Source: Candidatus Poribacteria bacterium (GTDB lineage: Bacteria; Poribacteria; WGA-4E; WGA-3G). Taken from it: DNA of 43,179 nt. The position numbers and the translations under genes are program-made. This document shows, one piece after another, positions 1 to 43,179 of the stretch (positions are counted from its first letter, which is position 1; every line of letters starts with the position of its first letter). The notes under the pieces are model-generated. The model did not search any database, had not been told where the DNA came from, and worked only from the letters and a program-made list of their open reading frames with translations. The stretch lies in the NCBI GenBank assembly GCA_012270795.1, contig JAAXHO010000215.1:1-43179 (forward strand), read 5' to 3'.

Positions 1-347
1 CGAGTGCCCAATACAATGTTTTACTCCTTTCGCATTATGCGAAGTTAGAGTTATTGTTTCGCAACACGTAACGTCAATATTTCGGGGTTGATGTGCGTTT
101 TATTGCGCGTTCACACCCCACAGTAACTCAATGAAAAATATGTAACTAACAGATTCAGGATTCCGTTAGGAATCTATTCAACTAACCTAAAAGTGTCAGA
201 TCCGTGCATTTGCCGTTGCTCAGATCCTTCGTATACGGGATTCGGTTCGTGTTCTTGGGATTGTAAACCTTACCATGTCCGAAAATCCCTTATATTTATG
301 TCAAACCGAATATTGTATTATTTATTACTGAACGTTATGAAATTATA

Positions 348-503
348 ATACCAATTCAAATTAATATTGTTCCATTAAGGAATTTCACTTTTATCGTTAG
401 TTGGAGGTCTCTCTTCGGTAGGAGCGACCTCCCGGTCGCGACCTGGAGGTCGCTCCTACCAGAACATTTTGACAAATGGCACCTTATTTTTTAGAAATGG
501 TAT
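348..503. repeat. MITE-like element, shell type M1, with GGTAGGAGCGACC palindrome
   Basis: The ends are imperfect inverted repeats starting ATACCA and ending TGGTAT, with AT-rich inner arms. Inside sits a 44-bp near-perfect palindrome (417-460) starting GGTAGGAGCGACCTCC. The same shell and core recur at 6417-6573 at the other side of the gene cluster. There is no coding capacity, so any movement would need a transposase supplied from elsewhere. Confidence 0.75.
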
Positions 504-549
504 AATATTGATTTTAAAAAATGTCAACTAAAAAATCATATCGGGGTGC

Positions 550-727
550 GTAAAGTTTTTGCTTATGTCTGAACCAGGATTTTCAAGATTATCAGATTTT
601 CAGGATTTCCCTCAACAGGTTCTATTTCCAAAGTTGACATCAAAATGCATCAAAAATCCTTGATGGGGTAATCTTGGAAATCTGATAATCCTGCAAATCC
701 TGGTTCAGACATAAGCAAAAACTTTAC
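550..727. repeat. Long hairpin repeat, palindrome type C (GTCTGAACCAGG)
   Basis: Both ends read GTAAAGTTTTTGCTTATGTC or its complement, then GTCTGAACCAGGATTTTC with AATCCTGGTTCAGAC on the far side. Related palindromes lie at 7351-7526 and 16580-16713. The stem is long and the loop differs between copies. Confidence 0.8.
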
Positions 728-791
728 AAACCTAAAAATAGGCAGATACCCAAAACGGATACTTGTCCATTTTTTTAATAACGCTTCAAGA

Positions 792-1586
792 CTACTCCGT
801 CGTTCTTATCGTTTGATAATTGCTCTCTGGACCGACACGTTCACCCCCCGCGGACACACTGCCGGACACACTTTTCATTTTCACGCGATACTTCGTGTTC
901 GCCCTTAGCCCCGAAATCCGGACAGATAAACTCGTCCCAGCAGATTGCCACGGGAAAGAATTCCACATCCGCCCATATTTATAATAATACGCTGTAATTG
1001 GAGAACCCCCATCGTCCGGATAAGACCACGACACATCTATGTAATTGCTCCCCGCTGATAGACTAAATACCGGCGGACTCGGTGCCGTTACCGGGGGTAA
1101 AGACACAGAGACAGTATAACTCACATCAAAACCCTCACCTGTAGACGAAATCGTGCCAGATGCCCTAAACGTATAGTCACCACTCACACCACTCGGAAAC
1201 GAATAACTCAACTGCGATGTCAGATTGCCAGAACTATCCTGTGTTTCCGTAGAACCAAAATCGGATTCACCCGGCTCCTGAACATACCAAAACACATAAC
1301 TCGGTGCCGCACTCAACGTCAAATTCGCCTCATGTCCTGTCCCCGCAGTCGCCGTGTAAATGCCATCGGAGGAAACAAGCGACACCGTAGGGGTTGTCGG
1401 GGTCGTCGGCGCAGCAGACTGATCATCATCCGCATCATCGTCATCGTCATCCGCATCATCATCGTCCCCATAGAACTCAAACGTCATCGTAAAGTCACTG
1501 GCAATTTCTGTCTTCGGTTTTCCTGTCACGGCTAAGAACGGTAGATGCATGTCACTTAATTCCGGAGGCGATAACTTCATCGGCAC
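792..1586 (-). CDS. Ig/FN3-containing C-terminal part of the frameshifted secreted metzincin-like protein
   Basis: This is the downstream part of the gene encoded at 1577-3097, read in a different frame. The coding frame really continues back to the T7 run at 1623-1629. Restoring one A on the coding strand joins the halves as LTEEEKK-WTRFITARDADG without a gap, so the ATG at 1586 is probably not a true start. The region holds an Asp/Ala-rich linker (about residues 40-55), a Thr/Pro-rich spacer, an Ig-like stretch (about 65-160) and a fibronectin type III domain (about 165-262). Such domains usually mediate adhesion or spacing on secreted enzymes. It has no ribosome binding site of its own. 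The domain calls are by eye. Confidence 0.7.
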   Translation of the reverse strand: MPMKLSPPELSDMHLPFLAVTGKPKTEIASDFTMTFEFYGDDDDADDDDDDADDDQSAAPTTPTTPTVSLVSSDGIYTATAGTGHEANLTLSAAPSYVFWYVQEPGESDFGSTETQDSSGNLTSQLSYSFPSGVSGDYTFRASGTISSTGEGFDVSYTVSVSLPPVTAPSPPVFSLSAGSNYIDVSWSYPDDGGSPITAYYYKYGRMWNSFPWQSAGTSLSVRISGLRANTKYRVKMKSVSGSVSAGGERVGPESNYQTIRTTE

Positions 1587-3097
1587 GCCATCCGCATCTC
1601 TGGCCGTAATAAACCGTGTCCATTTTTTTCTTCTTCCGTGAGGTTTTCATCAAAAAGGTTCGGTTCAGGTTTTGGATTCTTTTTCTTCTTGACCATACCA
1701 AAACTTCCATCTTCCCAAAAGCCTCCCGAAGGTGTCAGCTGCATAATACAGTTCATTTGCCCACAGTGTGTGGAGATATTCAGGCTGTGTAAAACTTCAT
1801 GACTAATCACGACATTCGTCAGAATTTCTATAGCAGCGTCTATGTAGGTATTGGCAGCGTTTGGGTCTTCCTGTATTTCCGTTTTAACATCCGCATCTAA
1901 ATTATCTGTATTACCGCGCCACTGATTTGTAAGCGTTGTCTTTATGTTTTCGGGGAAGATTTTGATTAACGAATACTTGTAAGGCGACCCATTCGTTGCA
2001 TGTCCAAACCTGTCTGGATTGGTATTAGATTTCGCATCATCCGTTTCTTCTATGATACGAAGTGCCCAGACGTTTTGGGCACCCGGCACATCAGGTGCCC
2101 CTCCCCCAGGATTAGAGTTGTAGTTCACTCTGCCGACAAGATCATCCACCACGATTTCCGTATCATGTACGACTTTACCATTCGCAAGATACTCAAAAAA
2201 ATCAAGGAACGGATCATGCCCTGTTACTTTTTTTAAAAGTGCGCTGTCTACATGTGTAAAGACGTGAACTGCCTCTTTTTGACTGTCCAACCCATATTCT
2301 GTATCCGGAAGACTGCCTAACCCATAGTCTGTCATACTTTCATGCACAGTGTATATGACATCTTTTTTATTCGGGTTCAGGCGTGTGAATCCTGCAGGAT
2401 CCCCGTTTGCATCTATTGTCGTATAAATCCCGCGATACTCATCATAGCGGGACCACCCATCGCCAGGGTGCTTGTTGTCGTCATTGTCCTCATCGTCGTC
2501 ATTGTCGGGATTGTCGTCATAGGGTCCCTTTTCATCGTCCGCTTCGGCTTTATCTTGTGCGTCACCAACATCCGCCACAAAAAAACCGTGAGCCTTTTCC
2601 CAGCCGTCTGCGATGTCGTTATCGTTCACATCTATGGGGATATGCTTGGTGATGTCTATGGTCGTATTTGCGATAGTAAGTTGTATCTCTCCATGTGCGC
2701 CATTGTCTCTACACCGCACTTTGATGGTTGTCGGCAGCGTCCTATTCACAGAGTTATATTCATAAGTGAGGGTGGTTCCATCCGTCGACACTGTCCATTC
2801 TGCATTATCCTCCGCATCAAAATAGAGGTCGTTCTCAAGAGAATCCCCCGCATTCGCAGCGATGCCTCTAAAGTTGGAGGAGGTGAGGACAACCTTTATG
2901 TCGTAATCACGACTCGGGTCTGTTACTTTTAGCACGACATCAAAATCGAAGGTATGGGTGGGTATCGCTTGCGGTAAATCGTTCTCATCAAAATCTGGTG
3001 TGACTGTGGCGGTGATACCGTTCTGTGCAGAGAGAGACGGCACACAGACATAACAGAAAATTAGTGTAAATATTAGGAACATAACGTTCTTTTTCAT
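1577..3097 (-). CDS. Secreted metzincin-like zinc metallopeptidase (N-terminal and catalytic part)
   Basis: The start is placed at the ATG ending at 3097, seven bases after AAAGGAG. An upstream in-frame ATG at 3136 would put extra residues before the signal peptide. Residues 1-24 form a signal peptide ending SLSA before QNG. A Ca-binding-like motif DVNDNDIADGWE and Asp-rich stretches follow, typical of secreted proteins. The active-site motif HEVLHSLNISTH begins near residue 433 and is followed by CGQMNCIM. That is a metzincin-type HExxH with a third His, then Cys-x4-Cys-x-Met as in archaemetzincins, but with one extra residue before the third His and Asn where Gly is usual. The frame ends soon after in RMACR because of a one-base shift, and the Ig/FN3 tail continues at 792-1629. 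Confidence 0.75.
   Translation of the reverse strand: MKKNVMFLIFTLIFCYVCVPSLSAQNGITATVTPDFDENDLPQAIPTHTFDFDVVLKVTDPSRDYDIKVVLTSSNFRGIAANAGDSLENDLYFDAEDNAEWTVSTDGTTLTYEYNSVNRTLPTTIKVRCRDNGAHGEIQLTIANTTIDITKHIPIDVNDNDIADGWEKAHGFFVADVGDAQDKAEADDEKGPYDDNPDNDDDEDNDDNKHPGDGWSRYDEYRGIYTTIDANGDPAGFTRLNPNKKDVIYTVHESMTDYGLGSLPDTEYGLDSQKEAVHVFTHVDSALLKKVTGHDPFLDFFEYLANGKVVHDTEIVVDDLVGRVNYNSNPGGGAPDVPGAQNVWALRIIEETDDAKSNTNPDRFGHATNGSPYKYSLIKIFPENIKTTLTNQWRGNTDNLDADVKTEIQEDPNAANTYIDAAIEILTNVVISHEVLHSLNISTHCGQMNCIMQLTPSGGFWEDGSFGMVKKKKNPKPEPNLFDENLTEEEKNGHGLLRPEMRMACR
1623..1629 (-). other. Frameshift site in a run of seven A (coding strand)
   Basis: The coding strand reads GAAGAAGAAAAAAATGG. With eight A instead of seven, the protease and its Ig/FN3 tail become one open frame. 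The run could be a sequencing error, a true mutation or a slippage site. Confidence 0.8.
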
Positions 3098-3132
3098 GTG
3101 AAGATCTCCTTTTAGATTGAAATAAGTTGAAA

Positions 3133-4140
3133 TCATCGGTGCCTCTGCTGAAGTGTGTTTGCGAAGTCTGGGTCTACTTCTCGTAGTTTTTTCAGTGCTT
3201 CTTTGGGTGTTTTTGCGTTTCTAAAGATGTGTGCGGCTTGCTGCATTCGCTTTGCACTGACGGGTGGTTTTTGCCCGGGTGTGATCAGTTTTTTGACGAG
3301 TTCTTGTGTCAAAAACTTTTGGACATCTGCTTCCGTTTTTATTGTCGCAACTTGATGTAGCTGCTGGACAAAGTTCTCAAACTGCTGTTTTTCTTGTTGA
3401 GCCATTTTTTGTGCGTGTTCATATCTTTGTTGTGCCCGTTGCCTTGCAACCGCACGAGAAGTCACGCCACCGTTTTTTGAAGCATCCGACACATTGCCAT
3501 CCTTATCCTCATCCGCAATCCCATCTGAAAGCGGGTCTCCTGGTTGAATCTTCGGCAGTTTTTGCGGTGCAGGCCCTGACTCCGCGGCAACATCGGGTTG
3601 AACAGGCACACTGTCTCCTGCCACACCCCGATTCTTTTGGGCGAGCGGCCCAAAACTGGGTTTCCCCGCAAGGATCCGGTTTATGGAATATCCGGGATCC
3701 GGCTGCGTGTATGATCTATCGGGATACGCTTCTATTAACTTCAGGGATTGCCGGTAATGTGCCAAAGCCTTGCTGTAATCCCCAAGGTTCTGATGTGCAT
3801 GCCCCAGATAGTAATGAATCTGTTCTGGATACGCACCATAATACGAGTTCATGCGATACATATCTACATACTTGAGTGCCTCTGTCCCGTAATGGATCGC
3901 CGCCTCCGGATAGATATGCATGCCCGCCCCCAATAACTCTCCGAGCAAACCTGGGGAGTCCGGATGATACGCCAACAACGGTTGGAGTTGATCGAAAAGC
4001 ACGGCATCATTATGAATCCACTCTCCGTTTTCATCACGCACTGCAAGAAGTCGTCGAGCGTAATATGTCTGTTGTGAATAGGGATCTGCCGCGATGGCAC
4101 GGTTCAGAAGGGCGACTCCTCTGTCCAATTTTCCGAGCAC
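3133..4140 (-). pseudogene. TPR-repeat protein, second copy, downstream fragment after a 1-base deletion
   Basis: This is the main body of a tandem duplicate of the gene at 4493-5800. It aligns throughout, with AALNRAIAADPYS-like TPR helices, GELLGAGMHIYPEAAIHYG and a C-terminal segment with KTEADVQKFLTQELVKKL and EVDPDFANTL. The ATG at 4140 is a chance codon. The frame is joined to the fragment 4104-4439 when one base is restored at about 4118-4119. TPR domains bind other proteins; the partner is unknown. The stop at 3133 lies just upstream of the protease gene, whose start is about 36 bases away, so the cluster may be one transcript. Confidence 0.75.
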
Positions 4141-4439
4141 GCCCGATAAGCATACCTGTAGAGTTCCTTTAGGGTCATTGCTTTACCTTCATGCATCACG
4201 GTCACTGGTGCCGGCGGTGCGGTTCTGTGCCACTGTTCGCCTTCCCAGTATCCCGTTGCGAATGTCTCCCCTTGGGGCGGGGCTTTGAGGCTGTGGGTGG
4301 CATCGTGTTGTTCAGTCTCTTCCGGGCGTTGTGCTGTCGGATCGGGGTCTAAAGTCGGGGGGGCTGCCTTGTAGCAGAACCAAATTATCGTGAGCATGAC
4401 AAGGACACCCAATGCCCAATAAAACTTTTGCCTTTTCAT
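4104..4439 (-). pseudogene. TPR-repeat protein, second copy, N-terminal fragment with membrane anchor
   Basis: The fragment starts at an ATG preceded by AAAAAAGGAGATTTCTT, the same leader as its paralogue. It encodes a short basic start, a transmembrane segment or uncleaved signal (about residues 6-25), a Pro-rich spacer and the conserved stretch APPQGETFATGYWEGEQW. Its frame ends in NWTEESPF, where the paralogue reads NWAEGVALLNRA. The coding strand has GAGGAGTC where the paralogue has GAGGGAGTC, so loss of one G explains the break. If the loss is real, a membrane-anchored stub without TPRs is made. If it is an error, this is an intact protein close in length to the 435-residue paralogue. 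Confidence 0.75.
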
Positions 4440-4492
4440 AAGAAATCTCCTTTTTTATTTAAATTGAATGAAAATGAAATAACACAAAATCA

Positions 4493-5800
4493 TCAGCGAA
4501 CCCGCAGTGTGTTTGCGAAGTCTGGGTCTACTTCCCGAAGTTTTTTCATGCCTTCTGCAGGGGTTTTCGCGTTTCTAAAGATTTGGGAAGCCCGACGCAT
4601 TCGCTCCGCACTCGGACGCTTGACTGGTGCAGCTGCTGGTTTTGAACCTTCCAACTGTTTCACCAACTCTTGCGTCAAATACTTTTCAAAGTCTGCTTCC
4701 GTTTTTATTGTCGCGATCTGATGTAGCTGCTTCACAAAGTTCTCAAAACGTTTTTGTTCTGCTTGCGTCTTTTGTCGTGTGTGTTCGGACATTTTTTGTG
4801 CCTGTTGCCGCGCAACTGCACGCGGATCCACGCCATCGCTTGGCGATGCCCCCGGAACATCATCATCCGCATCCGCACCCCCATCAAAAAGGGGATCCCC
4901 CGGCTCAACACTCGGCAGTTCCCGCGGCACAGAGACAGACGCTGAACCAACAGAGGGCGCAACAGGCAACCCCCCCACAGCTTTTGAACGCACCTTTTGA
5001 GCCAGTGGCCCAAAACCCGGTTTCCCCGAAAGGATCCGGTTTATGGAATTTCTGGGGGTATCCGGCTGCATGTAAGCTCTATCCGGATACGATTCTATCA
5101 GTTTCAGGGATTGCCGGTGATGTTCCAAAGCTTTGCTGTAATCGCCAATGTTCTGATACGCAAAGCCCAGATAGTGATGAATACGTTCTGGGTACGCACC
5201 ATACCCCGAATTCATGCGATACATATCTACATACTTGAGTGCCTCTGTGCCGTAATGGATCGCCGCTTCAGGATAGATATGCATGCCCGCCCCCAACAAC
5301 TCTCCGAGCAAACCTGGGGAGTCGGGATGATACGCCAACAACGGTTGCAGCCGATCGAAAAGCACGGCATCATTATAAATCCACTCTCCGTTTTCATCAC
5401 GCATTGCGATACCTCTTCGTGTGTAATATGCACTTTTTGAATAGGGGTCTGCGGCGATGGCCCGGTTGAGGAGAGCGACTCCCTCTGCCCAATTTTTCGA
5501 GCGCACCCGATACGCGTAACTGTAGAATTTATCTAAGGGCATCGCTTTGCCGTCATGCATCACGGTGGCTGGTGCCTCGGGCACCGTTCTTTGCCACTGA
5601 TCCCCCTCCCAGTGGCCCGTCGCAAATGTCTCCCCTTGGGGTGGGGCTTTCAGAATAGGGGGCGCAGCCACCTGTTCCGGTTTGGGCAGACTGCCGGGCG
5701 GTTGCTCCGTATCTAAAGGGGGCCCCACATTGTAAAAAAACCAAACCATAAAGAGCATGACAAGCACACCCAGTGCCCAATAAAACTTTTGCCTTTTCAT
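4493..5800 (-). CDS. Membrane-anchored TPR-repeat protein, intact copy
   Basis: The protein has 435 residues. The start ATG follows AAAGGAGATTTTCTT. Residues 6-24 form a hydrophobic anchor with only a few charged residues before it, so the bulk should lie outside the cytoplasm. TPR-like helices run from about residue 95 to 260, including YLGFAYQNIGDYSKALEHH. Then come a low-complexity Ala/Pro/Asp segment and a helical C-terminal region with QAEQKRFENFVKQLHQIATI and AERMRRASQIFRNAKTP. I do not recognise the C-terminal domain. It is a tandem duplicate of 3133-4439 and lies 18 bases downstream of the GspC/PilP-like gene. Context suggests a scaffold for a secretion or envelope complex, but this is inference. 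Confidence 0.8.
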   Translation of the reverse strand: MKRQKFYWALGVLVMLFMVWFFYNVGPPLDTEQPPGSLPKPEQVAAPPILKAPPQGETFATGHWEGDQWQRTVPEAPATVMHDGKAMPLDKFYSYAYRVRSKNWAEGVALLNRAIAADPYSKSAYYTRRGIAMRDENGEWIYNDAVLFDRLQPLLAYHPDSPGLLGELLGAGMHIYPEAAIHYGTEALKYVDMYRMNSGYGAYPERIHHYLGFAYQNIGDYSKALEHHRQSLKLIESYPDRAYMQPDTPRNSINRILSGKPGFGPLAQKVRSKAVGGLPVAPSVGSASVSVPRELPSVEPGDPLFDGGADADDDVPGASPSDGVDPRAVARQQAQKMSEHTRQKTQAEQKRFENFVKQLHQIATIKTEADFEKYLTQELVKQLEGSKPAAAPVKRPSAERMRRASQIFRNAKTPAEGMKKLREVDPDFANTLRVR

Positions 5801-5818
5801 AAGAAAATCTCCTTTCTT

Positions 5819-6385
5819 TTATTTGAGAAAAATTGAATCCAGTTCTAATTGCGTCAGAACATCATCATTTTTGGTGTCGCGAAGTGTCACACTTTTGCTT
5901 GTGACGTTCTCCACAACGAATCTGTCTAACTTTTCACCCGATGTGACGGGGTGAACGCTTTTTTTGAATGTGTCTAACAGATACGCCACCGTTTCACCTT
6001 CTTTTGTAACGCTCCCTATCAAACGATACGGAAAAATACCATGACCGCTCGCGCGCTTTAGCAACGGACGAAAGATATTAGAATCTATAACAACTTGATA
6101 ATACGCATCCAGATGCAACGCAGACACCTCCGCATAACTCATCCAGGGTGCCGTCATACGCTCCCCCTGTGAAACGGATACCGGCGAAGGAGCTTTTTGC
6201 TCAAAAACATGGTCACGCGGCGACACTGCCGTGGCAGCAGAACGTAAATCATCAACAGATACGATCACCCGATGAGAACCACGTTGTGGGGTATGACGAT
6301 AAACGAGTGTCTCGATAACGAAGACCATCAAAACAGCGATAAATCCGTATATCAGATGGGGGAGCATATTTTTTAAGTGCGACAT
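5819..6385 (-). CDS. GspC/PilP-like inner-membrane protein with periplasmic homology-region domain
   Basis: The start chosen is the ATG at 6385, after GCAGGAATTGAC. An upstream ATG at 6412 lacks a binding site. One transmembrane helix (about residues 10-27) is followed by a periplasmic part. The segment YQVVIDSNIFRPLLKR, a short loop, YRLIGSVTKEGETVAYLL and then GEKLDRFVVENVTSKSVTLR resembles the homology-region domain of type II secretion GspC and of PilP, which contact the secretin. The protein has 188 residues and no PDZ domain. No secretin, GspE or pseudopilin genes lie nearby, so a role in a complete type II system cannot be claimed. It is the first gene of the minus-strand cluster. Confidence 0.55.
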   Translation of the reverse strand: MSHLKNMLPHLIYGFIAVLMVFVIETLVYRHTPQRGSHRVIVSVDDLRSAATAVSPRDHVFEQKAPSPVSVSQGERMTAPWMSYAEVSALHLDAYYQVVIDSNIFRPLLKRASGHGIFPYRLIGSVTKEGETVAYLLDTFKKSVHPVTSGEKLDRFVVENVTSKSVTLRDTKNDDVLTQLELDSIFLK

Positions 6386-6416
6386 GTCAATTCCTGCTTT
6401 CGCTTTGTGCAAAGTT

Positions 6417-6573
6417 ATACCATTTCTAATTGATTATGTCTCATTAGCATCGGGGTTCCGGTAGGAGCGACCTCCAGGTCGCGACCTGGAGGTCGCTCCT
6501 ACCGAAGAGATGCACCCCAACCAGCAATAACAGTGGAATTCCTTAATGAGATATTATTTTTTAAAATTGGTAT
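6417..6573. repeat. MITE-like element, shell type M1, with perfect 44-bp palindrome
   Basis: The ends read ATACCATTTCTAATTG on the left and TTTTAAAATTGGTAT on the right, with TCTCATTA/TAATGAGA inner arms. The core at 6460-6503 is a perfect 22+22 bp palindrome starting GGTAGGAGCGACCTCC. The element lies just upstream of the GspC/PilP-like gene and may contain or disturb its promoter. Confidence 0.8.
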
Positions 6574-6962
6574 TAGAAGTTTATTGTTTCACGACACGTC
6601 TGCGTTGTATCGCGTACTATTTTATCTATTGCGATGCTGCTGCGTCCAGCAAACAAAGCAGTTATAGACAACCTAAAAGGCTATCCGTTGTTAGTTTGAA
6701 GTATACCACATCTGAGGTTTAGCTGTCAAGTTGCCGAAAACAGGAATGGGTACCCTGTTACGAAACCTTATGTGTAGCACAATCATCCAGATTGTGTCGT
6801 AAGGACGCAAACTGGATGTGGACGTTACAGTAGTGTCCAAGTAATTGGACGACACGTTAACATTTCGGGGTTGATGTGCGTTTTATTGCACATTCACACC
6901 CATAAAAAATAAAAATAAATGAAAATGTTGAACAGATTCACGGTTCGGTAAGAATCTATTCA

Positions 6963-7107
6963 GCCATAGGTGTCAATTTAGGGGCTATTCTACCCCATTT
7001 CCCTCTTGTTGGAGGGGTTTCTAACCCCGATAGCAGAATGGAACGGCATAAAATCGGGGTTAGAAACCCCTCCAACAAGAGTTTCATTTCTTAAATTGAC
7101 ACCTATG
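6963..7107. mobile_element. MITE-like insertion with a 16-bp target duplication
   Basis: The terminal inverted repeats are CCATAGGTGTCAATTTA and its complement. The sequence GGTAAGAATCTATTCA occurs immediately before (6947-6962) and after (7108-7123). The related site in the left direct repeat (about 168-185) has a single GGAATCTATTCA with no insert, so it serves as an empty site. The interior is palindrome type B (7003-7081), starting CTCTTGTTGGAGGGG. No transposase is encoded. Confidence 0.8.
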
Positions 7108-7350
7108 GGTAAGAATCTATTCAACTAACCTAAGAGTGCCAGATCCGCGCATTTGCCGTTGCTCAGATCCTTCGTATACGGGATTCGGTTTGTGTGCTTG
7201 GAATTGAAAACCTTACCATGTCCGAAAATCTCTTATATTTTTGTCAAACCAAGTATTGTGTTTTTTAACTTAACGTCAGAAATTATATTATTGGATTCAA
7301 AAAATGTCAACTTAAAAATCATATCGGGGTGTGTAAAGTTTTTGTCACTT

Positions 7351-7526
7351 GTCTGAACCAGGATTTTCAAGATTATCAGATTTTCAGGATTTTCCTCAAT
7401 AGGTTCTATTCCAAAGTTGACATCAAAGTGCATCAAAAGTCTTGATGAAGTAATCCTGGTAATCTGATAATCCCGGGGAATGCCTAATGGCATTCATACC
7501 GTTGATTTGTAAATCCTGGTTCAGAC
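7351..7526. repeat. Palindrome type C carrying an inserted 38-bp hairpin element
   Basis: The outer arms GTCTGAACCAGG and CCTGGTTCAGAC match the copy at 550-727. The right arm is split by the hairpin element at 7472-7509, between AATCTGATAATC and TAAATCCTGG. Confidence 0.8.
7472..7509 (+). mobile_element. 38-bp hairpin mini-element, copy 1
   Basis: It reads CCCGGGGAATGCC, a four-base loop, then GGCATTCATACCGTTGA and TTTG. The stem is GAATGCC/GGCATTC. Its host is palindrome type C. The same element occurs at 21025, 22022, 23969, 30652 (reverse) and 36169 (reverse). Confidence 0.8.
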
Positions 7527-7550
7527 AAAGAACAGGTATACTACCTAACT

Positions 7551-7889
7551 AACGTGAGTTTGATAATAATATTAAAGTGGGTTTGACGCAATGATTTAGA
7601 GGAATCCAACACGTTATATCATGCCTACCCAAATTGGATGCCGAATCAATCGCAGCACTCCAGCGGAGTGCCATGTTTATAGAAAATCGGATTTTCAAGT
7701 TCTTGCACTCCAGCGGAGTGCAATGTGTGCTGAACCCACATACCGCTCCTACGGAGCGGGGTGCTGTGTTGGGCTGTTGCTATAAACATATTGCTCCTAC
7801 GGAGCAAGGGATTTGTTCTGGTTTCTAACCAAGATGAACATTGACGAACCACCACATTCAAAATTGACTTGTTTTATCAAACTCACGTT
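7551..7889. repeat. 339-bp element with terminal inverted repeats and internal short hairpins
   Basis: It begins AACGTGAGTTTGATAA and ends with the exact complement, and AACT flanks both sides as a possible 4-bp target duplication. Inside are two GCACTCC-AGC-GGAGTGC hairpins (near 7656 and 7706) and two GCTCC-TAC-GGAGC hairpins (near 7746 and 7794), themselves bracketed by ATGTTTATAG/CTATAAACAT. No convincing gene is present. Confidence 0.65.
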
Positions 7890-7900
7890 AACTATTCTAA

Positions 7901-8043
7901 CTCAAGTTGCTACCTATTATTTGTTGGAGGGGTTTCTAACCCCGATTGATAACATAAAACAACAAATTTTGATGCGAATTGTCATAAATCGGGGTTAGAA
8001 ACCCCTCCAACAAGAGTATTCTAAAGTAGGTGGCAACTTAGGT
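7901..8043. mobile_element. MITE-like element, shell type M2, with palindrome type B
   Basis: The ends are CTCAAGTTGCTACCTA and TAGGTGGCAACTTAG. TATTCTAA is present on both sides (7893-7900 and 8044-8051) as a likely 8-bp target duplication. The interior is an inverted repeat (7921-8013) starting TTGTTGGAGGGGTTTC, the same core as at 7003-7081 and 31822-31894, which sit in different shells. Confidence 0.75.
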
Positions 8044-8114
8044 TATTCTAAAAAATTACAAAATCAAGATATTACCCGATTAATTTATTAATCTTCATAC
8101 AGGTTTTGCTGCTG

Positions 8115-8144
8115 AAAAAACCGTACCGTACGGTACGGTTTTTT
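8115..8144. repeat. Perfect 30-bp palindrome of CCGTAC units
   Basis: AAAAAACCGTACCGT is followed directly by its complement. Related words occur at 8151-8163 and 8248-8260. It resembles a terminator hairpin with a T tail on either strand, but no gene ends here on either side. It is more likely the arm of the larger element at 8115-8390. Confidence 0.7.
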
Positions 8145-8390
8145 CGGTTTACGGTACGGTTTTGTAAATTGGCTATGCCTCCAGTTTTCATAAGGGTTCA
8201 TCGGGGTTTTCTTGTAGTGATTTTTTGAATTTTTTTCATCGTTTTTTGGTACGGTTTTTTTGTTGGCGTTTTTCGTGTTTTTGCATTGTATATATTATAT
8301 ACGGTTTTTGATGGTGTTTGTAGTTTTTTGGGTGTCTGCTTATTGGGATTTCCAATAGATTTCCAATAGGTTTGGAGGTTGGTTATCGGA
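8115..8390. repeat. AT-rich inverted-repeat element, left copy
   Basis: A conserved block at about 8303-8390, including TAGTTTTTTGGGTGTCTGCT and ATTTCCAATAG units, is matched in the opposite orientation at 16790-16872. Outside that block, 8115-8127 is complementary to 8248-8260 (AAAAAACCGTACC with GGTACGGTTTTTT), giving a 13-bp helix around a loop of about 120 bases. Confidence 0.6.
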
Positions 8391-8453
8391 AAATCAGGAA
8401 TTTTTTTCTTGTGTTTTTTATTGTGTGTGATATACTACACGGAAAAAGTTTTA

Positions 8454-8567
8454 ATACCATTTCTATAAATTATGGTCTCATTGGGCAGTTGTTATCGTAG
8501 TCATTCTTTAGGACACAAACTGAAAGTTTGTGCTACAAAAAGAGACGTTATCAATTAGAAATGGTAT
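8454..8567. repeat. MITE-like element, shell type M1, alternative core
   Basis: The ends are ATACCATTTCTATAA and TTAGAAATGGTAT. The core is a different hairpin, GACACAAACTGAAAGTTTGTG, rather than the GGTAGGAGCG palindrome. It lies 88 bases upstream of the oxidoreductase start. Confidence 0.7.
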
Positions 8568-8654
8568 TAGATAGAGACAAACCAGTACTCAGATACCATA
8601 GAAGGTTTTCAAGACGACCATCTGAGTATATTCCAGAAAGAAAAGGATTATGTT

Positions 8655-9635
8655 ATGGTAAAATGTGCACTTATCAGCGGTAGAGGTATGGGCATGATGC
8701 ATGGTGGCAACTTCCACAATCATCCAGACGCAGAGGTTGTTGCAGTATGCGATATGGATCCTGGACTTCTTGAGAAAGCGAAGGAACATTTTGGTGTGCC
8801 TGGATATTCATCTATTGAAGACTTGTTGGCAAATTGTGATGCGGAACTCGTTCTATTGATAGTTAACGAGACGCGCCGCATCCCGCCATTGCGAGAGTTA
8901 CTTGATGCGGGAAGGAATGTATTCACAGAGAAGCCGCTATGTGGTTTACGGGGACAAGCGACAGTCCGGGAAGCTGACCTTGCGATTGCTGCCCCTGCGA
9001 TTGCGACTTGGCGCGAATCAGATCAGAAATTTGGTATTGATTTCAACTATCGGTTCATGCACCATTTCAAGAAACTCCATGATGATGTTGTGGAAGGTAG
9101 ATTGGGTGAAATCAAGATGGTACATGCCCGCGCTCACTTCAACTGTTGGTCACACATCATTGACCAGATACTCTGGAATATGGGTACACCTGAATGGGTG
9201 AGTGTTGTCGGGGATCCGAATGAGGGTGGTGGTTGGAAACGTCTGATACATATTGGATGGGAAAATGGTGTTGTCGGTACACTTACTGGCACGAACTTGT
9301 GGGGATATGATGACCATCCGCTGCGTGTTAAGATACTTGGTGATAAGTCTTACGCGGAAGCACGTGGTTTAGACGGTTCATATTTATTGCGGAAAGCGGG
9401 AAACTCTGAAATAGAGGAAAAATGGGAGAATGAACCCGACAAACCCGAAATGCCTGAGTCTTTTAAACGTATGGCTGACGGTGTCGTAAAAGCTATGCAA
9501 AACGATCAACCGTTCCCTGCAGATGGAGAAGCTGCATGGAATGAACTTCTGTTTGAAGCTGCGGTGCATCGGTCTGCATTACAAAATGGTGCGCGCGTGT
9601 TTCTTGATGATGTGGACAGAGCTGCGTTTGTTTAA
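8655..9635 (+). CDS. Gfo/Idh/MocA family NAD(P)-dependent oxidoreductase
   Basis: The protein has 326 residues, near the usual family length. The start follows AAAAGGATTATGTT. The N-terminal Rossmann segment reads ALISGRGMGMMHGGNFHNHP, a variant of the GxGxxG loop, then EVVAVCDMD, where Asp would favour NAD. The family signature EKP is present in VFTEKPLCG near residue 94. The C-terminal half has the alpha/beta substrate domain, with DFNYRFMHHFKK and later HIGWENGVVGTLTGTNLWG. These enzymes oxidise or epimerise sugars, inositols and related polyols. Its neighbours (PhyH-like dioxygenases and a sulfatase) suggest a catabolic role. The substrate cannot be told. Confidence 0.88.
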   Translation: MVKCALISGRGMGMMHGGNFHNHPDAEVVAVCDMDPGLLEKAKEHFGVPGYSSIEDLLANCDAELVLLIVNETRRIPPLRELLDAGRNVFTEKPLCGLRGQATVREADLAIAAPAIATWRESDQKFGIDFNYRFMHHFKKLHDDVVEGRLGEIKMVHARAHFNCWSHIIDQILWNMGTPEWVSVVGDPNEGGGWKRLIHIGWENGVVGTLTGTNLWGYDDHPLRVKILGDKSYAEARGLDGSYLLRKAGNSEIEEKWENEPDKPEMPESFKRMADGVVKAMQNDQPFPADGEAAWNELLFEAAVHRSALQNGARVFLDDVDRAAFV

Positions 9636-9670
9636 ATTGTATAAAATCTACCATAAACAAACATATTCTT

Positions 9671-11548
9671 ATGAAAAACAAATTATTGTCAATAGCGATA
9701 ACACTCTGTATGACATTGACCTTTACAACCAGCCTCCTTGCCCAAGACACATCCAAATGGGGTTTACCCGATGGTGCTATAGCGAGGCTCGGAAAAGGTG
9801 ATATCAATGAGATTCGGTATTCACCAGACGGGACTAAACTTGCTGTGGCAAGTAGTATTGGTGTATGGATATATGATGCTAAGACAGGTGCAGAACTGAA
9901 CCTATTGACTGGACATAAAAAAGATGTAATGTGCGTATCTTTTAGTCCTGATGGTAGCACCCTCGCCAGTGGAAGCATTGACACTACGATCCGTCTATGG
10001 GATGCAAACACCGGCAAGCATCTCCTCACACTTTGGAGACATGGGTGGGGTGTCATTAGTGTTTCCTTTAGTCCGGATGGAAGCACACTTGCCAGTGGCA
10101 GTATAGACAATACCGTCTGTCTATGGCATGTAGACACAGGCAGGTTTCTCCGCAGACTTTACGGACATGCGAAGAATGTTAGGAGTGTATCTTTTAGTCC
10201 TGATGGAATTCTACTTGCCAGTGGCAGTAATGACAAAACCATCCAATTATGGGATGTGAATACTGGGAAGCAACTCCGCATCCTCAAAGGTCATACGCAA
10301 TCGGTTGTGAGTGTATCCTTTAGTCCTGACGGTAGCACCTTAGCGAGTGGGAGTTGGGAAGGCATTATACGTCTATGGGATGTGAATACTGGGCAACAAC
10401 TCCGCACTCTTGAAGGTCATAAAGGACAGATTTACAGTGTATCCATTAGTGCTGATGGTAACCTACTCACAAGTTGCGGTAATTATGGTACTATCCGTGT
10501 ATGGAATGTGAACACAGGGGAGCATCTCCGGACCCTTGAAGGGTTTACAGGTTGGGTCAAAAGTCTATCATTTAGTCCTGATAAAAGCATCCTTGCAAGC
10601 GGAGGTGCGGACGGTACTATCCGTATTTGGAATGCAAACAGTGGTGATCATATCCGCACGATTGAAGGTCATACGGATAGGGTCTGGAGCGTATCGTTTA
10701 GTCCTGATGGTGAGACACTTGCAAGTGGAAGTGGTAATCTTGATAACACGATCCATTTATGGAATGTAAGTACGGGCGACCATCTTCGACAGCTTAAAGG
10801 ACATACAGGTTTGGTCTGGAGCGTATCGTTTAGTCCTGATGGTAACACCCTCGCCAGTGGTGCAAGTGAGCACATGGAGTCAAACGTCCATCTATGGAAT
10901 GCAAACACTGGAGAACATCTTCACACACTTAAAGGGCATGAATATTCAATCTACAGTGTGTCTTTTAGTCCTGATGGTAGTATCCTTGCAAGCGGGTGTT
11001 TTGACGACACCGTACGCCTATGGCATGTCAAATCCGGAACGCATCTCCGCACCTTAACCGCGGAGGAATCATATAATTTCTACAGTGTATCCTTTAGTGC
11101 TGATGGCAGCACTATCGCAGGTGGGAATTCTCTCAGCAGTATACCTATATGGGATGTGACCACAGGCAAGCATCTCCGCTCACTTGAAGGACATAGAGGT
11201 GATATCAATAGCGTATCTTTTAGTGTTGATGGTAGTATCCTTGCAAGTGGAAGTGGTGACGGTACCATTCGTATATGGAATGCAAATACTGGTAAGCATC
11301 TCCGGACCCTTGAAGGACACAAAGGCGATGTCTTATGCGTATCATTTAGTCCTGATGGTAGCACCATTGTAAGTTCGGGTGAGGACATGACCATTCGTAT
11401 ATGGAATGCAAACACTGGAGAAGCTATCCTCACTTTTATGGGACATACGTCTTGGGTCCGAAGCGTAGCGTTTAGTCCTGATGGCAGTACCATTGCAAGT
11501 GGGAGTGAAGACTGTTCTGTGATCTTATGGAAATACTTATTGGATTAG
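9671..11548 (+). CDS. Secreted WD40-repeat protein with 14 repeats
   Basis: The protein has 625 residues. Residues 1-25 are a signal peptide (KNKLLSIAITLCMTLTFTTS then LLAQ), so the product should be periplasmic or exported. I count 14 WD40 units, each near VxSVSFSPDGSTLASGS followed by TIRLWDxNTGxxLRTLxGH. This fits two seven-bladed propellers. The DNA of the units is very similar (TTTAGTCCTGATGGTAGCAC and close variants), which indicates recent repeat expansion or gene conversion. No strong ribosome binding site precedes the start, which lies 35 bases after the oxidoreductase. WD40 propellers are protein-binding platforms; the partner is unknown. Confidence 0.88.
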   Translation: MKNKLLSIAITLCMTLTFTTSLLAQDTSKWGLPDGAIARLGKGDINEIRYSPDGTKLAVASSIGVWIYDAKTGAELNLLTGHKKDVMCVSFSPDGSTLASGSIDTTIRLWDANTGKHLLTLWRHGWGVISVSFSPDGSTLASGSIDNTVCLWHVDTGRFLRRLYGHAKNVRSVSFSPDGILLASGSNDKTIQLWDVNTGKQLRILKGHTQSVVSVSFSPDGSTLASGSWEGIIRLWDVNTGQQLRTLEGHKGQIYSVSISADGNLLTSCGNYGTIRVWNVNTGEHLRTLEGFTGWVKSLSFSPDKSILASGGADGTIRIWNANSGDHIRTIEGHTDRVWSVSFSPDGETLASGSGNLDNTIHLWNVSTGDHLRQLKGHTGLVWSVSFSPDGNTLASGASEHMESNVHLWNANTGEHLHTLKGHEYSIYSVSFSPDGSILASGCFDDTVRLWHVKSGTHLRTLTAEESYNFYSVSFSADGSTIAGGNSLSSIPIWDVTTGKHLRSLEGHRGDINSVSFSVDGSILASGSGDGTIRIWNANTGKHLRTLEGHKGDVLCVSFSPDGSTIVSSGEDMTIRIWNANTGEAILTFMGHTSWVRSVAFSPDGSTIASGSEDCSVILWKYLLD

Positions 11549-11556
11549 GTTTTACT

Positions 11557-12315
11557 ATGAAACATTCACGAATATATTATGATTATACCTTCGGGGAAAA
11601 AGAACGTAAAGCATTAGATCATGTAGGACATTATGTTCTACCAGGCATCCTGACAGCTGAAGCACAAGAACGATTGACAGAATCCCTTGCCTATATTCAA
11701 TCGTTAATACCAAATGGCAAGAAGGGGCATGAACCTAATCGGTTTTCTGCGGAGTTTGATAGTTATCTGGAAAGTATCATCGCGCATCCGCAGATGCTGG
11801 AACTTGCTCGTAAAGTACTCGGTGAGGATATCCGATATGACCATTGTGTAAGTCTCAATCGTTCTGGTGGTAATGGGGGTATCGGTTGGCACAGCCACGG
11901 ATATTCAGATGATGATCTGAGATATGGATTTGTCCGTATCTTCTTTTATGTCAATGGATTTGATGTAGATGATGGAGGATTGAAAGCGGTCCCTGGTAGT
12001 CATCTTTATCGTGATGGTAGAATTCATGGCGGGACAGATGAAGCGTTGAGGAAAGGATGGTTGGTAGGTAAAACCCATCCTGAAACGGGTGAACCCCTAC
12101 AGATTCAACAGCTTTCCGTGCCGTCTGGAACGGTCATATTGATGTGGACGCATGCAGCACATGCCGTAACCCCCAGAAAACCAGAGAGTGATACGCGCTG
12201 GTGTGTTGTTTATGCTTATCGTAATCCCGGTAAACCATCAGGCGCACGGTGGATTTCACCCGAATTTGAACATAAGCAGATACCTGGCGCAGAAGAGTTG
12301 ATGTCCCTATATTAA
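11557..12315 (+). CDS. Phytanoyl-CoA dioxygenase (PhyH) family protein, copy 1
   Basis: The start is set at the ATG at 11557, because the protein is then 252 residues and aligns end to end with the next gene. An ATG at 11527 lies inside the WD40 gene. The fold is that of Fe(II)/2-oxoglutarate oxygenases. The metal motif region is GGIGWHSHGYSDDD (His112, His114), the distal His is in MWTHAAHAVTPR (about His202), and Arg207 follows for 2-oxoglutarate. The usual HxD appears here as HxH. Family members hydroxylate varied small molecules. Its start is 9 bases after the WD40 stop, so the genes are likely co-transcribed. Confidence 0.85.
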   Translation: MKHSRIYYDYTFGEKERKALDHVGHYVLPGILTAEAQERLTESLAYIQSLIPNGKKGHEPNRFSAEFDSYLESIIAHPQMLELARKVLGEDIRYDHCVSLNRSGGNGGIGWHSHGYSDDDLRYGFVRIFFYVNGFDVDDGGLKAVPGSHLYRDGRIHGGTDEALRKGWLVGKTHPETGEPLQIQQLSVPSGTVILMWTHAAHAVTPRKPESDTRWCVVYAYRNPGKPSGARWISPEFEHKQIPGAEELMSLY

Positions 12316-12522
12316 CCCAAGTTGCTACCAATGTAGCACAAACTGCCACTTTGTGTGCTAAGATGCACAAACTGGATGAAGATTAACTTATTCTTTCGGT
12401 AATTCTAATTTTCCCCAAACTCGGTAGGTGCGGTTTCCTAACCGCACCGATCATCGCTAAGATATTACCGAATTATTTAGTTAATCTTCATCCAGTTTGT
12501 GCTACATTGGTGGCAACTTAGG
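12316..12522. mobile_element. Triple-nested MITE-like element between the PhyH copies
   Basis: The outer M2 ends are CCCAAGTTGCTACCA and TGGTGGCAACTTAGG, extended by TGTAGCACAAACTG and its complement. Inside is an M3 shell (about 12376-12493) with ends GATGAAGATTAA and TTAATCTTCATC. Inside that is GGTGCGGTTTCCTAACCGCACC, a near-perfect hairpin. The element begins right after the stop of copy 1 and ends just before the binding site of copy 2. Confidence 0.75.
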
Positions 12523-12533
12523 TTGAGGATTTT

Positions 12534-13292
12534 ATGTCACAAGACCTGATTTTTCATGATTATACCTTCGGTGATAAAGAACGAAAAGAAATGGATCATG
12601 ATGGACATTTTGTGCTACCCGGTCTCCTGACTGCTGATGCGCGGAAACGATTGACAGATTCGTTGGTCCACATTGAATCGCTGCTACCGGAAGGTAAACA
12701 AGGCTATGAACCTAATCGCTTTGCTGCGGAGTTTGATAGTTATCTGGGAAGTCTGATTGGACATCCTCAAATGCTCAAACTTGCGCGGGAATTGCTTGGT
12801 GAAGAAATCCGATACGATCACTGTGTGAGTCTCAATCGGCCCGGTGGCAATGGAGGAATTGGATGGCATAGTCACGGATACTCCGAAGATGATGCGCGCT
12901 ACGGTTATGTCCGTATCTTCTTCTATGTCAACGGATTTGACGCGGATGACGGTGGTTTGAAGGTGGTTCCCGGTAGCCATCTTTACCGCGATCCCAAAAT
13001 ACAAGGACGAACTGATGCGGATTTGCTCGAGGGATGGATGAAAGACAAAACGCATCCTGAAACTGGAAAACCTTTAGAGATTCAGAAAATGTCAGTGCCA
13101 CCAGGAACAGTCGTATTGATGTGGACGCATGCAGCACACGCTGTAACGCCAAGGAAACAGGATAGCGATACCAGATGGACAGTAGTTTATGGATATTATA
13201 AACCGGGTAAAGATCCTGGTGAAAGGTGGATCAGCCCAGAATTTGAAAGAAAACAGATACCGGGAACAGAAGGAATAATGTCTCCCTACTAA
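12534..13292 (+). CDS. Phytanoyl-CoA dioxygenase (PhyH) family protein, copy 2
   Basis: The protein has 252 residues and is clearly a paralogue of 11557-12315, with the same length and conserved blocks such as DYTFG, FAAEFDSYL, RYDHCVSLNR and VRIFFYVNGF. The metal region is again WHSHGYSEDD, so the His in place of Asp is shared and not a single-copy mutation. The distal THAAHAVTPRKQ and the final ISPEFERKQIPG are conserved. The ATG follows GAGGATTTT. The sulfatase gene starts 32 bases downstream. The duplication may allow two related substrates; this is inference. Confidence 0.85.
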   Translation: MSQDLIFHDYTFGDKERKEMDHDGHFVLPGLLTADARKRLTDSLVHIESLLPEGKQGYEPNRFAAEFDSYLGSLIGHPQMLKLARELLGEEIRYDHCVSLNRPGGNGGIGWHSHGYSEDDARYGYVRIFFYVNGFDADDGGLKVVPGSHLYRDPKIQGRTDADLLEGWMKDKTHPETGKPLEIQKMSVPPGTVVLMWTHAAHAVTPRKQDSDTRWTVVYGYYKPGKDPGERWISPEFERKQIPGTEGIMSPY

Positions 13293-13324
13293 GGAAACGA
13301 TACGGTTCTCATATATTTACTATC

Positions 13325-14743
13325 ATGCCAGACAAGAAACCACATATCTTATTACTTATCAACGATGAGCATCGCCCCGATGTCCTGCCGATTGAGGGGG
13401 ATACTGCTATTCGTACCCCGTACCTGTTTCGGTTTATGGATGAGGGTGTCTACTTCCGCAATGCTTATACGCCATCTCCGGTCTGTGTTCCAGCAAGGCA
13501 AAGTTTCCTTTCGGGTCTCTATCCACGTAACTCCGGTTGTCTAAACTTTGGCGATCCGATGCCGACTGAAGTCCGAACCATTCCAGGGCATCTTGGAAAC
13601 TACGGATACTATTCATGCTGTGCTGGTAAAATGCACTTTGTTGGAACTGATGTTATGCATGGGTGGTACGAACGTATCGGACGCGATATTATCGGTAACA
13701 ATGGTTATCCATACCGCGCTGTAAAGGATGAACATACCGCACAGATTGAACGCGAACCAGGCACTGGCATGAAACGGGATAAGACTGCACAAGAGATACG
13801 CGATGCACAACCCGGTATAGGGCATTGGATGCTACACGATCAATACAATGTGGACGGTGCTGTTCTGTTTCTTGAGGAGTACTTTGTTAATGCCTCTTAT
13901 GATCGTCCCAAGGCAAGTCCTCTCTGTCTTGCAGTCAGCCTCATCGCACCACATTATCCGTATCAGTGTCCGCTTGATTTATTCAACTATTACATGCAGC
14001 GTGTAGAACCGATTATTGAAGAACCAAACGAAAAGTTTGAATACAACAACTTTTTTAGAGTCAAGGTTGGTAAGGATGTTACTTACAGACAAGCACACCG
14101 CGCGACTGCTGCTTACTACGGTATGATCGAGTGGATGGATGCACAATTTGGTCGGGTGATAGAGAAATTGGAACATCTGAATGTACTTGAAGATTTTGTT
14201 GTTGTCTTTCTTTCTGACCACGGTGAGATGCTTGGCACTAAGGGACTTTGGGAGAAACAGAGTTATTTTGAACCCTCTGCACGTGTGCCGTTTTCAATCT
14301 GGTATCCAGAAAAGTTTGGACGCGAACAGAAAATAGTCCATGAGAATGTGTCGTTAGTGGATCTGTTTCCAACGTTGTGTGAGTTAGCAGAAGTACCTGC
14401 CCCCGAAGAACTGGACGGTCAATCCCTTGTCCCGCTTATTAAAGGAAAAGCAGATGCATGGGATGATACTGTCTATAGCGAATTGTGGAGTGCTCAGAAT
14501 GGACCTTCCGTGATGGTCAAGGAAGGTAGTTTAAAATATATCCGTTTCAACAACAATAAGGGTTGGCCCGAACAACTCTTTGATTTGTCTAATGACCCAG
14601 ATGAATGGAACAACCTTATTGATGATCCTAATTATGTAGATGCACTTGCAAGGCTTCAAGCGAAGGTAGACGCTTTACCGCCGCCACGAAAGAAGGATCA
14701 AAACAACACATTCATTGACCCACATCGACCGATTCCTGCTTAG
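13325..14743 (+). CDS. Type I sulfatase (formylglycine-dependent arylsulfatase family)
   Basis: The protein has 472 residues. The N-terminal metal site is in LLLINDEHRPDVLP. The signature Cys-x-Pro-x-Arg is at Cys54-Val-Pro-Ala-Arg58, inside PSPVCVPARQSFLSGLYP. This Cys is converted to formylglycine by a separate maturase in active family members. VVFLSDHGEMLGTKGLWEK supplies further metal and active-site residues. No signal peptide is seen, so it may be cytoplasmic, as in many marine degraders. It removes sulfate esters, and the substrate could be a sulfated sugar or another organic sulfate. It follows the PhyH pair closely. A short hairpin after the stop may end transcription from both sides. 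Confidence 0.9.
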   Translation: MPDKKPHILLLINDEHRPDVLPIEGDTAIRTPYLFRFMDEGVYFRNAYTPSPVCVPARQSFLSGLYPRNSGCLNFGDPMPTEVRTIPGHLGNYGYYSCCAGKMHFVGTDVMHGWYERIGRDIIGNNGYPYRAVKDEHTAQIEREPGTGMKRDKTAQEIRDAQPGIGHWMLHDQYNVDGAVLFLEEYFVNASYDRPKASPLCLAVSLIAPHYPYQCPLDLFNYYMQRVEPIIEEPNEKFEYNNFFRVKVGKDVTYRQAHRATAAYYGMIEWMDAQFGRVIEKLEHLNVLEDFVVVFLSDHGEMLGTKGLWEKQSYFEPSARVPFSIWYPEKFGREQKIVHENVSLVDLFPTLCELAEVPAPEELDGQSLVPLIKGKADAWDDTVYSELWSAQNGPSVMVKEGSLKYIRFNNNKGWPEQLFDLSNDPDEWNNLIDDPNYVDALARLQAKVDALPPPRKKDQNNTFIDPHRPIPA

Positions 14744-14774
14744 AAAAGTGGGGTAAAAAAAGATTACTTTTCTA
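14741..14774. terminator. Possible hairpin between convergent genes
   Basis: TAGAAAAGT and ACTTTTCTA form a 9-bp stem that spans the ends of the sulfatase and ATPase genes. The stem is AT-rich and overlaps the ATPase stop codon, so termination is uncertain. Confidence 0.3.
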
Positions 14775-16175
14775 AAATAGATCGTTTGGACTAAGTAACA
14801 AAATACCCTCTTTTTTCGCACGTTCCTTTAGGGAATCAGTAAAACTGCCTGCAGAAAACAGAATATATCTTGAGTTTTCATTCCATGGCAGTCCGATTTT
14901 ATTGGATTTTTCTATTAGTCGGTCAAGAACGTTTTCTCCCACAGGTTGATTCCACCATTTGCATTCTCCAAACCAGTGGCTGCCATCAATATTCTCTGTC
15001 AAAATATCAATTTCAAGATTTGATTCCCAATGTGCCCCAATCTGTTTAGGAGCTATTTCTATTTTCTCTTTCCAGTAGTGTTTTATGTATTGCTTGCTTA
15101 TGTCTTCAAAGATATTCCCCATGAAATCAGAAAAGTGTGGGGCAATCATCTGCTGAAAGACTAAATCTGCATTCCCAGATTCAATCAAACTTCTGTTGGG
15201 TTGAATAAAACGATACCAAAACCTCAGGTAGTTATCGGCAATTTTGTAAATACCCTTTCTGCTTTTCTGAGGTGCAAGTTCAGTTATCGGCGTATCACGT
15301 TTGATAAACCCTAACTCTCTAAGCACACTAAGGTATTTACTTGCATTTGTAGCCTCAAGGCCAACCCGTTGTGAAATCTCATTTAGTCTCGTTGCACCTC
15401 CTGCAATTGCCTGCATTAAACTTGCGTAAGTCCTCGGATCTCGGAGTTCCATACGCAACAAAAAGTTAACCTCATCAAATAAATATGCGTGAGGTGACAG
15501 CAGTTCTTCTATTATAGCTTGTTTTATAGTCCTTTTTGATGGGTGTTGAGATTGAGGTGTGAATCGGTTCAAATATGCTGGTATTCCACCAAGTATTCCA
15601 TATACTTCCAATTTTTCTTTGCTGGAATAATTTGGAAAAAAACTTCCTGCATCCCGATAGTTTAATGGCATCAACTGTAATTGTCCTGTTCGTCTACCGT
15701 ACAATGGAGATCGTTCTGCTAAGACTTCTCGTTCCATAAAACTTATCTGCGAACCACATAGTATCAAGAATAGTTTGCTATTATTTCCATGTTCGTCCCA
15801 AAAACGTTGAATGAGTGATGGGAGTGCCGCATTATCTTCACAGAGATATTGAAATTCATCAAGGACTAAAACCAGTTTTTTATCTTGAGACTTTTGAGCG
15901 AAATATATTAAAGCGGATTCCCAATCATTAAATGTAATATTTTGAAGTAAAGGATCATCAATCACATGCCCCGCAACTTCTGTTATCTGTCGGAGATGGT
16001 CATTTTCCCTCAATTGACTTGCTATAAAGTAGATGCTCCATTTATCTTTACAGAAGTGTTTTAGAAGTTCTGTTTTTCCTACGCGTCGTCTGCCGTATAG
16101 CACAAAAAACTCCGCCTGCCTTGCCCGATACATTTTCTCTAACGCATCAATTTCTTGCTCTCTGTTTATGAACAT
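14772..16175 (-). CDS. ATPase_2-type ATP-binding protein with C-terminal DUF234 (PD-(D/E)XK-like) domain
   Basis: The protein has 467 residues. The start follows GAGAGGAGAAAC. Walker A is GRRRVGKTE (residues 28-36). Walker B is LVLVLDEFQYL with Asp106 and Glu107. A sensor-like LILCGSQISFME and the family stretch LYGRRTGQLQLMPL follow. A winged-helix-like segment around residues 250-285 includes ATRLNEISQRVGLEATNASKYL, seen as LNEISQRVGLE and YLSVLREL. The C-terminal domain has EIDIL and GECKWW, the Asp and Glu-x-Lys pattern of PD-(D/E)XK nuclease folds. Members of this family are widespread and often orphan, and their cellular role is not settled. It is transcribed toward the sulfatase and stands alone. 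Confidence 0.88.
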   Translation of the reverse strand: MFINREQEIDALEKMYRARQAEFFVLYGRRRVGKTELLKHFCKDKWSIYFIASQLRENDHLRQITEVAGHVIDDPLLQNITFNDWESALIYFAQKSQDKKLVLVLDEFQYLCEDNAALPSLIQRFWDEHGNNSKLFLILCGSQISFMEREVLAERSPLYGRRTGQLQLMPLNYRDAGSFFPNYSSKEKLEVYGILGGIPAYLNRFTPQSQHPSKRTIKQAIIEELLSPHAYLFDEVNFLLRMELRDPRTYASLMQAIAGGATRLNEISQRVGLEATNASKYLSVLRELGFIKRDTPITELAPQKSRKGIYKIADNYLRFWYRFIQPNRSLIESGNADLVFQQMIAPHFSDFMGNIFEDISKQYIKHYWKEKIEIAPKQIGAHWESNLEIDILTENIDGSHWFGECKWWNQPVGENVLDRLIEKSNKIGLPWNENSRYILFSAGSFTDSLKERAKKEGILLLSPNDLF

Positions 16176-16209
16176 GTTTCTCCTCTCTATAATTGTTGTA
16201 GCACAACCT

Positions 16210-16327
16210 GTATGAAGATTAAGTAATTAAATCGGAAATTTGGCATAGAAGTCCGGTGCGGTTAGGAAACCGCACTTACCGAGTTTGGGGGAAACGAAAA
16301 TTACCGATTTATTTTTTTAATCTTCAT
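16210..16327. repeat. MITE-like element, shell type M3
   Basis: The ends are ATGAAGATTAAGTAATTAAA and TTTTTAATCTTCAT, with CGG/CCG inner arms. The inner hairpin GGTGCGGTTAGGAAACCGCAC is the inverse form of the one nested at 12376-12493. It lies directly upstream of the ATPase gene. Partial M3 ends also occur near 8080-8095. Confidence 0.7.
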
Positions 16328-16492
16328 TTAGGTTGTGTTCCGTTTCTGCACAACTTAACAGGTTATGCTACAGAAATGTCCAAGTAATTACATGCTTTGC
16401 TTTATTATACTTTAGATTATTATAATCTAAAGTATAATAAATTGTCAAGTCTAATTTTTATAGCATTAAGTGAGATATGTAAAGTTTTCATT

Positions 16493-16768
16493 ATGAAGAT
16501 TAATTTATTAATTGGGTAATCTTAATTTTATCCTTGACATGCCAATTTGAAACAATAGAACCTATTCTGGGTTGTTATGTTCTTTGTTGTCTGAACCAGG
16601 ATTTTCAGGATTATCAGATTTTCAGGATTTACCTTATCAAGGACCTTAAGATACGTGTTTAGGTTCTTTTTCGAAATCTGAAAATCCTGAAAATCCTGGT
16701 TCAGACAAAGAACAAGTTATACTACACAATAAGAATAAGACATTACCCATTTATTTTTTAATCTTCAT
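16493..16768. repeat. MITE-like element, shell type M3, carrying palindrome type C
   Basis: The ends are ATGAAGATTAA and TTAATCTTCAT, with GGGTAAT/ATTACCC arms. The interior (16580-16713) is a type C hairpin starting TTCTTTGTTGTCTGAACC. This is the same core as at 550-727, but there it is not in an M3 shell. Confidence 0.75.
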
Positions 16769-16783
16769 TATGAAAATCGAAAG

Positions 16784-17075
16784 CCGTCACCCTCCCAAAC
16801 CCATTGGACATCTATTGGAAATCCCAATAAGCAATCATCCAAAAAACTACAAGTCCCATCAAAAATCAGATATAATATAATAAATTCAAAATACACAAAA
16901 AGACACTAAACAAAACTAACAGAAAAACACACAAAAAAAACGAAAAAAACCATTTAGTTGTTTTTTTCAAAATTTCGTGAAAATTGAAAACCACCATAAA
17001 CCCATACTATGACACAATCGAGAACACTTATGAAAAAATGGAAAAAAACACGAAAAAAACAACTAAAAAATTCCA
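16784..17075. repeat. AT-rich inverted-repeat element, right copy
   Basis: The block 16790-16872 is an inverted match to 8303-8390. Further out, GAAAACCACCATAAACCC (near 16988) matches the complement of GGGTTCATCGGGGTTTTC (near 8194). Bases 16953-16968 pair with 17052-17067 (TTTAGTTGTTTTTTTC with its complement), a 16-bp helix around 83 bases. The helix words differ completely from the left copy, but pairing is kept. No gene is seen in 16176-17500. Confidence 0.6.
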
Positions 17076-17277
17076 CAATTAGGACAGTGTTCATAAAAGA
17101 AGCATTCAATTCAACAATTAAATAACGCTAATTTTTTTGGATTCTTCAAGATTTGATTTGCACATAATTCATTTTTATGCTAAATTACTTGGCATACAAT
17201 ACATTAGACATTATAATGATTTAATAGGAAGTGTCTGATAATAGCAGGACCGAAATATAGGCTAAAAGTGGATGGGT

Positions 17278-17354
17278 TGTAGGTCGGGTAGAGCGTAGCG
17301 ACACCCGACAGGAACGAAACGTGTCGGGTGTCGCTACGCTCTACCCGACCTACA
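17278..17354. repeat. Palindrome type D (GTAGGTCGGGTAGAG)
   Basis: TGTAGGTCGGGTAGAGCGTA and its complement bracket a short loop, with arms of about 33 bp. The same arm sequence begins the repeats at 21951 and, in part, 23924. Those contain the hairpin mini-element, whereas this copy does not. Confidence 0.8.
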
Positions 17355-17500
17355 GATGGTCATATTGAAATGTGAAAAATAAAGCAGAAAAACCGAAAAC
17401 TGAATAACCCTGGGGTTAGAAACCCCTCCTACGATTTATGAGATACCTTGTAGATATTTCACACAACAATGCATTTCATGTGGGGAGGAGATATTCCAAA

Positions 17501-20500
17501 ATGTTTAGGATGAACACAAAAAGAAAGATATCTTTGTTGACACTTTATTATCCCGGTTTTTTGTGTGTGTTGTACATTGTGTTCTTGACAATTCTGACAC
17601 AAATAGCAGATGCAAAAAATATCCAATTTGACCGCGACATCCGCCCGATTCTGTCCGACAAATGCTATGCATGCCACGGGCCGGATCCCGCAACACGTCA
17701 AGCAGAACTTCGGTTTGATATCAAAGAGAGCGCGTTCTCCGCACCGAGAGGGTTTCCGATTATTGTTCCCGGTGAACCTGAAAACAGCGAATTAGTACTA
17801 CGTATCACGCACGAAGACATTGATAGACGCATGCCGCCGCAAACCTCAAATCGTCAACCTACGCAAGCAGAAATTGACCTGCTAATTCAGTGGATTGCTG
17901 AAGGTGCTGAATGGGAGGAACATTGGGCATACAAACAACCGAAACGCGTTGCACCCCCTGATGTGCAAAATAAGAAATGGGTCCATAATCCTATCGATCA
18001 ATTCATCCTTGCAAGATTAGAAAAAGAGGGACTTGAACCCTCACCTACAGCAGATAAACGCACGCTCATACGTCGCCTACATTTTGATTTGACAGGATTA
18101 CTTCCAACACCTGCAGAGGTTGACTATTTTGTTAGCGATAAACGACCAGAAGCTTATGATGGACTGGTCAATCGCCTCCTGTCAAAACCACAGTTTGGGG
18201 AAAGACTCGCAATTTATTGGTTGGATTTAGTGCGTTATGCAGATACAAGCGGTTACCATTCCGATGAGAATGTGAGTGTTTATCCTTATAGGGACTATGT
18301 TATTAAGGCATTTAATGACAACATGCCTTTTGATCAGTTCACATTGGAGAATCTTGCTGGTGACCTCCTCCCCGAAGCGTCATTAGAGCAGAAAGTCGCG
18401 TCAGGATATAACCGACTCAATCAGACGACTGCTGAAGGTGGTGCACAAGCGAAAGAATATCTGACAATTTACGCAGCAGACCGCGTCCGTACCACAGCAT
18501 CCGTGTGGTTAGGGGCTACACTGGGGTGTGCACAATGCCACGACCATAAATTTGACCCGTATACAGCAAAAGACTTTTATAGTTTCGCTGCATTCTTCGC
18601 AGATATTCAAGGACCGGGGGTGTATAGAGGGGGAAGTAAATGGGACCCTGTTATCATGCTACCATCATCCGAACATCAAACTGAGTTGAGAGAAATTGAT
18701 GATAAGTTAGAGAAATTACGCAGCGTGTTTGAATTGTCATCCCCCGGTTTGCAAGCGGAGCAGAAAAAGTGGGAAGAAGAAGTCCGTTCACTGATCCAGT
18801 CAAAAGAACCTGCTGAATTTGCATGGGTTGACGATGCACAGTCTAACGGAGGAAAAACTGATGGTAAGTGGGAATTTGTTGGCAAAAATGAGGGGCTTGT
18901 TTTTAGCAAAGAACGCTCAAGGGTACAAGTTGCAGCACCAGAACAGTTAATACAACACCATTTTTATAATGCAAATAGAAAAATCACTTTGGCTGATGGT
19001 GATAAACTCTTTGCTTATGTGTGGTTAGATCCAGATAATCCGCCACAAACGATCATGCTGCAATGGAACGATGGTAGTTGGGAACACCGTGCTTTCTGGG
19101 GTGAAGATAAGATCACTTATGGAGAGATAGGAAATGATACACCTGCACACAAACCGATGGGGGAGCTACCAAAATTGGGTGAATGGGTCCGACTTGAAGT
19201 AGAGCCTGCACTGGTAGGATTGAAAACGGGGAGTGTGCTAAACGGAATGGCATTCACACAATTTGGCGGAAAAGCATATTGGGATGTCGCAGGCGTGGAA
19301 ACGACACTCGGTATGGTAACGAAAAACTCTCATGATGCTGCTGTCATTAGGGCAATTCAAGTTGACCCAACCGTTAGAACGACTAATCACCGAAAGCAGA
19401 TAACCGAATATTATCGCCAGATCGCACCTGCACTTGATGGAATCCGCCATCAAATGTCTGAACTTGAAAAACGTAAGAATGAAATCATATCAAAAAGTCC
19501 ATATTCGCTCACGTCAGTATCCGTATCACCGCGTATGACCCGAATACTACCGAGAGGTAACTGGCTGGACGATTCGGGCGAGATCGTTGATCCAATGATA
19601 CCAGAATTTCTTGGTAAGCTTGGAGTCAATGACCGCAGGCCTAACCGATTAGATTTGGCAAGATGGGTAGTATCAAGGAACAACCCACTAACAGCGCGAA
19701 CTTTTGTCAATCGCTTGTGGGCGTTATATTTCGGGACCGGTATTTCACGTGTTTTAGATGACCTTGGAGCACAAGGGGAACCGCCTGTACATTCGGAATT
19801 GCTTGATTGGCTTGCTGTAGAGTTTATGGATAGTGGCTGGAATGTCAAACATTTGGTCAAACTCATGGTATCATCCAACGCATATCAGCAATCATCAAAA
19901 CCGAATGATGTCCTTCAAGAAAAAGACCCTTACAATAGACTAATTGCACGCCAATCTCGTTGGCGATTGGATGCAGAAATTGTGCGTGACAACGCGCTGC
20001 TATTGAGTGGTCTCCTCGTTCAGAAAATCGGCGGACCGAGTGTGAGACCGTATCAACCTGTGGGATATTATTCAAACCTGAATTTCCCGAAACGCAAATA
20101 TGTCCACGACACTGGTGAAAGTCAATATCGTCGAGGACTTTATACACACTGGCAACGCACCTTTTTGCATCCAAGTATGATGGCGTTTGATGCCCCCAGT
20201 CGACAGGAATGTACCGCAGAAAGGTCAACCTCTAACACACCGATGCAAGCCTTAACACTGCTCAACGACCCAACTTATGTTGAAGCAGCACGGGTTTTTG
20301 CTTCACGTATTATTAAGGAAGGTGGGCAAACTGCCGAAGATCGTATCAATTGGACATACAGGCAGACACTATCCCGATTACCGCAAGAAAAAGAGTTACA
20401 AGTTATGTCCGATCTGTTTGAGAAGCACATAACCGAATACACCGACAACCCGGAAGCAGCAAAACGTTTAGTGTCTGTCGGTCAAGCTCCTGCATCAAAA

Positions 20501-20584
20501 GGAATTGAAGCAACCGAACACGCAGCATGGATCTCCATTGCACGAGTGATACTAAACTTGCATGAAACAATCACAAGATATTAA
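17501..20584 (+). CDS. PSCyt1/DUF1549/DUF1553 protein (planctomycete-type cytochrome c)
   Basis: The start is set at the ATG at 17501, after GGGGAGGAG. Upstream in-frame codons lack a site. The N-terminus has a hydrophobic export signal (about residues 10-35). CYACH (residues 55-59) is a c-type heme motif in the PSCyt1 domain. DUF1549 follows, with a second CxxCH, CAQCH, at about 343-347. A middle region of about 450-640 (ending with GGKAYWDVAGVETTLG) resembles a carbohydrate-binding or LamG-like insert. DUF1553 covers about 720 to the end, with LTARTFVNRLWALYFGTG. These proteins are abundant in Planctomycetes and Poribacteria and are thought to work with DUF1501 proteins, here at 22128. The biochemical role is not established. 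The protein has 1027 residues. Confidence 0.9.
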   Translation: MFRMNTKRKISLLTLYYPGFLCVLYIVFLTILTQIADAKNIQFDRDIRPILSDKCYACHGPDPATRQAELRFDIKESAFSAPRGFPIIVPGEPENSELVLRITHEDIDRRMPPQTSNRQPTQAEIDLLIQWIAEGAEWEEHWAYKQPKRVAPPDVQNKKWVHNPIDQFILARLEKEGLEPSPTADKRTLIRRLHFDLTGLLPTPAEVDYFVSDKRPEAYDGLVNRLLSKPQFGERLAIYWLDLVRYADTSGYHSDENVSVYPYRDYVIKAFNDNMPFDQFTLENLAGDLLPEASLEQKVASGYNRLNQTTAEGGAQAKEYLTIYAADRVRTTASVWLGATLGCAQCHDHKFDPYTAKDFYSFAAFFADIQGPGVYRGGSKWDPVIMLPSSEHQTELREIDDKLEKLRSVFELSSPGLQAEQKKWEEEVRSLIQSKEPAEFAWVDDAQSNGGKTDGKWEFVGKNEGLVFSKERSRVQVAAPEQLIQHHFYNANRKITLADGDKLFAYVWLDPDNPPQTIMLQWNDGSWEHRAFWGEDKITYGEIGNDTPAHKPMGELPKLGEWVRLEVEPALVGLKTGSVLNGMAFTQFGGKAYWDVAGVETTLGMVTKNSHDAAVIRAIQVDPTVRTTNHRKQITEYYRQIAPALDGIRHQMSELEKRKNEIISKSPYSLTSVSVSPRMTRILPRGNWLDDSGEIVDPMIPEFLGKLGVNDRRPNRLDLARWVVSRNNPLTARTFVNRLWALYFGTGISRVLDDLGAQGEPPVHSELLDWLAVEFMDSGWNVKHLVKLMVSSNAYQQSSKPNDVLQEKDPYNRLIARQSRWRLDAEIVRDNALLLSGLLVQKIGGPSVRPYQPVGYYSNLNFPKRKYVHDTGESQYRRGLYTHWQRTFLHPSMMAFDAPSRQECTAERSTSNTPMQALTLLNDPTYVEAARVFASRIIKEGGQTAEDRINWTYRQTLSRLPQEKELQVMSDLFEKHITEYTDNPEAAKRLVSVGQAPASKGIEATEHAAWISIARVILNLHETITRY

Positions 20585-20653
20585 CGCTGCTGCTTTCACA
20601 CAATAGTCATTTTACGATAAATATTATCTACTTTAACAAGATGGAGTTTGCTT

Positions 20654-20971
20654 ATGAAATCAATCAAATGGAGACCAGCGTTTTTCATCATAACCTGTAT
20701 CTGTTCATTCCTATTAGGTTGCTGGAATGTTACACAGACTGCTTCCATTAAATTATGGTTCAAAACACTATCTCTACAGAAGATGGGTTTCATGGGAGTT
20801 TCCATACCCAGGTCGTTGTCAAACGAAATATATCACGCTTTAGAATTACTAATTGCTTTTGCTGTACCAGTTGGATTGACATGGCTAATATACTTCTTCA
20901 TTACTCGTTACATATTTCCACCTTCAGGATACAGACTCAAAAATATAAGCAATAAATACTTACTACGTTAG
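20654..20971 (+). CDS. Small membrane protein, possible lipoprotein
   Basis: The protein has 105 residues. The ATG follows ATGGAGTTTGCTT. The N-terminal hydrophobic segment ends in FLLGCW, which could be a lipobox (Cys near residue 24). A second helix, LLIAFAVPVGLTWLIYFFIT, lies near residues 68-88. I do not recognise a family. Its last helix resembles the last helix of the next two small proteins (a W-x-x-Y-F/L-I pattern). It sits between the PSCyt1 gene and its DUF1501 partner. Confidence 0.6.
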   Translation: MKSIKWRPAFFIITCICSFLLGCWNVTQTASIKLWFKTLSLQKMGFMGVSIPRSLSNEIYHALELLIAFAVPVGLTWLIYFFITRYIFPPSGYRLKNISNKYLLR

Positions 20972-20995
20972 ATTATGGAATTAATTACACACTAT

Positions 20996-21145
20996 AACAG
21001 GTAGGAGCGACCTCCCGGTCGCGACCCGGGGAATGCTATTGGGCGAATGCGCGCATGGTATTCGCCATGATTCATACCGTTGATTTGGAGGTCGCGCCTA
21101 CCAAATCTCCGTCGCTAATGAGATATAATCAATTAGAAATGGTAT
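20996..21145. repeat. M1-type shell with palindrome A split by the mini-element
   Basis: GGTAGGAGCGACC and GGTCGCGCCTACC arms (21000-21102) are interrupted at 21025-21087. The right M1 end CAATTAGAAATGGTAT is clear at about 21130-21145. The left M1 end is worn down. Confidence 0.65.
21025..21087 (+). mobile_element. Hairpin mini-element, copy 2 (63-bp long form)
   Basis: It begins CCCGGGGAATGC and ends ATTCATACCGTTGATTTG. Instead of a four-base loop it carries GGCGAATGCGCGCATGG plus ATTCGCC, an extra inner hairpin shared with copy 5. Confidence 0.8.
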
Positions 21146-21167
21146 TATACTATCTGGATAGAAGATT

Positions 21168-21560
21168 ATGAAATCTAAGAAAATTGGTAATTTGTTTTAT
21201 TTATTTGTAATATGTTGTATCCTATTCGGAATTGGAAGCGGAGTATATTTTGAATTTTTTGATGATACTTCAGCAGAAAGTAACACAATAAATTGGAAAA
21301 AAGGACTATTCAGAATAGCAGTTATTATCTCAATCGTTGGTGCCATCATAATGGGTAGTATTTTCGCTTTACTTGCTATTAGGGGAAAACTTGGTGACAA
21401 AGATGATGATGAAGATCAACAGCAATTTTTTAAGAATCCAAAAAGGGTTTTTTGGGGTTTTTCTACAGTTTTTTTGGGATTTGTATGGCTAGTTTATTTC
21501 ATTATTCAATGGCCAATTTACTATGCTATAGTCTTTGTTATTAAGGGTTTTACGGGTTGA
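21168..21560 (+). CDS. Small membrane protein with three predicted helices
   Basis: The protein has 130 residues. Helices lie near residues 7-26 (LFYLFVICCILFGIGSGVYF), 47-70 and 97-123 (VFLGFVWLVYFIIQWPIYYA). A charged loop DKDDDEDQQQ lies between the second and third. The C-terminal helix and ending (FVWLVYFII, then KGFTG) match the next protein (FVWMVYLIIFW, then RGFAK), so the two are probably paralogues. The family is unknown. Expression may follow the PSCyt1 gene, but a repeat lies between them. Confidence 0.65.
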   Translation: MKSKKIGNLFYLFVICCILFGIGSGVYFEFFDDTSAESNTINWKKGLFRIAVIISIVGAIIMGSIFALLAIRGKLGDKDDDEDQQQFFKNPKRVFWGFSTVFLGFVWLVYFIIQWPIYYAIVFVIKGFTG

Positions 21561-21593
21561 TGCCTAAGGGTGATTTCAGAAGGAGTATAAGAT

Positions 21594-21890
21594 ATGAAGA
21601 ATGGTTTTTTTCAGACAGCTTTCAATTCAAAAAGAGGTTATTTTAGATTGATGTTTGTTTTATCCATCCTAATTGCTGGGTTTTTAGGTAGACAAGCGGG
21701 ACATTTATCTAATCCTACTTATGAAGGATGGTATAACTTTTTAATAACTTTTTTCACTCCCGATTCAATCACCCATCATTCAAGCAGTATGTTATGGGGA
21801 CAATTTTTTGCTGTTTTTATTGCCTCTTTTGTTTTTGTCTGGATGGTATATTTAATCATTTTTTGGATTGCAAGGGGATTTGCTAAGTAA
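21594..21890 (+). CDS. Small membrane protein, paralogue of the preceding gene
   Basis: The protein has 98 residues. The ATG follows AGAAGGAGTATAAGAT, a strong site. Two helices are clear: YFRLMFVLSILIAGFLG near the start and FAVFIASFVFVWMVYLIIFW at the end. The last helix and the RGFAK tail resemble the preceding protein. It lies 33 bases after that gene and about 240 bases before the DUF1501 gene, with an M1 repeat in between. A role as a membrane accessory to the PSCyt1/DUF1501 pair is only suggested by position. Confidence 0.65.
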   Translation: MKNGFFQTAFNSKRGYFRLMFVLSILIAGFLGRQAGHLSNPTYEGWYNFLITFFTPDSITHHSSSMLWGQFFAVFIASFVFVWMVYLIIFWIARGFAK

Positions 21891-21919
21891 CGAGTTGTGT
21901 TAAATTGCAAGTTGTACTT

Positions 21920-22099
21920 ATACCATTTCTACTTTATAATATACCATTTTCGTAGGTCGGGTAGAGGTACGAAACCCGACATGTATTGATTGTGGCTATC
22001 CTGTCGAGTTTCGTGCCTCTACCCGGGGAATGCTATATAGCATTCATACCGTTGATTTGGACCTACGGAAGAATGGAATAAAATAATTAAAATTGGTAT
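21920..22099. repeat. M1-type shell with palindrome D and mini-element
   Basis: The ends are ATACCATTTCTACTTTAT and AATTAAAATTGGTAT. The inner arms CGTAGGTCGGGTAGAG and GACCTACGG are those of palindrome D, and the mini-element is at 22022-22059. It lies 28 bases upstream of the DUF1501 start. Confidence 0.75.
22022..22059 (+). mobile_element. 38-bp hairpin mini-element, copy 3
   Basis: CCCGGGGAATGCTATATAGC is followed by ATTCATACCGTTGATTTG. The stem GAATGCTAT/ATAGCATTC is a perfect 18-bp palindrome. The host is palindrome D, interrupted between CTCTAC and GACCTACGG. Confidence 0.85.
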
Positions 22100-22127
22100 T
22101 AGATTAGGAATAGGAGGTAATCGGTAT

Positions 22128-23567
22128 ATGTTAAATGATATAAATGAAGAAACCAAACTTCGCTTGACAAGGCGAACATTCTTAGGGAAATCAGCGCAAG
22201 GCATTGGATCACTGGCACTTGCATCACTACTAACACCGTCGTTGCTGAACGCAGCACCGAAGATTGAACAATGGCCAGGTATAATCACCGAACCACACGT
22301 ACCACCGAAGGCAAAACGTGTGATACATCTCTGCATGGCAGGTGGTCCCTCACATTTAGAGACATTAGACTACAAACCGAAACTTGCAGAAATGCACGGC
22401 AAACCGATGCCACAATCATACACAAAGGGACAACCGATAGCGCAACTGCAGGGGCAAGTAAATGCACTCAAATGTCTTGGACCAACCCATCCGTTTGAAA
22501 AATATGGTGAATCAGGACAGGAGATGAGTTCTGCGTTTCCACATATCGGAAGTCTCGCTGATGACATCTGCATTGTGCGGTCTTTGCGAACTGAACAGAT
22601 AAATCACGACCCCGCACACACTTTCATGAATACAGGTACTGCTATTTCTGGTAGACCGAGTATGGGTTCATGGTTGTTATATGGACTTGGAAGTGAAAAC
22701 GAAAACCTGCCCGGTTATGTCGTCCTTATCTCCTCCGGTGGTGGACAGGACCAACCGATCGCAACTCGTCAATGGCATAGCGGGTTTCTACCCGGCCAAT
22801 TTCAAGGTGTACAATTCCATTCAACCGGAGACCCTGTTCATTATGTCTCAAGTCCTGACGGTGTCAGTCAGGAACAGCAAAAGGACGTGGTTGGAGCAGT
22901 ACAAACCCTAAATGGTATATTAGATGAGACTGTTGACGACCCGACAATCTCCACACGCATCAATCAATATGAGATGGCATTCCGAATGCAAACAAGTGTC
23001 CCTGAATTAACCGATATATCCAAAGAACCGCAAAACATTCTTGATATGTACGGGGCAAAACCGGGTGATGGTTCCTATGCATCTAACTGTCTACTGGCAA
23101 GACGGTTAGCGGAACGCGGTGTCCGATTTATTCAACTCTACCATCGCGGTTGGGACCATCACGGCGGCATCGAGAACGCTATCAAGACAACTTCCGGGTA
23201 TGTTGATAAAGCAACGGCTGCGCTTGTGAATGACTTGAAACAACGTGGGATGTTAGACGAAACCTTAGTTATCTGGGGTGGAGAATTTGGTCGCACCCCA
23301 ATGGCACAAGGCAGTGGTCGTGACCATCACATAAAGGGTTTTTCTATGTGGATGGCAGGCGGTGGTATCAAAGGTGGAATCAGTTATGGGAATACAGATG
23401 AACTTGGATACAATGCCGTTGAAAACATCGTACATGTGCATGACTTCCATGCAACTATGCTCCATGTATTAGGTATTGACCACGAGAAACTGACATACCG
23501 ATTCCAAGGAAGAGATTTCCGACTCACAGATGTTCACGGACATGTTGTCCGCGATATTTTGACGTAA
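22128..23567 (+). CDS. DUF1501 family protein with Tat signal
   Basis: The protein has 479 residues. The ATG follows ATAGGAGGTAATCGGTAT. The N-terminus has a twin-arginine signal, LTRRTFLGKSAQG, followed by a hydrophobic stretch ending in LLNAAPK, so it should be exported folded. The DUF1501 hallmarks are HLCMAGGPSHLETLDYKP, RSLRTEQINHDPAH, GWDHHGGIENAIK, IWGGEFGRTPMAQGSGRDHH and HVLGIDHEKLTYRFQGRDFRL. The fold is related to sulfatases and alkaline phosphatases, with several His and Asp residues that could bind metal. DUF1501 genes usually accompany PSCyt1/DUF1549 genes, as here. The activity is not established. Confidence 0.9.
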   Translation: MLNDINEETKLRLTRRTFLGKSAQGIGSLALASLLTPSLLNAAPKIEQWPGIITEPHVPPKAKRVIHLCMAGGPSHLETLDYKPKLAEMHGKPMPQSYTKGQPIAQLQGQVNALKCLGPTHPFEKYGESGQEMSSAFPHIGSLADDICIVRSLRTEQINHDPAHTFMNTGTAISGRPSMGSWLLYGLGSENENLPGYVVLISSGGGQDQPIATRQWHSGFLPGQFQGVQFHSTGDPVHYVSSPDGVSQEQQKDVVGAVQTLNGILDETVDDPTISTRINQYEMAFRMQTSVPELTDISKEPQNILDMYGAKPGDGSYASNCLLARRLAERGVRFIQLYHRGWDHHGGIENAIKTTSGYVDKATAALVNDLKQRGMLDETLVIWGGEFGRTPMAQGSGRDHHIKGFSMWMAGGGIKGGISYGNTDELGYNAVENIVHVHDFHATMLHVLGIDHEKLTYRFQGRDFRLTDVHGHVVRDILT

Positions 23568-23600
23568 TGATTAGTCCAGATTTTGTTTTCTTATATAGAT

Positions 23601-23882
23601 ATGAACAATAATACGCTGCGTTTACGCTTTTATACAAAACCTGACTGTCCGTTATGTGACGAAGCAAAATTTGTGCTACAAGAAATCAAAAAGAAACTGC
23701 CTTTTATTGTGATTGAGGATATTGACATCACGAATAACTTGGGACTGTTTACTAAGTATAAATTTCTCATCCCTGTACTTGAAATGGATAGTAAGCAGCT
23801 TTTTGTAGGTAAGGTTGATAGAAAAAAATTGGTACGGCAGCTAAAATGGCATCACTTCTGTAAAGGTTTTACGAAAAATTGA
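23601..23882 (+). CDS. Glutaredoxin-like / DUF836 thioredoxin-fold protein
   Basis: The protein has 93 residues, using the ATG at 23601. The redox motif CPLC follows the first strand (LRLRFYTKPDCPLCDEAKF). The fold continues with IVIEDIDITNN and the cis-Pro region FLIPVLEMDSKQLFVGKVD. This is the DUF836 type of small glutaredoxin. No strong binding site precedes it, and it begins 33 bases after the DUF1501 stop. It may help handle disulfides for exported cytochrome-like partners, which is inference. Confidence 0.75.
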   Translation: MNNNTLRLRFYTKPDCPLCDEAKFVLQEIKKKLPFIVIEDIDITNNLGLFTKYKFLIPVLEMDSKQLFVGKVDRKKLVRQLKWHHFCKGFTKN

Positions 23883-23897
23883 GTGAATGCCCAACTA

Positions 23898-24034
23898 TAA
23901 TACACCATTTCGTAGGTCCAAATCAACATCAAATGCGTGTTTGGCATTTGTCGGGTTTCGTGCCTCTACCCGGGGAATGCTATATAGCATCCATACCGTT
24001 GATTTCTTGATTTGGACCTACGGAAGAGTGGTAT
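23898..24034. repeat. M1/D-type repeat remnant with mini-element
   Basis: The arms CGTAGGTCCAAATCAA and TTGATTTGGACCTACGG pair. The left part contains only a shortened D palindrome, and the mini-element is at 23969-24006. Nothing else is seen in this part of the 23883-24108 gap. Confidence 0.6.
23969..24006 (+). mobile_element. 38-bp hairpin mini-element, copy 4
   Basis: It is CCCGGGGAATGCTATATAGC followed by ATCCATACCGTTGATTTC. One stem position is mismatched (ATCC for ATTC) and the last base differs, so this copy is slightly degraded. Confidence 0.75.
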
Positions 24035-24108
24035 AAAAATTATCGAAATAAACAACCTATGACATAAATTTATCCTATATATAACTCTACTTCTTAAAGG
24101 AGTTAACA

Positions 24109-24210
24109 ATGCAAGATAGATCACAACCTATTTCTATATCATGCATTAACTATCAGCATAAAAAGACAATTAAAATTTCAATTTTACCTGATTTTTATTT
24201 AATGGTTTAA
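24109..24210 (+). CDS. Possible 33-residue small protein
   Basis: An ATG follows TTAAAGGAGTTAACA, a strong ribosome binding site with six-base spacing. The frame encodes 33 residues (MQDRSQPISISCINYQHKKT and a hydrophobic Ile/Leu-rich end). No family is recognised. The case rests on the binding site alone. Confidence 0.35.
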   Translation: MQDRSQPISISCINYQHKKTIKISILPDFYLMV

Positions 24211-24294
24211 ATTTTATTCTTGAAAAAATAGTAATTTTTAAAGTACAATATTGGCAGATTGGAATATAAAAATTAATAAATGGAGTTGACATCA

Positions 24295-24525
24295 ATGACA
24301 CAAGAAAAATTCCAAGAACATGTCTTAAAAGAACTGTCAGAAATCAAAACTTTATTCATAAAAAATGAGCAAGATCACAGCGAACTTAATTCTAAAATAG
24401 TATCTGTCAAAAATGACGTTAAAATCTTGACATCAAAATTCAATTGGTTATTAGCCATTCTCTCACCGGTGGCGACTGCTGTTTTAGTCGGACTCGTTAA
24501 AATAATATTTTTCTCAGAACAATAA
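24295..24525 (+). CDS. Small coiled-coil protein with C-terminal membrane helix
   Basis: The protein has 76 residues. The start is the ATG at 24295, preceded by AATGGAGTTGACATCA. Residues 1-45 are a charged helical region with heptad-like spacing. Residues 52-72 (WLLAILSPVATAVLVGLVKI) form a transmembrane helix. The layout resembles XhlA/haemolysin-type or BDR-like small membrane proteins, but I cannot assign a family. It stands alone, between repeat remnants. Confidence 0.6.
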   Translation: MTQEKFQEHVLKELSEIKTLFIKNEQDHSELNSKIVSVKNDVKILTSKFNWLLAILSPVATAVLVGLVKIIFFSEQ

Positions 24526-24609
24526 AATAAAGTGCCATCGATTTTTCAGACCACAAATTAGGTAAAATTAAGACAAGTGTTCATTTTCAAATTAATTAGG
24601 TGTTAAATA

Positions 24610-24749
24610 ACCTAATGCCGAGCGAGGTCGTTTCTGGTTAGACATTTGTTCAATAAAATGTCCGATACAAGTGCGCGTTTGGCATTTTTCGGGTTTCGTG
24701 CCTCTACTCGCCCTACAGAAGAATGGTATTAAAATAATTAAAATTGGTA
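24610..24749. repeat. Worn M1/D-type repeat remnant
   Basis: GGCATTTTTCGGGTTTCGTGC and CGCCCTACAGAAG match the right half of the repeat at 23898-24034. The right end AATTAAAATTGGTAT matches the M1 end at 22085-22099. The left half is lost. Confidence 0.5.
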
Positions 24750-24764
24750 TTACAAGGTGTAGAT

Positions 24765-25802
24765 ATGAGAAAAATTTTTAGAACAGAAATAGTTACGGTT
24801 ATTGTGTTAGGATTACTAATAATTTGTGGTTGTGAAACGGTTGAGGAAGTGATTCGTACAGAAACTTCAGACGATCCAATTCGCGTAACAATGGTTTATC
24901 CCAGCGATTGTGTTGACGATTCGTCATATTGTATTGCCTTCCATATCGGTGTAAGGACTGCGGAAGCGGAACTTGGTATAATCCTTACCGAAGTAAACGG
25001 TATGGAAAACGATCCTGAAGCTACAGAGACGATTATTAGGGACGCTGCACAGAATTCAGACCTTGTTTTGACTGCTGGATACCAGATGGGGGATGTCTTT
25101 GCCAGGATTGCACAGGAATTTCCAGATATCAATTTTGCTATTTTTGATTTTGTGCTTGATATTCCTAATATAGCATCCGTAAACTATAAAGCAAATGAAG
25201 GTTCGTTTCTGGTAGGCGCAATCGCTGCATTGAAAACAGAAACAGGAAAAATTGGATATATTGGCGGTGCGGATGTTCCATTACTACACGAATTTGAAGC
25301 GGGGTACATCGCTGGAAGCCAACAGATCAATCCCGAGTTAAACATCGCTGTTGACTATATTAGTGCTGACGCAACTGGTTTCAACCAACCTGAAAAGGCA
25401 AAAACGTTAGCATTGGCACAATATGCAAATGGAATTGATGTCATATACACTGCTGCTGGCGGTGCTGGACAAGGAGTACTTGAAGCAGCACAAGAACAGA
25501 ACAAATTTATCATTTGGGTTGACTCAAATGGAAATCATCTTGCACCAGGATTAGTCCTAACAAGTATGACGAAAGAAATTTCCGCCTCTGTAGAACGTAT
25601 CATCCAAGAAACCGTTGAAGGTGAGTTTACACCAGGTATCCGTTACTTTGGATTAGCAGATGGTGGCGTGAGTTATGCAGTTGATGAACACAACCAAACT
25701 CTACTGTCCGATGAAATTATTGAGAAAGTTGAGGCGTTGAAAACACAGATTATCGCTGGTGAAATTGTCGTACCAGACACAATTACACAACCACGCGAAT
25801 AG
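24765..25802 (+). CDS. BMP family (PnrA-like) substrate-binding lipoprotein
   Basis: The protein has 345 residues from the ATG at 24765, after CAAGGTGTAGAT. The signal ends in a lipobox-like IICGC with Cys at residue 23. The mature part follows the BMP/PnrA fold: IRVTMVYPSD, VLTAGYQMGD, FPDINFAIFDF, ASVNYKANEGSFLVGAIAAL, GKIGYIGGADVPLL and DVIYTAAGGAGQGVLEAA. Family members bind nucleosides or related purines for ABC import. No permease or ATPase gene lies beside it, so it is either served by a distant transporter or used for sensing. Confidence 0.88.
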   Translation: MRKIFRTEIVTVIVLGLLIICGCETVEEVIRTETSDDPIRVTMVYPSDCVDDSSYCIAFHIGVRTAEAELGIILTEVNGMENDPEATETIIRDAAQNSDLVLTAGYQMGDVFARIAQEFPDINFAIFDFVLDIPNIASVNYKANEGSFLVGAIAALKTETGKIGYIGGADVPLLHEFEAGYIAGSQQINPELNIAVDYISADATGFNQPEKAKTLALAQYANGIDVIYTAAGGAGQGVLEAAQEQNKFIIWVDSNGNHLAPGLVLTSMTKEISASVERIIQETVEGEFTPGIRYFGLADGGVSYAVDEHNQTLLSDEIIEKVEALKTQIIAGEIVVPDTITQPRE

Positions 25803-25840
25803 TAATTGAAACTAATATCTTAAAATAAAAGGTGGCGTTT

Positions 25841-26226
25841 ATGCTTAATCAATATCCGTATCCAGAATACGATGCAAACGTAGTATCGCATTCGGAATAA
25901 TTTTTTCTCTTATCACTTGTGGAATATATGGACTCTATTGGCAATACAAACAGATGGACACACTCAATGGTTGGTTAGGAAGACGCGAGTACTCTTTCTG
26001 GTTATGGTTTTTTCTCTCAATAATCACTTGTGGTATTTTTGGTATATTTTATGAATACAAGATGGCAAATGGTATCAATGAGATTCAACGTAATAATGAT
26101 ATGTACTACGATCCAAACTTACCGATAATTTGTGTGATATTAGCAATATTCGGTATTGGTATAGCATCGTTAGCCATTCAGCAATATCAGATAAACAAAC
26201 TCTACGGTGATTCATCTAATGTTTAA
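25841..26226 (+). pseudogene. DUF4234-like small membrane protein, frameshifted near its start
   Basis: The ATG at 25841 follows AAAAGGTGGCGTTT and encodes MLNQYPYPEYDA, then soon a stop. Adding one A at 25876-25878 shifts the reading to KRSIAFGIIFSLITCGIYGL, then YWQYKQMDTLNGWLG, and the frame stays open to 26226. Restored, it has about 128 residues and two or more transmembrane helices, including LITCGIYGLYW and the repeat-like IITCGIFGIFYEYK. DUF4234 proteins are small membrane proteins often beside TM2 or DUF2752 genes, as here. A start at the internal ATG at 25954 would lose the first helix. The shift is one of several in this window. Confidence 0.65.
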
Positions 26227-26602
26227 TCATGTTATGCTTTCCCGGTTGTTCTTAATTGTCTTAGTCGGCATAGGCATCTATACAACAGTATTACAGAGGT
26301 CACCGGACGAAGTTTCTCTATTGCCATGTATTTTTCATTCAATTACGGATGTCCCCTGTCCAGGGTGCGGCATGACACGTGCCTGCATAGCTATTACACA
26401 AGCTAATTTCATAGATGCTTGGTACTACCACCCTTTCTCGTATATGATAGTTGCATTAGCTGTAGGTATGGCATTCTTTCCAACGCAATTAATGAACACT
26501 TGGATGCGTTTTTCGGTAAATGCCCGAAATCTTATAGTTATTTTGGGAATTGTAATATGTTTATCTGTTTGGATGATGAAGATTAAGAACATATTTTGGT
26601 AA
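26219..26602 (+). CDS. DUF2752 membrane protein
   Basis: The protein has 127 residues from the ATG at 26219, which overlaps the stop region of the preceding gene, suggesting translational coupling. A GTG at 26207 is an alternative start. The DUF2752 signature is DVPCPGCGMTRACIAI, with two Cys close together, followed by a conserved His in WYYHPFSYMIV. Three helices are predicted (near residues 6-25, 77-97 and 104-122). The family function is unknown. Pairing with DUF4234 is common. Confidence 0.85.
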   Translation: MFNHVMLSRLFLIVLVGIGIYTTVLQRSPDEVSLLPCIFHSITDVPCPGCGMTRACIAITQANFIDAWYYHPFSYMIVALAVGMAFFPTQLMNTWMRFSVNARNLIVILGIVICLSVWMMKIKNIFW

Positions 26603-26630
26603 GACTGTTGATTTCTAAGACATATCTGTT

Positions 26631-27575
26631 TTAATCCATTCGTAAAATTGTGCCTTTTTCTCCCACAATCCAACCCGATTTTTTAAACAACATGATATCC
26701 TGCAGATTTTTTGTCGTTGGAGAAGCAGATTGATTCCAAGTTGCCCCGCTATCTATTGTATATAAAATGAGACCTTCTTCACCGATTGCCCATCCCTGCT
26801 TTTCATTGCGGAATGCAACGGCTCGCAAACTCTGTTTCATCGGATTATTCTGTTTTTGCCAAGTCTGCCCACCGTTCGTTGTGTGCAAAATAAGCCCGTT
26901 TGATCCGACAATCCAACCTTTCTGTTGATTTATGAAACAAACAGCAAATAAAGGTTGTTCAGCATCACTATTCTGTCGTTCCCATCGTTTGCCGCCATCG
27001 CTTGTATGGAGTATCTCACCATCTTCTCCCACAATCCAACCGAGTTCAGGGTCAACAAAATGCACACCCCACAGATGTTTTTCCGATGGAGACATGATTT
27101 TCACCCAATTGCTGCCACCATTCATTGTATGTAAAATTGTTCCTGTTCCACCAACTGCCCACCCTTCGGCAGTATTGACAAAATATAGATCCAAAATACC
27201 TGGAGGCTTACCTGCCAGCGCGCGCGCCTGATGTTGAACCGTCCACGTGTTACCACCGCTACCAGTATAATGCACTTTCCCGATGCTAACAAGCCAACCA
27301 TTTTTGGGTGTCGCAAAACTGACTTCTGTCAATGTAACATTGTTTAGTGATTTATCCACAGATTCATTCCATGTTTTTCCACCATCTTTTGAGGATAATA
27401 CAGTGCCACCTGAACCGACTGCCCATCCAAGTTTTGCATCAATAAAATGGACACCAAACAGATGTGCGTCAGTTCCACTCTGTTCCTCTACCCATTCAAC
27501 CTGAGCATTATCATCTGAACAACCCAAACAGATTAGAGTAAAGAGAGTTATAATTAGAGGTAGTTTCTTATACAT
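26631..27575 (-). CDS. YCF48/BNR-repeat lipoprotein
   Basis: The protein has 314 residues, with the start at 27575 after AATAGGAGTTGTTC. The signal ends in LICLGCSDD, a lipobox with Cys19. Six or so repeats follow, each near LFGVHFIDAKLGWAVGSGGT and ILHTxDGGxxWxxQ, making a beta-propeller related to the YCF48 photosystem II assembly factor and to BNR glycosidase repeats. In non-photosynthetic bacteria such proteins are exported propellers of unknown partner. The gene is convergent with the DUF2752 gene, with only 28 bases between. Confidence 0.85.
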   Translation of the reverse strand: MYKKLPLIITLFTLICLGCSDDNAQVEWVEEQSGTDAHLFGVHFIDAKLGWAVGSGGTVLSSKDGGKTWNESVDKSLNNVTLTEVSFATPKNGWLVSIGKVHYTGSGGNTWTVQHQARALAGKPPGILDLYFVNTAEGWAVGGTGTILHTMNGGSNWVKIMSPSEKHLWGVHFVDPELGWIVGEDGEILHTSDGGKRWERQNSDAEQPLFAVCFINQQKGWIVGSNGLILHTTNGGQTWQKQNNPMKQSLRAVAFRNEKQGWAIGEEGLILYTIDSGATWNQSASPTTKNLQDIMLFKKSGWIVGEKGTILRMD

Positions 27576-27710
27576 GAACAACTCCTATTGAAAATAATTG
27601 CGTTCTAAATAGAATTGTGATAAATTACTGTAATCTATTTCTTCAAGTATGTCAATAGATATTAATTATCATGCTTATACACAGTTATTATAGACTCTAT
27701 GCTACATAAT

Positions 27711-28616
27711 ATGGATTATATCATCGGTATTGATGGCGGTGGAACAAAAACAGTGGGTATGTTAGCAACAAAGGACGGGAAAACAATTGCCAAAACCCAA
27801 ACAGGCCCATCAAATTATCATGTAGTCGGGATAGAACAAACAAAAAATGTTCTAACTGAAATCATTACTCAACTAAAACTGAAAGTTCCAAATTCAGACC
27901 TGGATTCCATCCGCTGCTGTATCGGTATGGCAGGATTAGGACGTGATGAGGACAGAGAAATAATTGGACATATCTGTGATGAAATTGGGATAAATAATAG
28001 GATTCTAACACATGATGCACATATCGGATTAGTTGGTGGGACTGGTAAACAGTCAGGTGTCATCATTATATCTGGGACGGGATCAATTGTATACGGTATC
28101 AATGAACACGGTAAAGAAGCACGCGCAGGAGGTTGGGGATATATACTGGGTGATGAAGGCAGCGGTTATGATATTGCAGTCAAAGGACTTCAAGCAGTCG
28201 CACGTGCTGCTGATAAACGCGAACCTGCAACGCAAATAACACAACTGATTCTAAAGAGACTCGCACTGAATGAACCAAATGATTTGATTCGCTGGACACA
28301 TGCGGCAAGTAGAGACGAAATTGCACAATTGGCATCGGTAGTGTTTGTGGCTGCGGAAATCAAGGATACGAAAGCAGAAAAAATAATTGATTCCGCTATG
28401 AGTGAATTTGCTTGTGCAGTAGAGACAGTGGTAATGCAGTTAGAATTCTCACATCCGTTTGATATTGTTTTTTCTGGTGGGATTTTATTACATCAACCTA
28501 TTTTGACAGATAAACTGCAAAGATGGATTGAGAAGATAATCATTGGTAGTTCCGTAATAATTCCGAAACACGAACCGGCGTATGGCGCGGTGTTGTTAGC
28601 AAAAGCGCACCTATAA
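27711..28616 (+). CDS. BadF/BadG-type sugar kinase, probable amino-sugar (MurNAc/GlcNAc) kinase
   Basis: The protein has 301 residues from MDYIIGIDGGGTKT. An ATG four codons earlier (27699) is possible, and neither has a clear binding site. The phosphate-1 loop is GIDGGGTKTVGML. GCIGMAGLGRDED-like IGMAGLGRDED, GVIIISGTGSIVYG (phosphate-2) and GGWGYILGDEGSGYDIA are typical of the BadF/BadG/BcrA/BcrD and GlcNAc kinase family. VFSGGILLHQP is the adenosine region. MurQ follows 31 bases later, and in some bacteria a kinase of this family (MurK) feeds MurNAc 6-phosphate to MurQ, so that role is likely but inferred. Confidence 0.85.
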   Translation: MDYIIGIDGGGTKTVGMLATKDGKTIAKTQTGPSNYHVVGIEQTKNVLTEIITQLKLKVPNSDLDSIRCCIGMAGLGRDEDREIIGHICDEIGINNRILTHDAHIGLVGGTGKQSGVIIISGTGSIVYGINEHGKEARAGGWGYILGDEGSGYDIAVKGLQAVARAADKREPATQITQLILKRLALNEPNDLIRWTHAASRDEIAQLASVVFVAAEIKDTKAEKIIDSAMSEFACAVETVVMQLEFSHPFDIVFSGGILLHQPILTDKLQRWIEKIIIGSSVIIPKHEPAYGAVLLAKAHL

Positions 28617-28647
28617 TCAACAAGATTGCTAAATTTTATATCTTATT

Positions 28648-29526
28648 GTGATTACAGAGCAGCAAAACCCAAACTCAACTGATATTGATCTAAAGTCAAT
28701 CTCAGAGATCGTTCAAATTTTTCATAAAGAAGATCGAAAAACTATTGAAGCAGTCGCAGCAGAATCAGATGCCATTGCACAAGCGGTTGAGATGATCGTT
28801 GAGACGTTTCGTAACGGAGGAAAACTGTTTTACATAGGGGCAGGAACAAGCGGCAGACTCGGTGTGTTGGATGCGTCTGAATGTCCACCAACTTTCAGGA
28901 CTGAGCCGGAAATGGTGCAAGGAATTATTGCTGGTGGAGACATCGCTTTACGCAATTCAGTTGAAGGCGAAGAAGATAAACCTGAAAGCGGTGCAGAGGC
29001 AATACGAAAACATCACCTAACGCAACAAGATGTAATTGTCGGAATTGCAAGTAGTGGACGAACCCCTTATGTCTTAGGCGCGCTAAAGGAAGCACATAAA
29101 ATTGGTGCCAAAACGATCTTTCTTTCATGCGTGCCGCCAGCAGCAGACCTGCATACTTATGTTGACCATTTCATTACCCCGATAGTCGGACCTGAGATCG
29201 TTACAGGTTCAACAAGACTGAAAGCAGGGACAGCAACAAAGTTAGTACTCAACATGCTCACAACCATCTCTATGATCAAGTTGGGTAAAGTCTACAAAAA
29301 TCTCATGGTGGACGTGAAAGCATCTAATACAAAATTGGTAGATCGGAGCATCCGAATCATTCAAACAGTTACAGGTGTTGATGAAACGGTTGCAAACACC
29401 ACATTAAAGAAGGCAGAAGGCAGTGTAAAAGTAGCAATTGTAATGCTGATTAAGGGTGTTAAACGAAGTGAAGCAGTTGATTTGTTAGATAAACATCAAG
29501 GATTTTTACGTCCTATAATATCATAG
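28648..29526 (+). CDS. murQ: N-acetylmuramic acid 6-phosphate etherase
   Basis: The protein has 292 residues with a GTG start at 28648. The early TEQQNPNSTDIDLKSISEIV aligns with the normal N-terminus of the family, so the start is likely right although no binding site is seen. The SIS domain has FYIGAGTSGRLGVLDASECP, IAGGDIALRNSVEGEEDKPE and GIASSGRTPYVLGAL. The catalytic Glu lies in the ECPPTF stretch. MurQ cleaves the D-lactyl ether of MurNAc 6-phosphate to give GlcNAc 6-phosphate. With the upstream kinase it forms a two-gene peptidoglycan sugar salvage unit in the cytoplasm. No PTS or NagA gene is nearby. Confidence 0.93.
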   Translation: MITEQQNPNSTDIDLKSISEIVQIFHKEDRKTIEAVAAESDAIAQAVEMIVETFRNGGKLFYIGAGTSGRLGVLDASECPPTFRTEPEMVQGIIAGGDIALRNSVEGEEDKPESGAEAIRKHHLTQQDVIVGIASSGRTPYVLGALKEAHKIGAKTIFLSCVPPAADLHTYVDHFITPIVGPEIVTGSTRLKAGTATKLVLNMLTTISMIKLGKVYKNLMVDVKASNTKLVDRSIRIIQTVTGVDETVANTTLKKAEGSVKVAIVMLIKGVKRSEAVDLLDKHQGFLRPIIS

Positions 29527-29586
29527 TTTGAAATGGTTAACACATTGTAGAATATAAACTTTGTTTTAAACGAAAGGAGTAAATGT

Positions 29587-30546
29587 ATGACTGCAAACAC
29601 TACTAAAGTAGGTCTTGCCAAAACAGGCAGACGGCGTTCTAATGTTTATGAAGCATTAGACAATATACGAAACGACATCAATCCAAAAGTACAAGAACAG
29701 GTATTGTTAAAACCTAATTTCCTGTCCAGTACTAATCAACTTGCTTCGTCCCATGTGGACACAATGCGGGGTGCATTGGATTTCTTGCTCAGCACACCAC
29801 AACCTCCAAAAGAAGTTATAATCGCAGAGGGAGGAAATGAAGCTTTTTCCGGTGAAGCATTTAAAATATTCGGTTATGATGCTTTGCAAGTGGAATATGA
29901 TATACCCATTCGTCTCGTTGACTTACATAAAGAAACTGAATGGATAGAAACTAAGGTTTTTCTTGCTGGTCGGGAAACAGATACGGTGCAAATGCCGAAG
30001 ACTGTTCTCGATTGTCCATGCACGATTTCCGTTGCCATCGCAAAAACGCCTGATGCTGGTGTTGTGACGCTTGCAATGAAAAATATGATTATGGGGACGA
30101 TACATAAAGCTGACCGCATCAAAATGCATGGGTATCATCGGCATGCAGACCGTGAACTACCACTTGAAGCACAAACAATTAATATCAATTTGCTACGTTC
30201 GTCACGTTTTCTAAAACCAGACATTGCTATTGTTGATGGTACTGTTGGATTGCAAGGCAACGGACCTGGCGGCACAAATTCCGTTCCACTCGGTATTGCA
30301 GTTGCAAGCGGCGATGTATTCGCAGCAGATGCAGTCACATCAAAAACTATGGGGTTTGAACCGATGGAGATAGGGCTCTTCAATTACGCAAATGAATTGG
30401 GATACGGCACAGCAGACCTAAACAAAATTGAGATAATCGGTCCCACTATTGAATCGGTCGCTATTCCCTTTAAACCTCATGAAACAACCGAACTACAGTT
30501 TCAATGGCAAGACACTGATTCAGAAGCATTACTTGCTGCAGACTAA
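29587..30546 (+). CDS. DUF362 domain-containing protein
   Basis: The protein has 319 residues. The ATG follows ACGAAAGGAGTAAATGT. DUF362 hallmarks are VLLKPNFLSS, a conserved acidic patch in EVIIAEGGNEAF, CPCTISVAIAKTPDAGVVTL and LKPDIAIVDGTVGLQGNGPGG. No ferredoxin-type Cys cluster is present, so it is the domain-only form. The function of the family is not settled. It follows murQ by 60 bases. Its stop codon lies inside a 35-bp tandem duplication (30531-30600). Confidence 0.85.
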   Translation: MTANTTKVGLAKTGRRRSNVYEALDNIRNDINPKVQEQVLLKPNFLSSTNQLASSHVDTMRGALDFLLSTPQPPKEVIIAEGGNEAFSGEAFKIFGYDALQVEYDIPIRLVDLHKETEWIETKVFLAGRETDTVQMPKTVLDCPCTISVAIAKTPDAGVVTLAMKNMIMGTIHKADRIKMHGYHRHADRELPLEAQTININLLRSSRFLKPDIAIVDGTVGLQGNGPGGTNSVPLGIAVASGDVFAADAVTSKTMGFEPMEIGLFNYANELGYGTADLNKIEIIGPTIESVAIPFKPHETTELQFQWQDTDSEALLAAD

Positions 30547-30600
30547 CACTGATCAAGTCGTTATTACTTGCTGCAGACTAACACTGATCAAGTCGTTATT
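30531..30600. repeat. 35-bp perfect tandem duplication over the DUF362 stop codon
   Basis: The unit begins ACTTGCTGCAGACTAACAC and occurs twice with no mismatch. The first unit ends the protein (LLAAD then TAA); the second is past the stop. The perfect identity points to a recent duplication. Confidence 0.9.
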
Positions 30601-30637
30601 CATGGTAGATTATACAATTAATTCTACATTCTGAGTT

Positions 30638-30737
30638 GTAGGAGCGACCTCCAAATCAACGGTATGAATCATGGCGAATACCATGCGCGCATTCGCCCAG
30701 TGGCATTCCCCGGATCGCGACCAGAGGTCGCTCCTAC
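30638..30737. repeat. Palindrome A with a reverse-oriented mini-element
   Basis: GTAGGAGCGACCTC and GAGGTCGCTCCTAC arms enclose the long form of the mini-element at 30652-30713. It lies about 50 bases upstream of the phospholipase-like gene, in its likely leader. Confidence 0.75.
30652..30713 (-). mobile_element. Hairpin mini-element, copy 5 (long form, reverse)
   Basis: It reads CAAATCAACGGTATGAAT, then an inner hairpin containing CATGCGCGCATTCGCC, then GGCATTCCCCGG. It is nearly identical to copy 2 in the opposite orientation. Confidence 0.8.
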
Positions 30738-30790
30738 AGAAGAGGAATATAATTATTTCAATGATTCACCATATTTTACAAAGGAGAATT

Positions 30791-31660
30791 ATGAAACGTT
30801 TACAGATCGTTTTAGTTTTAATCTTATCAATTCTCACACCTACGACATGGGCATGGTGGGGAGGTGGGCATGACATTTTATCACAAGCGTCAATAAAAGC
30901 ATTGCCTGAAGAAGTCCCTGAGTTTTTCCGGTCCGATACAGCTATCAAAATGATCGTACATTGTGCTTATGATCCTGATGTATCAAAAGAGCGTGATTTT
31001 CCCCATGCACGGATAGCCGAATACCCTGAGCACTATTTTGATATTGAACTCATTAAAGACAATCCAGTACCTGCTGACCGTGACGCATTTTTGAAGTTGT
31101 GTGCCGAAATGAAACTAGAACCCAGCAAAGTCGGTTTCCTTCCTTATTCTGTAGCAGAATGGACAGACCGTCTCACTGCCGCCTTTGCAGAATATCGTAA
31201 ATGGCCCGACAATCCCATTATTCAATATAAGTGTTATGTCTACGCAGGTCTTTTGGCACACTATGCACAAGATTTGTGCCAACCATTACACCTCACGGTG
31301 CATTACGATGGAATCGTTCAGGAGGACGGTTCAAAACTACATAAAGGAATCCATGAAAAGGTTGACGCATCAATTGAGGTTTTAAAACTTGATCCAACCG
31401 AACTCGCAAAGAAGCAACAGGTTAAAGTCGTCGGTGAGTTAATGCCTGCTATTGTCAAACAGATGAAGTCTGAACATAAATTGGTGGATCGTGTTTACGA
31501 ACTGGTCAAAGATTATCAAGACTTACAGAACCCATCTGAAGCATTGCAAGATTTTACCAAAGAGCGTTCACGCGAATCAGTGCGTTGGACTGCATCTTTA
31601 TTCCTGACAGCATGGAAGTCGTCAGAGAATGTTAAGTTACCCGATTGGTTAGAAAGGTAA
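30791..31660 (+). CDS. Secreted zinc phospholipase C / S1-P1 nuclease-like protein
   Basis: The protein has 289 residues. The ATG at 30791 follows ACAAAGGAGAATT, so longer frames reaching into the repeat are rejected. Residues 1-21 are a signal peptide ending near TTWA, leaving Trp near the mature N-terminus, which in this superfamily ligands zinc. GGGHDILSQAS, HYFDIE and LLAHYAQDLCQPLHLTVHYDG hold His and Asp residues matching the metal sites; the AQDLCQPLH stretch resembles the GDIHQPLH motif of P1 nuclease. Whether it acts on phospholipid or nucleic acid cannot be told. A terminator follows at 31701. Confidence 0.75.
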   Translation: MKRLQIVLVLILSILTPTTWAWWGGGHDILSQASIKALPEEVPEFFRSDTAIKMIVHCAYDPDVSKERDFPHARIAEYPEHYFDIELIKDNPVPADRDAFLKLCAEMKLEPSKVGFLPYSVAEWTDRLTAAFAEYRKWPDNPIIQYKCYVYAGLLAHYAQDLCQPLHLTVHYDGIVQEDGSKLHKGIHEKVDASIEVLKLDPTELAKKQQVKVVGELMPAIVKQMKSEHKLVDRVYELVKDYQDLQNPSEALQDFTKERSRESVRWTASLFLTAWKSSENVKLPDWLER

Positions 31661-31700
31661 TTGCATACAAGAACTTGGATACATTATCTTTGAGTTTACA

Positions 31701-31733
31701 AATAGGATTAGATAAATGTCTAATCCTATTTTT
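31701..31733 (+). terminator. Rho-independent terminator
   Basis: AATAGGATTAGA pairs with TCTAATCCTATT around a six-base loop, followed by a T-rich tail. It lies 40 bases after the phospholipase-like gene. Confidence 0.75.
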
Positions 31734-31800
31734 CTGTATAGTCGTAATCAACAATAGACCAGAAATTATAGGACAACTTACATTACGCTAATCAGACGAA

Positions 31801-31915
31801 TTCAATTGTCGAGTTTACTTATTGTTGGAGGGATTTCTAACCCTGATTTCAGATACACAACATGAAAAATCGGGGTTGGAAACCCCTCCAACAAAGATAT
31901 TTTGTGACAATTGAA
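31801..31915. repeat. Inverted-repeat element with palindrome type B in a third shell
   Basis: The ends are TTCAATTGTC and its complement GACAATTGAA. The core at 31822-31894 is palindrome B, starting TTGTTGGAGGGATTTC. Apart from this and the terminator, the gap 31661-31979 holds nothing I recognise. Confidence 0.7.
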
Positions 31916-31979
31916 TGTATCTATTACATCGCTGAATTTTCATTGACGTTTCATGGATTATATGGTATTCTTTACTATT

Positions 31980-32243
31980 ATGATTGATCAAAACAATTTA
32001 CCGAATATTAAACCTGATGCTGTCTTTGATTTAGGAGAACTCGGATGCGGTGATCTTATTATTGCACTCTTGAAATCCATGAGAACCCTTGAATCAGGAC
32101 AGATCGCACAGGTCCATGCAGTAGACCCAGGCGCACCTGTGGACATCGCAGCATGGTGCAATTTGATAGGCAATGAACTTCTCGCTGACTGTTGCGGTGA
32201 AGACAATGCCTATTTTTATATTAAAAAAGGAGAAAAAACTTAA
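31980..32243 (+). CDS. TusA-like sulfur-carrier protein
   Basis: The protein has 87 residues from the ATG at 31980; an upstream in-frame ATG at 31953 lacks support. The TusA fold is indicated by FDLGELGCGDLIIALLKSMR (the conserved Cys begins helix 1), GQIAQVHAVDPGAPVDIAAW and the final YFYIKKGE. The usual CPxP is replaced by CGDL, so Pro residues after the Cys are missing. TusA-like proteins pass persulfide sulfur between partners. Its stop overlaps the start of the DsrE-like gene (TAATG), so the two are coupled. Confidence 0.75.
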   Translation: MIDQNNLPNIKPDAVFDLGELGCGDLIIALLKSMRTLESGQIAQVHAVDPGAPVDIAAWCNLIGNELLADCCGEDNAYFYIKKGEKT

Positions 32244-32602
32244 TGTCTAAACTGATGATTAGCATTACGCACGCAAAAGATAATACCGACAAAGCCACTG
32301 TCGGTTTCGTTGTTGCGAATGCTTCTGTCGCGTCCGGTGTGGAAACCGTCGTGTTTCTTAGCACAGAGGGTGTACATCTATCCCAAAATGGTTATGCTGA
32401 CGATATACACGAGGAGGGTTTCGCACCGCTGAAACAACTTATGTCTGACTTTGCTGATGTGGGAGGTATAATCTGGGTCTGCTCACCATGTTTCAAAAAA
32501 CGTAACCTTGATGAAGATAATCTGGTGGATAGTGCTGTCATTGTGGGGGGTGCTAAGGCTGTTGAATTCCTAATCACAGGTGGTTCAAGCATAACATATT
32601 GA
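32243..32602 (+). CDS. DsrE family protein
   Basis: The protein has 119 residues. The start follows AAAAAGGAGAAAAAACTTA and overlaps the previous stop. DsrE features are MISITHAKDNTDKATVGFVV, VETVVFLSTEGVHL, IWVCSPCFKKRNL with Cys-x2-Cys, and a final AVEFLITGGSSI. DsrE and related proteins bind and transfer sulfane sulfur. Together with the TusA-like gene before and the TusA-OsmC gene after, it forms a small sulfur relay set. No sulfite reductase or rhodanese gene is nearby. Confidence 0.85.
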   Translation: MSKLMISITHAKDNTDKATVGFVVANASVASGVETVVFLSTEGVHLSQNGYADDIHEEGFAPLKQLMSDFADVGGIIWVCSPCFKKRNLDEDNLVDSAVIVGGAKAVEFLITGGSSITY

Positions 32603-32907
32603 CATCTGAAAAAGGAATTCCTGCTAATAGCAGCAGTAACATCCATTAGGGATCGGTTGGATTCCCAGTCTAATAACAGATTCCCTCCCTTTGGGTACAT
32701 GTACCCCACTCATAGTTCACAGCACACATTCACAATATATTAGGTGTGACCTACAAGGGAGGGTTTCTCAAATTTGACACAAAAAATTACACATTCCTAA
32801 AATACAACCTACCCAAAAAACTAATTCCGTACAACACTCAAAACAACATAGATCAACGATTCTTATTCCGAATATCAAACGAGATTACTTATAGGACTTA
32901 TGAAGAA

Positions 32908-33648
32908 ATGCGAGATGAAGATTTACAAGCACCCGATTCACTTCAAACCCCTCATATCTGTGAAGGTGGAAACCTTGACTGCGGTTCTGGACTTCTGTTG
33001 TTGATTCGCAAATCTATGGAGGAGGTCCCAGATGGTGACGTGCTTGAGATTCGCAGTACTGAGATTAGCGTCAAAGAGGACCTGCCAGCATGGTGTAGAA
33101 TGACCGAAAACCCCTACCTCGGATGGCGACCTGCCCTTGAACATAACAAGTACTTCGTACAACGTGGGGAAGCAGAACAGGACGCTGATGCTGCTTATGC
33201 ACAAGCGCGAGATTACAAGTGGCAAACACGTATCCATTGGGATGGTGGTTTGCAAGCGAAGGTTTTCTGCAGAAATCATTCATGGTTTGTGGGACAACCT
33301 GCAAGTTTTGATGTGCGCGATGCCGCCCCCAGTGCTGTGGAGTACGTGCTTGGTGCGCTTGGTGCATGTTTAGCAATGGGTTTCCAGATTCGCGCATCAC
33401 AACAAAAGATTGAGATTGATGAGTTGGAAATTTCTCTGAGTGGTCAGATTGACAATATCTTTGTCTTTCTCGGCACGGAAGAAGGTGGACATAGCGGGTT
33501 TAAAGCGGTGAGTGGCACAATCTATGTCGCATCCGATGCAGATGACGAGGTATTAGAACAGCTTTGGGAGGAAACCCTCGCCGCCTCACCCGTGACAAAT
33601 ACACTGACGCAAAATGTTGATATTTATGTTGACCTGCGCGTGGTGTAA
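32908..33648 (+). CDS. TusA-OsmC fusion protein
   Basis: The start is placed at the ATG at 32908, giving 246 residues. The frame is open to 32746, but that extension is AT-rich with no family features. The N-terminal TusA-like domain (about 1-80) has ICEGGNLDCGSGLLLLIRKS with a Cys at the expected place, and DLPAWCRMTENPYLGW. The C-terminal OsmC domain (about 105-246) has FDVRDAAPSAVEYVLGALGA and then CLAMGF, with the reactive Cys, and GQIDNIFVFLG. OsmC proteins reduce organic peroxides or handle persulfides. The fusion points to a sulfur-relay or redox role. The second OsmC Cys near the N-terminus is not evident. Confidence 0.75.
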   Translation: MRDEDLQAPDSLQTPHICEGGNLDCGSGLLLLIRKSMEEVPDGDVLEIRSTEISVKEDLPAWCRMTENPYLGWRPALEHNKYFVQRGEAEQDADAAYAQARDYKWQTRIHWDGGLQAKVFCRNHSWFVGQPASFDVRDAAPSAVEYVLGALGACLAMGFQIRASQQKIEIDELEISLSGQIDNIFVFLGTEEGGHSGFKAVSGTIYVASDADDEVLEQLWEETLAASPVTNTLTQNVDIYVDLRVV

Positions 33649-33676
33649 AATCAGAATTGACACAGGAGGAACGATT

Positions 33677-33895
33677 ATGACACAGCTACTTGAAAAAGCA
33701 CTCAACGAAATATATAAACTACCTCTCGAAAAACAGGATGCCATCGCTGCTATAATCCTTGAAGAATTGGAAGATGAACAACGATGGGATAAGGCTTTTG
33801 CCGAATCCCAAGATCAACTCGCTCAACTTTCTCAAAAAGTGCGTGCTGACATTAAGGCTGGTCGTGTGAAAAATATGGGAATTGATGAATTGTGA
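33677..33895 (+). CDS. Antitoxin-like protein of a type II toxin-antitoxin pair
   Basis: The protein has 72 residues. The ATG at 33677 follows CAGGAGGAACGATT. It reads TQLLEKALNEIYKLPLEKQD then AIAAIILEELEDE, a layout common in small antitoxins paired with RelE-like toxins, and the C-terminus is charged. Its stop overlaps the GTG start of the next gene by four bases (GTGA). Direct repression of its own promoter is usual for the class but not visible here. Confidence 0.75.
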   Translation: MTQLLEKALNEIYKLPLEKQDAIAAIILEELEDEQRWDKAFAESQDQLAQLSQKVRADIKAGRVKNMGIDEL

Positions 33896-34161
33896 CTTCA
33901 TATTTAACGAAGGATTTCACCAAAAATTTTCAAAGATTGCCAGAAGGTATTAAAGAAAAAGCTCGTAAGAACTACCGTCTTTGGAAAGCAGCCAATAATC
34001 ACCCAAGTCTTTATTTTAAACGTGTACATACAAGAGAACCAATTTATTCAGTCAGAATTGGAAACGATTGGTGGGCATTGGGATTACGTGAAGATAGTGG
34101 AATTTATTGGTTTTGGGTAGGTCCACACGCGGAATATGAGAAATTGCTAAAACAACTTTGA
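33892..34161 (+). CDS. RelE/ParE-like toxin-like protein
   Basis: The protein has 89 residues with a GTG start overlapping the antitoxin stop. YLTKDFTKNFQRLPEGIKEK, KAANNHPSLYFKRVHTREPIYSVRIG and WWALGLREDSGIYWFWVG follow the RelE/ParE/HigB fold, with Arg and Lys in the central strands. RelE-like toxins cut mRNA on the ribosome and ParE-like ones act on gyrase; I cannot choose. It appears intact. Confidence 0.75.
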   Translation: MTSYLTKDFTKNFQRLPEGIKEKARKNYRLWKAANNHPSLYFKRVHTREPIYSVRIGNDWWALGLREDSGIYWFWVGPHAEYEKLLKQL

Positions 34162-34348
34162 TCTTAAATTATTGTCTCATTAACACAATTTGAAAAAACC
34201 ACAGAATTAACAGAATATGTATAGCTGATATTTCTCAATGTTTTTGATATTTCAATGTTTATCTGTGTTTCAAGCGGCCCCATATTTTGTAATAGACCAA
34301 ACAATATTGACATCTACTATTGATGCAGGCTTCAATGGAGATTTAGTT

Positions 34349-34564
34349 ATGAAAAAAGAACAGATTGTTTCGCGCAACCCAAAAATAATGAACGGTGCCT
34401 TAGTTTTCGCGGGGACCCGTGTCCCAGTTGAGATATTGATTCAACATCTGACTGCAGGCGATTCACTAAAAAAATTCCTTAACGATTTTCCGACCGTATC
34501 TCATGAGCAAGTTGTTGCGTACCTAAAGATGACTTTAGAGGTTGCCGATGCGCGTGTTGCTTGA
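34349..34564 (+). CDS. DUF433 antitoxin-like protein
   Basis: The protein has 71 residues from the ATG at 34349, after AATGGAGATTTAGTT; a longer frame upstream lacks support. DUF433 features are IVSRNPKIMNGALVFAGTRV and PVEILIQHLTAGDSLKKFLN plus DFPTVSHEQVVAYLKM, a winged-helix-like DNA-binding domain. Such proteins pair with DUF5615 PIN-like toxins, and a remnant of one follows with a 17-base overlap. Since the toxin is cut short, the antitoxin may be free of its partner. Confidence 0.8.
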   Translation: MKKEQIVSRNPKIMNGALVFAGTRVPVEILIQHLTAGDSLKKFLNDFPTVSHEQVVAYLKMTLEVADARVA

Positions 34565-34640
34565 TGAAAATCTTTCACATCAACTACAAAAATTTTTTGT
34601 GGACGATATTTCTATTGATACCTGTTTTCAAGGTATATAA
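34548..34640 (+). pseudogene. Truncated DUF5615 PIN-like toxin
   Basis: The ATG lies inside the end of the DUF433 gene. The frame reads MRVLLDENLSHQLQKFFVDD then ISIDTCFQGI and stops after 30 residues. The first part matches the DUF5615 N-terminus, including the conserved Asp-Glu-Asn. Complete members have about 110 residues, so most of the PIN-like catalytic core is missing. Confidence 0.65.
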
Positions 34641-34652
34641 GGAAACATTGTA

Positions 34653-34864
34653 ATGACGAAGTACGAATATAAGACTATCAGAATTAGTCAAAAAGGATAG
34701 GGCATTAAGTCCAGAAAGATTCCTGACCTTGAAAGCACGCTTAATCGCGAAGGAAAGAAGGTTGGAGATTATGTAAGGTTATTCAACCTTCAGGAGCTTT
34801 TGGGGAATCAACCGCTGCGATTATAGTTTTTGAAAGAGAGTTAATAGAATCAACAGGTAAATAA
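34653..34864 (+). pseudogene. DUF4177-like pseudogene
   Basis: The frame starts MTKYEYKTIRISQKG, then meets TAG at 34698-34700. Reading through gives GIKSRKIPDLESTLNREGK. One base must be added near 34757 to continue as EGWRLCKVIQPSGAFGESTA and AIIVFERELIE. Together these follow the DUF4177 pattern of about 70 residues. A stop codon plus a shift argues for real decay here rather than a single sequencing slip. Confidence 0.6.
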
Positions 34865-34884
34865 AAGTAAAGGAGAACTAAACA

Positions 34885-36051
34885 ATGAACAATTTACCCC
34901 AATTCCCCGTAACCGTCGTCGGCAGCATGCCACGATACAAAACAGTATCACGGGCATTACGAGACAAACAAAGAGGACGTATCACCGATGAAGAGTTTGA
35001 TACGATTGCGGATGAAGCAGTAATTGAAAGCCTCAAATTACAAGAAGAAAACGGAGTAGACATCGTCAGTGATGGAGAACAACGACGAGACAACTTCTAT
35101 TCCTTCATCACAGGTTGTATTGACGGTATCAGACTCATGACACTTGCAGGAATGCTTGACTATGTAGAAGACAAAGCCGCATTTGAACAACTACTCAACG
35201 CACTTGACGTGCCAGCATTTGCACTAAAAAATCCGGTCGTTGATGGCAAACTAAAACGCACAACACCGCTTGTCCTGAACGACTACCTGTTTCTCAAAAA
35301 ACACACAACAAAACCTATCAAAGTGACCCTCCCCGGTCCCTACCTCCTGACCCGTTCAATGTGGGTAAAGAAACTCTCTTATGAATTTTACCCCGACAAA
35401 GAATCACTTGGTGATGATGTTGTCGCAATACTACGCCAAGAATTGCACGATTTACAAGAAGCAGGCTGCGAATTTGTGCAATTTGATGAACCCGTACTCA
35501 CCGAAGTTGCATTTACAGGACCGCATGAAACCCACACCTTTATGTGTGCTGCCCTTTCAGAAAAAAGCAGCCCAGAGGAAGAACTCAATTTCGCTGTGGA
35601 ACTGATGAATCGCGTCGTTGCAGGTATTGATAACAACATCAAAACCGCACTTCATGTCTGCCGTGGCAACTGGAGTCAACAAGAAGATGTCCTACTTCGC
35701 GGTTCTTACGACCTCCTAATACCCTATTTTAGTAAGATGAATATTAATCAATTTGTGTTAGAATATGCTACAGAACGTGCAGGGAGTACCGAAGTGCTGA
35801 GTGAGTTGCCATCTGACAAAGAGATCGGACTTGGTGTAGTAGACCCGCGCACCACAAACATAGAACCTGTTGATTTTATCTTAGATAAAGTGCGACCACT
35901 TCTAAAACATCGCAAACCGGAACAGATATATCTCAACCCAGATTGTGGCTTCGGAACTTTTGCTGATCGGCCCGTAAATACAATAGATATTGCAGCACAA
36001 AAAATGCATACGATATACAAAGCCGCAGAGATATTAAGATCAGAAATTTAG
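34885..36051 (+). CDS. Cobalamin-independent methionine synthase C-terminal-like methyltransferase
   Basis: The protein has 388 residues. The ATG follows AAAGGAGAACTAAACA. It corresponds to the catalytic barrel of MetE without the N-terminal half. FPVTVVGSMPRYKTVSRALR opens the barrel. VDIVSDGEQRRDNFYSF is near the substrate site. Zinc ligands are expected in ALHVCRGNW and in LNPDCGFGTF, with a Glu in FVLEYATERAG. Such stand-alone forms use varied methyl donors, including simple methylated compounds, so methionine synthesis is not certain. Confidence 0.85.
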   Translation: MNNLPQFPVTVVGSMPRYKTVSRALRDKQRGRITDEEFDTIADEAVIESLKLQEENGVDIVSDGEQRRDNFYSFITGCIDGIRLMTLAGMLDYVEDKAAFEQLLNALDVPAFALKNPVVDGKLKRTTPLVLNDYLFLKKHTTKPIKVTLPGPYLLTRSMWVKKLSYEFYPDKESLGDDVVAILRQELHDLQEAGCEFVQFDEPVLTEVAFTGPHETHTFMCAALSEKSSPEEELNFAVELMNRVVAGIDNNIKTALHVCRGNWSQQEDVLLRGSYDLLIPYFSKMNINQFVLEYATERAGSTEVLSELPSDKEIGLGVVDPRTTNIEPVDFILDKVRPLLKHRKPEQIYLNPDCGFGTFADRPVNTIDIAAQKMHTIYKAAEILRSEI

Positions 36052-36154
36052 TGTGATGTGAACTTTTTACTATCTTTTTACGTTCATGTTACTCAATTGA
36101 GTTAGGGTGTGTAAATATTTTGTTACTTGTTTGTTTACGGATTACACCTCTTCT

Positions 36155-36230
36155 GTAGGAGCGACCTCCAAATCAACGGTATGAATACCTTTTGGTATTC
36201 CCCGGGTCGCGACCAGGAGATCGCTCCTAC
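36155..36230. repeat. Palindrome A with a reverse-oriented mini-element
   Basis: GTAGGAGCGACCTCC and GATCGCTCCTAC arms enclose the mini-element at 36169-36206. Outer arms CACCTCTTCT and AGAAGAGGTG extend it. It occupies the gap between the methyltransferase and DUF4432 genes. Confidence 0.8.
36169..36206 (-). mobile_element. 38-bp hairpin mini-element, copy 6 (reverse)
   Basis: It reads CAAATCAACGGTATGAATAC, then CTTTTGGTATTCCCCGGG. The stem on the forward sense is GAATACC/GGTATTC, with paired changes relative to GAATGCC/GGCATTC. Confidence 0.85.
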
Positions 36231-36346
36231 AGAAGAGGTGGATAATTCTTTCAATAATTCACCATAATACTGTTTGAATTTTCTTTGAGAACATGCTATA
36301 ATGCCGAAAAAATCAAAAATACTTATTCTGATTCACATATCTCAAA

Positions 36347-37453
36347 GTGAAGGAGAACGATGAATTGATACATCTTTATGGAGAAGAATATGATAGAATA
36401 CAATTACTTCGTCACTTGGGGGATATTTCCCAAGTAGCTGAAGCGAAGGTTTACCAACTCAATGACGGGAATGAAAAAGGAACAGATGCAATCGGTTTTC
36501 GAACAGGTTCAGGGTTAAACTTCACTGTGCTACCGAATAGGGGTTTGGATATTTCTTATGCAGATTACAATGGAAGCCCACTCTGTTGGCGTTCAGGGAC
36601 AGGTGATGTAGAAGCATCTCATTACGAACCCCAAGGACTCGGATGGTTACGGGGTTTTTATGGTGGTTTGCTGACAACCTGTGGCATGACGCAAGCTGGT
36701 TCACCTAACGTTGATGGTGATGTTGAACTCGGAATCCATGGTAGAGTGTCACACATACCTGCAAAAAATGTATGGGTTGATACCCGTTGGGAAGGCAACC
36801 GATACATCCTATGGGTACAAGGAAAGGTCACAGAAATCACGGCATTGGGTGAGCATTTGTGTCGCACACGCCGCATCTGGACAGAATTAGGATCAAACAA
36901 AATACATATTGAAGACATCATAGAAAACCTCGGATATCAGGATTGTCCACACATGTATCTGTTTCATATAAATATAGGTTTCCCAATACTGGCAGATGGC
37001 AGCGAGTTTCTTTCGCCTTCTACTCAAGTAACGCCAAGAGACGAACATGCAAAAAACAACTTAACTAACTACAACTTTGGTGAACCGCCTACCGTTGATT
37101 TTGAGGAACAGGTCTATTACCACAAAATGGTCCCTGATGTTGACAACCACATTCGTGTCGCACTTGTAAATAGGAATTTTAATAACGGTCAAGGAATCGG
37201 TATTGCCGTACGTTACCACAAGACACAATTTCCGAATTTTGTCCAGTGGAAAATGTGTTGTCAGGGTGCTTATGTAATGGGTTTAGAACCATCTAACTGC
37301 AAAGTTGAAGGTAGAGCGTCAGAAAGAGAAAGCGGAACTTTACAACATATTGAACCCGGCGGTCGTCGTCATTATGAAGTGGAAATTAGTGTGTTGACAT
37401 CTATAGATGAGATTAACGCACTTCAAGAAAGAATTACGAAAACGTCTAATTAA
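36347..37453 (+). CDS. DUF4432 aldose-1-epimerase-like protein
   Basis: The open frame starts with a GTG at 36347 (368 residues). But a good site, AAGGAG, precedes an ATG at 36360 that reads only Met-Asn-stop; adding one A would give Met-Lys-Leu-Ile-His and join the frame. The true start is therefore uncertain by four residues. The fold is the galactose-mutarotase type of DUF4432: FTVLPNRGLDISYADYNGSP, LLTTCGMTQAG, LGIHGRVSHIPAKNV, IHIEDIIENLG, LFHINIGFPIL and MGLEPSNCKVEGRA. Such proteins bind or epimerise sugars; the substrate is unknown. Confidence 0.85.
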   Translation: MKENDELIHLYGEEYDRIQLLRHLGDISQVAEAKVYQLNDGNEKGTDAIGFRTGSGLNFTVLPNRGLDISYADYNGSPLCWRSGTGDVEASHYEPQGLGWLRGFYGGLLTTCGMTQAGSPNVDGDVELGIHGRVSHIPAKNVWVDTRWEGNRYILWVQGKVTEITALGEHLCRTRRIWTELGSNKIHIEDIIENLGYQDCPHMYLFHINIGFPILADGSEFLSPSTQVTPRDEHAKNNLTNYNFGEPPTVDFEEQVYYHKMVPDVDNHIRVALVNRNFNNGQGIGIAVRYHKTQFPNFVQWKMCCQGAYVMGLEPSNCKVEGRASERESGTLQHIEPGGRRHYEVEISVLTSIDEINALQERITKTSN

Positions 37454-37493
37454 GACAATTAATCATAAGGTATAACAACTATAGGAGAATCCA

Positions 37494-39641
37494 ATGAAAA
37501 GGTATTTGCATTTAAACTTGGTCACTTGTGTTCTACTTACAATGTTAATTTTTGGAGCATGTGGAACAAAAGAAACTGTTGATACATCACAAACACAAAG
37601 TACTTTAGAAACAAAAGCAATTTTTTTGAATGATACTGAAACAGGAGACAAATTACATTCTCCAGAAGCAGAACTACGTGATAAACCGCGTCGTTCCCCA
37701 GAAGCAGAACTACGTGATAAACCGCGCCGTTCCCCAGAAGCAGAACTACGTGATAAACCACGTTCCCCTGAAGCAATTCAACATGTAAAACCACAATTCG
37801 AAGAAGCGGATGTGAAAGTAAGAACAAGTTTTGTTTCAGCTGATGTAAAGGTAGACACAAGTTCCGATCAACAAAAATCGGATCTCTTAAAAGAAAAAGT
37901 TGATTTACCTGATGGAAGTGTCTTAAATCTTATTCCTGAATCCACTATGGGACTCATCTATTGTCCCAGCTTGCTTGAGTTGAACGATAGAGTAAATAGG
38001 TTAGCCGAAGATCTGATGCCACAAGCTGGACCTGAACAAGAAGTTTTGGCTAAGATCTTAGCAGGCATGTTTAGTGCAGGATTTGAAAACCTGTCAGAGT
38101 TAGAGGAAATTGGTCTCGATTTGAACCAAGATTTTGCTGTCTTCCTAACAAGTTTAGACCCACCTAACCTTTCAGCAATAGTCCACTTAACTGATCCTGA
38201 TGCAATGAAAGATGTAATTGATGCAGAAGCTGAAGGGAGTGAACCCATAGAATATAATGGTGTCACATACTGGCATTCAGCTGAAGGTAGCGGGAGTTTC
38301 GCAATATTAGACAATACCCTTGTGTTTTCGCAGATGTCTGAGGTTTGTGAAAACGTCATTGATATCAAGAAAGGTACAAAAAACTCAATTGCACATAATG
38401 CCGACTTTTCTACATTACTTACAAAGATAGCAGATAAAAACGAACAGGTATATGCTTCATTTGATCTTGAATCCATCATAGCTCCGTTTAGCGCAGTGTT
38501 GTTAGAAGGTAAACAATCTATTATTGACGCAATGGAAAGTGATCCAGCATCTATGGCATCAGTTCCCATGTTTACAAAAATGTATGATAGTTTTCTCATG
38601 TTTGTTGAAGATATGAAATCTATCAGTTCTACCATTAAAGTTGATGGATCAGATGTTCTGCTTTCACTGGACCTTAGTTTCAAAAACGAAGGAAAGATGC
38701 AGGAAATTCTAAAAGGCATGAATCCAAAGGAGTTAACCCTCATTGATGAGTTGCCAAATAACGGCTTCATAAACGGTGCTTTTCAAGGTAAAACTTCAGT
38801 ATTGTTTGATTTAAACGCAGGATTGATGAAAGCACTTTTTGGCGAAAATGATGAACAGTCTCAAGACTATGAAAAGTTGTTCCAATCCATGAAGGAAATG
38901 TTTGAATCTGTCGGAGATGAATGGACCTTCTCTGTTAATTTTCGTAATAGTCTCATCCCAGACTATCTGGTGACCTATACAGTTGAGGATGAAGAAAAAA
39001 TTAAAACCTATTATGATGAGAAGTTATTAGAGCAACTACAGAATATGATGGCACTTATGAAAGAAACGATGGATGATTCACCTGAAGTAAAAATATATGA
39101 TGATGCTTATATGGGTGAGCCTATAATGCATAACGACGTTGAGATTAAGTCTTATATTTTTCCAAACTTTGGAACAGCATTCGGTGAAATTCCTGATGAA
39201 GTTGCCGCACTAATGCCGCAAGAATGGCAATGGTCTTATGCACTGTCTGAGGGTCGCCTCTATTTCTCAATCGGGGGCCCAGAACTAATTAAGTTAGCAC
39301 TTGATAGCAAAACTGAAAATGGAGACAGCCTTGCTGCAAACCTAAGCTATCAGAGACTCATTGAAGTGATGGGAAAAGATAATAACCTCTTAATGGGAAT
39401 CTCTCCTTTAACCGCTGCAAAGAGCATCATGAATTTGGCAGGAAGAGCTGACCCTAACGCAGCAGCACAAATGCAGATGATTATGGGTATGTTGATGGGA
39501 GTTCCTGAAAACTATAGCATCGGTTTTTCTGCAAAAGTTCAGGACGGTGGAATTGGTACAAAATTCCATATAGCCTTCGGGGACTACAAGCAGTTAATTC
39601 AAACGATGATGATGTTTTCCGGTATGGGACAGATGCAATAA
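37494..39641 (+). CDS. Large surface-type lipoprotein, family not recognised
   Basis: The protein has 715 residues. The ATG follows TATAGGAGAATCCA. The signal ends in LIFGACG, a lipobox with Cys at residue 23. A repeat region (residues 56-90) has three SPEAELRDKPRR units and one variant. The rest reads like DUF3352-type repeats: two related halves with FAVFLTSLDPPNLSAIVHLT, NTLVFSQMSEVC and then SYALSEGRLYFSIGGPELIK and GISPLTAAKSIM. These suggest a large alpha/beta exported domain. Proteins of this type are common in Planctomycetes-like genomes and have no known function. A terminator follows the stop. Confidence 0.75.
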   Translation: MKRYLHLNLVTCVLLTMLIFGACGTKETVDTSQTQSTLETKAIFLNDTETGDKLHSPEAELRDKPRRSPEAELRDKPRRSPEAELRDKPRSPEAIQHVKPQFEEADVKVRTSFVSADVKVDTSSDQQKSDLLKEKVDLPDGSVLNLIPESTMGLIYCPSLLELNDRVNRLAEDLMPQAGPEQEVLAKILAGMFSAGFENLSELEEIGLDLNQDFAVFLTSLDPPNLSAIVHLTDPDAMKDVIDAEAEGSEPIEYNGVTYWHSAEGSGSFAILDNTLVFSQMSEVCENVIDIKKGTKNSIAHNADFSTLLTKIADKNEQVYASFDLESIIAPFSAVLLEGKQSIIDAMESDPASMASVPMFTKMYDSFLMFVEDMKSISSTIKVDGSDVLLSLDLSFKNEGKMQEILKGMNPKELTLIDELPNNGFINGAFQGKTSVLFDLNAGLMKALFGENDEQSQDYEKLFQSMKEMFESVGDEWTFSVNFRNSLIPDYLVTYTVEDEEKIKTYYDEKLLEQLQNMMALMKETMDDSPEVKIYDDAYMGEPIMHNDVEIKSYIFPNFGTAFGEIPDEVAALMPQEWQWSYALSEGRLYFSIGGPELIKLALDSKTENGDSLAANLSYQRLIEVMGKDNNLLMGISPLTAAKSIMNLAGRADPNAAAQMQMIMGMLMGVPENYSIGFSAKVQDGGIGTKFHIAFGDYKQLIQTMMMFSGMGQMQ
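37659..37763 (+). repeat. 36-bp in-frame tandem repeat in the lipoprotein gene
   Basis: Two full 36-bp units and one 33-bp unit, starting TCCCCAGAAGCAGAACTACG, encode SPEAELRDKPRR. They differ at only a few bases. The length is a multiple of three, so the number of units can change without breaking the frame. Confidence 0.9.
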
Positions 39642-39649
39642 AACTGAGG

Positions 39650-39683
39650 ACTCGTCCACAACTTGATTGTGGACGAGTTTTTT
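39650..39683 (+). terminator. Rho-independent terminator
   Basis: ACTCGTCCACAA pairs with TTGTGGACGAGT around CTTGA, then a run of six T. It lies nine bases after the lipoprotein stop and would end that transcript. Confidence 0.9.
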
Positions 39684-39722
39684 ATTTAACTTTTTCGATG
39701 TTTATGGTATCATACAAAAATT

Positions 39723-39823
39723 ATACCGCTTCTAATATATTATGTCTCATTAGCTGCGGAGATCCGGTAGGAGCGACCTCCCGGTCGCGACCGGAATGAG
39801 ACAGTATTTCTTAGAATTGGTAT
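39723..39823. repeat. M1-type shell with half of palindrome A
   Basis: The ends are ATACCGCTTCTAATAT and TTAGAATTGGTAT, with TCTCATTA inner arm. The core has only the left half (GGTAGGAGCGACC then GGTCGCGACC), so the right arm has been lost. No mini-element is present. Confidence 0.65.
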
Positions 39824-39921
39824 TACTTGCGGAAGTGCGTGATTGAGAGGGACCGTCCACTTCTGCATCGTTATTTAGGCAAAACCCTCTTAGAGAATAT
39901 TATTTACCTAAGGAGGAAAGT

Positions 39922-40173
39922 ATGAAAAATCAGAAATATCAACACTTTTTTGGGTTGGGAATCGCGTTTTTGCTAATTTTTGCTTCATTCGCGATCGCTG
40001 ATACCACCGAAGAAACCACAGAAACTGCTGAAGCAGAAGCACCGAAGAAAAGCCCCATAAAAATCGGCGGGGCAATGCGGGCAAATTACGTATACGGCAC
40101 TTATACAGATGGCAGAGGGGATGATAATGGCGATGTCGATCTTGAGATTCTCCGTGTCAATTGCCGACCTTGA
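39922..40173 (+). pseudogene. Outer-membrane porin, N-terminal fragment before a frameshift
   Basis: The ATG follows CTAAGGAGGAAAGT. A signal peptide (residues 1-26, ending FAIA) leads to an acidic spacer and the first beta strands, IKIGGAMRANYVYGTYTDG and GDVDLEILRVN. The frame then runs out as CRP. Removing one T at 40161-40162 gives ILRVN-ADLDFHNII and joins the next fragment. This is a one-base gain, unlike the other shifts in the window. The full protein would have about 411 residues. Confidence 0.75.
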
Positions 40174-41158
40174 CTTTCATAACATCATTGGGAGACTGGA
40201 ATACCGTTGGTATCCAAGGTGGTTCGGATACTCCAGTGGTTATAGTATGATACACACTGCATGGTTAGGGTATAATTTCGAAGATGTAGGCACACTCAAA
40301 GTAGGAATTGTTCGAGTTCCATTCGGTCCGACCGCCTACGGTGTTTCCACAAGCTGGTTTTTTGACCAGCATTTTTATGTTGGACTTGCAGACGATATGG
40401 ACTTAGGAGTCAGATGGAATGGCAATTATGGTAAGTTGAATCTTGACGCAGCTTACTATTTACAAAGTGAATTTCAAACCGACGGGTCAAGTCTCAACAG
40501 TTCTCGATACGCTTATGACGTTGTAAAACGTAAAGTTGAGGACGATGAACACGGATATGATGAGCAACATCAATTTAACCTCCGTGCAATCTACGCAGTT
40601 GAAAATATCGCTGACGTAGGTGTGTCGCTTCAATACGGGTTACTCAAAGCAACAAATGTGGGGGACGATGAGAGCGGAAGTCACTACGCTCTTTCCGCAC
40701 ACATGAAAAACTCGTATGCCAACTTTACGCTCTTTTCACAGTTCTCCTATTACGCCCATAATATCGCTGACGAAACGCCTTGGGGCACAGGTGACACGAT
40801 TCTCATGGGAGCTTACGATTACGCTTCCCCCGTTGCTTCAAACGGAATGATACCCGCGATATCGCTGCGGTACAACGGTATAGATACGTCAAGTATCTCC
40901 TGGCTTGACAGTGTCACACCTTATGTGGAATGGAGCTCTATCATTAAAACAGTTGAGGAATATAACCCAAGCACTCTCGTAACAATCGGGGCAAGTTGGA
41001 CGCTCTATGGCGCACTATATGTCTATAGTGATTTTGCACTTTCTGATGGCAATCCCTTTGTTGGGAACGATGGGGCTGGTGATCTGGCTGCAAACGAAGA
41101 AACCGATGAGAAAAAGCAGAATTGGCGACTAAACCTTAACTTCGGTTACTATTTCTAA
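40109..41158 (+). pseudogene. Outer-membrane porin, main body after the frameshift
   Basis: True coding in this frame begins at 40163; residues before ADLDF are out of frame. It has alternating beta strands such as HTAWLGYNFEDVGTLKVGIV, RVPFGPTAYGVSTSWFFDQH and NLRAIYAVENIADVGVSLQY, and it ends NLNFGYYF with the C-terminal aromatic typical of outer-membrane barrels. It is similar in style to carbohydrate- or phosphate-selective porins. The transporter gene for betaine-like solutes follows 36 bases later, so the pair may bring in an osmolyte across both membranes. Confidence 0.75.
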
Positions 41159-41194
41159 TTGATTCACCCACCTTGCAAAAAGGAGAAACTTGAA

Positions 41195-41524
41195 ATGAAC
41201 GAAGAAGGAAAACAACCCCAACAGATGCCACATCAAGTAGATGAAGGCAAGTCCAGGAAACTATTCGGTTTAGAGATTTACTTGACTCCTGTATTCGTAA
41301 TCTCCAGTATCACTATTATCGTTTTTATTATTGGTTCTCTCATTTTCCAAGAAGGTGCGACAAAACTCTTCGGAAATGTCCGAGTCTGGCTCACCACAAA
41401 CCTTGATTGGTTGTTCATGATCACTACTAACCCTGTATTCCTCTTTTGCCTGTTTGTTGCCCTTTCCCCACTTGGTAAGATTCGGTTGGGGGGGCAGACG
41501 CAAAACCTGAGTATTCCTACTTAA
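41195..41524 (+). pseudogene. BCCT family transporter, N-terminal fragment before a frameshift
   Basis: The ATG at 41195 follows AAAAAGGAGAAACTTGAA. A hydrophilic N-terminus precedes LFGLEIYLTPVFVISSITII and NLDWLFMITTNPVFLFCLFV, the first two helices. LSPLGKIRLGG should be followed by ADAKPEYSYLTW, but the frame goes to QTQNLSIPT. The G run at 41488-41494 has seven bases; eight would restore the reading. The rest of the transporter lies at 41494-42858. Confidence 0.8.
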
Positions 41525-41535
41525 CATGGCTTGCC

Positions 41536-42858
41536 ATGCTTTTTGCTGCAGGCGTGGGTATTGGACTTCTCTTCTTTGGCGTATCGGAGCCGATTACCTA
41601 TTTTCAAGGTGATCAGGAGGATTATAAGTATTCGCCGCTGGGGTCAGAAACGATTTACGATGCAAAGGTAATTTATAATGTTGAAGATGTCCCTAACATA
41701 GAAGATACCAAAGTTCAAGCGGCAGCCTCCTTGGGAATAGCAACAACAGTTTTTCACTGGGGATTACAAGGATGGGCAATTTACGGTGTCGTTGGACTCG
41801 CCCTTGCATTTTTCGCCTATAACCGCGGACTCCCACTCCTCATCCGATCCGCGTTTTACCCTATATTTGGTGATAGAATATGGGGTTGGACCGGACACAT
41901 CATTGATACGTTTGCTATTTTTGCAGGTATTTTTGGACTTGCTACCTCACTCGGTTTGGGGGTGCAACAGGTAACTACCGGGCTTGACCATCTGTTTGGA
42001 ATACCAGCAAACAACTGGACCATGATCCTGCTGATTGTAGGAATTACCTGCATAGCACTCGTATCAGTGATGACAGGTATTAACGTTGGTATCAAACGTC
42101 TCAGCCAATTCAACATAATTCTTGCGTTTATTTTGCTGTTAACAATTTTTGTGCTTGGTCCAACACGTTACATTTTCCAAAGTATGTTTGCTGGACTTGG
42201 GACCTATGTTATGAAAATTGTTCCGCTCAGCAACTGGGTCGGACGCGAGGACACTGGCTTCTTTCACGATTGGACGACGTTCTATTGGGCGTGGTGGATT
42301 GCCTGGGCTCCATTCATCGGGACGTTCATCGCACGAATTTCAAAGGGGAGAACCGTTCGCGAGTTCGTTATCTTCGTGCTGCTGCTACCAACATTGCTAT
42401 GTTTAATCTGGTTTGGCGCATTCGGCGGCACTGCTATCCATCAATTCCTAACTGATGGCTACACCGGCGTAACAGAACAAGTTGAGAAATTTAATTACCC
42501 AATTGCTCTGTTCCAAATGTTAGGCGAACTCCCGGCATCATTGCTTCTCTCATGTGCCGCAATGCTGTTGACAATCATCTTTTTCGTAACTTCATCCGAC
42601 TCCGGTTCTCTGATAATTGACATCATCGCAGCAGGTGGCAAAGTGGACGCACCTATACCGCAACGCGTGTTCTGGTGCACTGCCGAGGGATTAGTCGCTA
42701 TCGCACTGCTACTTGGGGGAGGTCTGAAAGCTTTGCAAGCTGCATCGCTTGCAACAGGTTTTCCCTTCGCAATTGTGCTGTTAGGTATGGGAGGATGTGT
42801 CTTATACAGTATGATTAAAGAAAGACGCGAAACTCAAGAAAGTCAACTAATGAGGTAA
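41536..42858 (+). CDS. BCCT (betaine/carnitine/choline) family transporter, main body
   Basis: The coding frame in fact begins at 41494 (ADAKPEYSYLTWLA) and the ATG at 41536 is internal. Family features are FAAGVGIGLLFFGVSEPITY, STTVFHWGLQGWAIY (here TTVFHWGLQGWAIYG), NVGIKRLSQFNI, WTTFYWAWWIAWAPFIGTFI with the Trp cage of TM8, ARISKGRTVREFV, and FVTSSDSGSLIIDIIAAGGK. Together with the upstream part it would have about 554 residues, the normal length. BCCT carriers import quaternary-amine osmolytes by Na+ or H+ symport. The substrate is not determined. Confidence 0.9.
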   Translation: MLFAAGVGIGLLFFGVSEPITYFQGDQEDYKYSPLGSETIYDAKVIYNVEDVPNIEDTKVQAAASLGIATTVFHWGLQGWAIYGVVGLALAFFAYNRGLPLLIRSAFYPIFGDRIWGWTGHIIDTFAIFAGIFGLATSLGLGVQQVTTGLDHLFGIPANNWTMILLIVGITCIALVSVMTGINVGIKRLSQFNIILAFILLLTIFVLGPTRYIFQSMFAGLGTYVMKIVPLSNWVGREDTGFFHDWTTFYWAWWIAWAPFIGTFIARISKGRTVREFVIFVLLLPTLLCLIWFGAFGGTAIHQFLTDGYTGVTEQVEKFNYPIALFQMLGELPASLLLSCAAMLLTIIFFVTSSDSGSLIIDIIAAGGKVDAPIPQRVFWCTAEGLVAIALLLGGGLKALQAASLATGFPFAIVLLGMGGCVLYSMIKERRETQESQLMR

Positions 42859-42909
42859 CTCGCTAATGGAACTGCCATATAATATGAAGGGTTACCTCTT
42901 ACACCGCTA

Positions 42910-43131
42910 ATGGCACAAGAACTAATCTTAGAACTATTCAAAGGACAGACCCTTCATAAGCAAGAGATGATAGATATTGTAGAATCCACACACATTGAAC
43001 GCGGCGGAAACCCACCAAGGTCAAAACAGAACCCAATCACAAGAGCATTGACATTACTGAAAGAGATGGGACACGCAGAAAATGTGATGCAAGGCGTTTG
43101 GTCTATTATATCAAACACTCCGAAAGAATGA
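42910..43131 (+). CDS. Small winged-helix-like protein of unknown function
   Basis: The protein has 73 residues. The ATG at 42910 has only a weak site upstream. It is helical (LILELFKGQTLHKQEMIDIV) with a Pro/Arg-rich turn (GGNPPRSKQNP), another helix (ITRALTLLKEMGHAENV) and a closing strand (GVWSII). This order fits a small winged helix. It begins 51 bases after the transporter stop. A regulatory role for the transporter is possible but not shown. Confidence 0.55.
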   Translation: MAQELILELFKGQTLHKQEMIDIVESTHIERGGNPPRSKQNPITRALTLLKEMGHAENVMQGVWSIISNTPKE

Positions 43132-43179
43132 AATTCCGTAGTTTAGATCCGGGTCCCCGTGTCCAAAGAACTTGATTTA

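What the first reader, a model, noticed from the sequence alone, without database searches (positions are those of the whole stretch)
8115..17075. Inverted pair of AT-rich elements with swapped helix words but conserved pairing
8303-8390 and 16790-16872 match in opposite orientation, as does a second short block (near 8194 and 16988). Each copy has a long-range helix at its outer part, 8115-8127 with 8248-8260 and 16953-16968 with 17052-17067. The helix sequences are unrelated (CCGTACC versus AACAACTAAA) yet each is perfectly complementary. Conserved frame plus replaced, still-paired arms is the pattern of a structured RNA or a cruciform element. The pair also flanks the oxidoreductase-to-ATPase block of about 8 kb.
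Basis: partly seen in the sequence, partly recalled or inferred. Interest (0 to 1): 0.6.

Follow-up and report, generated by a model that had tools for sequence, protein, structure and literature searches.

The report
Structured repeat tied to terminase gene
Two matching sequence patches in this sponge-symbiont bacterium's DNA are copies of a widespread small mobile element whose end carries short "words" that change over time but keep pairing with each other, and full-length relatives of the element carry a gene for a virus-type DNA-packaging motor that stands alone, without its virus.

Summary
In detail: two inverted copies (8117-8375 minus, 16795-17067 plus), each with exactly complementary arms (14 and 16 bp; 0/300 shuffles). 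They are two of about 46-50 dispersed copies in this Candidatus Poribacteria genome. The family fills the genus (13 to over 55 copies in nine of 18 genomes) and was not found outside its family.

A copy has a left end with a -10 box at fixed spacing and a right-end module: word W1, a conserved frame, word W2, then the reverse-complement W' with a U-tract. It succeeds for the family: across 44 copies from two congeners W1 and W2 both track W' (34-35 two-sided changes against 9-10 shuffled; slid controls at most 2). At one orthologous site all three words changed together.

In congeners the same left end drives a solitary phage-type terminase large-subunit gene, multicopy and under strong purifying selection. 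In G008 the word module follows its stop codon, and short copies are that element without the gene.

Best reading: non-autonomous derivatives of a terminase-bearing mobile element with a base-paired, terminator-like end. Mobilisation by the terminase is inferred, not shown.

The parts
8112..8375 (-). Copy 1 (class B), whole element as recognised: left end at 8375, right end (hairpin) at about 8112
   Evidence: inverted repeat I1; 59 matches in own genome; family model hit 8117-8257 minus, 117.5 bits (this copy was among the 15 sequences the model was built from)
8341..8357 (-). Left-end core palindrome TATTGGAAATCCCAATA
   Evidence: 17-mer found 52 times at up to 2 mismatches in own genome, reversed control 1
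8294..8299 (-). -10-like box TATAAT, 58 nt after the core start
   Evidence: same spacing of 57-59 nt in nearly all intact copies of classes A, B and C and upstream of the terminase gene in G003/G017; no -35 found
8248..8260 (-). Word W1 (AAAACCGTACC): 5' arm of the long-range helix
   Evidence: exact complement of 8115-8127; W1:W' covaries in the family
8178..8204 (-). Conserved frame (..GATGAACCCTTATGAAAACTGG..)
   Evidence: aligned across five genomes; class A profile hits 8154-8210, E=1.4e-4
8153..8162 (-). Word W2 (AAACCGTACC)
   Evidence: W2:W' covaries in the family
8132..8141 (-). Word W3 (AAACCGTACC), present in class B
8115..8127 (-). Inverted word W' (GGTACGGTTTTTT) with U-tract; with W3 forms a 14-bp terminator-like hairpin
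   Evidence: RNA fold -21.2 kcal/mol, z -4.5; terminator-like scan hits on both strands, 4 found against 0.4 expected
16790..17075 (+). Copy 2 (class C), whole element as recognised
   Evidence: class C copies L026, L030, L070, L074 in own genome and L115, L123 in G013
16813..16829 (+). Left-end core palindrome TATTGGAAATCCCAATA
16871..16876 (+). -10-like box TATAAT
16953..16968 (+). 5' arm TTTAGTTGTTTTTTTC
   Evidence: exact complement of 17052-17067; shared by the other class C copies
16996..17025 (+). Frame ATAAACCCATACTATGACACAATCGAGAAC
   Evidence: shared by class C copies; resemblance to the class B frame not significant
17052..17067 (+). 3' arm GAAAAAAACAACTAAA

Best explanation
The two patches are copies of a non-autonomous mobile element derived from a larger element whose only gene is a solitary phage-type terminase large subunit (TerL). 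Left end: a promoter-like block from which the congeners' TerL gene starts, in three congeners with an ATG directly after the -10 box. Right end: a module in which an inverted word W' with a U-tract can pair with a nearby word (terminator-like hairpin) or with the distant word W1 (long-range helix). The words drift, but all partners drift together, so base pairing in a single strand (RNA, or DNA during transfer) is what is kept. Shown: family, copy numbers, pairing constraint, shared ends with TerL, selection on TerL, a site empty in one congener. Inferred: that the module is transcribed and ends the transcript, and that TerL recognises the structured end and spreads the element in trans. The molecular steps of movement are unknown.
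For: About 46-50 copies in own genome. The family model finds 28-55+ copies in seven of the 18 genus genomes, 13 in two more, 3-5 in five genomes of one sister genus, and none in the 24 genomes outside the family. -10 box at constant spacing. Covariation: W2:W' 34 two-sided cells against 9.1 shuffled and W1:W' 35 against 10.2, 0/500 each; across five genomes 13 against 4.1 and 10 against 3.7. Orthologous copies in G008/G014 differ in all three words and remain paired. Left end shared with TerL: 27 of 28 nt with G003, and 127 nt at 80-92% with about 18 ORF-less copies in G008/G014. Word module 95% alike right after the TerL stop in G008; modules 0.6-2.1 kb upstream of five other TerL copies, three of which share one duplicated unit. 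TerL multicopy: six intact copies in complete genome G009, dN/dS 0.03-0.11 among those compared, neighbours not phage structural genes. Empty site in G010.
Against: Own genome has no TerL, so copies here are old or mobilised otherwise. Only one TerL copy is joined directly to a module (L158); two other G008 copies lack it, and in G009/G003 the nearby module lies upstream on the opposite strand. Class A copies carry terminal repeats GGGTGTGTAAAGTTTTTG, which points to an ordinary DDE transposase for that sub-class. No target duplication or exact element boundary was established. Class C (copy 2) shares only the left end significantly. At one orthologous site W1 and W2 changed without W'. No -35 box and no transcript data.
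Confidence: 0.5

Rival explanations
1. Ordinary MITE-like repeat with a terminator-like hairpin, mobilised by a DDE transposase through terminal repeats such as GGGTGTGTAAAGTTTTTG. The pairing is kept because the hairpin works as a transcription terminator or insulator; the terminase link is only a shared promoter.
For: 272 sites of that terminal repeat in own genome, reversed control 0; class A copies lie exactly between two of them, 418 bp in L035. Pneumococcal SPRITE repeats (AAAA/TTTT ends, 18-bp duplex, U-rich tract) are a precedent (PMC3049150).
Against: Class B and C copies, both window copies included, have no adjacent terminal repeats. G008 short copies share both the left end and the right module with a TerL gene. 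W1, 100 nt away, also covaries with W', which a terminator alone does not need. No IS256-type transposase in own genome (other families were not searched).
Confidence: 0.3
2. The words are binding sites of a sequence-specific DNA-binding protein (iteron- or operator-like). W1, W2 and W' agree because one protein reads all of them; pairing is a by-product.
For: At the L199/L198 orthologous pair W1 and W2 changed alike while W' did not; W1 and W2 agree at the middle position in 41 of 44 modules (counted); class B has three direct words.
Against: Four word types coexist in one genome pair, which would need several proteins of different specificity. The word is always followed by a T-tract on the inverted side. 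Compensation at several positions across genomes is what cis pairing predicts.
Confidence: 0.13
3. The module encodes a short peptide, and the conserved frame is a reading frame.
For: Short open frames from the leaderless ATG run through some modules (sequence).
Against: Single-base insertions and deletions are common between copies, the open frame differs from copy to copy, and the strand is so poor in T that long open frames are expected by chance.
Confidence: 0.04
4. The two copies bound a composite transposon of about 8 kb carrying the oxidoreductase-to-ATPase block.
For: Inverted, outward-pointing orientation.
Against: The copies are of different sub-classes at 73% identity; copies are spread singly over the genome; no terminal duplication was found.
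Confidence: 0.02

Closest known systems
SPRITE and BOX repeats of Streptococcus pneumoniae (PMC3049150)
   Same: AT-rich, dispersed, many copies, modular (BOX), predicted stem-loop if transcribed, terminator-like duplex with U-rich tract (SPRITE), nested with other repeats
   Different: no link to a terminase gene is described there; here a word occurs two to four times, with W1 and W2 both covarying with W'; unrelated sequence and host
Bacterial MITEs such as Correia elements (review PMC10969869)
   Same: short, AT-rich, intergenic, with promoter-like sequences; class A copies have terminal inverted repeats
   Different: class B and C copies lack terminal repeats; the candidate autonomous partner carries TerL and no transposase
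Phage terminase large subunit (HK97-type structure 5oea; PHROG 5653)
   Same: homologous ATPase and nuclease regions; prophage and viral relatives at 57-68% identity
   Different: solitary and multicopy, no portal or capsid genes beside it, and a lineage-specific N-terminal extension of about 200 residues absent from the viral relatives, which instead have a separate small HTH gene upstream
IS200/IS605 elements and their palindrome-associated derivatives (from general knowledge)
   Same: subterminal hairpins, no long terminal repeats, ORF-less derivatives outnumber full copies
   Different: no HUH transposase gene was seen in the TerL element, and the right-end words vary with compensation; the genome was not searched for HUH transposases

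Membership tests
MITE | short, ORF-less, many dispersed copies | tested here: met
MITE | terminal inverted repeats | tested here: inconclusive
   present for class A copies; absent beside both window copies
MITE | target-site duplication | tested here: inconclusive
   flanks read by eye in several copies; none convincing
MITE | autonomous partner with transposase sharing the ends | tested here: inconclusive
   partner sharing both ends carries TerL, no transposase; Transposase_mut absent from own genome; other transposase families not searched
Terminase large subunit | sequence homology to known TerL | tested here: met
   PHROG E=1e-19, PDB profile E=1e-6 to 5oea; Pfam Terminase_3 below its cut-off
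Terminase large subunit | Walker A and candidate catalytic aspartates of the RNase H-like nuclease | tested here: met
   GGTYDAGKT, SIDWG, VDSAD and HGIDSTAY invariant in eight copies
Terminase large subunit | lies in a phage packaging cluster | tested here: not met
   neighbours are cellular genes and one DDE transposase
Terminase large subunit | terminase fold | tested here: inconclusive
   AlphaFold model unusable, pLDDT 33
Rho-independent terminator | G+C-containing stem followed by U-tract | tested here: met
   copy 1; conserved in A1 and A3; not met by the short-loop scan for copy 2
Known Rfam RNA family | match above gathering score | tested here: not met
   0 matches in the window
BOX/SPRITE | sequence homology to pneumococcal repeats | not tested
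   analogy only
IS200/IS605 derivatives | HUH (Y1) transposase recognising the hairpins | not tested
   no search for Y1 transposases was made

The most novel reading that the evidence does not exclude
A terminase large subunit has left its phage and become the sole enzyme of a transposable element in Poribacteria. It recognises a structured right-end RNA or single-stranded DNA whose specificity words diversify while keeping cis pairing, and it mobilises dozens of gene-less copies in trans.
Probability: 0.3. Interest if true: 0.87.

Novelty: new variant of a known kind. Interest (0 to 1): 0.62.

Why it matters
Terminases are known as packaging motors of tailed phages and herpesviruses. A stand-alone, multicopy terminase under purifying selection that shares both ends with dozens of gene-less repeats would be a new way to make a mobile element. 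The repeat family also gives an unusually clean natural record of words that change while their pairing is kept, at orthologous sites in sister genomes, which makes the base-pairing hypothesis directly testable.

Tried and rejected
Composite transposon of 8 kb: rejected (different sub-classes, ordinary genes, single copies elsewhere). Chance pairing in AT-rich DNA: rejected (0/300 shuffles; covariation). Known RNA family: no Rfam hit. IS256-type transposase behind the GGGTGTGTAAAG ends: no Transposase_mut in own genome. Coding frame: considered because translations of the frame look alike, dropped because of single-base indels and inconsistent frames. AlphaFold model of TerL: unusable. Tree of the modules without their words: too few columns for resolved branches, so the 13-16 word changes at the middle positions are indicative only. 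Orthology of copy 1 with the element upstream of the same oxidoreductase gene in G008: not established, because the next gene differs. Paper searches for a terminase linked to transposons or MITEs, and for Poribacteria repeats: nothing relevant found.

Full report
Observation. The inverted pair 8218-8375 / 16795-16952 is real and is the longest inverted repeat in the window. Both sets of arms are exactly complementary and far outside dinucleotide-shuffle expectation, and both regions fold better than shuffles. In copy 1 (minus strand) the word AAACCGTACC occurs three times directly (8248-8257, 8153-8162, 8132-8141) and once inverted (8118-8127).

Family in the own genome. BLAST with copy 1 gives 59 matches and the core 17-mer TATTGGGATTTCCAATA occurs 52 times at up to 2 mismatches, 46 of them at up to 1 (reversed control 1). 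Read on the core strand, intact copies have the core, a TATAAT box 57-59 nt after its start, an A/C-rich body and a right-end module. Three module classes exist: B (CCGTACC words, copy 1), A (CATACCAC palindromes) and C (copy 2 and several others). Class A copies are bounded by GGGTGTGTAAAGTTTTTG inverted repeats, a repeat end found 272 times in the genome. Copies 1 and 2 are not so bounded.

Family in relatives. Congener G013 has 32 core hits. Profiles built from class B recognise modules of G003 (E=1e-12), G009 (6e-11) and G008/G014 (4e-6, full length), whereas class C modules have no significant relative outside their class. A covariance model from 15 modules of five genomes finds 50 copies in the own genome, 28-55+ in six congeners (G002, G003, G008, G009, G013, G014), 13 each in G015 and G017, 3-5 in five genomes of a sister genus, and none in the 24 genomes outside the family. 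Copy 1 was among the sequences the model was built from, so its own hit is not independent evidence; an independent G008/G014 profile finds copy 1 over its full length at E=0.003.

Pairing. In 44 distinct modules of G008/G014 the words occur as ACGTACC, ACGAACC, ACGCACC/T and ACGTACA. W2:W' has 34 cells changed on both sides against 9.1 in shuffles and W1:W' 35 against 10.2, with 0/500 shuffles reaching either value, and structures slid by one to three columns give at most 2. Across five genomes four of eleven W2:W' pairs show two-sided changes, and W1:W' behaves alike. In class A a sub-group carries CTTACC/GGTAAG in place of CATACC/GGTATG. G008 and G014 are about 93% identical and share insertions. 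At one shared site all three words differ (GCACC, GCACC, GGTGC against GAACC, GAACC, GGTTC) and pairing is intact in both. At another, W1 and W2 differ but W' does not; at two more only one word differs. Gene conversion between copies can contribute to such patterns and is not excluded. For one of these sites G010 has the empty arrangement.

Terminase link. In G003 and G017 the left-end block (AACCTATTGGATATCTATTGGAAATC...TATAAT) sits directly before a 641-657 aa gene that is a phage terminase large subunit by PHROG and PDB profiles. It is multicopy in the genus: six intact copies in the complete genome G009, with dN 0.007-0.019 and dS 0.17-0.27 among the four copies compared. Its neighbours are cellular genes, unlike the prophage and viral relatives at 57-68% identity, which keep a portal-type gene next door. 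In G008 the first 127 nt of the terminase's upstream region are 80-92% identical to the left part of about 18 gene-less copies in G008/G014. One terminase copy is followed about 30 nt after its stop by a word module 95% alike to the others, and another contig ends just where that module should begin. In G009 and G003, five terminase copies have a module 0.6-2.1 kb upstream on the opposite strand, three of them sharing one duplicated unit. Within the genus, seven of nine genomes with 13 or more modules also have terminase matches, against two of nine others (one-sided Fisher p about 0.03, computed by hand). The own genome has none.

Mechanism. The evidence supports a family of gene-less mobile elements that share ends with a terminase element and carry a right end kept under a pairing constraint. 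That the right end acts in RNA (as terminator and possibly as a W1/W2 switch), and that the terminase acts on it, are inferences. The main rival is an ordinary MITE with a terminator-like hairpin, mobilised by an unidentified DDE transposase.

Comparison. The nearest described repeats are pneumococcal SPRITE and BOX (PMC3049150) and bacterial MITEs in general (PMC10969869). No description of a terminase-linked repeat was found in the searchable papers; subscription journals and preprints were not searchable. The organisms are Candidatus Poribacteria (record titles of two congeners).

Noticed in passing
own genome, 272 sites; window 544-561, 7327-7344: Terminal repeat GGGTGTGTAAAGTTTTTG defines a very large MITE population with several different interiors; its transposase is not identified (no Transposase_mut in the genome).
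   Followed up: partly
12365-12502 and 16202-16337: Two inverted copies of another palindromic repeat (ATTACCGAATTATTTAGTTAATCTTCAT...), 79% alike over 141 nt; its end also abuts copy 1 at 8071-8110.
   Followed up: no
7921-8013, 7006-7082, 31822-31898: Further palindromic repeat TTGTTGGAGGGGTTTCTAACCCC...; another (17278-17354) is a perfect 33-bp inverted repeat with an 11-nt loop.
   Followed up: no
L002 (G000:C228), about 49101-49495: In the nearest relative of copy 1 another palindromic element (ACAGGACTTACGC...GCGTAAGTCCTG) has inserted into the -10 box.
   Followed up: no
L242 (G008, upstream of the orthologue of the 8655-9635 oxidoreductase): The same gene has an element of this family upstream in the same orientation, with another word type; the next gene differs, so shared or independent insertion is open.
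   Followed up: partly
P0001 residues 1-200 and homologues: The solitary terminases carry a variable, helix-rich N-terminal extension of two or more types within one genome (G009); viral relatives lack it.
   Followed up: no
3133-4140 and 4493-5800 (minus): Tandem duplicated genes with a period of about 1.36 kb, 74-88% alike.
   Followed up: no
9671-11548: Long WD40 protein made of 126-bp tandem repeats.
   Followed up: no
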